53,844 nucleotides of DNA from Lachnospiraceae bacterium. GTDB taxonomy: Bacteria > Bacillota > Clostridia > Lachnospirales > Lachnospiraceae. The first letter of the stretch is position 1; the number at the start of each line of letters is the position of its first letter. The notes beneath the pieces were generated by a model, which searched no databases, was not told where the DNA came from, and saw only the letters and a program-made list of their open reading frames with translations. Below are positions 1 to 53,844 of this stretch, one piece after another. The position numbers and the translations under genes were made by a program. The stretch lies in assembly GCA_017526985.1 (NCBI GenBank), contig JAFXQR010000023.1, positions 1 through 53,844 on the forward strand, given 5' to 3'.

Positions 1-671
1 CGGAATTAAAGACGGCCATCACGAATATATCCCACGATCTGCGCACCCCGCTGACAGCAATCTGCGGATATCTGGATATGCTGGAGAAGACGGAGGAAAA
101 AGAAAAACAGGATCGTTACATCGCGATCATGAAAGAACGGGCCGGAATGATGAAACAGCTGACGGAGGAGTTGTTTAAGTATTCCGTGATCATGTCGGAG
201 GAAGAAGAACTTCCCACGGAGACGGTGTATATCAACCAGTTGCTTGCGGAATGCATCGGTGGATTTTATCCGGTGCTGAGTGAGAAAGGGATCACACCGG
301 AGATCCGTCTGACGGAGCGAAGGGTCGAGCGCAGCGTTAATAAAGCGGCGCTGACGAGAGTGTTTACCAATCTTTTAAATAATGCTGCAAAATACAGTGA
401 CGGAGACCTTACCGTGATCTTAAACGACAGCGGAGAAATCACATTTACGAATCATGCAAAAGGGTTGTCTGCCGTAGAGGTGGAGCAACTCTTCGATCGT
501 TTCTATACGGTTGAGGCGGCGCATCATTCTACAGGGCTGGGACTTTCCATCGTGCGAACATTAATGGAGCGGATGCATGGCAGTGTCAATGCAACCTATG
601 AAGAAGGATGTCTTTCCATCCGGATCGAACTGGGAGAGGAGAAAATGGATGACAGTAAGCGCGGAGCATAG
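1..671 (+). CDS. Sensor histidine kinase, C-terminal part (partial)
   Basis: The reading frame is open from the window edge (first full codon at 3), so only the C-terminal kinase core is present. The phospho-acceptor motif NISHDLRTPLTA lies at about 24-60, giving a HisKA dimerisation helix. It is followed by an HATPase domain with an N box (TNLLNNAAKYSDG) and a late F/G2 region (LFDRFYTVE, then STGLGLSIVRTLMERM). The usual DxGxG box is replaced by NHAKGLS, a shortened form I recall from small Firmicutes kinases, so it need not be inactive. The protein would autophosphorylate on the His and pass phosphate to a response regulator that must lie upstream, outside the window. The sensor part and signal are not visible. 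It ends shortly before an unrelated purine promoter. Confidence 0.93.
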   Translation, partial: ELKTAITNISHDLRTPLTAICGYLDMLEKTEEKEKQDRYIAIMKERAGMMKQLTEELFKYSVIMSEEEELPTETVYINQLLAECIGGFYPVLSEKGITPEIRLTERRVERSVNKAALTRVFTNLLNNAAKYSDGDLTVILNDSGEITFTNHAKGLSAVEVEQLFDRFYTVEAAHHSTGLGLSIVRTLMERMHGSVNATYEEGCLSIRIELGEEKMDDSKRGA

Positions 672-686
672 AGATAAATCTCCCCC

Positions 687-715
687 TTGCATTTTTGGGA
701 AGCATACAGTACAAT
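687..715 (+). promoter_or_regulatory. Predicted sigma-A promoter of the purine operon
   Basis: TTGCAT (687-692) and TACAAT (710-715) are separated by 17 nt. Transcription would start near 722, about 45 nt before the ZTP aptamer, so the riboswitch sits wholly in the leader. Inferred from sequence only. Confidence 0.6.
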
Positions 716-766
716 GACATTGTTTCGTTCCGATGTTTAGCACGGAATGAATGAAAAATAAAATAC

Positions 767-883
767 GGATATGTGACTGACGGAAAGCCCGGAATACGGG
801 AAAGTGGAGTTCACCACATGGAGCATATCTTTGGAAGAAAGAAACCGACCGTCTGGGTACCATGTGGTTCCCGGACGGTTTTT
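767..883 (+). promoter_or_regulatory. ZTP (pfl) riboswitch with expression platform
   Basis: The leader matches the pfl/ZTP aptamer. An outer stem pairs GATATG (769-774) with CATATC. The conserved GTGACTGACGGAA (773-785) follows the first strand. A hairpin closes with CACCACATGGAGC, and the second subdomain carries CCGTCTGGGTA (849-859), corresponding to the consensus CCGCCUGGGCA. ZTP/ZMP accumulates when 10-formyl-tetrahydrofolate is short. Bound ligand would hold the 3' subdomain and prevent the overlapping terminator at 848-883. The two genes downstream use 10-formyl-THF on ZMP (AICAR) and cyclise the product, the expected regulon. The motif match is direct; switching is inferred. Confidence 0.9.
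848..883 (+). terminator. Intrinsic terminator of the ZTP riboswitch
   Basis: ACCGTCTGGG (848-857) pairs with CCCGGACGGT (870-879), with one G-U pair, and a run of five T follows at 879-883. The 5' strand of the stem is the conserved CCGUCUGGG of the aptamer, so aptamer and terminator are mutually exclusive. Confidence 0.85.
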
Positions 884-981
884 GTATTTACAGAGACATA
901 ATATTTTTATGGGGAACCAACAATGTAACCTTTAACCGCGGTGTGATGCCGCCAATGCTTTTTAAGAAAAGGAGAAAGAGC

Positions 982-1698
982 ATGAAGAAAAATGACATTG
1001 TGGAACTGTTGAAGAACAATGCGTATCCCGGACGCGGGATCATCCTGGGCGAGTCACCCAGCGGAAAGTATGCAGTAACGGCATATTTTATTATGGGACG
1101 CAGCGAGAACAGCCGTAACCGTGTGTTTGTTGAGGACGGCGAAGGCATTCGTACCCAGGCTTTTGATCCGGCAAAACTGTCCGATCCCAGCCTGATCATC
1201 TATGCACCGGTACGTGTACTGGGCAACAAGACTATCGTGACAAACGGCGACCAGACCGATACGATCTATGACGGAATGGACAAACAGCTGACCTTTGAAC
1301 AGTCCCTGCGCAGCCGTGAGTTTGAGCCGGACGGCCCGAACTACACACCGCGTATCTCCGGTGTGATGCACATCGAAGCCGGCAAGTACAGCTATGCAAT
1401 GTCCATCTTAAAGAGCAACCAGGGCGATGCATCTGCATGCAACCGCTTCACTTTTGCTTATGAGAATCCGATCAAGGGTGAGGGCAGATTTATCCACACT
1501 TATATGAACGACGGCAATCCGCTGCCTTCCTTCGAAGGGGAACCGGAATGGATCGGCATCCCGACCGAGGATATCGATGAGCTGACCAGCACCCTGTGGG
1601 ATGCGCTGAACGAAGAGAACAAGGTGTCTCTGTTCGTTCGCTACATTGATATCGCCAGCGGCAAGTACGAGACCCGTATCGTGAACAAGAATAAGTAA
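982..1698 (+). CDS. IMP cyclohydrolase (PurO-type)
   Basis: This 238-residue protein resembles the PurO-type IMP cyclohydrolase family, first known from archaea and also found in Clostridia. It would close the purine ring, turning FAICAR into IMP, the last step of de novo purine synthesis. The recognisable stretch is the N-terminal NAYPGRGIILGESPSGKY with AVTAYFIMGRSENSRNR after it. The start at 982 follows AAGGAG at 968-973; the frame is open further upstream but that part lies in the riboswitch leader. The AICAR transformylase follows after 20 nt, so the two replace the usual bifunctional PurH. Family assignment is by recall of conserved motifs; context supports it strongly. Confidence 0.85.
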   Translation: MKKNDIVELLKNNAYPGRGIILGESPSGKYAVTAYFIMGRSENSRNRVFVEDGEGIRTQAFDPAKLSDPSLIIYAPVRVLGNKTIVTNGDQTDTIYDGMDKQLTFEQSLRSREFEPDGPNYTPRISGVMHIEAGKYSYAMSILKSNQGDASACNRFTFAYENPIKGEGRFIHTYMNDGNPLPSFEGEPEWIGIPTEDIDELTSTLWDALNEENKVSLFVRYIDIASGKYETRIVNKNK

Positions 1699-1718
1699 AA
1701 CAGAAAAGGAGTAGTATC

Positions 1719-2897
1719 ATGAAAGAATTAGAATTGAAATATGGCTGTAACCCGAACCAGAAACCGTCCAAGATCTTTGTGAATGACGGACGCGAGCTGC
1801 CGATCGAAGTGCTGAACGGCAAGCCGGGCTACATCAACTTTATGGACGCATTCAACGGCTGGCAGCTGGTGAAGGAGCTGAAGGCAGCAACCAATCTGCC
1901 GGCAGCAACTTCCTTTAAGCATGTATCTCCGGCAGGCGCTGCCGTAGGCATCCCTCTGGACGATGTGCTGAAGAAGATCTACTTTGTAGATGAGACCATT
2001 GAGCTGTCTCCGCTGGCTTGTGCATATGCAAGAGCACGTGGCGCAGACCGTATGTCTTCCTTTGGTGATTTCATCGCACTGTCGGATGTCTGTGATGTGG
2101 TTACCGCAAAACTGATCAAGCCGGAAGTATCCGACGGTATCATTGCACCGGGATATGAGCCGGAAGCGCTGGAGATCCTGAAAGGCAAGAAGCGCGGTAC
2201 CTACAATGTGATCCGGATCGATCCGTCCTACACTCCGCAGCCGGTAGAGCACAAGGATGTATTCGGCATCACTTTTGAGCAGGGCAGAAACGAGCTGAAG
2301 ATCGACAAGGATATGCTGAAGGATATCGTGACCGAGAAGAAGGATCTGTCTGAGCAGGCCAAGATCGATATGGTGATCGCCCTGATCACTCTGAAATATA
2401 CCCAGTCCAACTCTGTATGCTATGCAAAGGGCGGACAGGCTATCGGTATCGGTGCAGGACAGCAGTCCCGTATCCACTGCACACGCCTGGCAGGCAGCAA
2501 GGCAGACAACTGGCTGCTGCGTCAGTGCCCGAAGGTGCTGGATCTGCAGTTTGTAGATGGTATCAGCCGTGCAGACCGTGACAACTCCATCGATCTCTAT
2601 ATCGGTGAGGATTATATGGATGTGTTGGCAGAAGGCGCTTGGCAGAAGATCTTCAAGGTGAAACCGGAAGTGTTCACAAAGGAAGAGAAGCAGGCATGGC
2701 TGGCACAGGCTACCGATGTGGCGCTGGGTTCCGACGCATTCTTCCCGTTCTCTGATAATGTAGAGCGTGCAAGCCGTTCCGGCGTGAAGTACATCGCGCA
2801 GCCGGGTGGTTCCAAGCGTGATGATCTCGTGATCGAGGCTTGCAACAAGCTTGGCATCGTAATGGCATTCACGGGCATCCGTCTGTTCCATCATTAA
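1719..2897 (+). CDS. purH: AICAR formyltransferase, stand-alone (AICARFT domain of PurH)
   Basis: This 392-residue protein corresponds to the transformylase half of PurH. It moves a formyl group from 10-formyl-THF to AICAR (ZMP) to give FAICAR. The SFKHVSPAGAAVG motif near residues 65-77 holds the Lys-His catalytic pair, and SNSVCYAKGGQAIGIGAGQQ near 230-250 is the second conserved block. The N-terminal IMP cyclohydrolase domain of ordinary PurH (total about 510-530 residues) is absent; that activity is supplied by the gene just upstream. It starts after GGAG with normal spacing, is co-transcribed under the ZTP riboswitch, and ends at a bidirectional terminator. The symbol purH refers only to this domain. 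Confidence 0.92.
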   Translation: MKELELKYGCNPNQKPSKIFVNDGRELPIEVLNGKPGYINFMDAFNGWQLVKELKAATNLPAATSFKHVSPAGAAVGIPLDDVLKKIYFVDETIELSPLACAYARARGADRMSSFGDFIALSDVCDVVTAKLIKPEVSDGIIAPGYEPEALEILKGKKRGTYNVIRIDPSYTPQPVEHKDVFGITFEQGRNELKIDKDMLKDIVTEKKDLSEQAKIDMVIALITLKYTQSNSVCYAKGGQAIGIGAGQQSRIHCTRLAGSKADNWLLRQCPKVLDLQFVDGISRADRDNSIDLYIGEDYMDVLAEGAWQKIFKVKPEVFTKEEKQAWLAQATDVALGSDAFFPFSDNVERASRSGVKYIAQPGGSKRDDLVIEACNKLGIVMAFTGIRLFHH

Positions 2898-2914
2898 GAT
2901 AATTCATTATAGAC

Positions 2915-2965
2915 CAAAGGGACGGTTCTCTGGCTCTTTTTGAGCCACAAGAACCGTCCCTTTTG
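2915..2965. terminator. Bidirectional terminator built from a GGGACGGTTCT inverted repeat
   Basis: A near-perfect hairpin has AAAGGGACGGTTCT (2916-2929) pairing with AGAACCGTCCCTTT (2950-2963), and an inner TGGCTC/GAGCCA stem with a T-rich loop. Flanking A and T runs let it work both ways between the convergent AICARFT gene and the minus-strand ABC permease gene. The GGGACGGTTCT sequence is one I recall as a recurring intergenic element in many Firmicutes. Confidence 0.85.
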
Positions 2966-2971
2966 CATGTT

Positions 2972-4651
2972 TTAATATAATTCTTCCATATTTTTCAGAA
3001 TGATCTTTTTGCCGAAGATAACAGCAAGGATATCCAGAACGAATAAGAAGATAAGGATCAGTAAGTGCAGCGGCAGGATCCTGAGGGGTGTCAGTTCAAA
3101 AAGCAGGAAGGTAATACCGCAGACAAAGATAGCGAGCACCATGATCACGGCCATATTAAAGAAACTGTTTAAATTGCCACGTAGGGCGCTGTATTCGTCA
3201 TCCCACAATGTAAAGGGAGCCGCGGAGTCCATGGACATTCCGATCACAATGGAGAGGATCAGTGCGCAAAGAGCCAGGGCGCAATAGTACAATGTCCAGG
3301 GGACGGACCAGCCGACATAGAAAGAAGCGATGATCACGGTCAGGACCAGGGCGGGATAGGTAACGATGAGCGCGACAGCTGCTTTGGCATACAACTGCGT
3401 TTCATAAGGAACGGGGATGTACTTGATGAGGTCTACATGGGCGCCTTCTCTGGTGAAGGCGGTAGAGGACAGGCTGTTGAGCGCCGAAGCAACAAACGCC
3501 GTGAAGATGATCACCAGCAGCAGGATCAGAGCGGCTCTGGCATAGCCCTCGTGGTATAGCTGCAGAAAACGCTGAATGTTCTCGTTGTTTTTCGAAAGTG
3601 AAAACAGGATGATGACACCAACCGGCCAGAGCAGATTGATGTAAAAACAGTTGGATGCGTAGGCACGGGTGCGTAACAAAACTTTTATCTCTTTGCGAAT
3701 ATACGAGGAAAAGACAGAAGTTGAATTTAGTTTTAATTTATCCGTATCGACTTTGCTCTTGCGGGTGCCCAGTGCTCCGGCCGTATACAATCCTTCCTGG
3801 TAGAGCAGGTAGCCGAGGAAGAGCATGATCCCTACGACCACAGCGTTGCCCAGAAGATAGAGTAACAGGGACAGCAGATCGCCGGAGCCGATGGCTTTTC
3901 CGAGTAAAGGTACCGTGAAGAATAAAATGTTGCAGAGTTTCAGAAACAGATTTTCGCCGCCGGCAAGGGAATCCATGTAATTATTGACATTAACACCACC
4001 CATCCCTCGGAAGGAAAGCAGGAAAATTGCAACAAAAACCAGCAATAATACCGTAGACATATGATAAAAGACTTTTATGTTTCTGACCTTCTTTAGAATG
4101 GTTATTAAAAGTAAACTTAATATCGTACAATATGCGAGCGGCAGTAATGGAGTGACCAATGTTCCGATCAGAGCGGAAAGGATCTGTACCGGACCCAAAG
4201 CAGTACCGATCCCGTAGCTTTGTGCAGCAGCCACAAAGTGTCCGATGAACATTGCAAAGAGCACCATAAACTCCATGATGCTTTCGGCCATATAGGTATG
4301 CCAGAATTTTGCGGAGAGCAGCTGCCAGTGGGAAAGCGGCAGTGTCACCATATGTTCGCGGTCGGAAGAGAAAAACAGCACATTAAAGACCACCAGCATA
4401 CTGAAGATCATGGAAAAGGCTGATATGATGTGCACCTCGGAAAGCAGGGCATTGATCGTATGCTGCTCCACCATCAGGGCCAGGGACATGATATAGGTGA
4501 TATATCCGACGATCAGGCAGCAGGGCAGCATGATACAGGTAAACGCGATCAGTCCGAAAGCAGCATACAAGCTGCCTTTGATCCCTTTTTTGGGAGTGGG
4601 CATCTCAAAGTTGGCACGGTATACATTGAAAAGAGTACGGACATTGCTCAT
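2972..4651 (-). CDS. ABC transporter permease, exporter type, multi-pass membrane protein
   Basis: This 559-residue protein is very hydrophobic with about ten to twelve predicted membrane spans. Its arrangement suggests the fused permeases of ABC-2-like exporters. The start at 4651 is chosen because AAAGGAG lies 6 nt before it; the longer frame to 4672 lacks such a site. The ATPase gene lies 32 nt upstream on the same strand, so the pair forms an exporter. The substrate is not evident: no lantibiotic, sporulation or resistance gene is adjacent. Permeases of this type have been linked with peptide, drug or membrane-stress export, but that is only family analogy. Confidence 0.85.
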   Translation of the reverse strand: MSNVRTLFNVYRANFEMPTPKKGIKGSLYAAFGLIAFTCIMLPCCLIVGYITYIMSLALMVEQHTINALLSEVHIISAFSMIFSMLVVFNVLFFSSDREHMVTLPLSHWQLLSAKFWHTYMAESIMEFMVLFAMFIGHFVAAAQSYGIGTALGPVQILSALIGTLVTPLLPLAYCTILSLLLITILKKVRNIKVFYHMSTVLLLVFVAIFLLSFRGMGGVNVNNYMDSLAGGENLFLKLCNILFFTVPLLGKAIGSGDLLSLLLYLLGNAVVVGIMLFLGYLLYQEGLYTAGALGTRKSKVDTDKLKLNSTSVFSSYIRKEIKVLLRTRAYASNCFYINLLWPVGVIILFSLSKNNENIQRFLQLYHEGYARAALILLLVIIFTAFVASALNSLSSTAFTREGAHVDLIKYIPVPYETQLYAKAAVALIVTYPALVLTVIIASFYVGWSVPWTLYYCALALCALILSIVIGMSMDSAAPFTLWDDEYSALRGNLNSFFNMAVIMVLAIFVCGITFLLFELTPLRILPLHLLILIFLFVLDILAVIFGKKIILKNMEELY

Positions 4652-4683
4652 AGGGGACTCCTTTATAAACATACAAGTGAGGT

Positions 4684-5445
4684 CTACTCGCCTTTTTTAT
4701 AACGGATCATTTCCAGGAAGATCTCTTCCAGATCCTGGCCCGGATGTTCTGCGGACAGGTTCTCTACGGTTCCTTGGTATAATGAATGGCCATAGTTCAT
4801 AATGATGATATGATCACAGAGTTTTTCTGCCACCTCTAACACATGCGTGGAAAATAACACACAATTTCCTCTGGCGGCATGCTCCCGCATCATCTGCTTC
4901 AGTTCGTAGGCAGCTGATGGGTCCAGACCGGTCATAGGCTCATCCAGGATCCAGGCCGGAGGATTGTGCGTCAGGGCGGCGATGACCATCAGCTTCTGAC
5001 GCATACCATGAGAGTATTCCCGCATGAGTGTTTCCAGGGCGTCGGACATTCCGAAGCGGGCTGCCAGATCCTTGACCCGCGGCGCCCGTTCTTCTTCCGG
5101 AATCTTATAAATATCCGCAACAAAGTTGATATACTCCAGACCGGTCAGCTGCAGGAGTACATCCGGATTGTCCGCGACATAGGCAAAAGATTGTTTGGCG
5201 GCAAGCGGCTCTTTGACAATATCGTGCCCTGCGATCAATGCGCGGCCGGTGACGGGGCGCAGGATCCCAGTCAGCATTTTGATCACCGTGGTCTTTCCGG
5301 CACCATTCGGTCCGGCAAATCCGACGATCTCGCCGGCTTTGATCGAAAAACTCATATCATCAACTGCTTTGGCATCGCTGCCGTAGATCATACTGAGATG
5401 TTCTGCCTGAATCAAAATTTGGTCCTGAATAGATGTATTTTCCAT
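4684..5445 (-). CDS. ABC transporter ATP-binding protein
   Basis: The 253-residue nucleotide-binding subunit carries Walker A (GPNGAGKTT), the signature YSHGMRQKL, Walker B with AWILDEPMTGLDP, and the H-loop STHVLE. It is of the single-domain type that pairs with ABC-2-like permeases. The start at 5445 is preceded by AAAGGGA at normal spacing; the frame extends 44 codons further, but that part overlaps the promoter at 5507-5535 and has no ribosome site. It forms an operon with the permease gene downstream and diverges from the DUF2812 gene. Energising of export is established for the family; the cargo is unknown. Confidence 0.95.
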   Translation of the reverse strand: MENTSIQDQILIQAEHLSMIYGSDAKAVDDMSFSIKAGEIVGFAGPNGAGKTTVIKMLTGILRPVTGRALIAGHDIVKEPLAAKQSFAYVADNPDVLLQLTGLEYINFVADIYKIPEEERAPRVKDLAARFGMSDALETLMREYSHGMRQKLMVIAALTHNPPAWILDEPMTGLDPSAAYELKQMMREHAARGNCVLFSTHVLEVAEKLCDHIIIMNYGHSLYQGTVENLSAEHPGQDLEEIFLEMIRYKKGE

Positions 5446-5506
5446 ATACAGATCCCTTTCGATATGCCTTGAATGCTGAAAATGAACGATGAAATTGAAT
5501 AAAACT

Positions 5507-5535
5507 ATTATAAAATAGGAATACGTTTTTGTCAG
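5507..5535 (-). promoter_or_regulatory. Predicted promoter of the ABC exporter operon
   Basis: Reading the minus strand, CTGACA (5535-5530) and TATAAT (5512-5507) are separated by 17 nt. The start point would lie near 5500, about 55 nt before the ATPase start codon. Confidence 0.65.
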
Positions 5536-5590
5536 TAAAAACCAGGTGGGATTTTTGTGAGTTTTTTGTGTCCACATTTTCCGGCAGGTA

Positions 5591-5619
5591 TTGAACCGGT
5601 CGTCAAAATCGGATATAAT
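5591..5619 (+). promoter_or_regulatory. Predicted promoter of the DUF2812 gene
   Basis: TTGAAC (5591-5596) and a perfect TATAAT (5614-5619) are separated by 17 nt. The leader would be about 75 nt. This promoter is divergent from the ABC exporter promoter 55 nt away. Confidence 0.7.
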
Positions 5620-5701
5620 ACACTCTATATGGATTTGAATCAGGATATACCCTGCGAAAGGGGGATCCTAAAGGGCAGTACCTTATGAAGGGGGAAGAGA
5701 C

Positions 5702-6313
5702 ATGGCACTACAGAAAAAGATGTTTGCTGCGCTGAAGTATATTGTTCCTTCCGATATGGAATACTTTCTGGAAGAGATGAGTGCTGACGGAAAAATTCTT
5801 AGACCGGTAGGTGAGGGTGGCCTGTTTTATTATGAATTCACCGAGGAAAAAGCGCAGAAAGCCAAGTATGTTGTAGATCACAGCACGATGCCTAAGGCAT
5901 TATATATGCAGATGGCTATTGATAAGGGCTGGGAGTTCATGGGAAAGAGCTTTAACTGTTATATCTGGCGGCAGCGCTATGATGATAAAAATCGCCCGGA
6001 GAATTTTGCGGATCAGACCGGCGTGCAGAAACATTGTCTGCATCAGGGGCTGGTGATGTCTGCAATGGCTCTGGTGTGTCTGGCGCTTGCGGTAGCGATC
6101 GTTTATTTCCTCCGGGCAGAGCGGATGCAGGGAATCACAGACCATACCATACAGTATGTGATCATGCTGGCAACCCAATTGCCGTTCCTGATCTATTTCG
6201 CATGGGCCGGACGAAAACTGCTGTTTGAAGCGGCGCGTCTGAAGGATGTGATCGCCAGAAATGCGATCAGAAAGAGAACGCCGGTGGCTCCCTCTGCAGA
6301 AGAAGAAGCATAA
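5702..6313 (+). CDS. DUF2812 domain-containing membrane protein
   Basis: The 203-residue protein has an N-terminal DUF2812-like domain (about residues 3-90; note the KGWEFMG...CYIWR pattern) and two membrane spans at about 116-136 and 148-166, followed by a short basic and then acidic tail. DUF2812 proteins in Firmicutes are often encoded beside PadR-type regulators; none is present here. Their function is unknown. The gene has its own strong promoter and a terminator just after it, so it is a single-gene unit. AAGGGGGAAGAG just before the start gives the ribosome site. Confidence 0.8.
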   Translation: MALQKKMFAALKYIVPSDMEYFLEEMSADGKILRPVGEGGLFYYEFTEEKAQKAKYVVDHSTMPKALYMQMAIDKGWEFMGKSFNCYIWRQRYDDKNRPENFADQTGVQKHCLHQGLVMSAMALVCLALAVAIVYFLRAERMQGITDHTIQYVIMLATQLPFLIYFAWAGRKLLFEAARLKDVIARNAIRKRTPVAPSAEEEA

Positions 6314-6341
6314 AGCAGATAGAAAATTGAATTTGGAAAAT

Positions 6342-6374
6342 AAAAACAAGCGCCATCATCAGCGCTTGTTTTTT
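6342..6374 (+). terminator. Intrinsic terminator after the DUF2812 gene
   Basis: ACAAGCGC (6346-6353) pairs with GCGCTTGT (6362-6369) around an 8-nt loop. A-rich and T-rich arms extend the stem, and the T run reaches 6374. Confidence 0.9.
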
Positions 6375-6562
6375 GTGTAGGAAAAGTAGGAATACATAAT
6401 ACAATTACGTAAACAGAGGGGAGCGACAGGAATATTAGTATACAGATAAACATAATATAGGAGAACCGGGGAGTGGAGAAGCAGAAAGGACAGATAACAT
6501 AATAATTTACAGAATGAAAATAAATTCCTGAATAAATAAAAATACAATACATGTTGACCGAG

Positions 6563-6585
6563 AGTCAAAAAAGCCATTTTTGACT
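6563..6585. repeat. Operator-like inverted repeat next to a promoter
   Basis: AGTCAAAAA (6563-6571) is the exact reverse complement of TTTTTGACT (6577-6585), with 5 nt between. It ends 9 nt before the -35 element at 6595 and has no T run long enough to act as a terminator, so binding of a regulator is possible. Confidence 0.5.
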
Positions 6586-6594
6586 GAAAGAGTC

Positions 6595-6623
6595 TTGACG
6601 AGAAAAGATAAAAATAATATAAA
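6595..6623 (+). promoter_or_regulatory. Predicted promoter upstream of the helicase gene
   Basis: TTGACG (6595-6600) and TATAAA (6618-6623) are separated by 17 nt. A transcript from here would have a leader of about 180 nt before the ATG at 6814. Confidence 0.55.
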
Positions 6624-6813
6624 ATTCGGTTTGCCATAATTAGAGATTCGACGAGATCAGAAAAGAGAAACAGAGGTATACATAAATTATAGAAGCTTAC
6701 ATAAAATTATCTTTGGATCAGAGGGTTAGAGTGACATAATCTGCAAACATAAATAGTTGACAGAAGCGGATTATAGCTTGAAACGTATGTTCCCATGTGT
6801 TAATATTAAACGC

Positions 6814-9456
6814 ATGAGTGCCCAAGAAAAAAAGACAACCGAGCCGGATGCTGCTGATGTTTCGTTTGGCGCAAGCGATGTGGCTGAAGATAGTGAGACC
6901 ACTGCGTTGATGGATGCAGTGGAGGCGGAGCAGCAACCGGTGAAACCGGGTTTTGTGATCCCGATTTCCGTGCGGCAATTGGTGGAGTTTATGCTGCGGT
7001 CAGGAGATATTGACAACCGGCATACCGTGTCGCCGGAAAAGGCAATGCAGGAGGGGAGCCGGCTGCACCGGAAACTGCAGCGCAGCCAGGGGCCGGAGTA
7101 CAGCGCTGAGGTGGCGCTGAAGTATGAGTATGTAACGGAACGGTATGTGGTACGGATCGAGGGAAGGGCAGACGGTATTATCAACGAGAGCCTGGCAAAG
7201 CCTCAGGGACCTGATATTCAGGCGAATCAGATAACATTAAATCAATATTTAATAAATGAGGAGTTTGATCAGATCACGATCGATGAGATCAAATGCGTCC
7301 ATAAGAAGCTGGAGCGGATGACAGCACCGGAGCCGGTTCATCTGGCTCAGGCAAAAGTGTATGCGTACATTTATGCCCTACAGCACAAACTGCCTTTGAT
7401 CCGTGTGCGTATGACCTATTGCAATGCCGAGACGGAGGAATTGAAATACTTCTTTGAAGAATATGCCTGGAACGAGATCCGGGACTGGTTTGAAGAGCTG
7501 ATGCAGGGGTACCGGAAGTGGGCGGATTTTACCTTTGACTGGCGGGAGACCAGACAGATATCGATCGGAGGTCTGGAATTTCCGTTTACCTACCGGGAGG
7601 GGCAGCGGCAGCTGGCGGTGTATGTGTATCAAACGATCCGGGAACGGAAAAAACTGTTTTTGGAAGCGCCGACGGGGGTCGGAAAGACGGTGACAACCAT
7701 GTTTCCTGCCATCAAGGCAATGGGAGAGAATCTGACGGACCGGATCTTTTATCTGACAGCAAAGACCATTACCCGGACGGTAGCTTGTGATACGCTGCAG
7801 ATCATGCGGAAGCAGGGGCTGCGGCTGAAGAGTATTGAGATCACAGCCAAAGAAAAGATCTGTCCGTTGGAAAAGGCAGAATGCAATCCGGAAGCATGCC
7901 CATATGCGAAGGGGCACTTTGACCGTATCAATGACGCGATCTATGATGCTATCACGGGTTATGACGGGATGGATCGGGATACGGTCAGCGCGATCTCTGA
8001 AAAGCATCAGGTCTGTCCCTTTGAGCTGAGTCTGGATCTGAGTCTGTTCTGCGACACTATTATCTGTGATTATAATTATGCATTTGATCCGCATGTGGCA
8101 CTAAAACGATACTTTGCAGATGGCAACAGCGGCGAGTACACATTTCTGGTAGATGAGGCACACAACCTGGTGGATCGCGGCAGGGATATGTATAGTGCGG
8201 CATTGTTTAAAGAGGATTTTCTTTCTCTGAAACGGACACTGAATGAAGTGACGGAAAAAGCGGCGAGTGGCGAACTGAAAAGTAAAAAGAAGACCAAAGG
8301 GATCCCGTTGCTGTTCAAAGTGATCCGCGGGCTGGATAAATGTAACCGGGAATTATTGCGCCTGAAACGGGACTGCGAAAAGGTAAATGTCCTGAAGGAG
8401 ATCGATGCCTTTGCCGGCCTGGTGCAGGGGCTGAATACTTCATTGACGGAGTTTCTGGAGGAAGAGGAAAACACCGGCGTGAAGGATGAGGTGCTGGAAT
8501 TTTATTTTCTGATCGGGCACTTTCTGACCATCTATGAGAAACTGGACGAAAACTACCGCATCTATACGGAACTGATGGAAGACGGAAAGTTTATGGTAAA
8601 GCTTCTGTGCGTGGATCCGGGAAAGAATCTGGCAGAGTGCATGGGAAAGGGGCGCAGCAGTATCCTGTTTTCGGCAACGCTGCTTCCGATCCAGTACTAC
8701 AAGAAACTACTGGGCGGCGAAGCAACAGATTATGAAGTGTATGCAAAGTCTTCTTTTGATAAAGACAAGCTGGGTGTATTTGTCGGAAGGGATGTGACAA
8801 GCAAATACACCAGAAGAAATGCCAATACCTATTTTAATATCGCACGCCATATTTCCGAGATCGTATCTGCCAAAGAAGGGAATTATATGATCTTCTTCCC
8901 TTCCTTTGCCTTTATGAAGGAGGTGCAGCAGAGCTTCGACCAGTATTTTCTGGAAGAGAGGGCCGTTGAATGTCTGGTACAGAAGGAACGGATGAATGAA
9001 AGCGAGCGGGAAGAATTTCTGGCGAGATTTACGAGAACCGGATTGGTAGCGCTGGACGAAACCGGTAAAACGATGGCGCCGAACACGCTTTTGGGATTCT
9101 GCGTTCTGGGCGGGATCTTTTCGGAAGGGATCGATCTGAAGGAGGATGCCCTGATCGGCAGTATCATTGTGGGAGTCGGATTTCCGCAAATCTGCAGCGA
9201 GCGGGAAATCATCAAAGAGTTCTTTAATGAAAAGGGCTTTGATTATGCTTACCGCTACCCGGGGATGAACAAGGTGCTACAAGCGGCCGGCCGGGTGATC
9301 CGTACGGAGAAGGATCAGGGGATCGTGGCACTTTTGGACGAGCGTTTCCTGGACTATTCCTATCAGCGGCTGTTCCCAAGAGAGTGGCTGGGGTACTCTG
9401 TGACCAATGTAGGCGGCATCGGCAATGCGGTGAGCGCTTTTTGGGAGACGGTATAG
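6814..9456 (+). CDS. PD-(D/E)XK nuclease-like domain fused to an XPD/DinG-type Fe-S helicase
   Basis: The protein has 880 residues from the chosen ATG. The first 50 residues are acidic and low in complexity. Residues about 50-240 look like a RecB/Cas4-type nuclease: GRADG (Asp at 120), IDEIK (156-160) and LAQAKVYAY (Gln at 179) fit the D, D/E-x-K and Q...Y positions. The helicase follows: Walker A APTGVGKT (285-292), cysteines at 350, 357, 362 and 401 fitting an XPD-type Fe-S cluster, a DEAH box at 447-450, and a C-terminal half ending with QAAGRVIRTEKD (motif VI). The start is unsure: a TTG at 6757 and an ATG at 6787 are in frame, and none has a clear ribosome site. A role in DNA repair or processing is inferred. 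Confidence 0.9.
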   Translation: MSAQEKKTTEPDAADVSFGASDVAEDSETTALMDAVEAEQQPVKPGFVIPISVRQLVEFMLRSGDIDNRHTVSPEKAMQEGSRLHRKLQRSQGPEYSAEVALKYEYVTERYVVRIEGRADGIINESLAKPQGPDIQANQITLNQYLINEEFDQITIDEIKCVHKKLERMTAPEPVHLAQAKVYAYIYALQHKLPLIRVRMTYCNAETEELKYFFEEYAWNEIRDWFEELMQGYRKWADFTFDWRETRQISIGGLEFPFTYREGQRQLAVYVYQTIRERKKLFLEAPTGVGKTVTTMFPAIKAMGENLTDRIFYLTAKTITRTVACDTLQIMRKQGLRLKSIEITAKEKICPLEKAECNPEACPYAKGHFDRINDAIYDAITGYDGMDRDTVSAISEKHQVCPFELSLDLSLFCDTIICDYNYAFDPHVALKRYFADGNSGEYTFLVDEAHNLVDRGRDMYSAALFKEDFLSLKRTLNEVTEKAASGELKSKKKTKGIPLLFKVIRGLDKCNRELLRLKRDCEKVNVLKEIDAFAGLVQGLNTSLTEFLEEEENTGVKDEVLEFYFLIGHFLTIYEKLDENYRIYTELMEDGKFMVKLLCVDPGKNLAECMGKGRSSILFSATLLPIQYYKKLLGGEATDYEVYAKSSFDKDKLGVFVGRDVTSKYTRRNANTYFNIARHISEIVSAKEGNYMIFFPSFAFMKEVQQSFDQYFLEERAVECLVQKERMNESEREEFLARFTRTGLVALDETGKTMAPNTLLGFCVLGGIFSEGIDLKEDALIGSIIVGVGFPQICSEREIIKEFFNEKGFDYAYRYPGMNKVLQAAGRVIRTEKDQGIVALLDERFLDYSYQRLFPREWLGYSVTNVGGIGNAVSAFWETV

Positions 9457-9549
9457 ATTTCGGCGAAGTGATAAAAGAAAAAGCGTGCAGTCTCGGGCAA
9501 ACTGTGGTATGATAATGGATTATGAATAATTGATAGGAGGAGAACTGCT

Positions 9550-10863
9550 ATGTGGGCGTATGAGAGCGTATTCTATCAGATTTACCCGCTGGGATTCTGC
9601 GGAGCACCGTTTGAGAACGACGGTGTGGCACAGTCCAGGATCCTGAAAGTGCTGGATTGGATCCCGCACATCAAAAAGCTGGGATGCAACGCGATCTATT
9701 TTTCGCCGGTCTTTGAATCCGACACACACGGATACAATACCCGGGATTACACAAAGCTGGATACCAGGCTTGGATCCAACGAGGACTTTGCACGAGTCTG
9801 CAAGGAACTGCATAAAGAGGGTATCAAGGTCGTCCTGGATGGTGTGTTCAATCATGTTGGACGCGGTTTCTGGGCATTTCAGGATGTGTTGAAAAACAGA
9901 GAGTCTTCTCCGTATGTGAGCTGGTTTAACCGCATCGATTTCGGCGGCAATTCCAACTATAATGACGGCCTTTGGTATGAAGGCTGGGAAGGCAACTACG
10001 ATCTGGTCAAGCTGAATCTGCGTAATGAAGATGTGATACAGCATATCTTCCATGCAGTTGAGGGATGGATCAACGAGTTTGAGATCGACGGCATCCGGCT
10101 GGATGTGGCTTACTGTCTGGATCACGAATTTCTGCGCAGACTGCGGGAGTTTACGGATAGCAAAAAAGAGGATTTCTTCCTATTAGGAGAGGTGCTGCAT
10201 GGGGAGTACGGGCGTATGCTGAATGAGATGCATCTGCATTCGCTGACTAACTACCAGTGCTATAAGGGCATCCATTCCGGTTTCAATTCATGCAATATGT
10301 TCGAGATCGTGCATTCGCTGATGCGTCTGTTCGGGCCGGAAGACTGGACGGTCTGCCGCGGTGCACACCTTTTGTCCTTTGCGGATAATCATGATGTGTC
10401 CCGTATCGCATCCCTGATCCAGGATCCGAACTGCCTGCCGTTAGTCTATGCAATGGTATTTGGTATGCCGGGCATCCCCTGCGTTTACTATGGCAGTGAG
10501 TGGGGCACGAAGGCGGACAAATCCCAGGGGGATCCGGCACTGCGGCCTTCCTTTGATGCGCCGGAGTGGAATGCGCTTACGGACTATATCGCAAAGCTGG
10601 CTGCGGCAAAGAAAAACAGCAAGGCGCTCAATTACGGTGGCATGCGCAATGTGCTGCTGCAGAACAAGCAGTGCATCTTTGAACGAAAGGTCGACGGCGA
10701 GCGAGTCATGGTGGCGATCAATATGGACAGCAATCCGTACTGGGCGCACTTTGATGCGGGATGCGGACAGGCAACGGACCTGATCACCGGGCAGTTGCAT
10801 GATTTTGGCGGCGGCAGCGAACTGCCTCCCTACAGTGCGGCGTTCTGGCTGATGGAAAGATAA
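9550..10863 (+). CDS. GH13 alpha-amylase-family glycoside hydrolase
   Basis: The 437-residue protein shows the four GH13 regions: DGVFNHVG (97-104), GIRLDVAYCLD with the nucleophile Asp185, GEVLH with the acid/base Glu214, and FADNHDVSR with Asp282. It lacks a signal peptide, so it should act on imported maltodextrins or related alpha-glucans inside the cell. Among family members it most resembles cytoplasmic cyclomaltodextrinase, neopullulanase or maltodextrin glucosidase types, but has no long N-terminal domain. It starts after ATAGGAGGAG. A weak extended -10 (TGGTATGAT, at 9506-9514) lies upstream without a good -35. There are no sugar transport genes nearby. Confidence 0.92.
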   Translation: MWAYESVFYQIYPLGFCGAPFENDGVAQSRILKVLDWIPHIKKLGCNAIYFSPVFESDTHGYNTRDYTKLDTRLGSNEDFARVCKELHKEGIKVVLDGVFNHVGRGFWAFQDVLKNRESSPYVSWFNRIDFGGNSNYNDGLWYEGWEGNYDLVKLNLRNEDVIQHIFHAVEGWINEFEIDGIRLDVAYCLDHEFLRRLREFTDSKKEDFFLLGEVLHGEYGRMLNEMHLHSLTNYQCYKGIHSGFNSCNMFEIVHSLMRLFGPEDWTVCRGAHLLSFADNHDVSRIASLIQDPNCLPLVYAMVFGMPGIPCVYYGSEWGTKADKSQGDPALRPSFDAPEWNALTDYIAKLAAAKKNSKALNYGGMRNVLLQNKQCIFERKVDGERVMVAINMDSNPYWAHFDAGCGQATDLITGQLHDFGGGSELPPYSAAFWLMER

Positions 10864-10921
10864 ATATCTAATGTAATTATTTATAGGTAGCAATTTATAT
10901 AGAAGAAAGAGGAATCATACA

Positions 10922-13582
10922 ATGGCAAAAGAACTGGCAAAAACTTATGACCCCAGCGGGATCGAAGACCGGCTGTATCAGAAATGGCTGGATAAGAAGT
11001 ACTTCCATGCGGAAGTAGATGAGAGCAAAAAACCGTTTACGATCGTGATCCCGCCCCCAAATATCACGGGGCAGCTGCACATGGGACATGCGCTGGACAA
11101 TACCCTGCAGGATATTCTGATCCGTTTCAAGCGCATGCAGGGCTACAATGCGCTGTGGCAGCCGGGTACGGACCACGCTTCCATTGCAACGGAAGTCAAG
11201 ATCATCGAAAAACTGAAAGAAGAAGGCATCCGCAAGGAAGATCTGGGACGCGAAGGCTTCCTGGAGCGTGCATGGGCATGGAGAAAAGAGTATGGCGGAC
11301 GCATCGTATCCCAGTTAAAGAAGATGGGATCGTCCTGCGACTGGGACCGTGAGCGTTTCACCATGGACGAAGGCTGCAACAAGGCCGTAAACGAAGTGTT
11401 TGTAAAGATGTACAAAAAAGGCTACATCTACAAGGGCTCCCGTATCATCAACTGGTGCCCGGTATGTAACACTTCCATTTCCGATGCGGAAGTAGAATAC
11501 CAGGAGCAGGCCGGACATTTCTGGCATATCAAGTATCCGATCTTAAACGATGACGATACCGAGAGCGGCGAATATCTGATCTTTGCCACCACCCGTCCGG
11601 AGACCATGCTGGGTGATACTGCAGTGGCGGTACATCCGGAGGATGAGCGCTACAAGCATCTGATCGGCAAGAACCTGATGCTGCCGTTGATGAACCGCAA
11701 GATCCCGATAGTGGCAGACGAATATGTAGACCGTGAATTCGGTACCGGTGTAGTAAAGATCACCCCGGGACATGACCCGAACGACTTTGAGGTGGGCAAG
11801 CGTCATGATCTGCCGATCATCAACATCATGAATGATAATGCAACGATCAATGCAAACGGCGGCAAGTATGAAGGCATGGATCGTTATGAGGCCAGAGAGG
11901 CTATCGTAAAAGAACTGGATGCTATGGGCTTACTGGTAAAGATCGAGGACCATGTACATAATGTAGGTACCCATGACCGCTGCAAGACGACGGTAGAGCC
12001 GCTGGTAAAAGCGCAGTGGTTCGTAAAGATGGACGAGCTGATCAAGCCGGCGCAGAAAGCGGTAAGAGAGGGCGAGATCCGTCTGGTACCGGAGAGCATG
12101 CAGAAGACTTATTTCAACTGGACCGACAACATCCGTGACTGGTGTATTTCCCGCCAGCTGTGGTGGGGGCACCGGATCCCGGCATATTACTGCGATAAGT
12201 GCGGCGAGACCGTTGTGGCAAAGGCGGCGCCGGAGAAGTGCCCGAAGTGCGGTGAGACACATTTCACACAGGATCCGGACACTCTGGATACCTGGTTCAG
12301 CTCTGCTTTGTGGCCATTCTCGACGCTGGGCTGGCCGGAGCAGACAAAGGAACTGAAATACTTCTATCCGACGGATGTGCTGGTAACGGGGTATGATATC
12401 ATCTTCTTCTGGGTTATCCGTATGATCTTCTCGGGGTACGAGCAGATGGGCGAGAAGCCGTTTAAGACGGTGCTCTTCCACGGGCTGGTAAGAGATGACA
12501 AGGGCCGCAAGATGAGTAAGTCCCTGGGCAATGGCATCGATCCGCTGGAGATCATCAAGCAGTACGGCGCGGATGCGCTGCGTCTGACTCTGGTGACCGG
12601 CAATGCGCCGGGCAACGATATGCGTTTCTACTATGAAAAGGTAGAGGCAAACCGTAACTTTGCGAATAAGATCTGGAATGCGTCCCGGTTCATTATGATG
12701 AATATGGAAGAAACGCAGCCGACCAAGCCGGAAGCAGCAGATCTGAAACCGGCAGACCACTGGATCACTTCCCGTGTGAACCGCCTGATCAAAGATGTGA
12801 CGGAGAACATGGAAAAGTACGAGCTGGGTGTGGCAGTACAGAAGATCTACGACTTTATCTGGGATGAGTTCTGCGACTGGTATATCGAGATGGTGAAACC
12901 GCGTCTGTATGCGAAGGACGATGCAAAATCCCGCAATGCGGCTCTGTATACCTTGAAGACCGTGCTGATCGATGCGCTGAAGCTGTTGCATCCGTATATG
13001 CCGTTTGTAACAGAGGAGATTTTCTGTACACTGCAGGATGAGGAAGAATCCATCATGGTTTCCGACTGGCCGGTATATGATGAGGCAAGAAACTTTGCGA
13101 AGGAAGAAACAGAGATCGAGACCATCAAGGAAGCTATTCGCGGTATCCGTAATGTGCGTACCGAGATGAATGTGCCGCCTTCAAAGAAAGCGCAGGTATT
13201 CGTGGTGTCCGATTCCGAAGAGAAGCGTGGGGTATTTACCGGCAACAACGACTTCTTTAAGGCTCTGGCTTATGCTTCCGAGGTGATCGTGCAGGCGGAT
13301 AAGAGCGGTATTGCGGACGATGCGGTATCTGTAGTGATCGCGCATGTCAACATCTATATGCCGCTGGGTGACCTGGTGGATCTGGAGAAGGAACTGGAGC
13401 GTCTGAAGAAGGAAGAGCAGCGTCTGGAAGGCGAGCTGAAGCGTGTCAACGGTATGCTTTCTAATGAGAAGTTCGTTTCCAAGGCTCCGGAAGCCAAGAT
13501 CGCGGAAGAAAAGGCGAAGCTGGAGAAGTACACCAAGATGATGGAACAGGTGAAGGCACAGATCGCAAACCTGGCCAAATAA
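10922..13582 (+). CDS. valS: Valyl-tRNA synthetase
   Basis: The 886-residue class I synthetase charges tRNA-Val with valine in the cytoplasm. It shows the HIGH motif as [14 protein letters not shown] near residues 42-55, the editing (CP1) insertion with [17 protein letters not shown], the KMSKS loop as [14 protein letters not shown] near 528-541, an anticodon-binding domain, and the C-terminal coiled coil of about 65 residues rich in Glu and Lys that is usual for ValRS. Length is normal. The start follows AGAGGAA. Only 58 nt separate it from the amylase gene, leaving no room for a T-box leader, so regulation by uncharged tRNA in the direct leader is unlikely. Confidence 0.98.
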
Positions 13583-13627
13583 TTTTACAAAGATTTATAC
13601 AAGTAAAATTTCACAAAAAATACAAAA

Positions 13628-13667
13628 AACGGGAAAAATTAGTGCGGGGGCATTGATTTTTCCCGTT
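13628..13667. terminator. Hairpin after valS
   Basis: AACGGGAAAAAT (13628-13639) pairs perfectly with ATTTTTCCCGTT (13656-13667) around a 16-nt loop. The T tract after it is short, so efficiency is uncertain. Its 3' arm overlaps the next promoter. Confidence 0.65.
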
Positions 13668-13681
13668 GATTTCTGTATAGT
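13653..13681 (+). promoter_or_regulatory. Predicted promoter of the zinc-ribbon/TPR locus
   Basis: TTGATT (13653-13658) and TATAGT (13676-13681) are separated by 17 nt. The -35 lies in the 3' arm of the valS hairpin. The start point would be near 13688, about 40 nt before the small gene at 13727. Confidence 0.6.
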
Positions 13682-13726
13682 GTTTTTGTATGTGTGAAAG
13701 TGGATTGATGAACGGAGTGGTCGAAG

Positions 13727-13900
13727 TTGATCATATTTGAAGAAGAATTGAAAAAATTCAGCAGGAGTCTGGAGATCGCAGACACGGAAGATGCTGTATA
13801 TAGTGAAGACCTGACGGATATGATGAGCATTTTTATCAATCTGGCCAATGATTATGATGAAACGCCCGTAGATGTAAATGTAGACGCTGATGACGAATAG
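13727..13900 (+). CDS. Small acidic protein, unknown function
   Basis: The frame from a TTG start gives 57 residues, beginning LIIFEEELKKFSRSLEIADT when the first codon is read as Leu (Met in practice) and ending in a strongly acidic stretch (DVNVDADDE). A GGAG lies 9 nt before the TTG, a promoter lies about 40 nt upstream, and the next gene begins 11 nt after its stop. These make it a likely first gene of the operon. It has no membrane segment or cysteine. I do not recognise the family. A partner role for the TPR protein is possible but only inferred from position. Confidence 0.6.
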   Translation: MIIFEEELKKFSRSLEIADTEDAVYSEDLTDMMSIFINLANDYDETPVDVNVDADDE

Positions 13901-13911
13901 GAGATAAGGGG

Positions 13912-15324
13912 ATGGAGTGTTACAATTGTGGTTTCCCCTTGTCGGAGTTGGGATATTGCACCAGCTGCGGAGCGGATGTGCGCAAATATAAAAAGATCAT
14001 GTATACGGCAAACCGGCTGTATAATGATGGTCTGGATCGAGCAAGCGTGCGGGATCTTTCGGGAGCGATCAAGTCCTTGCGGGGCGCGCTGCGTTGTAAC
14101 AAAAACCATGTGGATGCCAGAAATCTGCTGGGACTGATCTATTATGAAATGGGCGAAGCAGTTGCAGCGTTTGTGGAGTGGGTGATCAGCAAGAATATCC
14201 GGCCGGAAAAGAACCTGGCAGATGAATATATCAATATGGTACAGTCGGACAAGGGACGGCTGGATACCATAGGGGCCACACTGAAGAAGTTTAATGTGGC
14301 ACTGGATCTTTGCAATCAGGGCGAGCGCAGTTATGATCTGGCGGTGATCCAGCTCAAAAAGGTGCTGAGCCTGAATCCGAAATATGTAAAAGCCCGGAAA
14401 CTGCTGGCTTTGTTGTATCTGCACAAAGGGGACTATGATAAGGCACTGAAGGGGTTGGAAGCCTGCCGTGACATAGATTGCGGTGATGTGGATACCCTGA
14501 GATATCTGCAGGAAGCAGAACTTGCCGTGTATGGCGGAGACCCGGCGGGCGGGAAGAAACGCAAGGAAAAGAAACCGCAGCCGGCTGCGGTAGCGTTCAG
14601 CAACGGGAACGAGACGATCATTCAACCGGTAGGGCATAAGGAAGTTTCAGGCCTGACGACATTACTTCAGATCGGTATGGGCATCATCGTGGGTGCATTG
14701 GTGACATATTTCCTGATCGTACCGGGAAGGGAAGCAGCGGTTCGTGCCCAGGGGAATGAACAGCAGGCGCTCCTGAGCGAGCAACTGGATGCCAAAAATG
14801 CTGATATTACAGATATGAATGCCCGTATACGGGAGTTGGAACAGACCATTGCAGATCAGCGGTCGGAGTTGGAGGGATACACCGGAGCGAATGGTGTACT
14901 GATCTATAACGATCATCTGCAGGCGGCGGCCAGTGCATATCTGGATGAATCCCAGGGGGAGATGGCAGTAGAGCAGTATCTGGGAATGATACCGGAATCC
15001 TATCTGGAAACGGCATCACCTGAGTTCTGCGAGTTGTATGCGCAGTTAAAGGCGGAGATCGGTGATTCTGTGGCAGACAGTTACTATGATGCCGGCTTGG
15101 AAGCATACCGTCAGCAGGATTATACGGTAGCGATCAACAGTCTGGAGAAGGCATACATGTACGATCCGGATAATGATGATGCATTGTATTATCTGGGCGT
15201 ATGCTATTATGACAGCGGCAATGTGAGTACTGCAGCAGAAAAATTTAATGATCTGCTGGCACATTTCCCGGATAGCGCGCAGGCGGAAAAGGCCAGACAG
15301 CGACTGGAAGAGATCGGAGAATAA
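13912..15324 (+). CDS. Zinc-ribbon and TPR membrane protein
   Basis: The 470 residues fall in clear blocks. An N-terminal zinc ribbon has Cys3, Cys6, Cys16 and Cys19. TPR-like helical repeats span about 30-205. A basic linker (KKRKEKKPQ near 215-223) precedes one membrane span at about 249-271. A coiled coil covers about 280-325, and a second set of TPR repeats about 330-465 (note YDAGLEAYRQQDYTVAI and YYLGVCYYDSGN). With no signal peptide and the basic segment before the span, the N-terminal half should be inside and the C-terminal half outside. It looks like a scaffold joining cytoplasmic and envelope partners. The process served is unknown. Confidence 0.85.
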   Translation: MECYNCGFPLSELGYCTSCGADVRKYKKIMYTANRLYNDGLDRASVRDLSGAIKSLRGALRCNKNHVDARNLLGLIYYEMGEAVAAFVEWVISKNIRPEKNLADEYINMVQSDKGRLDTIGATLKKFNVALDLCNQGERSYDLAVIQLKKVLSLNPKYVKARKLLALLYLHKGDYDKALKGLEACRDIDCGDVDTLRYLQEAELAVYGGDPAGGKKRKEKKPQPAAVAFSNGNETIIQPVGHKEVSGLTTLLQIGMGIIVGALVTYFLIVPGREAAVRAQGNEQQALLSEQLDAKNADITDMNARIRELEQTIADQRSELEGYTGANGVLIYNDHLQAAASAYLDESQGEMAVEQYLGMIPESYLETASPEFCELYAQLKAEIGDSVADSYYDAGLEAYRQQDYTVAINSLEKAYMYDPDNDDALYYLGVCYYDSGNVSTAAEKFNDLLAHFPDSAQAEKARQRLEEIGE

Positions 15325-15397
15325 GACGCTTTAACAGGAACTATATTTTTAGAATACTACTTCTTTTAATAATCCATATGAGGAGGAATAAAAAAAG

Positions 15398-15973
15398 ATG
15401 AAGACAGTGAAGGTGAAGCAGAAGAAGAACGAGGAAAAGAAAGATATTGCCGGACGTATTGTCGGTATTATCTTTTTGGCAATCCTGATCGCGGTAGGGT
15501 ATTATATGTTTGATATGTTCCGTACCCGTAAGATCACTTCCGACAATATTGCCGGAGACTGGCATCATACGGCAGAAATGAACGAAAAGAAGACGGACCA
15601 CTGGGTATTTAACTCTGACGGAACTGCAATGAGCTATGTGCTGAACAATGAAAACAAGATCCAGGAAGATAAGAAGACCTATACCTATTACATCCGCATT
15701 GCGCAGGATCTTCATCAGCAATATATTGAAGAAGGTATTCTGAAAAAGACGGAAGACGGATTCTATGTGGATCATAACGGCGTTAAGTACACGACATTGG
15801 ATGAGGATAAAACGCAGGCAGAGCTGGTGGTGACTACTTCCGGTGTCCGGAAATCCGAGCAGCAGACCTATGCGATCCGTGTAACATTGTTGTGCAAGGT
15901 AGAGATGGATATCATCTATATCTATGACCGTTTCACAACGGATACCACACGTTTGACCAAGAATCTGTTCTGA
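15398..15973 (+). CDS. Membrane-anchored extracytoplasmic protein, unknown function
   Basis: The 191-residue protein starts with a basic cytoplasmic tail (KTVKVKQKKNEEKK), one membrane span at about 20-40 and an extracytoplasmic domain. That domain contains NIAGDWHHTAEMNEKKTDHW and later beta-rich segments with alternating hydrophobic residues. The pattern GDW...W.F..DGT recalls small beta-barrel (lipocalin-like) domains, but I cannot assign a family. The start follows AGGAGGAATAAAAAAG. It lies 73 nt after the TPR gene and before a terminator, so it is probably the last gene of that locus. Confidence 0.75.
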   Translation: MKTVKVKQKKNEEKKDIAGRIVGIIFLAILIAVGYYMFDMFRTRKITSDNIAGDWHHTAEMNEKKTDHWVFNSDGTAMSYVLNNENKIQEDKKTYTYYIRIAQDLHQQYIEEGILKKTEDGFYVDHNGVKYTTLDEDKTQAELVVTTSGVRKSEQQTYAIRVTLLCKVEMDIIYIYDRFTTDTTRLTKNLF

Positions 15974-16004
15974 TCGGTTGGTAAGAAAAAAGAAAACACG
16001 AAAT

Positions 16005-16048
16005 ACCCTTGCAAGGTGCTTGAGTGCGGCGTGCAAGGGTGTTTTTTT
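16005..16048 (+). terminator. Intrinsic terminator closing the TPR locus
   Basis: ACCCTTGCA (16005-16013) pairs with TGCAAGGGT (16032-16040), followed by seven T at 16042-16048. Confidence 0.9.
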
Positions 16049-16059
16049 CGGCTCGGAGT

Positions 16060-16860
16060 ATGAGAAAGCAGGCAATGACAACAACAGAAAAGGCAACAAA
16101 AAGAATAACAGAAGAAAACACGCATGCCCCAACGGATCGTGCGCAGCAGTTTAAAGAAGGGCTACGGGACGGCGTGCCGATCGCGCTGGGGTACCTGGCG
16201 GTGGCTTTTACGCTGGGCATTCAGGCAAAAGAAGCAGGAATGGGGATCCTGGAGGCGACCGTAATGTCACTGGTAAATGTGACTTCTGCAGGGGAGTTTG
16301 CAGGGCTGGCGATCATCGGATCGGCATCCTCCTATCTGGAAATGGCGCTTTCGCAGCTGATCATCAATCTGCGTTATATGCTGATGAGTTTTGCACTGTC
16401 CCAAAAGGTGGAAACGACACTATCCGTGCCGCATCGTATGGGGATCGCTTTTGGCGTGACGGATGAGATCTTTGGTATCTCTGCGGGCCGGGAGGGGCGT
16501 TTGAGCCCGTTTTATAATTATGGTGCCATGAGTATTGCCATACCGGGCTGGACACTGGGAACGGCACTTGGCGTATTGATGGGCAATGTATTGCCGGAGA
16601 GTGTGGTAAGCGCGCTCAGTGTGGCACTGTATGGCATGTTTCTGGCGATCATCATTCCGAAAGCCAGAGAAGACCGACATGTCCTGATAGCGGTGATCGT
16701 TGCAATGGCAGCCAGCTGGATCTGTACAAAGATCCCGGTGGTGCGGGAGATTTCCGCAGGTACGCGGATCATATTGCTGACAGTCGTGATCGCACTGCTT
16801 GCGGCGATCGTATTTCCGGTGAATGAGGAGGGAGATAACCATGACAGACCTGTGTCATAA
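16060..16860 (+). CDS. azlC: AzlC-family branched-chain amino acid export subunit
   Basis: The protein is the large membrane subunit of an AzlCD-type exporter, known in Bacillus subtilis for branched-chain amino acids and azaleucine resistance. After a hydrophilic N-terminus of about 30 residues, the family pattern FKEGLRDGVPIALGYLAVAF starts, followed by several hydrophobic spans and INLRYMLMSFALS. The start is uncertain: ATG at 16060 lies only 2 nt after GGAG, while ATG at 16075 has AGG close before it; the frame is also open from 16024, but that part lies in the preceding terminator. azlD overlaps its 3' end by 20 nt. No regulator gene is adjacent. Confidence 0.9.
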   Translation: MRKQAMTTTEKATKRITEENTHAPTDRAQQFKEGLRDGVPIALGYLAVAFTLGIQAKEAGMGILEATVMSLVNVTSAGEFAGLAIIGSASSYLEMALSQLIINLRYMLMSFALSQKVETTLSVPHRMGIAFGVTDEIFGISAGREGRLSPFYNYGAMSIAIPGWTLGTALGVLMGNVLPESVVSALSVALYGMFLAIIIPKAREDRHVLIAVIVAMAASWICTKIPVVREISAGTRIILLTVVIALLAAIVFPVNEEGDNHDRPVS

Positions 16861-17158
16861 TGTGTGGATCTATATTGCGGTCATGGCGGTGGTCACATAC
16901 CTGATCCGTATGCTGCCGCTGACGCTGCTGCGGAAGGAGATCAAAAACAAGACGCTGAAATCCTTCTTGTATTATGTGCCGTATGTGACGCTTTCGGTCA
17001 TGACATTTCCGGCTATCCTGTATGCCACCAGAAGCATCTGGTCCGGCGCGGCGGGGTTCTTAACGGCATTGTTCTTTGCCTATCGGAAAAAGAGCCTGCC
17101 GGTGGTAGCGGTATGTGCCTGCGCTGTGGTTTTTCTGCTGGAATTGGCAGGGGTATGA
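16841..17158 (+). CDS. azlD: AzlD-family branched-chain amino acid transporter subunit
   Basis: The 105-residue small membrane partner of AzlC has about four hydrophobic spans and the family-like VTYLIRMLPLTLLRKEIKNK and LYYVPYVTLSVMTFPAI stretches. GAGGAGGGAG before the ATG at 16841 decides the start; the gene begins inside azlC, an arrangement that fits translational coupling and equal subunit supply. The pair would export valine, leucine or isoleucine. Substrate is from the family, not shown here. Confidence 0.93.
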   Translation: MTDLCHNVWIYIAVMAVVTYLIRMLPLTLLRKEIKNKTLKSFLYYVPYVTLSVMTFPAILYATRSIWSGAAGFLTALFFAYRKKSLPVVAVCACAVVFLLELAGV

Positions 17159-17176
17159 GCGGAACGGCACAAGCAC

Positions 17177-17205
17177 TTGAATTTTTTCGTATTTTATGGT
17201 ATAAA
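17177..17205 (+). promoter_or_regulatory. Predicted promoter of the activase-like gene
   Basis: TTGAAT (17177-17182) and TATAAA (17200-17205) are 17 nt apart, and TGG immediately before the hexamer gives an extended -10. It starts transcription about 55 nt before the GTG start. Confidence 0.7.
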
Positions 17206-17266
17206 TATTGTGTTTTTTGGTGAATACAGAACTATTGGAAATTGCAACAGATAAGAGAGTTTTGAA

Positions 17267-20200
17267 GTGGAAGAGAAGAATCAGATCTATCATGTCGGCC
17301 TGGATATCGGTTCGACAACAGTAAAAGTAGTCGCCATCGGTCCGGAAGGAAAGGTGGTATATTCGGAGTACCGCCGCCATCATGCGGAGGTGCGTCAGGT
17401 ATTGGAACAATTGCTGGGAGAACTGGCGGATACCGTCGGCAATCCGCAGTGTACCATAGAGATCACCGGCAGCGGCGGTCTGCAGCTGGCAGAACGCCTG
17501 CACATTCCATTTGTGCAGGAAGTGGTGGCTGTGGTCGGTGCCGTACGGCAACTGTATCCGCAGACGGATGTGATCATCGAGCTGGGTGGAGAGGATGCAA
17601 AGCTGGTATATCTGACCGGTGGTGTGGAACAGCGTATGAATGGTATCTGCGCAGGCGGTACCGGTGCATTTATCGACCAGATGGCATCGCTTATCCAGAC
17701 GGATGCGGCAGGACTGGATCTGCTGGCAAAAGATGCGCATGCAAAATATCCCATCGCGGCACGATGTGGCGTATTTGCCAAGACGGACATCCAGCCACTG
17801 ATCAATGATGGTGTGGCCAGAGAGGATCTGGCGATCAGCATTTTCCAGGCAGTAGTAGATCAGACCATCTCGGGTCTGGCTTGCGGACGCCGTATCAAAG
17901 GTAAAGTAGCATTTCTGGGCGGACCGCTGCATTTCCTGCCAAGATTGCGGGAGCGTTTTGCGGATACTCTGCACCTGAGTCCGGAAGAGACCATCGTACC
18001 GGAAAATGCGCATCTGTTTGCGGCCCATGGTGCGGCCATTCACGGACAGCGTGGCGGCGCAGTATCCCTGGAGGAGATCCGGGAAAACTTAAAGCATGTG
18101 GGTACCGGTATGGAGTTGGAGCACCTGCAGTGTTTGTTTGAGACGGAAGCAGATCTGGAAGCATTCCGGGAACGCCAGCGCAGCAACCGTGCGCCGGCGG
18201 GGGATATCAAAGAGTATCATGGCAACTGTTTTCTGGGCATCGACGGCGGTTCCACAACGACCAAAATGGCATTGCTGTCGGAAGACGGGAAGCTGTTGTA
18301 TTCCTATTACGGAAATAACAAAGGTGACCCGGTAGGGTGCGTAAAAGAGGCTATCCGCGGCCTGGCGGAAGTGATGCCGAAGGATGCAAAGATCGCACAC
18401 GCATGCTCTACAGGGTACGGTGAAAAACTGTTAAAAGAAGCATTCGGGCTGGATGAAGGCGAGGTGGAAACCATCGCGCACTATTATGCGGCACGATTTG
18501 TAGATCCGGAAGCAGACTGCATCATCGATATCGGCGGCCAGGATATGAAATGCATCCGTATCAAAAACGGCAGCGTGGATTCCATTCTGCTGAATGAGGC
18601 GTGCTCATCAGGCTGCGGATCGTTTATTGAGAATTTCGCGGATTCCATGGGATATACGGCGAAGGCGTTTTCCGAGCTGGCACTGAAGTCAAAGATGCCG
18701 CTGGATCTCGGAACCCGTTGTACGATCTTTATGAATTCCAATGTAAAGCAGGCGCAGAAGGAAGGTGCTGCTGTAGAGGATATTGCGGCCGGGCTTGCTT
18801 ATTCGGTTGTAAAAAACGCTCTGTTCAAGGTTATCCGTATGACAGACCCGAAACAGCTGGGCGAGCATATTATCGCACAGGGTGGTACATTCTTAAGTGA
18901 TGCGATCCTGCGTTGTTTTGAACTGGTATCGGGGCGGGAAGTGATCCGTCCGGCAGAAGCAGGACTGATGGGCGCGATGGGTGCGGCGCTGATCGCAAAG
19001 GAGCGTTGGACGGGTGGTGTATCGTCCATGTTGAGCTTTGAAGAGATCGCGGATCTGACCTTTACCACATCCCAGTCCCGCTGCAAGGGCTGCCAGAACC
19101 GTTGCCGTCTGACCATCGGACAGTTTTCCAACGGACACCGGTATATCACCGGTAACCGCTGCGAGCGTGTTGTAGGGGGCGGCGGCAAGAAGAATGACGC
19201 GCCGAATCTGTTTGAATATAAGCGGAAGCGTATGTTTGATTACGAACCTTTGGATGCGGTAGAGGCGCCCAGAGGTGTGATCGGTATTCCGCGTGTATTG
19301 AATATGTATGAAAACTATCCGTTTTGGGCGACCTTCTTCAAACATCTGGGATTCCGTGTGGTATTGTCGCCTTTCTCGGATCAGAAGCTATATCGTTTGG
19401 GCATGGATTCCATCCCCAGCGAATCGGAATGCTATCCGGCCAAGATGGTGCACGGACATATCGCGTGGCTGGTGGAGCAGGGGATCGATCAGATCTTCTA
19501 TCCGTGTGTGTTCTACGAGCGTAAAGAAAATGCCAACGCGCAGAATCACTACAACTGCCCGATGGTCATTTCCTATCCGGAGAATATCCGCAATAATATG
19601 CAGATCATCACGGAGAAGAATATCAACCTGATCTCTCCGTTTATCGCCTTTACGGATGAACAGGTGCTGACAAAGTGTCTGGAAAGCGTTATGGCAGACA
19701 TTTTTGCAATTGGAAAAAAAGAAGTCAAAGAGGCGGTACATGTCGGCTGGGAAGCGCTTTTGCAGTGCAAGAAGGACATAGAAGAGGAAGGCCGCAAGAC
19801 CGTAAATTGGCTGAAAGAAACAAAGAATCATGGTATCGTACTGGCAGGCCGTCCGTATCATCTGGATCCGGAGATCAATCATGGTATTCCGGAAATGATC
19901 CAGGGGCTGGGCTTTGCTGTACTGACGGAAGACAGTGTGGCAGGACTTGCGGATGTGGAAAGCGGTCTGCGTGTAACGAATCAGTGGACTTATCATGCGA
20001 GATTGTACGCGGCAGCGGAATATGTGGCTACGCAGGATGTGCTGGATCTGATCCAGCTGAATTCCTTCGGCTGCGGTCTGGATGCCGTTACGGCAGATCA
20101 GGTGCGGGAACTGCTGGAGAAACGTGACCGTTTGTATGCATTGCTGAAGATCGATGAGATCAGCAACCTGGGTGCGGCGCGTATCCGTGTGCGTTCCCTG

Positions 20201-21517
20201 GCAGCGGCGATCCGTTCCAGAGATTGTCAGGAGCGTCCGAAAAAGATCGAACCCGTGGAATATCCGCGTGTGGAATATACCAAGGAAATGAACGACGCGG
20301 GATATACGATCCTGTGTCCGGAGATGTCTCCTCATCATTTCGAACTGGCAAAGACAGCATTCCAGACATGCGGTTATCGTCTGGAACTGATGAAGAATGA
20401 GAATCACAATGTCATCGATATGGGACAGCGCTATGTCAATCATGATGCTTGCTATCCGGCGATGATCGTGACCGGTCAGATCATGGATGCAGTGTCTTCC
20501 GGTGATTACGATACAAAGCGACTGGCGGTGATGATGGTACAGACCGGCGGCGGCTGCCGTGCGTCCAACTATGTGGGCTTTATCCGTAAGGCGTTGAAAG
20601 AGGGTGGCTACGGACACATTCCGGTCATTTCGTTGAATGTAAACGGTATGGAGACCAACTCCGGTTTCACTCCGTCCGTGACTTTGTTGTATAAGGTGAT
20701 GCAGGCTGCGATGTACGGTGATCTGCTGGCCAATATGCGCTATCACGCCAAGGCTTACGAGGTGGAAGAAGGCGCAACGGAAGCTATGTATGACAAGTGG
20801 CAGCAGAAGTGCATCGAGTCGATCAAGAAGCACAGCAGTATGCATACTTTCTATAAGCTCTGCCGTCAGATGGTCAATGATTTTGATACCATCGAGCTGC
20901 GTACGGATATCGTAAAGCCAAAGGTCGGTATTGTCGGTGAGGTACTTGTGAAGTATATGCCTCTTGCGAATGAGCATCTGGCAGATCAGCTGGAAAAGGA
21001 AGGTGCGGAAGTGGTCATGACCGAGATGATCACCTTCCTGGAGTATTGTTTCTCCGGCGCGATCTATCGCGGAAAGAAGCTGGGTAAGAGCAAGAAGGCG
21101 GCTATGGCCGCACGCTTTGGTCTGGGACTGGTGGACAGCATCAAGAAGAAGACCGATAAGATGCTGGAAGACAGCAAACACTTTACTCCGGCGGGGCGCT
21201 TAAGCCAGATCAAGAATTTTGCTATGGAGATCCTGCAGCAGGGTAACCAGACAGGTGAAGGATGGTATCTGCCGGGCGAGATGATCGAGCTGATCCATCA
21301 GGGTGTAAATAATATCGTCTGTGTGCAGCCTTTCGGATGTCTGCCGAATCATATTGTAGGTAAGGGCGTAACCAAAAAGGTTAAGGAGAAATATCCGGAA
21401 GCCAATATCGTAGCGATCGACTATGACCCTTCCGCAAGTAAGGTGAATCAGCTGAACCGTCTGCGTCTGATGCTGGAAGTAGCCCAGGAACAGCTGCGGG
21501 CATCGGAAGGAAAATAG
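17267..21517 (+). CDS. Giant 2-hydroxyacyl-CoA dehydratase activase-like protein (two ASKHA ATPase domains plus DUF2229-type region)
   Basis: This 1416-residue protein has two BadF/HgdC-type ATPase domains in tandem: GLDIGSTTVK (11-20), ELGGEDAKL and NGICAGGTGAFIDQ in the first; GIDGGSTTTKMA from about 325, DIGGQDMKC and NEACSSGCGSFIEN in the second. The Cys-containing loops match those that hold the bridging 4Fe-4S cluster in activases. A CKGCQNRC motif (Cys606, 609, 613) opens the C-terminal half, which resembles DUF2229 and HgdB-like regions (IGIPRVLNMYENYPFW; later SGDYDTKRLAVMMVQTGGGC). Activases inject an electron into dehydratases by ATP hydrolysis. Here no separate dehydratase gene is near, so activator and acceptor may lie in one chain. 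The substrate is unknown. The GTG start has only weak AGAG before it. Confidence 0.93.
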   Translation: MEEKNQIYHVGLDIGSTTVKVVAIGPEGKVVYSEYRRHHAEVRQVLEQLLGELADTVGNPQCTIEITGSGGLQLAERLHIPFVQEVVAVVGAVRQLYPQTDVIIELGGEDAKLVYLTGGVEQRMNGICAGGTGAFIDQMASLIQTDAAGLDLLAKDAHAKYPIAARCGVFAKTDIQPLINDGVAREDLAISIFQAVVDQTISGLACGRRIKGKVAFLGGPLHFLPRLRERFADTLHLSPEETIVPENAHLFAAHGAAIHGQRGGAVSLEEIRENLKHVGTGMELEHLQCLFETEADLEAFRERQRSNRAPAGDIKEYHGNCFLGIDGGSTTTKMALLSEDGKLLYSYYGNNKGDPVGCVKEAIRGLAEVMPKDAKIAHACSTGYGEKLLKEAFGLDEGEVETIAHYYAARFVDPEADCIIDIGGQDMKCIRIKNGSVDSILLNEACSSGCGSFIENFADSMGYTAKAFSELALKSKMPLDLGTRCTIFMNSNVKQAQKEGAAVEDIAAGLAYSVVKNALFKVIRMTDPKQLGEHIIAQGGTFLSDAILRCFELVSGREVIRPAEAGLMGAMGAALIAKERWTGGVSSMLSFEEIADLTFTTSQSRCKGCQNRCRLTIGQFSNGHRYITGNRCERVVGGGGKKNDAPNLFEYKRKRMFDYEPLDAVEAPRGVIGIPRVLNMYENYPFWATFFKHLGFRVVLSPFSDQKLYRLGMDSIPSESECYPAKMVHGHIAWLVEQGIDQIFYPCVFYERKENANAQNHYNCPMVISYPENIRNNMQIITEKNINLISPFIAFTDEQVLTKCLESVMADIFAIGKKEVKEAVHVGWEALLQCKKDIEEEGRKTVNWLKETKNHGIVLAGRPYHLDPEINHGIPEMIQGLGFAVLTEDSVAGLADVESGLRVTNQWTYHARLYAAAEYVATQDVLDLIQLNSFGCGLDAVTADQVRELLEKRDRLYALLKIDEISNLGAARIRVRSLAAAIRSRDCQERPKKIEPVEYPRVEYTKEMNDAGYTILCPEMSPHHFELAKTAFQTCGYRLELMKNENHNVIDMGQRYVNHDACYPAMIVTGQIMDAVSSGDYDTKRLAVMMVQTGGGCRASNYVGFIRKALKEGGYGHIPVISLNVNGMETNSGFTPSVTLLYKVMQAAMYGDLLANMRYHAKAYEVEEGATEAMYDKWQQKCIESIKKHSSMHTFYKLCRQMVNDFDTIELRTDIVKPKVGIVGEVLVKYMPLANEHLADQLEKEGAEVVMTEMITFLEYCFSGAIYRGKKLGKSKKAAMAARFGLGLVDSIKKKTDKMLEDSKHFTPAGRLSQIKNFAMEILQQGNQTGEGWYLPGEMIELIHQGVNNIVCVQPFGCLPNHIVGKGVTKKVKEKYPEANIVAIDYDPSASKVNQLNRLRLMLEVAQEQLRASEGK

Positions 21518-21562
21518 AAAAAAGAGTATCAGTCAATATAACCCAGAAGGGAGATGAATCGA

Positions 21563-22417
21563 TTGAGCAAGCAGCAGAGAAGGAACATCATCATTGTGTC
21601 GATTCTGTTTCTGGCAGCGATCATTGCAGGAATTGTTATGATGCCGCAACCGGAAAAGCACGAGACGATCAAGGCTGCCATGCGTGACGCTGTTTTGCAC
21701 GACGAGAACAAGATCGATTTCTTTGGTTTTGCCGTGGATCCGTCCCTGGTATCCGGCTACATCGTTACGGGAGTGTTGCTATTCCTTGCGCTGCTGATCC
21801 GGATCTTTGCCATCCCGAAATTTAAGATGGTACCGGGGAAGTTTCAGTTTCTGATCGAGCAGTGGGTAGGCATCTTTGACGGGCTGGCAAAGACAAACTC
21901 CCCCCATAAAAACGGCGCGTTGGGCGCGTATATTTTCGGCGCGGGTACCTATATCTTTGCGGGTACCATGTTTGAATTCTTCGGCATTCAGGCCATCACC
22001 ACCGAAGGGCACAGTATTTCTTTGCCGGCACCGCTGGCGAATATCAACGGTGCGATCTGCATGGGCTTTTTGTCCTATCTGTTTATTTTATCCGGCGGTA
22101 TTCTGGTGAATAAGATCAAGGGCGTGGGAAAAACTTTAAAAGAGTTTTCCCTGCCGGTTTCTATGACATTCCGACTGTTCGGCGCACTGCTTTCCGGTAT
22201 GCTGACCACGGAGCTGGTGTACTATTACATCAACTTAAGTTTTGTATTGCCGGTGATCGTGGGGCTTTTGTTTACGGTGCTGCACGCATTGATCCAGGCC
22301 TATGTCCTGACCATGCTGACCAGCGTATATTACGGAGAAGTGACCGAGGTCAGTGAAAAGAAAAAGGAACCGAAAAAGAAGAAAAAAGACATTGAAGTCA
22401 CAGAGAGCGCAGTATAA
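21563..22417 (+). CDS. atpB: ATP synthase Fo subunit a
   Basis: The 284-residue membrane subunit forms the ion half-channels against the c-ring. The essential Arg is at 204 in PVSMTFRLFGALLSGML, and Gln245 in HALIQAYVLTMLTSVYYGE matches the last conserved helix. The C-terminus ends with a lysine-rich tail (EKKKEPKKKKKD). The TTG at 21563 is preferred because AGAAGGGAG lies 9 nt before it; an in-frame ATG at 21554 directly abuts that site. It is first in the atp operon; no atpI precedes it. I see no clear promoter in the 45 nt after the activase gene, so reading through from there or an internal promoter is possible. Confidence 0.96.
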   Translation: MSKQQRRNIIIVSILFLAAIIAGIVMMPQPEKHETIKAAMRDAVLHDENKIDFFGFAVDPSLVSGYIVTGVLLFLALLIRIFAIPKFKMVPGKFQFLIEQWVGIFDGLAKTNSPHKNGALGAYIFGAGTYIFAGTMFEFFGIQAITTEGHSISLPAPLANINGAICMGFLSYLFILSGGILVNKIKGVGKTLKEFSLPVSMTFRLFGALLSGMLTTELVYYYINLSFVLPVIVGLLFTVLHALIQAYVLTMLTSVYYGEVTEVSEKKKEPKKKKKDIEVTESAV

Positions 22418-22463
22418 AAAAGATTAAGTATAGAGCAAGAATAGATAACGGAGGGTAAGAAAA

Positions 22464-22835
22464 ATGAGACAGTTAAAGAAAATGGCAGTTATGTTGGCAG
22501 CAGTGATCCTGCTCATCGGTGCGGTGGCTTCCGTAAGCGCATTGCAGGCAAAAGCGGCGGATACTGCGGAGACGGCGGCAAGCGCGGAAGCAGAAGCGCC
22601 GGCAGATAACAGCACCGGAATGAAAGCGCTGGCGGCATCCATCGCCATTGGTCTGGCAGGTATCGGCGGTACCATCGCGATGGGTATGGCGATCGCAAAA
22701 TCCAACGAAGGTGTGGCACGCCAGCCGGAAGCGGCAGGTAAGATCCAGACGCAGTTGATGCTCGGTCTGGTATTTATCGAGACGGTTGTTATTTACGCAT
22801 TGATCGTAGCCATCCTGATCGTCTTTGTATTATAA
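22464..22835 (+). CDS. atpE: ATP synthase Fo subunit c with N-terminal extension
   Basis: The 123 residues contain the normal two-helix hairpin at about 53-123, with the RQP loop at 86-88 and the ion-binding Glu106 in VFIETVVIYAL. Subunit c usually has 70-90 residues. Here about 50 residues are added in front: a basic start, a hydrophobic segment (8-26) and ALQAKAA, which looks like a signal peptidase site, then an Ala/Glu-rich stretch. Thr107 and Tyr111 fit the polar set of sodium-binding c subunits, but the helix-1 Gln of those proteins is Met here, so ion choice is open. The gene starts after GGAGGG with good spacing and lies between atpB and atpF. Confidence 0.95.
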   Translation: MRQLKKMAVMLAAVILLIGAVASVSALQAKAADTAETAASAEAEAPADNSTGMKALAASIAIGLAGIGGTIAMGMAIAKSNEGVARQPEAAGKIQTQLMLGLVFIETVVIYALIVAILIVFVL

Positions 22836-22872
22836 AACCGGTTGTTGAATCACTATTCGGAGGAATTGGGTT

Positions 22873-23367
22873 ATGCCGTTGGGAATAGATTTTACACAGA
22901 TATTGCTGCATTTTTTCAATGTGATCATACTGTTTGTCGGCTTGTATATCCTGTTATACGCGCCGGTGAAGGCTTTTATGCAGAAACGCAGCGACTACTA
23001 CGCGGATCTGGAGAAGGATACCAAAGCAGCGCTGGAAGAGGCGAAAGCAAAAAAAGCAGAATATGAGGAAAAGCTGGCAGCTGCTGATCAGGAGATCGAA
23101 GAGAAACGCAAAGCTGCCAACAGTGAGATCGCGGCGATGAAGCGGGAACAGAACGAGGCTGCCAGAGAGGAAGCCAGAAAGATCCTGGAGAGCGCAAGAG
23201 AAAACGGTGAGAAGCAGAAGATGATGATCATCAGCGGTGCCCGTGAGGATATTGCGCACATGATCGAGGAGGCAGCGCGTAAGGTAATGGCGGGAGAAGA
23301 AGCCGGCGATCCTTACGAGGATTTCCTGCGGAATGCGGAAAGGAGCCACGCAAATGGCCACAAGTAA
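22873..23367 (+). CDS. atpF: ATP synthase Fo subunit b
   Basis: The 164-residue peripheral stalk subunit has one N-terminal membrane span (about 8-30), then a long charged helix rich in Ala, Glu and Lys that forms the dimer with its partner b, and an end (DIAHMIEEAARKVM) like that which contacts delta in other enzymes. GGAGG precedes the start. The next gene begins 14 nt before its stop, so there is no room for a separate atpH here. Confidence 0.96.
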   Translation: MPLGIDFTQILLHFFNVIILFVGLYILLYAPVKAFMQKRSDYYADLEKDTKAALEEAKAKKAEYEEKLAAADQEIEEKRKAANSEIAAMKREQNEAAREEARKILESARENGEKQKMMIISGAREDIAHMIEEAARKVMAGEEAGDPYEDFLRNAERSHANGHK

Positions 23368-25108
23368 GATACCAAAAGCCGTTCTTTATGCTGCAGTCGA
23401 GCCCACGGCGCAGCAGCAGGAGGGGCTTTTACAATTTCTGGAAAAGAAATACGGCAAGGCGTATGAGCTGGACTGGTGCGAGGATGAGAGTACCGGCAAG
23501 GGCTTTCGGCTGGTGGTGGGAGACGAAGTGTATGATCACACCAGGGAAGGCCGCTTTTTGCAGTTAAAGGAGAGACTGGGTGAGCTGCTGCTGGCGGATG
23601 AGGAAGAGGATGTGATCACCCTGTTTAAGTCCTCCATTGACAGCTGGAATGCCGAGACGGTTGCGGAAGAAGAAGGCACGGTACTTTCCGTAGGGGACGG
23701 TATCGTATTTATTGATGGTCTGGGCGGTGCGGAATACGGGGAGATCGTGGTATTTGAATCCGGCGTAAAGGGAATGTTTCAGGACATCCGGCAGGATACC
23801 ATGGGCGTGATCCTGTTTGGTGACGACAGTGAAGTGCGTGTGGGCAGCCGTGTGCGCCGGACCAAAAAGACGGCAGGTATCCCTTGCGGAGATGCGTTTC
23901 TCGGTCGTGTGGTCAATGCGCTGGGCGAGCCGATCGACGGCATGGGTCCCATTGTAGCGGATGATTACCGTATCGTGGAGGTACCGGCAGCCAGCATCAT
24001 CGAACGCCAGTCTGTGGACACGCCGATGTATACCGGCTTGCTTACGATCGATTCTATGTTTCCCATCGGACGGGGACAGAGAGAGCTCATCATCGGGGAC
24101 CGGCAGACAGGCAAGACCACCATTGCGGTGGATACGATATTGAATCAAAAGGGCAAGGATGTGATCTGCATCTATGTGGCGATCGGACAGAAGGCCGGTA
24201 GTATCGCGCAGCTGGTCGGAAACTTAAGGAAAAAGGGCGCGATGGATTACACGGTGGTGGTCAGTGCGACGGCCAGTGAACCGGCACCCATCCAGTATAT
24301 CGCACCGTATGCGGGAACATCCCTGGGTGAATACTTTATGCATAAGGGTAAAGATGTGCTGATCGTATACGATGATCTGTCAAAGCACGCCATAGCCTAT
24401 CGTGCGTTATCCCTGCTGCTGGATCGTTCTCCGGGACGTGAGGCCTATCCCGGTGATGTATTTTATCTGCACTCCCGACTGTTGGAGCGTTCCGCGCATT
24501 TGTCGGATGCACTGGGGGGCGGCAGCATGACGGCGCTTCCCATTGTGGAGACGCAGGGTGGGAATGTGTCGGCCTATATTCCGACCAATATCATATCCAT
24601 CACGGACGGGCAGATCTTTTTGGAAAGCGATCTGTTCTTTGCGGGACAGAGACCTGCTGTAAATGTCGGTCTTTCCGTATCCCGTGTGGGTGGCGCGGCA
24701 CAGACCAAGGCAATGAAAAAGGCGGCAGGTTCGATTCGTCTGGATCTGGCGCAGTACCGTGAGATGGAGATCTTTACACAGTTTTCCAGTGACCTGGATG
24801 AAACCACCCGACGGCAGTTGATGTATGGACAGGGACTTATGCAGCTGCTTAAGCAGCCCCAGGGACATCCGTTCGCGTTGCATGAGCAGGTGGTGATCCT
24901 GGTGGCGGCGACAGCGCATGTGATGCAGGATGTGGATCCGCAGAAGATCCTGGATTTCCGTAAGGACCTGCTGGCATATTTTGAACAGAAAAAAGCATCC
25001 CTGATGCAGCAGATCGATGCAGAGGGAACATTATCGGATGAACAGAAGGCGGAGATCATAGAGACGGCAAAGGAGTATCTTGAGCTGTGGCAAACGGCAG
25101 GGAAATAA
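23354..25108 (+). CDS. atpA: ATP synthase F1 subunit alpha with fused delta (OSCP) C-terminal domain
   Basis: The 584 residues exceed normal alpha (about 500-510) by an N-terminal block. Residues 8-80 align with the C-terminal domain of subunit delta: AVLYAAVEPTAQQQEGLLQF fits the VTSA...L..QQL.KI pattern, and GFRLVVGDEVYDHTREGRF fits the signature G-x-I-x-x-G-D-x-V-x-D-x-S-x-x-G-R-L. Alpha proper starts near 85 (EEDVITLFKSSIDSWN), with Walker A GDRQTGKT (248-255), GRVVNALGEPIDG and PAVNVGLSVSR with the arginine finger Arg444. AAAGGAG 8 nt before the ATG decides the start; the gene overlaps atpF. The helical N-terminal domain of delta, which holds alpha's N-terminal helices in other enzymes, is missing. 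The fusion is in frame without any sign of frameshift. Confidence 0.95.
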   Translation: MATSKIPKAVLYAAVEPTAQQQEGLLQFLEKKYGKAYELDWCEDESTGKGFRLVVGDEVYDHTREGRFLQLKERLGELLLADEEEDVITLFKSSIDSWNAETVAEEEGTVLSVGDGIVFIDGLGGAEYGEIVVFESGVKGMFQDIRQDTMGVILFGDDSEVRVGSRVRRTKKTAGIPCGDAFLGRVVNALGEPIDGMGPIVADDYRIVEVPAASIIERQSVDTPMYTGLLTIDSMFPIGRGQRELIIGDRQTGKTTIAVDTILNQKGKDVICIYVAIGQKAGSIAQLVGNLRKKGAMDYTVVVSATASEPAPIQYIAPYAGTSLGEYFMHKGKDVLIVYDDLSKHAIAYRALSLLLDRSPGREAYPGDVFYLHSRLLERSAHLSDALGGGSMTALPIVETQGGNVSAYIPTNIISITDGQIFLESDLFFAGQRPAVNVGLSVSRVGGAAQTKAMKKAAGSIRLDLAQYREMEIFTQFSSDLDETTRRQLMYGQGLMQLLKQPQGHPFALHEQVVILVAATAHVMQDVDPQKILDFRKDLLAYFEQKKASLMQQIDAEGTLSDEQKAEIIETAKEYLELWQTAGK

Positions 25109-25986
25109 AAAACCGCATCGGAAGTGTGCGCAATACCAGAAAGATCACGAATGCCATGTATCTGATCTCGTCGTCGAAGCTGCGCAGGGCCAGAGAGGAG
25201 CTGGCAAAGACGAGACCGTTTTTTGTGGCAACGGAGCATGAGATCAAGCGGATCTTTCAGAGCACATCGGAAGTGAGATCGCGATACTTTTATCCACCGA
25301 CCGGACCTACAAAGGCGGAGACGGTGGCGTTTCTGGTGATCACTTCGGACCGCGGTCTGGCAGGCGCATATAACTATAATGTGATCCGGCGGGCGGAAGC
25401 GGAGATCCGCAAGCGGGAAAAGGTACGCCTCTTTATCATCGGCGAATATGGGCGCAGATATTTCCGGCATCATAACGGACCGGTGGAGGAGACCTTTTAT
25501 TACACCGCACAGGATCCCACATTCCGCAGGGCCAGAGAGATCAGCAGCAAGCTTCTGACGGAATATACGGAAGGGCGTTTGGACGAGATCCGTATCATTT
25601 ACAGCGATATGGAAAACGATATGGTCTGTAATGTGAAATGTGTGCGCATGCTGCCCTTTGAGCGCAAGATGTTTCTTTCGGAAGAAGAGGCGGAGCACAG
25701 TTCGGACCAGATGTATAAGTTTGAACCGTCGGCATCAAAGGTGCTGGATCAGATGATCCCTTCCTATGTGGCTGGTTTTGTATACGGTGCGATGGTAGAC
25801 AGTTTCTCATCGGAGCAGAATGCGCGGATGAACGCCATGCATACGGCAACGCAGAATGCGGATGAACTGATGGGGGATCTGCAGATCGAATATAACCGCG
25901 TGCGGCAGTCGGCGGTCACACAGGAGATCACGGAAGTGGCATCCGGTGCCCGGGCACAAAAAAAGAAGAAAAAGAAAAAATTCTAG
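25087..25986 (+). CDS. atpG: ATP synthase F1 subunit gamma with poly-lysine tail
   Basis: The 299-residue rotor subunit starts with the N-terminal helix (REIKNRIGSVRNTRKITNAM), contains VITSDRGLAGAYN in the central domain and ends with the C-terminal helix (RVRQSAVTQEITEVASGA). That helix normally closes the protein; here RAQKKKKKKKF follows. The GTG start is 12 nt after AGGAG and lies inside the end of atpA (22-nt overlap). The tail would sit at the top of the alpha3beta3 head, near the fused delta-like domains. Its effect is unknown. Confidence 0.95.
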   Translation: MANGREIKNRIGSVRNTRKITNAMYLISSSKLRRAREELAKTRPFFVATEHEIKRIFQSTSEVRSRYFYPPTGPTKAETVAFLVITSDRGLAGAYNYNVIRRAEAEIRKREKVRLFIIGEYGRRYFRHHNGPVEETFYYTAQDPTFRRAREISSKLLTEYTEGRLDEIRIIYSDMENDMVCNVKCVRMLPFERKMFLSEEEAEHSSDQMYKFEPSASKVLDQMIPSYVAGFVYGAMVDSFSSEQNARMNAMHTATQNADELMGDLQIEYNRVRQSAVTQEITEVASGARAQKKKKKKKF

Positions 25987-27396
<1,410 letters not shown>

Positions 27397-27398
27397 GT

Positions 27399-27830
27399 AT
27401 GAGTGAGATAAATCATTTTTATCTGAAAATCTATGAATCGGACAGCGCCTTCTATGAAGGGGAAGCCGAGATCGTTGTGGTACCGGTGGAAGACGGTGAA
27501 TACGGTGTGATGGCGAATCACGAAAACGCTGTGGTAGCTGTGGTACCGGGCATCATGCATTACCGGCCGAAGGGTGGAGAGATGTGTTATGCGTCTGTCG
27601 GTAACGGTATGCTCCGGGTGGAGAAGAATGATGTGCTGGTGTTGGTAGAGACAGCGGAACGGCCGGAGGAGATCGATGAAGCCCGGGCGCGCGCTGCAGA
27701 AGAAGAAGCCAGGGAAGAGATGCTGCGGAAAAAGAGCTATCAGGAATACCGGATGGCAGAGATCCAGCTGGAACGCGAACTGGCCAGGCTGCAGCTGCTG
27801 AAATACAGAGACAGCCGTCTGGGGGAATAA
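27399..27830 (+). CDS. atpC: ATP synthase F1 subunit epsilon
   Basis: The 143-residue subunit has the N-terminal beta-sandwich (FYEGEAEIVVVPVEDGEYGVM, GMLRVEKNDVLVLVETAE) and a C-terminal two-helix region rich in Glu and Arg, which in other enzymes limits ATP hydrolysis. The start is 2 nt after the beta stop, so translation is coupled; no separate strong ribosome site exists beyond the end of atpD. It is the last gene of the operon. Confidence 0.95.
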   Translation: MSEINHFYLKIYESDSAFYEGEAEIVVVPVEDGEYGVMANHENAVVAVVPGIMHYRPKGGEMCYASVGNGMLRVEKNDVLVLVETAERPEEIDEARARAAEEEAREEMLRKKSYQEYRMAEIQLERELARLQLLKYRDSRLGE

Positions 27831-27832
27831 GG

Positions 27833-27861
27833 TGGACAAATCCACGCGGATATGGTAAAAT
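27833..27861 (+). promoter_or_regulatory. Predicted promoter after the atp operon
   Basis: TGGACA (27833-27838) and TAAAAT (27856-27861) are 17 nt apart, with TG one base before the hexamer. A small inverted repeat (GTGGA 27832-27836, TCCAC 27841-27845) covers the -35 and could be a binding site. Confidence 0.6.
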
Positions 27862-27896
27862 TTTTTTTAACTTCGGGAAAGCAGGAGGGCATTCTT

Positions 27897-28112
27897 ATGG
27901 CAGATCTGGAAAGACAGGCAGCAGAACTGGAAACCTTGATGCATTCGTTATCTTTTGCGGATGAGGGTGCAGGTGTGGTACAGACAGCAAATACAACGAT
28001 GCGTCAGAAGGATGTAGATTTCCTGGTGGCGATCCTGCAGGAATTGCAGGGGTATCGTGAGATCGGTACGGTGGAAGAATGCCGTGCGTATAAGGAAAAG
28101 GCGCTTGGCTGA
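27897..28112 (+). CDS. Small soluble protein, unknown function
   Basis: The 71-residue protein starts MADLERQAAELETLMHSLSF. AGGAGGG 7 nt before the ATG at 27897 decides this start over an in-frame ATG at 27852 that lies in the promoter. It is acidic, helical in character and has no membrane span or motif I know. Its own promoter and a terminator downstream suggest a single-gene unit rather than part of the atp operon. Function not assigned. Confidence 0.75.
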   Translation: MADLERQAAELETLMHSLSFADEGAGVVQTANTTMRQKDVDFLVAILQELQGYREIGTVEECRAYKEKALG

Positions 28113-28166
28113 TCCCGGAAGAGTTCTTGGAGATCTGTTCGTGATAGCGCAAGAAGAGTAAAGCGG

Positions 28167-28198
28167 AAAGGGCAGGTGCGATGCAGAACCTGCCTTTT
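28167..28198 (+). terminator. Intrinsic terminator before the flippase gene
   Basis: GGCAGGT (28171-28177) pairs with ACCTGCC (28188-28194), extended by AAAG against TTTT with one G-U pair. Confidence 0.8.
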
Positions 28199-28216
28199 AT
28201 GTTGTAGGGAGCAGTA

Positions 28217-29905
28217 ATGTCGGCACAGATGAAGAAATCCCTGGCGGTGCAGGGGAGCATATTGGCCATTGCCGGGCTGATCACCAAGGTGATCGGTTTT
28301 ATTTACCGTATCCCGATGTCAAATATTCTGGGAAATGTCGGAAACGGTCTGTATTCCGTGGCATTTGGTATCTATAATATTGCATTGACCCTATCCTCCT
28401 ACAGTATGCCGCTGGCGGTATCCAAGCTGATGAGCGCGAGACTGGCCAAGGGGCAGTATAAAAATGCCTATCGTTTGTTCCGCTGTGCGCTGATCTTTGC
28501 CATCATTACCGGAACCATCGCATGCTGTGTGTTGTTCTTCGGAGCAGAGGTTCTGGCAGCTTTGTATGAAAAACAGGGACTGGAGTGGCCACTTCGTGTG
28601 CTGGCACCGACGGTCTTTGTGGTGGCACTTCTGGGCACCTGCCGCGGCTTTTTTCAGGGACACCGCAATATGGTGCCGACGGCGGTATCGCAGGTGATCG
28701 AGCAGATCGTTAACGCGATCGTGAGCGTGGCAGCGGCATGGTTTTTTGCAAAGATCGCCACGGAACGATCCGGTGCGGTTGACGGCAATGTGCCTGCGGC
28801 GGCAGCAGCGGCAGGTGGTACGCTGGGAACCTTTGCGGGGGCATTTATGGCGCTGCTTATGTTCGTGATCCTTTCTCTGGGACGGCAGAAAGCCAGAAAG
28901 ATCGAGCTGAGTGGTGAAGATCTGGCCGATGAGGATTACGCACTGCTCGTCAAAGCCATTCTGCTGACAGTCTTTCCGGTCATCTTAAGCCAGACCATTT
29001 ATCAGATCGGTTATACGCTGGATGATCTGTTCTTCGGCAAACTGATGGTGCAGAAGAACTTTGAGGATATCGTTGCTGCTATGCCGGAGGCCTTTCATTC
29101 CAAAACATTTCAGAAAAATACAACATGTGAGAATATCGTTACCAGTATGCAGGGCGTCTTTAATACCCAGTACAATCAGATGGTAAACCTGCCGGTGGCG
29201 ATCGCAACGGCTATGGCTTCGGCAACATTGCCCAGCATTGTGGCATCTTTTGCAAGAGGGGAGATCGATCGCGTTAAGGAAAAGATCTCGTCTGTACTGA
29301 AGATCAATATGCTGATCGCCATCCCGGCAGCGGCAGGACTGGCAGCTTTGGCAGAACCGGTGATGGGTGTTCTGTTCCCGAGACTGGGCGAATATATGCC
29401 CGTAGCGGTGATGCTGCTTCGTACGGGTTCTGTCGCGGTGGTCTTTTATGCACTGTCCACATTAACCACTTCGATCCTGCAGGGAAGTGACCGTATGCGG
29501 CTGCCGGTGATCCATTCGGCGATCTCGCTGACGATCCATGTGATCCTGATCGCCGTCTGCACCAGGTATACCAACCTGAGTGTGTATGGACTGATCATCG
29601 GAAATGTTTCGTTCCCTCTGCTGGTATGCACCTTGAACTGTCGTGCGGTGGCTAAACGGGTAGGTTATCGTTTTGAGTGGAAAAATACATTTTTGAAACC
29701 GGCACTGGCCTCTGTTGTAATGGGAGTGGCGGCGTTTGCGGTATATACAATATTGCGACCGGTACTTGGTATGTTTGTAGCTATGATCGCGGCGATGGCA
29801 GCAGCGGTTGCGGTCTATGGCGGGATGCTGATGGTGCTGAAAGCAGTGACAGTAACGGAACTGCGTGCAATGCCGCTGATCGGAAAATTCTTCCGAAAAA
29901 AATAA
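28217..29905 (+). CDS. MurJ/SpoVB-type polysaccharide or lipid II flippase
   Basis: The 562-residue multi-pass protein fits the MOP superfamily of oligosaccharide-lipid flippases, SpoVB/PST branch. The opening SLAVQGSILAIAGLITKVIGFIYR, then SMPLAVSKLMSARLAKG and FFQGHRNMVPTAVSQVIEQ, are typical. About fourteen membrane spans are expected. The family moves lipid-linked sugars across the membrane for cell wall, spore cortex or exopolysaccharide. No glycosyltransferase genes are adjacent, which favours a housekeeping wall role over capsule export. The start follows GGGAG. The feoAB gene begins 24 nt after its stop. Confidence 0.9.
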   Translation: MSAQMKKSLAVQGSILAIAGLITKVIGFIYRIPMSNILGNVGNGLYSVAFGIYNIALTLSSYSMPLAVSKLMSARLAKGQYKNAYRLFRCALIFAIITGTIACCVLFFGAEVLAALYEKQGLEWPLRVLAPTVFVVALLGTCRGFFQGHRNMVPTAVSQVIEQIVNAIVSVAAAWFFAKIATERSGAVDGNVPAAAAAAGGTLGTFAGAFMALLMFVILSLGRQKARKIELSGEDLADEDYALLVKAILLTVFPVILSQTIYQIGYTLDDLFFGKLMVQKNFEDIVAAMPEAFHSKTFQKNTTCENIVTSMQGVFNTQYNQMVNLPVAIATAMASATLPSIVASFARGEIDRVKEKISSVLKINMLIAIPAAAGLAALAEPVMGVLFPRLGEYMPVAVMLLRTGSVAVVFYALSTLTTSILQGSDRMRLPVIHSAISLTIHVILIAVCTRYTNLSVYGLIIGNVSFPLLVCTLNCRAVAKRVGYRFEWKNTFLKPALASVVMGVAAFAVYTILRPVLGMFVAMIAAMAAAVAVYGGMLMVLKAVTVTELRAMPLIGKFFRKK

Positions 29906-29929
29906 TTGTTCACTGGGGCTTTGAATAAT

Positions 29930-32278
29930 ATGAAACTAAGCGATTTAAAAAAAGGCGAAAAGGCAAGGATCACCGAAGTTGGCGGAGAGGGTGCTCTCCG
30001 GCAGCATTTTCTGGATATGGGACTGATCCCGGGGGCAGATGTGGAACTGGTGCAGTTTGCGCCCATGGGAGATCCGGTGGAGTTTCGTGTATACGGATAT
30101 GAACTGACATTGCGCCTGGCGGATGCGGAACAGATCGGCGTGGAGAGCGTCAAAGAGGTTGCGGATGCAGGGACGCAGAAAAAGAGCATCGTGAGGAAAG
30201 CGGAGCATCCCGGTTTTGGCGAGGAAGGTCGTTATCACGAAAAGGAGACGGAAAATCCACTGCCGGAAGGAACGCAGCTGACCTTTGCTCTGGTGGGCAA
30301 TCAGAACAGCGGTAAGACCACGCTGTTTAACCAGCTGACCGGATCGAACCAGCATGTAGGTAATTTCCCCGGGGTTACGGTGGACCGCAAGGATGGGGAG
30401 ATCCGTGGACAGAAGGGGACACTGATCACCGACTTGCCGGGCATTTATTCCATGTCTCCCTATTCCAGTGAGGAGCTGGTCTCCAGAGATTTTGTGCTCA
30501 AGGAAAAGCCCAGGGCGATCGTGAATATCGTGGATGTCATGAGCATCGGGCGCAATCTGTATCTGACGATGCAGCTGCTGGAGATGGGGCTGCCCATGGT
30601 TGTGGCTCTCAATATGATGGACGAAATGATCGGTAACGGCGGCTATGTAGACATCAATGCCATGGAAGAGATGCTGGGTGTGCCGGTGGTGCCGATCTCG
30701 GCTGCGAAAAACGAGGGCGTGGATGAACTGGTGCATCATGCACTGCATGTAGCCAAGTATCAGGAAACGCCGCAGGTGCAGGATTTTTGCGACAGCACAG
30801 ACCATGGGGGAGCAGTTCACCGTTGCATACATGCAGTGATGCACCTGATCGAGGATCATGCAGCGCAGGCCGGGATCCCGCTGCGTTTCGCGGCAACCAA
30901 ACTGATCGAGGGCGATGCGCTGATGCTGGAGGCACTGGCGCTGGAGCAGAACGAAAAAGAGATGCTGGAGCATATCATGCTTCAGATGGAAAAAGAGCGC
31001 GGGCTGGATCATAGCGCGGCAATGGCAGAGATGCGTTACGCCTATATCAACAAAGTGTGTGAACGCTGTGTGGAAAAGCCGTCAGAGAGCCGGGAGCATA
31101 TCCGCAGCCGGCGCATCGACAAGGTGCTCACCGGAAAATATACGGCCATTCCGGTATTTGTATTGGTGATGGCAGCGGTATTTTTCCTGACCTTTGGTCT
31201 GATCGGACCTTTTTTGCAGGATCTGCTGGCGATGGGGATAGAGAAGATCGGAGCACTGGCAGATGCGGCGATGGAAGCCGGTCAGGTGAATACGGCCGTA
31301 CGCAGCCTAGTGATGGACGGGATCTTTGAAGGTGTGGGAAGCGTGGTGAGCTTCATGCCGATCATTGTGACCATGTTCTTCTTTTTGTCGATCCTGGAAG
31401 ACAGCGGTTATATTGCGCGTGTGGCTTTTGTGATGGATAAGCTGTTGCGTAAGCTGGGACTCTCCGGACGTAGTATCGTGCCTATGCTCATTGGTTTTGG
31501 CTGCACGGTGCCGGCGGTGATGTCCACGCGTACCCTGCCGTCTGCAAGAGACCGTAAGATGACCATATTGCTTACGCCGTTTATGTCGTGTACCGCAAAG
31601 CTTCCCGTATATGGTTTCTTTGTGAGTGCGTTCTTCCCGGAATATAGCTGGATGATCATCACCGGCCTGTATCTGCTGGGGATCGTGACGGGGATTGTGG
31701 TATCGCTGGTGTTTAAGAAAACATTATTCCGGGGCGAGGCGGTGCCGTTTGTGATGGAGCTGCCGAACTATCGTATGCCGGGAGCAAAGAATGTCCTGCA
31801 GCTTTTGTGGGAGAAGGCGAAGGACTTTTTGCAGAGAGCTTTTTCCGTGATCCTGATCGCGACCATTGTTGTATGGTTTTTGAAGAGCTTTGATTTCCGT
31901 TTTGAGCTGGTGGAGGACCCGCATGGCAGCATGCTGGCGGTGATCTCCGGCTTGCTGGTTCCGCTGATGCATCCGGTGGGAATGGGAGACTGGCGCATTA
32001 TTACGGCGCTGGTGAGTGGTTTTATGGCCAAGGAAAGTATGGTATCCACTATGGAAGTACTCTTTGCACCGGCAGGCATTGCAGATGCAGTGTCCCGGGC
32101 AACGGCTGCGGCGATGCTGGTCTTTTCGCTGCTCTATACCCCGTGTGTAGCTGCGGTAGCATCCATAAAGCGGGAACTCAGTACCAAATGGGCAGTCTGT
32201 GTGGTAATCTGGCAGTGCGGTATCGCCTGGGTGGCAGCTCTTTTGGTGCGTCTTATCTGCGTTGTGATCGGAATGTAA
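29930..32278 (+). CDS. feoB: Ferrous iron transporter, FeoA-FeoB fusion
   Basis: The 782 residues start with an SH3-like FeoA domain (1-75: KLSDLKKGEKARITEVGG, HFLDMGLIPGADVEL), a linker of about 40 residues and then FeoB. The G domain has GNQNSGKT (123-130), GVTVD, DLPG (168-171) and NMMDE. The membrane part carries the gate motifs GFGCTVPAVMS and PFMSCTAKLPVYG. The protein imports Fe(II), which suits an anaerobe. FeoA joined to FeoB occurs in some Firmicutes. No feoC follows. The ATG at 29930 is preferred for matching the FeoA start; a TTG at 29906 is in frame. The ribosome site is weak. Confidence 0.96.
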   Translation: MKLSDLKKGEKARITEVGGEGALRQHFLDMGLIPGADVELVQFAPMGDPVEFRVYGYELTLRLADAEQIGVESVKEVADAGTQKKSIVRKAEHPGFGEEGRYHEKETENPLPEGTQLTFALVGNQNSGKTTLFNQLTGSNQHVGNFPGVTVDRKDGEIRGQKGTLITDLPGIYSMSPYSSEELVSRDFVLKEKPRAIVNIVDVMSIGRNLYLTMQLLEMGLPMVVALNMMDEMIGNGGYVDINAMEEMLGVPVVPISAAKNEGVDELVHHALHVAKYQETPQVQDFCDSTDHGGAVHRCIHAVMHLIEDHAAQAGIPLRFAATKLIEGDALMLEALALEQNEKEMLEHIMLQMEKERGLDHSAAMAEMRYAYINKVCERCVEKPSESREHIRSRRIDKVLTGKYTAIPVFVLVMAAVFFLTFGLIGPFLQDLLAMGIEKIGALADAAMEAGQVNTAVRSLVMDGIFEGVGSVVSFMPIIVTMFFFLSILEDSGYIARVAFVMDKLLRKLGLSGRSIVPMLIGFGCTVPAVMSTRTLPSARDRKMTILLTPFMSCTAKLPVYGFFVSAFFPEYSWMIITGLYLLGIVTGIVVSLVFKKTLFRGEAVPFVMELPNYRMPGAKNVLQLLWEKAKDFLQRAFSVILIATIVVWFLKSFDFRFELVEDPHGSMLAVISGLLVPLMHPVGMGDWRIITALVSGFMAKESMVSTMEVLFAPAGIADAVSRATAAAMLVFSLLYTPCVAAVASIKRELSTKWAVCVVIWQCGIAWVAALLVRLICVVIGM

Positions 32279-32352
32279 TATAAGCAGGATCCGTAAGTTC
32301 TTTATTTATTCCGGATTTCATTTTCCAAAACAACATCAGATGAAAAAATATG

Positions 32353-32386
32353 ATCCCAAGGCTTGCACTTTGCTTGCACTTGGGAT
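32353..32386. repeat. Tandem 10-bp repeat inside a stem-loop
   Basis: GCTTGCACTT occurs twice (32361-32370 and 32372-32381). The pair is enclosed by ATCCCAAG (32353-32360) and CTTGGGAT (32379-32386), which pair. Just after it, GTTACA/TGTAAC (32387-32404) and GTGCTG/CAGCAC (32395-32421) form further inverted repeats. It lies about 90 nt before the orphan gene at 32476. I found no convincing promoter in this 197-nt gap. Confidence 0.5.
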
Positions 32387-32475
32387 GTTACAATGTGCTG
32401 TAACAGAATGGGGATCAGCACGGGAATGGTACGATAGAGGGGGGGCGTGCCATTGCTATGAGGGAGGATAATTGA

Positions 32476-34167
32476 ATGCCGAAGGAGTATACAGGGGTCA
32501 ATCTGAATTGCCGGTATGTACCCTCCATCTTTGATGATGAGGCGGTGAAGAAAGAAAAAGATACCGTTATCAGACATATGGACCAACTGCTGGGAAATTT
32601 TGCTACGAGGCTGAACAAGACACCGGAGGGGAGGGAAGCTTTTGAATTTTTCAGTGGTAAAGGATTTGTGGGTGGAACGAATATCGGCTATATAGTGACG
32701 GAAATGCTGCGAAAAGCAGGGATCACGAAGGAAGAGGTACCGACGGTCAATGATATGTTGGAAGCCGGCAATCATGTGATCATTCGGGATGAAGAGGGAA
32801 AGCTGACTACATTTACCGATAGGTTTTTTCGGAATGATACGGTAAAAGAACTGGCGGAACAGGAAACGAATGACAAGAGTTTTTGCGGACGCGGAATGCT
32901 TCTGGCAGCATTTATGGGGGCATTCTTTGCGGAGATGAATCATCCGGAGCTGAAAAATTACCGTGTTGCTTTTGGGGAGAAGACACCGGAGAAGGTAGCT
33001 GCCTATGTATCCGATGGCAGAAGTCCGGTAACGGCGATCGTTGATGAAGTGTCCCATAAGGAATTTGACAAAAGTATCGACAGCTATAATGAAGCTGCGA
33101 TGGAAGTGGGCATCGATCTGGAGCAGACCAGAAAGAATTACAATACAGCGCAGAAAGCCTATGATGAGGCAATCGAAAACTATACAAAGGTGATGACAGC
33201 ATTTACGGAGAAATATCCTGAAGAAGTGCCGGTGCCGGTCAAGCCGATAGAAAAGAGCAGTTTGCGTCGTTTCTTCAATCGGATCGGACTGGCAAGACAT
33301 TCCAAAGAGTATGATGCGGAAATGAAGACATACTATATGCAGGCGGAAAAACGCGGGAAGTACGATGAGAATGTCAAGTTACTGCAGGATGCGATCAAGG
33401 CGGTAGAGAGAAAAAACAGCGAGATGCATGCGGTAGAGCAGCAGTTTAATTTTACTTCCCGAAAAGACGGAGAAACTATGAAGGAACAGAAAGGCAGGAT
33501 CGAAGCAAATGAAAAGACGGTCTATGTGATGCGTTCCATGACGGTGATCCCGAAAATGTCGGAATATGCAAAGAAGCTGGAAGAAAAACAGACGGCGAAG
33601 CGGGTTTCGGACTGTCTGTCGGATCCCGCGATCCTTCGTGAGGTTGAGAACAATTCGGCTATGACCTTTCGTAAGGGTGGTCTGGTATCGATGATGCACC
33701 TCATCAACCGGAAAGGGAAGGACAGCTATACGGTGCTGGCGGCGGATATGATGGCCATCAATATGCCGGAGGCTGTACAGGATGCGAAGAAGCAGATGCA
33801 GGGGCGGCAGATGGCACCGGCCAAAATGAGGGATACGGCCAAAATGTTGCTGACAAAGCGCTACGAAGCGGAAATAAGAAAGAGTGAATCCCTCTTCCAT
33901 AAGACCTTTCATATGGTGGCAATGCCGGAAAATGTACAGAGGGTCATGGATGCGGTGCATTTTGAGAACATTGTGAAAGAACGGCTGCGCACTGTGGAAC
34001 ATAGATCGTATGAAGGTGATGTGATGCTGCCGAAGGTGAATAAGCATAATGTCGGTGATATGACGCATCTGCTGATGAGCAGTTTCAAGACCGATATTAA
34101 GGAGGGATTTGACTTCAGGAACAGTCGGTGGTATGATAGGTACCGACAAAAGAATAGCAGCAGATGA
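32476..34167 (+). CDS. Protein of unknown family, 563 residues
   Basis: The start has AGGGAGGATAATTG before it and the frame is open for 563 codons with base use similar to neighbours, so it is a real gene. It has no signal peptide, membrane span or metal motif. The chain is rich in Lys, Glu and Met and mostly helical. Coiled-coil-like parts lie at about 215-255 (LEQTRKNYNTAQKAYDEAI) and 310-350. Earlier parts contain FFSGKGFVGGTNIGY and KSFCGRGMLLAAFMGAFFAE. I do not recognise the family. It sits alone between feoAB and the riboflavin operon, whose promoter lies in its last 60 bases. Function not assigned. Confidence 0.8.
   Translation: MPKEYTGVNLNCRYVPSIFDDEAVKKEKDTVIRHMDQLLGNFATRLNKTPEGREAFEFFSGKGFVGGTNIGYIVTEMLRKAGITKEEVPTVNDMLEAGNHVIIRDEEGKLTTFTDRFFRNDTVKELAEQETNDKSFCGRGMLLAAFMGAFFAEMNHPELKNYRVAFGEKTPEKVAAYVSDGRSPVTAIVDEVSHKEFDKSIDSYNEAAMEVGIDLEQTRKNYNTAQKAYDEAIENYTKVMTAFTEKYPEEVPVPVKPIEKSSLRRFFNRIGLARHSKEYDAEMKTYYMQAEKRGKYDENVKLLQDAIKAVERKNSEMHAVEQQFNFTSRKDGETMKEQKGRIEANEKTVYVMRSMTVIPKMSEYAKKLEEKQTAKRVSDCLSDPAILREVENNSAMTFRKGGLVSMMHLINRKGKDSYTVLAADMMAINMPEAVQDAKKQMQGRQMAPAKMRDTAKMLLTKRYEAEIRKSESLFHKTFHMVAMPENVQRVMDAVHFENIVKERLRTVEHRSYEGDVMLPKVNKHNVGDMTHLLMSSFKTDIKEGFDFRNSRWYDRYRQKNSSR
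34109..34137 (+). promoter_or_regulatory. Predicted riboflavin operon promoter inside the preceding gene
   Basis: TTGACT (34109-34114) and TATGAT (34132-34137) are 17 nt apart, and TGG before the hexamer gives an extended -10. It lies in the coding end of the 563-residue gene. RNA would start near 34144, about 22 nt before the FMN aptamer. Confidence 0.65.
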
Positions 34168-34290
34168 TCTTCAGGGCGGGGTGTGATTCCCCACCGGCGG
34201 TAGAGCCCGCGAGCGGTGTTTTGTTCATAAAGCATTGCAGGATCCGGTGAGATTCCGGGGCCGACAGTATAGTCTGGATGGAAGAAGAGA
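34166..34290 (+). promoter_or_regulatory. FMN riboswitch (RFN element)
   Basis: All conserved blocks are present: GATCTTCAGGGCGGGGTG, ATTCCCCACCGGCGGTAGAG, CCCGCGAGC, GATCCGGTGAGATTCCGG, GGCCGACAGT and AGTCTGGATGGAAGAAGA. FMN binding would favour the terminator at 34316-34343 and stop transcription of ribD-ribE-ribBA-ribH. The 5' stem overlaps the stop codon of the preceding gene (34165-34167). Confidence 0.97.
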
Positions 34291-34315
34291 GAAAAGAGTG
34301 TATTTTTGATGTATT

Positions 34316-34343
34316 CGCCCCGATTTTTTTCGGGGCGTCTTTT
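34316..34343 (+). terminator. Intrinsic terminator of the FMN riboswitch
   Basis: CGCCCCGA (34316-34323) pairs with TCGGGGCG (34330-34337); the loop is all T and TCTTTT follows at 34338-34343. Confidence 0.9.
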
Positions 34344-34363
34344 ACTTTTATAAACGGGTTTTT

Positions 34364-35524
34364 ATGAACGGATTGATCGAAGAGAAAAAACAGTATATGC
34401 GGCGGGCAATCACACTGGCCTGGGGCGGTATGGGATATGCAAGCCCTAATCCCATGGTGGGAGCCGTGATCGTAAAAGACGGACGTATCATAGGGGAGGG
34501 ATTTCATCACAGATGTGGGGAACTCCACGCAGAACGGGATGCTTTTGCGCATCTGACGGAAGATGCTGCGGGAGCCGAGATGTATGTGACACTGGAACCT
34601 TGCTGCCATTATGGCAAGCAGCCGCCTTGTACTCTGGCGGTGGTGGAGCATGGCATTGCGAAGGTCTATATCGGATCCCGGGATCCCAATCCGCTGGTAT
34701 CCGGAAAAGGTGCCGCATTTTTACGAGAACACGGCATCGAAGTGGTGGAAGATTTTTTGCGGGAAGAGTGCGATAATCTGAATCCCGAGTTCTTTCATTT
34801 TATCTCTACAGGAAAGCCGTATGTGGTGATGAAATATGCCATGACGGCGGACGGAAAGATCGCCACAAAGACAGGGGATTCCAGGTGGATCACGGGGGAA
34901 GCGGCGAGAAAGAATGTGCACCTGGAACGGAGCCGGTACGCGGCGATACTGGCCGGCATTGGCACGGTGCTTGCCGATGATCCGATGCTGAATGCAAGAA
35001 TCGATCGGGCAGAAACGACGGAGGGTTTCCTGAAACCGTATGATGTGAGCCTGCCGGATCCGGTGCACCAGCCGGTGCGCGTGATCGTGGATACACAGCT
35101 TCGTATCCCGATGGATTCCAATATCGTAAAGACATTGCAGGACTACCGGACGATCATTGCCTGCGGAGCCGGTGCCGCGGAAGAAAAGAAACAGCAGCTG
35201 ACTGTGGCAGGAGCAGAGGTGGTCGCCCTTCCCGGGGAAGACGGAAAAGTAAGCCTGACGAAGCTCATGGAATATCTGGCGGAAAAGAAGATCGCCAGTG
35301 TTTATATCGAGGGTGGCGGGACTATCCACGAAGCGGCAGTGAAAGCCGGGATCGTAAATAAAGTAAGTGCCTACATTGGCCCGAAAGTATTCGGCGGCAG
35401 TGCGGCAAAGACACCGGTGGAGGGATGCGGTTTTTGCAAAGTGAGCGAGGCGATGCAGCTGCGGCTGACCCGGGTGCAAAGACTAGGTGAAGATGTATGG
35501 CTGGAATATGAGGTGAAGGAATAA
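34364..35524 (+). CDS. ribD: Bifunctional riboflavin biosynthesis deaminase/reductase RibD
   Basis: The 386-residue enzyme carries out the second and third steps of the GTP branch. The N-terminal deaminase has zinc ligands in HAERDAF (His55, Glu57) and PCCHYGKQPPC (Cys80, Cys89). The C-terminal NADPH-dependent reductase includes YVVMKYAMTADGKIATKTGD and VYIEGGGTIHEAAVKAG. Its length is normal. The ribosome site before the ATG at 34364 is weak, AACGGG only. The gene shares the A of its TAA with the ATG of ribE. It is controlled by the FMN riboswitch. Confidence 0.97.
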   Translation: MNGLIEEKKQYMRRAITLAWGGMGYASPNPMVGAVIVKDGRIIGEGFHHRCGELHAERDAFAHLTEDAAGAEMYVTLEPCCHYGKQPPCTLAVVEHGIAKVYIGSRDPNPLVSGKGAAFLREHGIEVVEDFLREECDNLNPEFFHFISTGKPYVVMKYAMTADGKIATKTGDSRWITGEAARKNVHLERSRYAAILAGIGTVLADDPMLNARIDRAETTEGFLKPYDVSLPDPVHQPVRVIVDTQLRIPMDSNIVKTLQDYRTIIACGAGAAEEKKQQLTVAGAEVVALPGEDGKVSLTKLMEYLAEKKIASVYIEGGGTIHEAAVKAGIVNKVSAYIGPKVFGGSAAKTPVEGCGFCKVSEAMQLRLTRVQRLGEDVWLEYEVKE

Positions 35525-36165
35525 TGTTTACGGGTATCGTAGAAGAGACGGGAAGCATTGCACGAGTGGTGCAGGGAGGCATGTCCGGAGAGATCAAAAT
35601 AAACGCCTCTTTCGTTTTGGAAGGGACAAAGCTTGGCGACTCCATTGCAGTAAACGGTGTGTGCCTGACGGTGACGGGATTGTATGATGATGGCTTTACG
35701 GCGGATGTGATGCCGGAGACCTTAAGGCGCAGCAATCTCGGAATGCTGAAGAGCGGGGATCAGGTGAACCTGGAACGGGCGATGGCAGCGGACGGACGCT
35801 TCGGCGGGCACATCGTATCGGGACACATTGACGGCACCGGAGAGATCGTCTCACTTCGAAACGAAGGTAACGCTGTATGGGTACGCGTACGGGCGAAGGA
35901 AGAGATCCTGGAACTGATCGTGGAAAAAGGATCGATCACCATTGACGGCATCAGCCTGACGGTGGCAGCACTTGGGACGGACCACTTTGAAGTATCCATC
36001 ATACCGCACACAGGACAGCAGACGACACTGCTGAAAAAGAAACCGGGAGATAAAGTGAATCTGGAGAATGACATCATCGGTAAATATGTGCGGCGGCTGA
36101 TGGGAAAGGATTCCGGAAAGAGCGGTATCACAGAGGATTTTTTGGCAGAACATGGATTTTATTAA
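35524..36165 (+). CDS. ribE: Riboflavin synthase (alpha chain)
   Basis: The 213-residue protein starts with the typical MFTGIVEETGSI and has two lumazine-binding repeats (GDSIAVNGVCLTVT in the first, GSITIDGISLTVAALG in the second). It makes riboflavin from two molecules of 6,7-dimethyl-8-ribityllumazine. The stop of ribD and this start overlap as TAATG, so translation is coupled. Confidence 0.97.
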   Translation: MFTGIVEETGSIARVVQGGMSGEIKINASFVLEGTKLGDSIAVNGVCLTVTGLYDDGFTADVMPETLRRSNLGMLKSGDQVNLERAMAADGRFGGHIVSGHIDGTGEIVSLRNEGNAVWVRVRAKEEILELIVEKGSITIDGISLTVAALGTDHFEVSIIPHTGQQTTLLKKKPGDKVNLENDIIGKYVRRLMGKDSGKSGITEDFLAEHGFY

Positions 36166-36183
36166 ATAACGGAGATGAGCAAA

Positions 36184-37398
36184 ATGGATTTTCAGTACAA
36201 CACAATTCCCGAAGCGCTGGAAGCGTTAAAGAACGGAAAACTGATCATGTGCACGGACGATCCGGACCGGGAGAATGAAGGCGATCTGATCTGTGCAGCG
36301 GAGTTCGCGACCAAGGAAAATGTAAACTTTATGGCGACTTACGGAAAAGGTCTGATCTGTACGCCGATGTCCAAGGAGATCGCGGACCGATTAAACCTGC
36401 CGCAGATGGTATCGGAGAATACGGACAATCACTGCACGGCCTTTACGGTTTCCGTCGATCATATCGACACGACCACGGGCATCAGTGCGGAAGAGCGAGG
36501 TTTTACCTGCCGGAAGCTCTGCGATAAAAACACCAGACCGTCGGATCTGCGCCGGCCGGGGCATGTTTTCCCACTGACAGCAAGACATGGAGGCGTGCTG
36601 GTGCGTAATGGTCATACGGAGGCAACGGTGGATCTGTGCCGCCTGGCCGGACTGACCGAATGCGGACTGTGCTGCGAGATCATGCGGGAAGACGGTACTA
36701 TGATGCGTACCGAAGAACTGCAGGCCATGGCAAAAGAACACGGACTGGTATTCATTACCATTGCGGATCTGCAGGATTATCTGCGCCGCTATGAAAACCA
36801 TATGATCCTGGAAGCATCTGCGAAACTGCCGACTTCCCACGGGGAATTCCGCATCAACGGTTATGTCAATGATATCAGCGGAGAACATCATGTGGCACTG
36901 ATCTGCGGAGAGATCGGAGACGGCGAGGACATTTTATGCCGTGTACATTCGGAGTGTCTGACCGGGGATGTGTTTGGCTCGGCCAGATGTGACTGCGGTC
37001 CCCAGCTGGCCAAAGCTATGGAGATGGTGCAGAAAGAAGGACGGGGCATCATCCTGTATATGCGGCAGGAAGGGCGCGGCATCGGTCTGATCAATAAATT
37101 AAAGGCATACGAACTGCAGGAGAAAGGTTTTGATACGGTGGATGCCAATATCAAACTGGGATTTGCACCGGACCTGCGGGAATACTGGAACGGAGCGCAG
37201 ATCCTGCAGAATCTCGGTGTAAAGTCGCTGCGACTGCTCACCAACAATCCGGAGAAGATCTACGGGCTGGAAGGATTTAACTTCAAGATCAAGGAACGCG
37301 TGCCCATCGAGATCGAACCGGGAAAATACGATGAGTTTTATCTGGAGACGAAACAGAAACGTATGGGACATATTTTCCAGCAGATCAAACTGGGATAA
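36184..37398 (+). CDS. ribBA: Bifunctional DHBP synthase / GTP cyclohydrolase II
   Basis: The 404 residues hold two enzymes that open both riboflavin branches. The N-terminal RibB half has [17 protein letters not shown] and RPGHVFPL and makes 3,4-dihydroxy-2-butanone 4-phosphate. The C-terminal RibA half has [18 protein letters not shown], giving the three zinc cysteines, and [15 protein letters not shown] at 36184 is chosen because CGGAG ends 9 nt before it; ATG at 36175, in frame, abuts that site. It follows ribE by 18 nt. Confidence 0.97.
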
Positions 37399-37428
37399 GA
37401 AATCATAAATCATAAAGGAGAGAAGAAA

Positions 37429-37899
37429 ATGAGCATCAATCTGATCGAAGGGAATGTAGTAGCGAAAAAAGGACTGCGTGTAGGTATCGTAGCCTCCCGA
37501 TTCAACAGCTTTATTGTGCAGAAGCTTCTGGACGGTGCTGTGGACGGTCTGGTACGTCACGGCGTGGAAGAGAAGAACATCTCTGCTATGTGGGTGCCGG
37601 GAGCATTTGAGATCCCACTGGCAGCCAAGAAGATGGCAGAGTCCGATAAGTACGATGCCGTGATCGCAGTGGGTGCCGTGATCCGCGGTTCAACAACACA
37701 CTATGATTATGTGTGTGCAGAAGTGTCCAAGGGCATCGCGAGTGTATCCCTTTCCGCAGGCAAGCCGGTACTCTTTGGTGTGATCACCACGGAGAATATT
37801 GAGCAGGCCATCGAGCGTGCCGGTTCCAAGGCAGGCAACAAAGGTTATGACTGCGCGCTGGCTGCCATCGAAATGGTTAATGCGCTGGAGAAGATCTGA
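37429..37899 (+). CDS. ribH: 6,7-dimethyl-8-ribityllumazine synthase
   Basis: The 156-residue enzyme shows VASRFNSFI near the N-terminus, WVPGAFEIP, and [21 protein letters not shown] with the active-site His. It joins the two pathway branches to form the lumazine and normally builds a 60-unit or pentameric shell. AAAGGAGAG precedes the start. It is the last sure gene of the rib operon. Confidence 0.98.
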
Positions 37900-37902
37900 T
37901 CC

Positions 37903-38547
37903 ATGGTCCGCACGCTGATTTTTGATTACGACGGGACCATCCATAACACAAAGCATCTCTATGGTGAGGCTTTCCGAAAAGCATATGCATATCTGGTGGA
38001 GCATAAGCTGGCGCCGGAGAAGGTGTATACTGACGATGAGACCAGCATATATCTGGGGATGACAAAGCATGAGATGTGGGAGACCTTCCGGCCGGATCTG
38101 TCGCAAGAGACCAAAGATTTCTGCGGCAATATCATCGGCAAAGCTATGGACGAATATGTGCTGGAAGGCAGGGCAATACTGTATGACCATGCCTTGCAGA
38201 CATTGCGGGAGTTAAAGGCGCGGGGGTATCATCTGCTGATCCTATCCAACTGCCGTATCTCCTATATGGATGCGCACCGGAAAGCCTTTTCGCTGGACGA
38301 AGTGTTCGATGATTACTATGTGGCAGAGGCCTATGACTTTATTCCGAAAGAAGATATTTTTCTGCGGATCCGGGAGAAATATCCGGGGGAATATGTTATT
38401 ATCGGAGACAGAGATAAGGATATCAGAACGGCGCTGGTGCATGGTCTGCGATCCGTTGGTTGTACCTATGGCTTTGCGGCGCCGGGAGAACTGGATGCGG
38501 CGGAGATCCGGATCGGAGACATTACGGAATTAACCTCAATTTTTTGA
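37903..38547 (+). CDS. HAD-family phosphatase, candidate riboflavin-pathway phosphatase
   Basis: The 214-residue protein is a HAD hydrolase: DYDGT at 8-12 (nucleophile Asp8, acid Asp10), LILSNCR as motif II and VIIGDRDKDI as motif IV. The cap lies between motifs I and II. It starts 3 nt after ribH, so it is probably read with the rib operon. Riboflavin synthesis needs removal of phosphate from the RibD product, done in Bacillus subtilis and Escherichia coli by HAD enzymes (YcsE, YwtE, YbjI, YigB) that usually lie elsewhere. Position makes this a good candidate for that step. Phosphoglycolate phosphatase-like activity is the main alternative. Confidence 0.85.
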   Translation: MVRTLIFDYDGTIHNTKHLYGEAFRKAYAYLVEHKLAPEKVYTDDETSIYLGMTKHEMWETFRPDLSQETKDFCGNIIGKAMDEYVLEGRAILYDHALQTLRELKARGYHLLILSNCRISYMDAHRKAFSLDEVFDDYYVAEAYDFIPKEDIFLRIREKYPGEYVIIGDRDKDIRTALVHGLRSVGCTYGFAAPGELDAAEIRIGDITELTSIF

Positions 38548-38569
38548 CGAAAGACCAGGAGGCAGGGAT

Positions 38570-38806
38570 ATGCGTACAATGGATTTCAAGATGGAGCGCC
38601 CGGGGCTTTTGGAAGCAGGGCAGAAAGTGACGGTGACGGAGGGTCTGCTTCCGGGCAGTTACTATTATGTGATCGACCCGTCGCTCGCAATGTCGGCCAA
38701 TTTCAAACTGAAAGACCGGCTGTATGTGACCGAGGGTGTGGTGGAAAAAGTGGAAGAAACCCCGCGTGGGTTTTATGTGACCGTACAATTTGATGACGGG
38801 AAATAA
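38570..38806 (+). CDS. Small protein, unknown function
   Basis: The 78-residue protein (MRTMDFKMERPGLLEAGQKV...) has AGGAGG 7 nt before its start and follows the HAD gene by 22 nt and precedes ridA by 28 nt. It looks like a single small beta-rich domain (GSYYYVIDPS, RLYVTEGVVEKVEE, GFYVTVQF). I do not recognise the family. Confidence 0.75.
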   Translation: MRTMDFKMERPGLLEAGQKVTVTEGLLPGSYYYVIDPSLAMSANFKLKDRLYVTEGVVEKVEETPRGFYVTVQFDDGK

Positions 38807-38834
38807 CAGAATAAAAATATAGGAGGAAAAAACA

Positions 38835-39212
38835 ATGATCAAGACCATCAGTACAGACAAGGCACCGGCAGCGATCGGACCGTATTCACAGGCAAAAATA
38901 GCAGGGGATACCCTGTATGCCTCCGGACAGATCCCCATCAATCCGGCAACCGGAAATGTGGAAACAGAGGGCATCGAGGCCCAGGCAGAGCAGGCCATCA
39001 AAAATGTGGGTGAGATCTTAAAGGCAGCAGGCACGGATTATGCAAGTGTCGTAAAGACCACCTGCTTTCTGGCGGATATGGGAGATTTTGCGGCATTCAA
39101 TGCAGTATATGAGAAATACTTTACCGAGAAGCCGGCAAGAAGCTGTGTGGCAGTGAAATCCCTTCCGAAGGGTGTGCTGTGCGAAGTAGAAGTGATCGCA
39201 TATCTGGGATAA
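38835..39212 (+). CDS. ridA: RidA family reactive imine deaminase
   Basis: The 125-residue protein has the family pattern: APAAIGPYSQA near the start, TLYASGQIPINPATG, VVKTTCFLADMGDF, and a C-terminal ARSCVAVKSLPKGVLCEVEVIA with the conserved Arg. RidA proteins hydrolyse reactive 2-aminoacrylate and related imines formed by PLP enzymes. AGGAGGAAAAAACA precedes the ATG. argG follows under its own promoter. Confidence 0.95.
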   Translation: MIKTISTDKAPAAIGPYSQAKIAGDTLYASGQIPINPATGNVETEGIEAQAEQAIKNVGEILKAAGTDYASVVKTTCFLADMGDFAAFNAVYEKYFTEKPARSCVAVKSLPKGVLCEVEVIAYLG

Positions 39213-39215
39213 TAC

Positions 39216-39244
39216 TTGCCAAGCCGCTGTATTTGTTGTATAGT
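39216..39244 (+). promoter_or_regulatory. Predicted argG promoter
   Basis: TTGCCA (39216-39221) and TATAGT (39239-39244) are 17 nt apart, right after the ridA stop. The leader would be about 45 nt. I see no certain ARG box. Confidence 0.65.
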
Positions 39245-39296
39245 TTAGCTTGATTTTCAGGAAAACCATATATTTAAGAAAAGAGAGGAACAGATC

Positions 39297-40514
39297 ATGG
39301 CAAAAGAAAAAGTAATCCTTGCTTATTCCGGCGGTCTGGATACTACCGCCATCATTCCGTGGCTGAAAGAGAATTTCGACTACGAAGTCATCTGTGTCTG
39401 CGTTGACTGCGGACAGGCAGAAGAACTGAACGGCTTAGAGGAGCGTGCAAAGTTCTGCGGCGCTGAAAAGCTGTATATTCTGGATGTGACTGACGAGTTT
39501 GCAGATGAGTATATCGTTCCCTGCGTACAGGCACATGCTGTATACGAGAACAAGTACCTTCTGGGTACCTCTATGGCTCGCCCGCTGATCGCTAAGAAAC
39601 TGGTAGAGATCGCTCGTAAAGAGAATGCTGCTGCTATCTGCCACGGCGCTACCGGTAAGGGCAACGACCAGATCCGCTTCGAGCTGGGTATCAAGGCACT
39701 GGCTCCGGATCTGAAGATCATCGCTGCATGGCGTAATGACAAGTGGACCATGGATTCCCGTGAGTCCGAGATTGAATATTGCAAGGCACACGGCATCGAC
39801 CTGCCGTTCTCCGCAGACTCCAGCTACAGCCGTGACCGTAACTTGTGGCATATCAGCCATGAAGGTCTGGAACTGGAAGATCCGGCAAATATGCCGAATT
39901 ATGATCATCTGCTGGTACTGGGCACGACTCCGGAGAAGGCTCCGGATGAGGGCGAGTTTGTGACCATCTCCTTTGAGAAGGGTATTCCTACCGCAGTAAA
40001 TGGCGAGAAGATGAAGGTATCCGATGTGATCCGTAAGCTGAATGAGCTGGGCGGCAAGCACGGTATCGGTATCATCGATATCGTTGAGAACCGTGTCGTT
40101 GGTATGAAGAGCCGTGGTGTATATGAGACACCGGGCGGAACCATTCTGTACGAAGCACACCAGCAGCTGGAAGAACTGATCCTGGATCGTGAGACCACCA
40201 AGACCAAGCTGGATATGGGCAATCTGTTTGCTCAGATCGTATACGAAGGCAAGTGGTTTACACCGCTGCGTGAGGCAGTACAGGCATTCATCGAGAGCAC
40301 ACAGAAGTATGTGACCGGTGAAGTGAAGTTCAAGCTTTACAAGGGCAACATCATCAAAGCAGGGGAGACCTCTCCGTACTCTCTGTACAATGAGAGCATC
40401 GCTTCCTTTACTACCGGTGATCTGTATGACCATCACGATGCAGAGGGCTTTATCAACCTCTTTGGTCTGGCCAGCAAAGTGCGCGGCATGAAGCATCAGG
40501 AACTGAACAAATAA
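39297..40514 (+). CDS. argG: Argininosuccinate synthase
   Basis: The 405-residue enzyme joins citrulline and aspartate using ATP in the next-to-last step of arginine synthesis. AYSGGLDTTAIIPWLKE is the PP-loop, GATGKGNDQIRFE the second conserved block. Codons look more strongly selected than those of neighbours, hinting at high expression. It stands apart from argJBD (4 genes downstream) with its own promoter and terminator. argH is not adjacent, which is unusual. Confidence 0.98.
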   Translation: MAKEKVILAYSGGLDTTAIIPWLKENFDYEVICVCVDCGQAEELNGLEERAKFCGAEKLYILDVTDEFADEYIVPCVQAHAVYENKYLLGTSMARPLIAKKLVEIARKENAAAICHGATGKGNDQIRFELGIKALAPDLKIIAAWRNDKWTMDSRESEIEYCKAHGIDLPFSADSSYSRDRNLWHISHEGLELEDPANMPNYDHLLVLGTTPEKAPDEGEFVTISFEKGIPTAVNGEKMKVSDVIRKLNELGGKHGIGIIDIVENRVVGMKSRGVYETPGGTILYEAHQQLEELILDRETTKTKLDMGNLFAQIVYEGKWFTPLREAVQAFIESTQKYVTGEVKFKLYKGNIIKAGETSPYSLYNESIASFTTGDLYDHHDAEGFINLFGLASKVRGMKHQELNK

Positions 40515-40534
40515 TTTTTGATACGCTATATCAT

Positions 40535-40583
40535 AGGACAATCTCTGATCTCAAAGACATTTCAGGGGTTGTCCTGCTCTTTT
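40535..40583 (+). terminator. Intrinsic terminator after argG
   Basis: AGGACAATCTCTGA (40535-40548) pairs with TCAGGGGTTGTCCT (40562-40575), with G-U pairs in the inner part, then GCTCTTTT. Confidence 0.8.
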
Positions 40584-40608
40584 CTGAAATTGACTGAATA
40601 AAAAGGAT

Positions 40609-40899
40609 ATGAATGTTATACAGATTATTGCCGTCTATCTGGCGGTTTTGAATATTATCGCGTTTGCAGCTATGGGGGCTGATAAATGGAAAGCGGCGCA
40701 TCATGCGTGGCGCATTCCGGAAGCGGTCCTTTTTCTTCTGGTGATTTTGGGCGGGAGCCTGGGTGGTTTTGTTGCCATGCATCTCTTTCGGCACAAAACA
40801 AAGCATTGGTATTTCCGCTATGGTTTTCCGGTGATCCTGGCGCTGCATCTGATCGGTGGCGCATACCTGATCGGATCGGGAAATATTACGATCATGTAG
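40609..40899 (+). CDS. DUF1294 small membrane protein
   Basis: The 96-residue protein has three to four membrane spans and the DUF1294 pattern: FAAMGADKWKAAHHAWRIPE, then GGSLGGFVAMHLFRHKTKHW. The function of the family is not known. It lies 8 nt before trkA, so it may be co-transcribed with the potassium uptake genes. AAAAGGAT precedes the start. Confidence 0.88.
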   Translation: MNVIQIIAVYLAVLNIIAFAAMGADKWKAAHHAWRIPEAVLFLLVILGGSLGGFVAMHLFRHKTKHWYFRYGFPVILALHLIGGAYLIGSGNITIM

Positions 40900-40907
40900 A
40901 GGCATAT

Positions 40908-42263
40908 ATGAAAATAATCATTGTCGGCTGCGGCCGGGTGGGATATGACCTGGCGAAACAGCTTTCCGAAGAAAAACACGATATCACGATCATTGATACC
41001 AACGGCGACAAACTGGAACGCACGCTGGCGGTGCTGGATGTACAGGGTGTGGAAGGAAACGGTACCTCCTACCGTGTACAGTTGGAGGCCGGCGCCAGGG
41101 ACTGCGATTTCATGGTGGCGGTGACCGGACAGGATGAGGTGAACCTGCTTTGTTGTCTGATGGCGAAAAAAGCCGGCAGCCGTCACGCCATCGCGCGTGT
41201 ACGAAACCCGATCTATAACGAAGAGATCGGTTATCTGACGGACGAATTCGGTCTTTCCATGACCATCAATCCGGAGCTGGCTTGTGCGGAGAATATCGCG
41301 AAACTGATCGAGGTGCCCAGTGCGCTGGATATTACGACCTTTGCCAAAGGCCAGATCGACCTGATCAAACTGCCGATCCCCAAAGACAGTCCGATCAATG
41401 ATATGACGGTCTACGAATTTTCCAATCATACAGGACATACCACTCTGATCACGGCTATTGAGCGTGATAAACAGGTCATCATCCCCAACGGCCATACGGT
41501 ACTGAAAGGCGGGGATGATATGTATGTGATCGCCCGCACCAGGGAGATCCATAAGTTGCTTCCGAAGATCGGGATACCGTCGAAACCGATCCGCTCGGTG
41601 TTGATCGCAGGCGGCGGTACTACGGCTTATTATCTGGCGCAGAAACTGTCGGATCTGCCTATCGATGTCAAGATCATTGAGATCGACCATAGCCGTTGCG
41701 AGGCTTTAAGCGAGCAGCTGCCCAAAGCCATGATCATCAACGGCAACGCAACGGACCGGCAGCTTTTGATGGAGGAAGGCATCACGGAGCGGGATGCTGT
41801 GGTTTCCCTGACCAATCTGGACGAGGAAAACATGGTGCTGTCACTGTTCAGCAGCAAGATCGGAAACGCCAAGACGATCACCAGACTCAATACGATCGCT
41901 TTTGACGAGGTACTGGCGGATCTGCCCATCGGGGCAGTGGTCAGCCCGAAAGGGATCACGACCAAGATGATCCTGCAGTATGTGCGTGCCTTGCAGAATG
42001 CGCACGGGAACAATATCGAGACCCTCTACCGTATCCTGGGCGGGCGTGTGGAAGTGCTGGAATTCCGGGTACGGAAGGATGCAAAGGTAACGGATACTCC
42101 GCTGATGGATCTGAAACTGAAAAAGAATCTGCTGGTCTGCGCGATCATGCGCGGACGCGACATCATTACCCCCGGCGGTAAAGATGAGATCCATGCGGGA
42201 GATCGTGTGATCATTGTGACTACGCAGCTCGGACTGAAAGATATTAGTGAGATTTTGGCATGA
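40908..42263 (+). CDS. trkA: Trk potassium uptake protein TrkA
   Basis: The 451-residue peripheral protein has two RCK halves, each with an NAD-binding fold: KIIIVGCGRVGYDLAKQL at the start and SVLIAGGGTTAYYLAQKL near residue 230, each followed by a TrkA-C domain. It gates the TrkH channel in response to nucleotides. The frame is open 74 codons further upstream, but that region codes the DUF1294 protein in another frame; ATG 40908 begins at the conserved fold. trkH overlaps by 4 nt. Confidence 0.96.
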   Translation: MKIIIVGCGRVGYDLAKQLSEEKHDITIIDTNGDKLERTLAVLDVQGVEGNGTSYRVQLEAGARDCDFMVAVTGQDEVNLLCCLMAKKAGSRHAIARVRNPIYNEEIGYLTDEFGLSMTINPELACAENIAKLIEVPSALDITTFAKGQIDLIKLPIPKDSPINDMTVYEFSNHTGHTTLITAIERDKQVIIPNGHTVLKGGDDMYVIARTREIHKLLPKIGIPSKPIRSVLIAGGGTTAYYLAQKLSDLPIDVKIIEIDHSRCEALSEQLPKAMIINGNATDRQLLMEEGITERDAVVSLTNLDEENMVLSLFSSKIGNAKTITRLNTIAFDEVLADLPIGAVVSPKGITTKMILQYVRALQNAHGNNIETLYRILGGRVEVLEFRVRKDAKVTDTPLMDLKLKKNLLVCAIMRGRDIITPGGKDEIHAGDRVIIVTTQLGLKDISEILA

Positions 42264-43705
42264 ATTACGGAATGATCCTTTATCTGCTGGGGCGTGTGCT
42301 GGAGATCGTCGGTCTCATGATGGCATGTCCCCTGGTGGTATCCTTATATTATCACGAAAGCAACGGTATTTTGTTTCTGATCTGCGGCGGTGTTATGCTC
42401 ATCGTCGGCGGTTTGATGTGCAGTCTGATCAAACCGAAGAAAACAGCCTTTTATGCCAGAGAAGGATTTGTCATGACTTCCTTAAGCTGGATCCTGTTGT
42501 CTGTGACCGGCTGTCTGCCGTTTTATCTGAGCGGGGAGATCCCCTCTTTTATCGATGCATGGTTTGAGTGTATTTCCGGTTTTACTACCACCGGAGCTTC
42601 TATCGTTCCGGCGGTGGAGGACCTTTCCCATTGCATGAATTTTTGGCGCTGTTTCATCCAGCTGATCGGCGGTATGGGCGTTCTGGTATTTATGCTGGCT
42701 CTGATCCCTTCTACCGGCGGACAGGATCTTTATATCATGAAAGCGGAAAGCCCGGGACCGAGCGTGGGTAAAATGGCACCCAAGGTACGGCAGACGGCAT
42801 TTTATCTGTATATCATCTATTTTGCGCTGACGGCGCTGGAAGCCATTTGTCTGAGGATCGCCGGGGCACCGGTGTTTGACAGCATCTGCACGGCGTTTAC
42901 TACGACCAGTACCGGCGGCTTCGGTGTGCGCAATACGTCTCTTATGGACTACAGTGTTCCGGTGCAGTATGTGGTTTCGGTCTTTCTCTTTTTCTCGGGA
43001 CTGAACTATAATTTCTTCTTCTGTCTGTGGATGCGCAAGTGGAAGGATGCGTTCCGTTCGGAAGAAGTCAATCTTTATACCGGGGTCTTCTGGTGTTCTG
43101 TAGTGCTGATCACCGTGAATATCGTCCTGAATAATCATTACGGATGGGAAGAAGGTTTCCGGCATGCGTTTTTACAGGTAGGATCGATCATGACAACAGC
43201 CGGGTTTTCTTCGGCAGATTTTGACCGGTGGCATTCTTTTTCCAGAGAGATACTGATCCTGCTGATGCTGGTGGGCGGATGTGCAGGTTCTACCTGTGGC
43301 GGCATCAAGATCTCCCGTATCCTGATCTATCTGAAGACCGTACGGAAGGAACTTTCCCAGCTTTGCCATCCCCGCAGCGTGAAAGTGCTGAAGATGGAAG
43401 GAAAAGCGATCCCGCATGCGGTGCTGCGTTCGGCCAATATCTTTCTGATCACCTATGCTTCGCTGTTTGTGATCTCCATGCTGCTGATCAGTCTGGAGGG
43501 GTTTGATTTTACGACGAATTTTACTGCCGTTGCTTCGGCGATCGGCAATATCGGACCGGGCTTTTCGCTGGTCGGACCGACGCAGAATTTTGCCTTTTTT
43601 TCACCCGTTTCCAAGGCGGTGCTGATGTTTGATATGCTGGCAGGAAGACTGGAACTCTTCCCGCTTCTGGTACTGTTCAGCCCGGAGACCTGGAAGCGGA
43701 ATTAA
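42260..43705 (+). CDS. trkH: Trk potassium uptake channel TrkH
   Basis: The 481-residue membrane protein has the four pore-loop repeats of the Trk/Ktr/HKT family: SGFTTTGASIVPAVE, TTTSTGGFGVRN, TTAGFSSADFDRW and ASAIGNIGPGFSLVGPTQNF, each with a filter Gly. LLMLVGGCAGSTCGGIKISR precedes the last repeat, as usual. With TrkA it imports potassium. ATGA overlap with trkA couples translation. It is followed by repeat elements rather than a standard terminator. Confidence 0.96.
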   Translation: MNYGMILYLLGRVLEIVGLMMACPLVVSLYYHESNGILFLICGGVMLIVGGLMCSLIKPKKTAFYAREGFVMTSLSWILLSVTGCLPFYLSGEIPSFIDAWFECISGFTTTGASIVPAVEDLSHCMNFWRCFIQLIGGMGVLVFMLALIPSTGGQDLYIMKAESPGPSVGKMAPKVRQTAFYLYIIYFALTALEAICLRIAGAPVFDSICTAFTTTSTGGFGVRNTSLMDYSVPVQYVVSVFLFFSGLNYNFFFCLWMRKWKDAFRSEEVNLYTGVFWCSVVLITVNIVLNNHYGWEEGFRHAFLQVGSIMTTAGFSSADFDRWHSFSREILILLMLVGGCAGSTCGGIKISRILIYLKTVRKELSQLCHPRSVKVLKMEGKAIPHAVLRSANIFLITYASLFVISMLLISLEGFDFTTNFTAVASAIGNIGPGFSLVGPTQNFAFFSPVSKAVLMFDMLAGRLELFPLLVLFSPETWKRN

Positions 43706-43718
43706 GTATTACCCTTTG

Positions 43719-43765
43719 CCTTCCCCCCCTGTTTGCGGGGGGAAGGTGGCCGCAGGCCGGATGAG
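43719..43765. repeat. Tandem hairpins of a REP-like element
   Basis: CCTTCCCCCC (43719-43728) pairs perfectly with GGGGGGAAGG (43737-43746). A second small hairpin (GGCCGCAGGCC, 43748-43758) follows, then GGATGAGGG. The order of a GGGGAAGG arm, GTGGC, CGCAG and CGGATGAGGG is one I recall from short intergenic repeats common in Clostridia genomes. It may also end the trkH transcript, though no T run is present. Confidence 0.6.
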
Positions 43766-43794
43766 GGGCTCCCGGCAAACCATTCATCTCACCC

Positions 43795-44019
43795 GGAGCC
43801 GGCCAGTAAAGACAGTTTTCTCGCTGTGCCTCCGCAAGAAGTTTGTTCGCCCTGCGCATCCCCACCAAACCGACTCGCCCTTGCAAACTTACTTGCTCGT
43901 GCCTAAAAAGAACGGGGCACGAGCTGCGTTTCGAACAGTTGCTGCGGGCGAGTGGGGGATGCTTGGTCTCACAAACTGCTACGGCAGGCTTCGAAAACTG
44001 CTTTATCTGTTCCGGCTCC
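43795..44019. repeat. Imperfect palindromic element of about 225 bp, MITE-like
   Basis: The arms 43795-43903 and 43916-44019 are imperfect reverse complements. Matching blocks in order from the outside are GGAGCCGG, CAG-TAAAG, CAGTTTTC, AGTTTGT, GCATCCCC, CTCGCCC and GCTCGTGCC. The centre is 12 nt (TAAAAAGAACGG). No convincing gene lies inside, so frames here are rejected. It could be a decayed non-autonomous element or a region making a long hairpin RNA. Terminal duplications were not found. Confidence 0.65.
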
Positions 44020-44202
44020 TGGCGTAGACAATTTTGGAATTAGATTTCCTGTTTATAGTGATGAGGATAACTCGAAAAACAGATGAATGAATTCATTTTT
44101 GTTGGATTTATGAACAGGACTGTTAATGGATTGATGGATGGGAGAAAAATAGCTAATCGAAATGGAGTGGGATTAGTTGATCAACATCCTTGAAAGGCAT
44201 TA

Positions 44203-44454
44203 TTATATATTTTGATCTATGGTTAATAGCCATTGTATTGAAACCTCAAGAATTTTGGACAATGCAACTAACTCATAATCTGCTACAAAGCGTTCACCAA
44301 TCTCCATCTTGCAGATACTGTTTCTTTCAATAAGTACACCTTCTATTTGCATCTTGGCAGCAAGTTCTTCTTGAGTCATTTTTTTCTTTTTTCTGGCCAG
44401 TTTGACCCTTGTGCCACAGATATTCTTTTTTCCGTCAAAATTATAGATTTTCAT
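44203..44454 (-). CDS. XRE-family helix-turn-helix regulator
   Basis: The 83-residue protein is a single HTH domain: GTRVKLARKKKKMTQEELAAKM is the first two helices, and ERNSICKMEIGERFVADYEL the recognition part, ending ILEVSIQWLLT. The start at 44454 has GGGAG before it (minus strand); an in-frame start at 44502 lies inside the shared control region. It is divergent from the SHOCT gene. The two operator-like repeats between them suggest it controls both genes. Base composition is AT-richer than most of the window, a sign of later acquisition. Confidence 0.9.
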   Translation of the reverse strand: MKIYNFDGKKNICGTRVKLARKKKKMTQEELAAKMQIEGVLIERNSICKMEIGERFVADYELVALSKILEVSIQWLLTIDQNI

Positions 44455-44467
44455 ACCACTCCCTAAA

Positions 44468-44484
44468 GTTCTAATGATACGCAT
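44468..44484. promoter_or_regulatory. Operator-like repeat, copy 1
   Basis: GTTCTAATGATACGCAT matches copy 2 at 44520-44536 in 15 of 17 positions. It lies between the XRE start codon and the -35 of the divergent promoter, so binding here could limit the regulator's own expression. Confidence 0.6.
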
Positions 44485-44489
44485 CATAC

Positions 44490-44519
44490 TTGACACTATC
44501 ATTTACAACGATGTAAAAT
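44490..44519 (+). promoter_or_regulatory. Predicted promoter of the SHOCT-domain gene
   Basis: A perfect TTGACA (44490-44495) and TAAAAT (44514-44519) are separated by 18 nt. Operator-like copies lie just before the -35 and just after the -10. Confidence 0.7.
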
Positions 44520-44536
44520 GTTCTAAAGATGCGCAT
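44520..44536. promoter_or_regulatory. Operator-like repeat, copy 2
   Basis: GTTCTAAAGATGCGCAT begins right after the -10 hexamer and covers the expected start point near 44526. The centre-to-centre distance to copy 1 is 52 nt, about five helical turns, so the two sites face the same side of the DNA. Confidence 0.6.
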
Positions 44537-44564
44537 TTTGCAAAAATAAGAGGAGGTTCAGATT

Positions 44565-45071
44565 ATGCTTGTTTATTTAATTGCGATACTAATTTGGGGG
44601 TTGATCTGGGGATTTGCGACAAATGCTGTAATTGAAAACAAAGGATATGAAGAGAATTGGTTCTGGTGGGGATTTTTCTTTGGATTCATTGCGCTTATCG
44701 TAGCAGCAACTAAACCGCAGAGATATGAGGAAAAAACATATGAGGGAAGTGACGATTCATTTCATATCAGTCCGGCTTTTAATAATGCAGATACAAGTGC
44801 AGATGGTCGGAGTGCTGTAGCTTCGAATGGTTCTTGGAAATGCTATTGTGGAAAAATAAATCCCTCATTTACGGGGACTTGTGGATGTGGGAGAACTAAA
44901 GAATGGAACTTGAAAAAAATAGAGGACGCGAAGAAAGAAAAGGCAGAAAAAGAGCAAAAAGAAGACGAGTTGATAAATCTTCAACGACTCAATGAATATA
45001 AAAAATTACTAGATTCTGGGATTATTACACAAGAAGATTTTGATAAAAAGAAAAAAGAGATTTTGGGGTAA
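44565..45071 (+). CDS. Membrane protein with CxC zinc site and C-terminal SHOCT domain
   Basis: The 168 residues form two membrane spans (about 2-20 and 34-48), a polar stretch, a small zinc-ribbon-like part with Cys93, Cys95, Cys106 and Cys108 (CYCG...CGCG), a highly charged helix (about 114-138) and a SHOCT domain (LNEYKKLLDSGIITQEDFDK at 142-161). SHOCT domains occur at the ends of many small membrane proteins and appear to serve oligomer formation. GAGGAGG gives a good ribosome site. The promoter is flanked by sites for the neighbouring XRE protein. Role unknown; stress or defence use is only a guess. Confidence 0.82.
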   Translation: MLVYLIAILIWGLIWGFATNAVIENKGYEENWFWWGFFFGFIALIVAATKPQRYEEKTYEGSDDSFHISPAFNNADTSADGRSAVASNGSWKCYCGKINPSFTGTCGCGRTKEWNLKKIEDAKKEKAEKEQKEDELINLQRLNEYKKLLDSGIITQEDFDKKKKEILG

Positions 45072-45105
45072 AAATAAGATAAATGTAATTTATGATTCTA
45101 TGTAT

Positions 45106-45139
45106 AAGGCTTGCGTATGATATAGCGCAAGCCTTTTAT
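45106..45139 (+). terminator. Intrinsic terminator after the SHOCT-domain gene
   Basis: AAGGCTTGCG (45106-45115) pairs with CGCAAGCCTT (45126-45135), followed by a T-rich tract. Confidence 0.9.
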
Positions 45140-45173
45140 TTTATGATGAACAGTCGTAAATAATAATATTTCC

Positions 45174-45201
45174 TTGCATTTTTTCTGTTATTCATTATAA
45201 T
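45174..45201 (+). promoter_or_regulatory. Predicted promoter of the GNAT gene
   Basis: TTGCAT (45174-45179) and TATAAT (45196-45201) are 16 nt apart; a second TATAAT overlaps at 45201-45206. The leader would be about 37 nt. Confidence 0.6.
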
Positions 45202-45244
45202 ATAATAGTTATTCTATAGGTAGAAAAAGGAATAGGTGAAAATT

Positions 45245-45691
45245 ATGCAGATTCGTACAATGGTGATCGAGGATTATGATAAGGTGAAGGCGCTTTGGAT
45301 GACGATCCACGGCTTTGGGATCCGCAGTGTGGACGATTCCAGAGAAGGTGTGGAGCGCTTTTTGCGTCGCAATCCCACCAGCAGTGTGGTGGCCGAAGAA
45401 GACGGCGAGATCATCGGCGCGATCCTGTGTGGTCACGACGGACGACGCGGATGCCTCTACCATGTGTGCGTGGCGGAAGGACACCGACGACGAGGGATCG
45501 GAAAAGCCATGGTGGTATTTTGCATGAATGCCCTGAAGGAAGAGCGGATCAATAAGGTATCCCTGATTGCATTTACACGTAACGATATCGGAAATGCGTT
45601 CTGGAATTGCATCGGCTGGACGAAGCGCGAAGACTTGAACTATTACGACTTCACGCTCAATGAGGCGAATATCACGGCATTCAATCAGTAA
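45245..45691 (+). CDS. GNAT-family N-acetyltransferase
   Basis: The 148-residue protein has the acetyl-CoA loop EGHRRRGIGKAMV (R/Q-x-x-G-x-G/A), the preceding strand CLYHVCVAE and a C-terminal FWNCIGWTKREDLNYYDF typical of GNAT enzymes. It starts MQIRTMVIEDYDKV. ATG 45245 is used; a GTG at 45236 is in frame. The substrate is unknown. It lies 61 nt before argJ; a link to arginine synthesis is possible, but argJ itself supplies acetyl transfer. Confidence 0.9.
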   Translation: MQIRTMVIEDYDKVKALWMTIHGFGIRSVDDSREGVERFLRRNPTSSVVAEEDGEIIGAILCGHDGRRGCLYHVCVAEGHRRRGIGKAMVVFCMNALKEERINKVSLIAFTRNDIGNAFWNCIGWTKREDLNYYDFTLNEANITAFNQ

Positions 45692-45752
45692 GAGATTGGC
45701 TTTTCCGTATATATAGTAACTGTTCAGTGGATATCATATAGGAGAATATGGA

Positions 45753-46991
45753 ATGAATTCAGAAAAGATAAAAGAGATCGCCGGTGGCGTGACTGCGGCA
45801 AAAGGTTTTCAGGCGGCATGCACTGAGGCGGAGATCAAATATAAGAACCGTACGGATATGGCAATGGTTTATTCGGAGGTACCCTGTACCTGTGCCGGAA
45901 CCTTTACCAGCAATGTGGTAAAGGCAGCCTGTGTGCAGTGGGATCAGAAGATCGTTGCATCCGGTGCGAAGATGCAGGCCGTTGTAGTGAATTCCGGTAT
46001 CGCAAATGCATGCACCGGCCAGGAAGGCTGGGATGCCTGCGAGGCAACGGCGCAGGCTGTAGAGAAAGAATTAAATATTCCGGCAGAGAGCGTGGCGGTT
46101 GCATCCACCGGTGTGATCGGTATGCAACTTCCCGTGGAAAAGCTGGTGAACGGCGTGGCAAAGATGAGCAAGACGCTGGCACATACCGCGGAAGCAGGTA
46201 CGGCGGCATCCAAAGCGATCATGACCACCGATACCATCAACAAAGAGATTGCCGTGACCTTTGAGGTTGCAGGCAAGACCGTTACTCTGGGTGGTATGAG
46301 CAAGGGCTCCGGTATGATCCATCCAAATATGTGTACCATGCTCGGTTTCCTTACTACGGACCTGGCAATCGAGAAGGCTCTGCTGCAGGAGGCTCTCAGT
46401 GAGGTGATCAAAGATACCTTCAATATGATCACGGTAGACGGGGATACTTCTACCAATGATACATTGCTCATTATGGCAAACGGCCTGGCAGAGAACCCGG
46501 TCATTGCAGACAAGGGTGAGGCATATCAGATCTTTTATGAAGCATTGTTTACCGTGTGCAGATATCTTGCGCGCCGGATGGCCGGAGACGGAGAGGGTGC
46601 CAGCAAGCTGTTTGAAGCAAAGGTTGTGAATGCAAGATCCAAGGAAGATGCGAGAACCTTATCCCGCGCGATCGTCGGATCCAATCTTTCCAAGGCAGCG
46701 ATCTACGGATGCGATGCCAATTTTGGACGATTCCTGTGTGCCATGGGATATTCCGGTGCACAGTTTGACCAGAACGATGTGGAACTGTTCTTTGAAAGCA
46801 AAGCAGGCAGACTGCAGGTATTTGACAAAGGTACACCGCTTGCTTTTGATGAGGATCTGGCAAAGAAGATCATGGAAACGGATGAGGTAACGGTTTTTGT
46901 GGATATGCATGAAGGAACCGAAGAGGCTACGGCCTGGGGCTGCGATCTGACCTACGATTATGTCAAGATCAATGCAGATTATCGGTCGTAA
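45753..46991 (+). CDS. argJ: Glutamate N-acetyltransferase / ornithine acetyltransferase
   Basis: The 412-residue enzyme recycles the acetyl group from N-acetylornithine to glutamate. GGMSKGSGMIHPNM is followed by CTML, the self-cleavage site with Thr195 as nucleophile; the usual residue before Thr is Ala, here Cys194. The chain should split there into alpha and beta parts. Residues TTDTINKE and SNDTLLIMANG-like blocks (TSTNDTLLIMANG) agree with the family. AGGAG precedes the start. argB follows after 18 nt. argC is not in the window. Confidence 0.97.
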   Translation: MNSEKIKEIAGGVTAAKGFQAACTEAEIKYKNRTDMAMVYSEVPCTCAGTFTSNVVKAACVQWDQKIVASGAKMQAVVVNSGIANACTGQEGWDACEATAQAVEKELNIPAESVAVASTGVIGMQLPVEKLVNGVAKMSKTLAHTAEAGTAASKAIMTTDTINKEIAVTFEVAGKTVTLGGMSKGSGMIHPNMCTMLGFLTTDLAIEKALLQEALSEVIKDTFNMITVDGDTSTNDTLLIMANGLAENPVIADKGEAYQIFYEALFTVCRYLARRMAGDGEGASKLFEAKVVNARSKEDARTLSRAIVGSNLSKAAIYGCDANFGRFLCAMGYSGAQFDQNDVELFFESKAGRLQVFDKGTPLAFDEDLAKKIMETDEVTVFVDMHEGTEEATAWGCDLTYDYVKINADYRS

Positions 46992-47009
46992 GGCAGGGAG
47001 GAAAAAACT

Positions 47010-47900
47010 ATGTATTCAAAAGATATTGATAAACTGATCGAAAAGGCAGAGGTACTGATCGAGGCACTTCCGTATATCCAGAAATATAACCGTCGGATCA
47101 TCGTGGTAAAATACGGCGGCAGTGCTATGGCGGATCCGGAACTGCAGAAGAATGTCATCAAAGATGTGACGCTGCTGAAACTGGTCGGGTTCAAACCGAT
47201 CATCGTGCATGGCGGCGGCAAGGAGATCTCTTCATGGGTGAAGAAGGTCGGCAAGGAAGCAGAGTTCGTCAACGGTCTGCGTGTGACGGATGCCGAGACC
47301 ATGGAGATCGCCGAGATGGTGCTGAACAAAGTCAATAAGCGTCTGGTATCCATGGTGGAAGAACTTGGCGTGCATGCTGTGGGTGTTTCCGGTAAGGACG
47401 GTAACCTGCTGAAAGTAGAGAAGCGTTATTCCGACGGCAAGGACATCGGTTTTGTCGGACAGATCACGGAGGTGAATCCGAAGATCCTCTTAGACCTGAT
47501 CGATAAGGACTTCCTGCCCATCGTATGTCCGATCGGTATGGATGATCATTATGACAGTTACAACATCAATGCGGATGATGCCGCATGTGCCGTAGCAAAG
47601 GCTGTCGGTGCGGAAAAACTCGCATTCTTAACGGATATCGAGGGCCTGTATCGTGATATTAACGATAAGTCTTCCTTTATCTCCAGTATCAGTGCTTCCG
47701 AAGCAAGAGCACTGATCGACGGCGGGATCATCGGCGGCGGTATGCTGCCGAAGCTGGGCAATTGCATCGATGCGATCGAGAGTGGTGTACAGCGTGTACA
47801 TATCCTGGACGGACGTTTGGCACACTGCCTGTTGCTGGAAGTGTTTACCCGACAGGGCATCGGTACGATGATCGCTCCGGATGGAGCAAATATGGAGTAA
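47010..47900 (+). CDS. argB: N-acetylglutamate kinase
   Basis: The 296-residue amino acid kinase phosphorylates N-acetylglutamate. It has VVKYGGSAM (Lys of the ATP site), [13 protein letters not shown], and [25 protein letters not shown], ending with [10 protein letters not shown]. The N-terminal extension helix ([21 protein letters not shown]) is of the type found in arginine-sensitive hexameric enzymes, so feedback by arginine is likely. The ribosome site is GGGAGGA. Confidence 0.98.
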
Positions 47901-47930
47901 CGATCCGAAATAAGAAAGGTGAGATGAATT

Positions 47931-49118
47931 ATGGGACAGATGCAGGAATATAACAACGAAGCGGAAGCAGCCCTGTTACATACCTATAATCGGTATCAGG
48001 TGGTATTTGACCACGGCGAGGGCGTGCATCTTTATGATATCGAAGGAAAGTCGTATCTGGATTTTGTATCCGGGATCGGCGTATTTGCGCTGGGCTATGG
48101 CAATAAGGAATATAATGATGCCGTAAAAGCGCAGGTGGATAAGATCCTTCATACTTCCAATTATTATTACAATGTACCGGCGATCGAAGCTGCAAAAGCT
48201 GTAAAGAAAGCATCCGGTATGGATCGTGTCTTCTTTACCAACAGCGGTGCCGAAGCAGTGGAAGGTGCGATCAAGACGGCTCGTAAATACGCGTATTTAA
48301 AGGATGGCCGTACGGATCACGAGATCATCGCCATGGAACATTCCTTCCATGGGCGTACCATGGGCGCGCTTTCCGTGACAGGAAAGAAAGCTTATCGTGA
48401 AGCATTTGAGCCGATGATCGGTAACATCCGTTTTGCGGAGTATAACGATATTGAAAGTGTCAAGGCACTGGTGAATGAAAAGACCTGCGCGATCCTGATG
48501 GAGACGGTGCAGGGGGAAGGCGGTATCTATCCCGGGCAGGAATCTTTCCTGAAGGAAGTTCGTGCTCTTTGTGATGAAAAAGATATCCTGCTGATCTTTG
48601 ATGAGATCCAGTGTGGTATGGGACGTACCGGTGAGTACTATGCATGGCAGCGTTATGGTGTAAAGCCGGATGTGATGACTACGGCAAAAGCTCTGGGCTG
48701 CGGTGTGCCGGTGGGAGCATTTCTGATGACGGAGAAAGTAGGTCAGCACAGCTTGGTAGCAGGCGATCACGGTACGACCTACGGCGGTAATCCGCTGGCA
48801 GGAGCGGCCATTGTGGAAGTGTTCCGGCAGTTTGAGGATAAGAAGGTATTGGAGAACGTACGCCGCGTCGGCGCATATCTCTATAAAAAACTGGATGAGA
48901 TCGCAGCGGCGCAGACAGATGTAGTAGAGCACAGAGGTGTGGGACTCATTCAGGGATTGGAGTTTGACCATCCGGTTGCCGAGATCATTAACAAGGCATT
49001 GGACAAGGGACTGGTGCTCATCAATGCCGGTACCAATATCATCCGTTTCCTGCCGCCTCTGGTGATCACGGAAGCTGATGTGGATGCTATGCTTGAGATC
49101 TTAAAGGAGTGCCTGTAA
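47931..49118 (+). CDS. argD: Acetylornithine aminotransferase
   Basis: The 395-residue PLP enzyme of class III aminotransferases makes N-acetylornithine. FTNSGAEAVEGAIKTARKYA holds the phosphate site, LIFDEIQCGMGRTGEYYAW the PLP Asp, and TTAKALGCGVPVGAF the PLP Lys. It is 30 nt after argB, with AAGGTGAG before the start. The last gene of argJBD; argC and argF lie elsewhere. Confidence 0.97.
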   Translation: MGQMQEYNNEAEAALLHTYNRYQVVFDHGEGVHLYDIEGKSYLDFVSGIGVFALGYGNKEYNDAVKAQVDKILHTSNYYYNVPAIEAAKAVKKASGMDRVFFTNSGAEAVEGAIKTARKYAYLKDGRTDHEIIAMEHSFHGRTMGALSVTGKKAYREAFEPMIGNIRFAEYNDIESVKALVNEKTCAILMETVQGEGGIYPGQESFLKEVRALCDEKDILLIFDEIQCGMGRTGEYYAWQRYGVKPDVMTTAKALGCGVPVGAFLMTEKVGQHSLVAGDHGTTYGGNPLAGAAIVEVFRQFEDKKVLENVRRVGAYLYKKLDEIAAAQTDVVEHRGVGLIQGLEFDHPVAEIINKALDKGLVLINAGTNIIRFLPPLVITEADVDAMLEILKECL

Positions 49119-49122
49119 GAAT

Positions 49123-50550
49123 ATGCGGGCTAAGACCTATGTTTTTCTGTTTCTGATCGTGTTTCTTTTGGGCGGATTGTATCTTGCGCTGCAGCCGGAT
49201 GATGACGGGGATGCGGCATCGATCCTTACGCAACCCAAAGAGAGCGAGACTATCACATTGTGGTATACGGATGCTGCGCTGACAGAATATCTGGACAGCG
49301 CAGCCCTTACTTTTTACGAGCGGGAAGGCGTGCGCGTTGAGCCGGTCTTAAAGAGCGGGCTGGAATATATCGAAGAGATCAATGAAGCCAGTGTCCGGGC
49401 AGATGCGGATACCACGATGCCGGATCTGTATATTGCCGGTTCGGACTCGTTGGAAAAAGCAGCCATGGCAGGATTGGCACGCGTGCCGGAGGACCCGGAG
49501 CGTATCTTGAATGATTTCAATTTTCCTTCCAATGCATTGGATGCAGTGACCTATCAGGGGGAACGCTATGCGTATCCGTTTTATTTTGATACGGCCTTTT
49601 TGCTGTACAATCAGACCTGGCTCTCACAGATTGCGGAAGCATCATTACGCAGTGAACTGGCCGGTGCATCGATCGAAGAAAACGGAGACGATGATGCAGC
49701 TATGGCGTTGCAGGAAGGCGTGGAAACGCAGGGGGTGCCGGAAGGGCTGACGGAGGAAGAGTGGCAGCAGATGATCGGGGAACGCACGCAGGAAATGATC
49801 CCGTCTTCCATCGAAGATATCCTGCAGCTTGCAACGGAAGCAGCTGCACCGGAGGGCATGGAAAATTTCTTTTTGTGGGATGTGTCGGATATCTATTACA
49901 ACTATTTTTTCACCGGTGCCTATATGGATGTGGGCGGCAGTTACGGAGATAACCCGGAGATCCTTGATATCTGCAATGAAGACAGTGTGCAGTGTATGAC
50001 TGTTTATCAGGGACTGCATGAATTCTTTTCCATTGATTCCAAAGAGAGCAGTTATGAATCCGTGCTGCAGGAATTTCTGGAAGGCAAGACATTGTTTACG
50101 ATCGCAACAACAGATGCATTGCCTGTGCTAAAACGGATGTGTGACAACGGAGAATTTCATTACGGTTACGGAGTGGCAGAACTGCCTGGTGTGGATAATG
50201 CTCACATCGCACGCGGATTGTCAGCGACCAGTTGCATCGTAGTGAACGGCTACACGGAACATGAGCAGGCAGCCAATCTTTTTGCGGAATATCTGATGTA
50301 TGAAAAGACGGATGCTTTATATGAGCATACCGGAAAGCTGGCGTGCATCGGCAGTCTGGCGGAAGATATTCTTTCGGCGGAAGATGTTGTGCGACAGATC
50401 TATCGTGACAGTGTGCCGCTGCCGAAGCTGTTGCGTCTTTCAAATTTTTGGGCAGAGTTGGAAAAAGTCTATACGAGAGTATGGGACGGCGAGGATCCGA
50501 GAACGGAATTGGAAGCACTGGATGCACAGATGCGTTCACAGTTGGAGTGA
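49123..50550 (+). CDS. Membrane-anchored extracellular solute-binding-like protein
   Basis: The 475-residue protein starts with one hydrophobic span (about 5-24) without a lipobox, so it is likely held by an uncleaved anchor. The rest fits family 1 solute-binding proteins: TITLWYTDAALTEYLDSAA, YAYPFYFDTAFLLYNQTWL near 145-165, and a C-terminal half with LFTIATTDALPVLKRM. A low-complexity acidic insert lies near 180-215. No ABC permease or ATPase gene is next to it. It begins 4 nt after the argD stop, so it may be read with argJBD. Ligand unknown. Confidence 0.82.
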   Translation: MRAKTYVFLFLIVFLLGGLYLALQPDDDGDAASILTQPKESETITLWYTDAALTEYLDSAALTFYEREGVRVEPVLKSGLEYIEEINEASVRADADTTMPDLYIAGSDSLEKAAMAGLARVPEDPERILNDFNFPSNALDAVTYQGERYAYPFYFDTAFLLYNQTWLSQIAEASLRSELAGASIEENGDDDAAMALQEGVETQGVPEGLTEEEWQQMIGERTQEMIPSSIEDILQLATEAAAPEGMENFFLWDVSDIYYNYFFTGAYMDVGGSYGDNPEILDICNEDSVQCMTVYQGLHEFFSIDSKESSYESVLQEFLEGKTLFTIATTDALPVLKRMCDNGEFHYGYGVAELPGVDNAHIARGLSATSCIVVNGYTEHEQAANLFAEYLMYEKTDALYEHTGKLACIGSLAEDILSAEDVVRQIYRDSVPLPKLLRLSNFWAELEKVYTRVWDGEDPRTELEALDAQMRSQLE

Positions 50551-50594
50551 TTCTTGTTATGTTATTTGGCAATAAAATTTTTTTTCGAAAATTC

Positions 50595-50623
50595 TTGAAT
50601 CTTGTATCACGATATCTTACAAT
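50595..50623 (+). promoter_or_regulatory. Predicted promoter of the ComEA-like lipoprotein gene
   Basis: TTGAAT (50595-50600) and TACAAT (50618-50623) are 17 nt apart. RNA would start near 50630, 20 nt before the hairpin at 50651-50680. Confidence 0.65.
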
Positions 50624-50650
50624 AAAACTTGCAAGTGATGTCTGAGAAGG

Positions 50651-50680
50651 CCTTTTACACGCTTAGCACGTGTATAAAGG
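50651..50680 (+). promoter_or_regulatory. Hairpin that can cover the ribosome site
   Basis: CCTTT (50651-50655) can pair with AAAGG (50676-50680) and ACACG (50657-50661) with CGTGT (50669-50673). The 3' strand is the start of the AAAGGAG ribosome site of the next gene, so translation may depend on opening it. Confidence 0.5.
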
Positions 50681-50688
50681 AGCACATC

Positions 50689-51339
50689 ATGAGAAACAAT
50701 ATAACAGGTTTTCTGACAGTAGTTGCAGCAGTTTATTTTCTGACAGGGTGCGGGTCCGCACAGACTTACCTGACGGGGCAGTTGGAACGAACGGCTGAAG
50801 GAAGTAGATACGATACTTCCGATCAGTCGGAAACGGAGCAGTCCGAAACAGAGGAAGCTACGTGCGAAGAGGCAGAGGCGGAGATACCGGCTGTGTGTTT
50901 TGTTCATATCAGCGGTGCCGTGCAACATCCGGGCGTATATGAGTTGCCGGATGGAAGCCGATTATTTGAAGCATTGGAACTGGCGGGCGGATTTACCGAA
51001 GATGCAGCAGAGGCGTACTGCAATTTGGCGGCCGTGCTGGAAGACGGCACGCAGTATTATATCCCTACCGCAGAAGAAGCAGAGCACATGCAGGACGGAG
51101 CATTCCATGAGACATCGGAACAGACCGGTGCGTATACGGCGGATGGCAGACTGGATCTGAATCGTGCCACGAAGGAAGAGCTGACACAGCTTTCCGGGAT
51201 CGGGGAGAGCAAGGCGGAGGCAATACTTTCCTACCGTGAAGAGCATGGAAATTTTCAAAGCACGGAAGAATTAAAACAGGTATCCGGGATCGGAGACGCA
51301 ACCTATGCAAAACTGCAGGACTATGTGATCGTCAGATGA
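50689..51339 (+). CDS. ComEA-like helix-hairpin-helix lipoprotein
   Basis: The 216-residue protein begins with a lipoprotein signal (VYFLTGC, lipid-bearing Cys at about residue 21). An acidic, low-complexity linker follows. Then an SLBB domain (CFVHISGAVQHPGVYELPDG) and a ComEA-type double HhH domain (LDLNRATKEELTQLSGIGES, then FQSTEELKQVSGIGDATYAK). ComEA binds DNA outside the membrane during transformation. Attachment by lipid rather than by a membrane helix is a variation. No comEC or comEB gene is adjacent. The start at 50689 is set by AAAGGAG. Confidence 0.9.
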   Translation: MRNNITGFLTVVAAVYFLTGCGSAQTYLTGQLERTAEGSRYDTSDQSETEQSETEEATCEEAEAEIPAVCFVHISGAVQHPGVYELPDGSRLFEALELAGGFTEDAAEAYCNLAAVLEDGTQYYIPTAEEAEHMQDGAFHETSEQTGAYTADGRLDLNRATKEELTQLSGIGESKAEAILSYREEHGNFQSTEELKQVSGIGDATYAKLQDYVIVR

Positions 51340-51369
51340 GTCATAGATAGAGGGACAGGTAGTAGAGAG

Positions 51370-52062
51370 ATGGCAGGAAAAGTACTGATCGTTGATGATG
51401 AAAAAGCAATCGTAAAAGGTTTAAAATACAGTATTGAGCAGGATGGTATAGAGACTGACGCAGCGTACGACGGAGAAGAAGCGCTGGAGCTGGCACGCAG
51501 CAATGCATATGATGTGATCCTTTTGGATCTGATGTTGCCCAAGATCGAAGGCATGGAAGTGTGCCGGCAGATCCGTGCGTTTTCGGATGTGCCCATCATT
51601 TTTCTGACAGCCAAGGGTACGGATATGGATAAGATCATGGGATTTGAATCCGGCGCAGATGATTACATTACCAAACCGTTTAATATTCTGGAAGTAAAAG
51701 CGCGCATCAAAGTATTTATGCGCCGCGGCAAAAAGAAGGAAGCGCCGAAACCGGCAACCCCCGGCATTGTAGAGAACGGCGAATTTCGTTTTGATATTGA
51801 TAACCGGCGTTTGTATATCCAGGGCAGAGAGATCAATCTGACTGCCAAGGAATTTGATATCCTGGAGCTTTTGGTGACGCATCCCGGCAAAGTTTACAGC
51901 AGGGACATGTTAAAGGAAATGGTGTGGGGGAAAGAGTATTCCGGAGATGCGCGCACCGTGGATGTGCATGTGCGTCGTCTGCGCGAAAAAGTGGAAGAGA
52001 CACCGGGAGCACCCAAGTATGTGCAGACCAAATGGGGCGTGGGATATTTCTATAAAGGATGA
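51370..52062 (+). CDS. OmpR/PhoB-family response regulator
   Basis: The 230-residue regulator has a receiver with acidic pair Asp9-Asp10, phospho-acceptor Asp53 (LLDLMLP) and Lys102 (TKPF), and a C-terminal winged helix with RRLYIQGREINLTAKEFDIL and DARTVDVHVRRLREKVE. It overlaps the kinase gene by 4 nt, so the two are a pair. The layout recalls WalR/PhoP-type regulators of wall or phosphate response; target genes are not shown. Confidence 0.97.
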   Translation: MAGKVLIVDDEKAIVKGLKYSIEQDGIETDAAYDGEEALELARSNAYDVILLDLMLPKIEGMEVCRQIRAFSDVPIIFLTAKGTDMDKIMGFESGADDYITKPFNILEVKARIKVFMRRGKKKEAPKPATPGIVENGEFRFDIDNRRLYIQGREINLTAKEFDILELLVTHPGKVYSRDMLKEMVWGKEYSGDARTVDVHVRRLREKVEETPGAPKYVQTKWGVGYFYKG

Positions 52063-53501
52063 AAAAGTTTACCATTCTTCGGAGCTTTCGGCTTCGGATA
52101 TTCATTATCATATTGCTGGTGGGGTTGCTGACCGCCGAGACCATGCGTTATGCCCAGCTGGGGAATTACCGTTCCCGGCTGGTGTCGGAAAAAACCATGG
52201 AAGTAACGGAGGCAGCACGGATCACAGCCAATAAGCTGATCAGTTACAATTATATGCAGGATTCGTCGTCGGAAGTGATCGAGGCACAGCTGGCGCAGCT
52301 CTCCATGTTTTTTGAAGGGCGCATCATGGTGATCGATGAAAACTTCCGTGTGATCGCGGATACCTATGAGATCAGTGTCGGCAAAACACTGATCGGTGAA
52401 GAAGTGATACGCAGTTATCAGGGAAATACGGTCACCAATTATGATCCGGGCAGCCGTTATATCGAAGTGGCTATGCCGGTGATGCCACTGACCAAAGCAG
52501 GCGACTGGACACAGACAGAGGGCGTGCTGCTGATCAGTGCATCCACGGATGATATCTTTCGGAATGCGGAAGAGATCGGGCGGCGTGCTGTGATCATTGA
52601 GATCGTATTTATGATGCTGGTGGTCGGTGTAGCGGCGATCCTGGCCATGGTGATCGTTAAACCCTTTGATCGCGTGACCAAAGCCATCGGCAGTGTCGTT
52701 ACTTTTGATGATGAGACACCGGTGGTATCGGACTACATAGAAACGCAGGAGATCGTAGAAGCGTTCAATAAACTGCGGCAGCGACTCAAGGTGCTGGACG
52801 ATTCCAGACAGGAATTTGTAAGTAATGTCTCCCATGAATTAAAGACACCGATCGCATCCATCAAGGTGCTGGCGGATTCCCTGAATGTACAGGAAGAAGT
52901 GCCGGTAGAGGTGTATAAAGATTTTATGCAGGATATCTCTGTTGAGATCGACCGGGAAAACGAGATCATCACCGACCTGTTAAATCTGGTGCGCATGGAA
53001 AAAGGCGCTTCGGGACTGCGGATTGAAAACCGCAACATCAACGAACTGCTGGAGCAGATCGTAAAGCGGCTGGGACCGCTGGCACGAAAGAATGAAGTGG
53101 ATCTGATCCTGGAAAGTCATCGCAATGTCAATGCCGATATTGATGAGGTGAAGTTTACGCAGGCAATCACCAACATTATCGAAAACGGGATCAAGTATAA
53201 CAAGCATCCCGGCTGGGTAAAGATCGCGCTGGATGCAGATCATCAGTATATGACCGTGGACATTTCGGATTCCGGCGTGGGTATTCCGGAAGCAGAGCAG
53301 GGACATATCTATGAGCGTTTCTATCGCGGAGACAAATCGCATTCCAAGGAGATCAGCGGTACGGGACTTGGCTTGTCACTGACGCGTAAGTCCATCCTAT
53401 TGCACCGCGGTTCCATTGAGGTAAAGAGTGTGGTAGGTGAGGGAACGGATTTTGTGGTGAAGATCCCGTTGAGTTACATTCAGGAGCAGGATAAGAAATG
53501 A
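52059..53501 (+). CDS. Sensor histidine kinase with extracytoplasmic sensor domain and HAMP
   Basis: The 480 residues comprise a membrane span at about 13-28, an extracytoplasmic sensor of about 150 residues (IMVIDENFRVIADTYEISVG, a PAS-like fold pattern), a second span at about 178-200, HAMP (200-250), HisKA with His259 in SNVSHELKTPIAS, and HATPase with TNIIENGIKYN, DSGVGIPE and GTGLGLSLTRK. It pairs with the response regulator before it. The next gene encodes a lipoprotein that overlaps its stop. The layout resembles WalRK loci, where an extracytoplasmic accessory follows the kinase. Confidence 0.97.
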   Translation: MKKFTILRSFRLRIFIIILLVGLLTAETMRYAQLGNYRSRLVSEKTMEVTEAARITANKLISYNYMQDSSSEVIEAQLAQLSMFFEGRIMVIDENFRVIADTYEISVGKTLIGEEVIRSYQGNTVTNYDPGSRYIEVAMPVMPLTKAGDWTQTEGVLLISASTDDIFRNAEEIGRRAVIIEIVFMMLVVGVAAILAMVIVKPFDRVTKAIGSVVTFDDETPVVSDYIETQEIVEAFNKLRQRLKVLDDSRQEFVSNVSHELKTPIASIKVLADSLNVQEEVPVEVYKDFMQDISVEIDRENEIITDLLNLVRMEKGASGLRIENRNINELLEQIVKRLGPLARKNEVDLILESHRNVNADIDEVKFTQAITNIIENGIKYNKHPGWVKIALDADHQYMTVDISDSGVGIPEAEQGHIYERFYRGDKSHSKEISGTGLGLSLTRKSILLHRGSIEVKSVVGEGTDFVVKIPLSYIQEQDKK

Positions 53502-53844
53502 TGCATGCAGAAACGAAAAAATATGATCGACTGCTCCGGATACTTTTGGTTTTGTGGAGCGTATTCCTGCTAAGTGCATGTGGGAAGCAGGAAGAAGAGC
53601 AGGTGAAGGAAGAAGGCTACAAGATCTATTATCTGAACAAGGCAGAAACGAGTCTGGTATCGGAGATGTATCAGCCAAAGAGTGGCGTGGGCGATGCGGA
53701 AAGTCTCCTGCCGGAGCTGTTGGAAAAAATGGCGGAGGTACCGGAAGGACAGGACTGGCACGCTGCATTGCAGATGGAATTCAGTGTACAGAACTGTTTT
53801 CTGGAAGGGAATCAGGTCGTGCTGTCTGTAGATCCGGCGTATAA
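53498..53844 (+). CDS. GerMN-type lipoprotein, partial at the window edge
   Basis: ATG 53498 overlaps the kinase stop by 4 nt; the frame stays open to the edge (115 codons plus 2 nt). The N-terminus has a basic start, a hydrophobic stretch and the lipobox LLSAC (Cys at residue 28). The mature part begins with Glu/Lys-rich linker, then YKIYYLNKAETSLVSEMYQP and LLPELLEKMAEVP, which fits the GerMN domain seen in GerM and other lipoproteins. A partner or modulator of the kinase is likely from position. The C-terminal end is outside the window. Confidence 0.85.
   Translation, partial: MMHAETKKYDRLLRILLVLWSVFLLSACGKQEEEQVKEEGYKIYYLNKAETSLVSEMYQPKSGVGDAESLLPELLEKMAEVPEGQDWHAALQMEFSVQNCFLEGNQVVLSVDPAY

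What the first reader, a model, noticed from the sequence alone, without database searches (positions are those of the whole stretch)
23354..25108. Subunit alpha of the ATP synthase carries the C-terminal domain of subunit delta
Seen: residues 8-80 of this 584-residue alpha align with the delta/OSCP C-terminal domain, including the GD-x-V-x-D-x(3)-GR core; no atpH exists between atpF and atpA, which overlap. Known: delta is a single copy whose N-terminal helical domain clasps the alpha N-terminal helices, and whose C-terminal domain binds b. Inference: with three alphas per F1 there could be three delta-like domains, so the peripheral stalk must attach in a new way, or two domains stay idle. 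The fused domain replaces the very helix that delta normally binds. Fusion of b and delta is known in mycobacteria; I do not recall this one.
Basis: partly seen in the sequence, partly recalled or inferred. Interest (0 to 1): 0.82.

Follow-up and report, generated by a model that had tools for sequence, protein, structure and literature searches.

The report
ATP synthase alpha with built-in delta anchor
A bacterium related to rumen and gut Lachnospiraceae has a second ATP synthase in which the part that holds the outer stalk is fused onto the alpha subunit, present three times in the motor, so it may carry up to three stalks and ion channels instead of one, a design recently built by engineers and suspected to exist in nature.

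Summary
Residues 4-75 of the 584-aa alpha are a delta/OSCP C-terminal domain (Pfam, predicted fold, PDB searches), and the operon (a-c-b-alpha-gamma-beta-epsilon) has no atpH. One reader detail is wrong: the alpha N-terminal helix is kept, not replaced. The genome has a second, ordinary F-ATPase operon with a full atpH.

Such fusions are widespread in the phylum (up to 22 unnamed family codes here; named cases include Faecalibacterium and Neofamilia). In 13 of 45 fusion-bearing genomes searched, the fused gene holds the only F1 alpha and the only OSCP match, so a borrowed delta is not generally needed. Full-length delta-alpha fusions also exist; the alpha tree implies repeated fusion and repeated loss of the delta N-terminal domain. 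27 of 99 fusions have no in-frame start near the alpha N-terminus, so internal initiation is not general.

The layout equals the engineered Bacillus PS3 deltaDN-alpha enzyme (Ueno 2025; [quoted passage not shown] That paper already noted a natural case in Acidaminococcus fermentans. Most likely this is a natural multi-stalk ATP synthase, probably not Na+-coupled. Stalk number is inferred, not measured.

The parts
21554..22417 (+). atpB, subunit a (287 aa)
   Evidence: PF00119
22464..22835 (+). atpE, subunit c (123 aa) with a signal-peptide-like N-terminal extension; Met at the position of the Na+-ligand Gln
   Evidence: PF00137 matches residues 56-119; motif survey; hydropathy
22873..23367 (+). 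atpF, subunit b (164 aa), single copy in the operon
   Evidence: PF00430
23354..25108 (+). atpA, delta-CTD::alpha fusion (584 aa)
23363..23578 (+). delta/OSCP C-terminal domain, residues 4-75
   Evidence: PF00213 positions 100-172; fold
23606..23650 (+). retained alpha N-terminal helix region, about residues 85-99
   Evidence: TIGR00962 from model position 3 at residue 83; helix 87-96 in the model, low confidence
23612..23614 (+). in-frame GTG (residue 87) with purine-rich upstream; candidate internal start, not conserved across relatives
25087..25986 (+). atpG, subunit gamma
   Evidence: PF00231
25990..27396 (+). atpD, subunit beta (TTG start assigned mechanically)
   Evidence: PF00006/PF02874
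27399..27830 (+). atpC, subunit epsilon
   Evidence: PF02823/PF00401

Best explanation
The fused domain is the working delta subunit of a second F-type ATP synthase. Each alpha carries a delta C-terminal domain that can bind a b2 dimer. The delta N-terminal domain, which normally sits once on the threefold axis, binds the three alpha N-termini and so limits the enzyme to one stalk, is absent; the covalent bond to alpha does its anchoring job. The enzyme can therefore mount more than one peripheral stalk, up to three, each with its own a-subunit on one c-ring. That would raise the ions moved per ATP and let it make ATP at a low ion-motive force, or pump many ions per ATP in reverse. Shown here: the fusion, the missing N-terminal domain, the absence of any other detected delta in some relatives, recurrent evolution. 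Shown by others on an engineered PS3 enzyme of the same layout: up to three stalks and doubled H+/ATP. Inferred: that the natural enzyme does the same.
For: Best PDB sequence match of the family profile is 9jc1 chain I, the engineered delta-alpha chain, E 1.7e-12 over all 109 positions. Counted from the domain hits, delta-model 175 to alpha-model 12 is 18 residues in the window and 19 in 9jc1; the median is 18 (quartiles 16-20, range 15-39) in the 66 of 82 CTD-only fusions that have a hit of my delta model. The engineered enzyme forms up to three stalks and a-subunits, H+/ATP 5.8 against 3.0 (PMC12229609). 13 of 45 fusion-bearing genomes have one F1 alpha and one OSCP match, both in the fused gene; 11 of the 13 are at least 90% complete. 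No fused locus in the rows shown has a separate delta on the fetched stretch, apart from L030, where an N gap splits the fused gene. AU tests reject one clade for all 59 fused alphas (p 3.6e-61) and one clade for the 37 CTD-only members of the second-type clade (p 6e-12), with FULL/CTD-only sister pairs. The alpha N-helix, normal docking site of the delta N-terminal domain, has diverged: identity 0.34 in CTD-only fusions against 0.65 in ordinary enzymes at alpha identity 0.7-0.8. PDB chain counts for the Chloroflexus aurantiacus enzyme (a 36 in 18 entries, delta 12 in 6, gamma 6 in 6) suggest two a and two delta per gamma in a natural F-ATPase.
Against: Stalk number is not measured in any natural fused enzyme that I know of. 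The operon has one a and one b gene, and no computation here tells one stalk from three. Full-length delta-alpha fusions keep a predicted six-helix N-terminal domain, nearly full length by Pfam (L129, profile 11-171 of 172), that evolves no faster than in ordinary delta over the columns that align; they would carry three such domains for one site, which 'fusion makes the N-terminal domain dispensable' does not explain. The alpha N-helix has diverged in these full fusions too (0.38), so its divergence is not simply due to loss of the N-terminal domain. The own genome has a full delta that could in principle bind. No Rnf-Nqr, Complex1_49kDa or H+-PPase match was found in the own genome, so the source of a weak ion-motive force is unknown.
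Confidence: 0.64

Rival explanations
1. Single stalk: only one of the three fused domains binds the single b2; the other two stay idle. Fusion merely fixes delta to alpha.
For: One a and one b gene in the window operon and in the annotated relatives shown (L146 has its a gene in two pieces and L154 two c genes). In cryo-EM of the engineered enzyme triple-stalk particles were rare, which its authors put down to loss during grid preparation. Full-length delta-alpha fusions, where at most one N-terminal domain can sit on the axis, fit this most easily.
Against: The engineered enzyme held about two stalks on average by SDS-PAGE and by H+/ATP. Repeated loss of the N-terminal domain removes the element said to limit stalk number.
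Confidence: 0.26
2. Mixed alphas: internal translation starts or proteolysis yield plain alpha besides delta-alpha, restoring ordinary stoichiometry.
For: The window has an in-frame GTG at residue 87 with a modest Shine-Dalgarno-like stretch (duplex -5.6 against -8.2 kcal/mol at the gene start), and several relatives keep the GTG (L007-L011, L013, L014; L024).
Against: The codon is CTG, GTC, GTT, ATA, ATC or ATT in others. Of 99 fusions (window not counted), 27 have no in-frame ATG/GTG/TTG from alpha-model -12 to +16, 54 have one only with duplex weaker than -6, 18 with -6 or stronger; the median best internal duplex is -3.6 against -8.5 for the gene start, the latter taken as the best of several possible starts and so flattered. 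Proteolysis is untested.
Confidence: 0.07
3. The fused domain is a relic and the enzyme borrows full-length delta from the ordinary operon on contig C205.
For: A complete atpH exists in the genome; 32 of 45 fusion-bearing genomes searched have two or more F1 alphas.
Against: 13 of 45 have no other OSCP match and no other alpha. Residues of the delta core such as G50, D61 and R67 are invariant or nearly so in the fused domains. The alpha N-helix has diverged.
Confidence: 0.03

Closest known systems
Engineered Bacillus PS3 deltaDN-alpha FoF1 (PDB 9jc1; Ueno et al. 2025, PMC12229609)
   Same: delta C-terminal domain joined by a short linker to a complete alpha, no delta N-terminal domain, no separate delta; linker of almost the same length
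   Different: man-made; stalk number and H+/ATP measured there, not here
Natural fusion noted in Acidaminococcus fermentans, UniProt G4Q3K6 and A0A1I2C5T3 (same paper, Discussion)
   Same: delta and alpha genes fused, delta N-terminal domain missing (as described for A. fermentans)
   Different: I did not see those sequences; the relationship to the window clade is untested; full-length delta-alpha fusions are not mentioned in the passages and the Discussion that I read
Mycobacterial b-delta fusion (PDB 7jg5 'subunit b-delta'; delta/b Rosetta stone in passages of PMC5709465)
   Same: delta fused to another subunit that it touches
   Different: delta is fused to b, not alpha
Chloroflexus aurantiacus F-ATP synthase (PDB 9itj series)
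   Same: chain counts suggest two a and two delta per gamma, so more than one stalk in nature
   Different: delta is a separate chain of 157 residues; one search found no paper on it
N-ATPase (TIGR03324 'alternate F1F0 ATPase')
   Same: an additional F-type ATPase whose listed order beta-epsilon-a-c-b-alpha-gamma has no delta (passages of PMC5709465)
   Different: different gene order; P0001 scores 604 against a cut-off of 750.5

Membership tests
Natural deltaDN-alpha fused F-ATP synthase (A. fermentans type) | delta C-terminal domain N-terminal to a complete alpha in one gene | tested here: met
Natural deltaDN-alpha fused F-ATP synthase (A. fermentans type) | delta N-terminal domain missing | tested here: met
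   PF00213 matches only positions 100-172; the one other OSCP match in the genome lies in the second operon
Natural deltaDN-alpha fused F-ATP synthase (A. fermentans type) | no separate atpH in the operon | tested here: met
Natural deltaDN-alpha fused F-ATP synthase (A. fermentans type) | more than one peripheral stalk and a-subunit (predicted, not shown, for A. fermentans) | not testable with these tools
   needs purified enzyme
F-type ATP synthase | a, b, c, alpha, beta, gamma, epsilon present | tested here: met
F-type ATP synthase, ordinary form | separate delta with N- and C-terminal domains in the operon | tested here: not met
N-ATPase | alpha above the TIGR03324 cut-off | tested here: not met
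   604 against 750.5 bits
N-ATPase | order beta-epsilon-a-c-b-alpha-gamma | tested here: not met
   order is a-c-b-alpha-gamma-beta-epsilon
Na+-translocating F-ATPase | Gln in helix 1 of c (Ilyobacter Q32; numbering recalled) | tested here: not met
   Met in the window; Q in 0 of 100 c from CTD-only loci (near-copies included), 0 of 17 from full-fusion loci, 1 of 12 from fusions outside the second-type clade; Q in the own genome's other operon

The most novel reading that the evidence does not exclude
Multi-stalk rotary ATP synthases are not a laboratory curiosity but a widespread natural machine in gut and rumen Bacillota. Many cells hold two F-ATPases, an ordinary one with a separate delta and a fused one with up to three stalks and a-subunits, and so can switch the number of ions paid per ATP; others rely on the fused machine alone. 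The layout arose several times, with full delta-alpha fusions as a surviving intermediate.
Probability: 0.5. Interest if true: 0.88.

Novelty: new member of a known kind. Interest (0 to 1): 0.72.

Why it matters
The ion/ATP ratio is a basic constant of a cell's energy budget and has been taken to vary with c-ring size; the engineered enzyme shows that the number of a-subunits can multiply it. If the natural fused enzymes are multi-stalk, the ratio varies in a second way in nature, in common gut and rumen fermenters. The relatives surveyed make this directly testable: some carry only the fused enzyme, some carry both types, and some carry full-length fusions that ask what three delta N-terminal domains do on one F1.

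Tried and rejected
Internal translation start as the fix for stoichiometry: attractive in the window (GTG at residue 87), rejected as a general mechanism. Borrowed delta from the second operon: rejected as a general requirement. N-ATPase: rejected by score and gene order. 'The delta N-terminal domain decays after fusion': I expected it. My alignment filled only 61-70 of 98 of its columns on average, but Pfam aligns nearly all of it, the model shows six helices with block pLDDT 81-93, and it evolves no faster than in ordinary delta over aligned columns. I claim only that it was lost repeatedly. An Rnf/Ech-type circuit in this genome: PF02508, PF00346 and PF03030 gave no match. Papers: ten searches of an open-access library; of the five papers opened (PMC4478896, PMC5709465, PMC6131620, PMC11026938 by passages; PMC12229609 by passages, outline and Discussion) only PMC12229609 was seen to report an alpha-delta fusion.

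Full report
OBSERVATION. The ORF at 23354-25108 (+) is an alpha subunit of 584 aa. Pfam finds OSCP (delta), positions 100-172 of 172, at residues 4-75, E 4.2e-7 for residues 1-101 alone, followed by three alpha/beta domains. The operon reads a, c, b, delta-CTD::alpha, gamma, beta, epsilon without atpH; b and alpha overlap by 14 nt. AlphaFold on residues 1-117 gives four strands and two helices at 8-81, then a low-confidence helix at 87-96; the review PMC6131620 (passages) describes the chloroplast delta C-terminus as a four-stranded sheet with two helices. Rows 1-44 of the 50 Foldseek rows shown are ATP synthase entries.

SECOND OPERON. The own genome (92.48% complete) has two OSCP matches and two F1 alphas: the window and contig C205. 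C205 holds a complete ordinary operon with a separate delta of 181 aa. Its c-subunit has the Gln typical of Na+-binding rings (numbering recalled); the window's has Met there. In the survey Q is found in 0 of 100 c from CTD-only loci (84 M, 15 I, 1 L; near-copies included), 0 of 17 from full-fusion loci (17 I) and 1 of 12 from fusions outside the second-type clade (8 D, 2 M, 1 I, 1 Q); loci with separate delta gave 7 Q of 15. So the fused enzyme is probably H+-coupled; this is inference. A review passage (PMC11026938) says that butyrivibrios encode an H+- and a Na+-dependent ATP synthase, citing Schoelmerich 2020, which I did not read; I cannot tie that H+ enzyme to the fusion. Passages of PMC4478896 on butyrivibrio ATP synthase do not mention a fusion.

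SPREAD. Of the 35 same-genus genomes, own included, among the 60 searched, 24 have the fused alpha and one more (G022/L030) has it across an assembly gap that breaks the frame; in the other 10 none was found. [quoted passage not shown] alpha incomplete in L051, L061, L062), L078 carries full-length delta on alpha, and the rows shown for L080-L115 have ordinary separate delta. Order, class and phylum searches (392, 391 and 398 genomes drawn from larger groups, listings capped) and the stretches fetched after them show fusions in 22 unnamed family codes: f1, f8, f17, f28, f35, f36, f39-f43, f49, f65, f75, f76, f78, f108, f128, f138, f146, f155, f217; in f138 the delta part had no hit of my delta model and rests on length and a weak profile match. 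I give no frequency, because the listings are capped. Seventeen loci carry full-length delta-alpha; all 17 match OSCP.

IS ANOTHER DELTA NEEDED? Of 45 fusion-bearing genomes, 13 have one OSCP match at E <= 0.001 and one F1 alpha, both in the fused gene: G023, G088, G236, G255, G336, G338, G347, G354, G363, G373, G384, G396, G425; 11 of these are at least 90% complete (G023 is 77%, G354 68%). The other 32 have two or more alphas. In G002 OSCP missed the fused domain. In 20 named genomes, 9 show only the fused OSCP match, 9 both kinds, 1 only the separate one although its fusion is known, 1 none; alpha was not counted there and completeness is not given.

PHYLOGENY. In a careful tree of 89 alphas (46 CTD-only, 13 full, 30 separate), 54 form a second-type clade (100/100) holding 37 CTD-only, 13 full and 4 separate; CTD-only L191, L192, L196-L200, L202 and L203 lie outside it. 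Full/CTD-only sister pairs: L123/L127 100/99, L125/L141 100/96, L134/L145 100/98, L138/L128 96/81; one full/separate pair, L189/L195, 100/97. Holding all 59 fused alphas together is rejected (p 3.6e-61), as is holding the 37 CTD-only rows together against the 17 other rows of the second-type clade (p 6e-12). The groups were defined by architecture, but a first tree had been seen, and long branches are present. The reading is repeated fusion and repeated loss of the delta N-terminal domain; splitting of a fusion in the few separate members is not excluded.

CONSTRAINT. At alpha identity 0.7-0.8, the alpha N-helix is 0.65 identical in ordinary enzymes (86 pairs), 0.38 in full fusions (66 pairs) and 0.34 in CTD-only fusions (940 pairs); the delta N-terminal domain is 0.32 in ordinary delta and 0.34 in full fusions over the columns that align. 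So the helix has lost its old constraint in both fusion forms while the N-terminal domain of full fusions is kept; the model of one full fusion has six helices there. This does not fit a simple decay story and is left open.

INTERNAL STARTS. See rival 2: 27 of 99 fusions have no candidate start, and positions differ between relatives.

MECHANISM AND PRECEDENT. The closest solved sequence is 9jc1 chain I, the engineered PS3 deltaDN-alpha chain, matched over the whole profile, with a linker of 19 residues against 18 in the window (counted). Ueno et al. 2025 (PMC12229609; passages, outline and the whole Discussion) deleted the delta N-terminal domain because it sits on the axis and limits the enzyme to one stalk, fused the rest to alpha, and obtained up to three stalks and a-subunits with H+/ATP 5.8 against 3.0. 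They name A. fermentans and two UniProt entries as natural cases and call a multi-stalk enzyme in A. fermentans highly likely. PDB chain counts for C. aurantiacus suggest two a and two delta per gamma. I therefore think a natural multi-stalk enzyme most likely; the number of stalks in the window's enzyme is not shown.

WHAT IS NEW. The kind is known from one Discussion. New here, as far as the ten paper searches go: its spread over Clostridia and other groups of the phylum, its role as sole F-ATPase in some genomes and as a second one beside an ordinary enzyme in others, the full-length delta-alpha forms, and the repeated origin.

Noticed in passing
window 22464-22835; c-subunits of related operons: The c-subunit has a signal-peptide-like N-terminal extension of about 45 aa. 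From first start to the RQP motif the median is 88 residues in CTD-only loci and 35 in full-fusion loci.
   Followed up: partly
L122, L129, L151, L152: Gamma in these full-fusion operons matches the gamma profile in two pieces, suggesting an insertion of about 30 residues.
   Followed up: no
L130 (G424): The fused alpha is 756 aa from its first start, with some 80 residues beyond the alpha match at the C-terminus.
   Followed up: no
G018 contigs C104 and C120: Two equally scoring copies of the fused alpha; the genome is listed as 8% contaminated.
   Followed up: no
window 27852-28112 (+): 86-aa ORF right after atpC without a Pfam match.
   Followed up: no
own genome G000: No match to Rnf-Nqr (PF02508), Complex1_49kDa (PF00346) or H+-PPase (PF03030) in a 92.5% complete genome, so what drives its two F-ATPases is unclear.
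   Followed up: partly
PDB 9itj series: Chain counts suggest two a and two delta per gamma in the Chloroflexus aurantiacus enzyme.
   Followed up: partly
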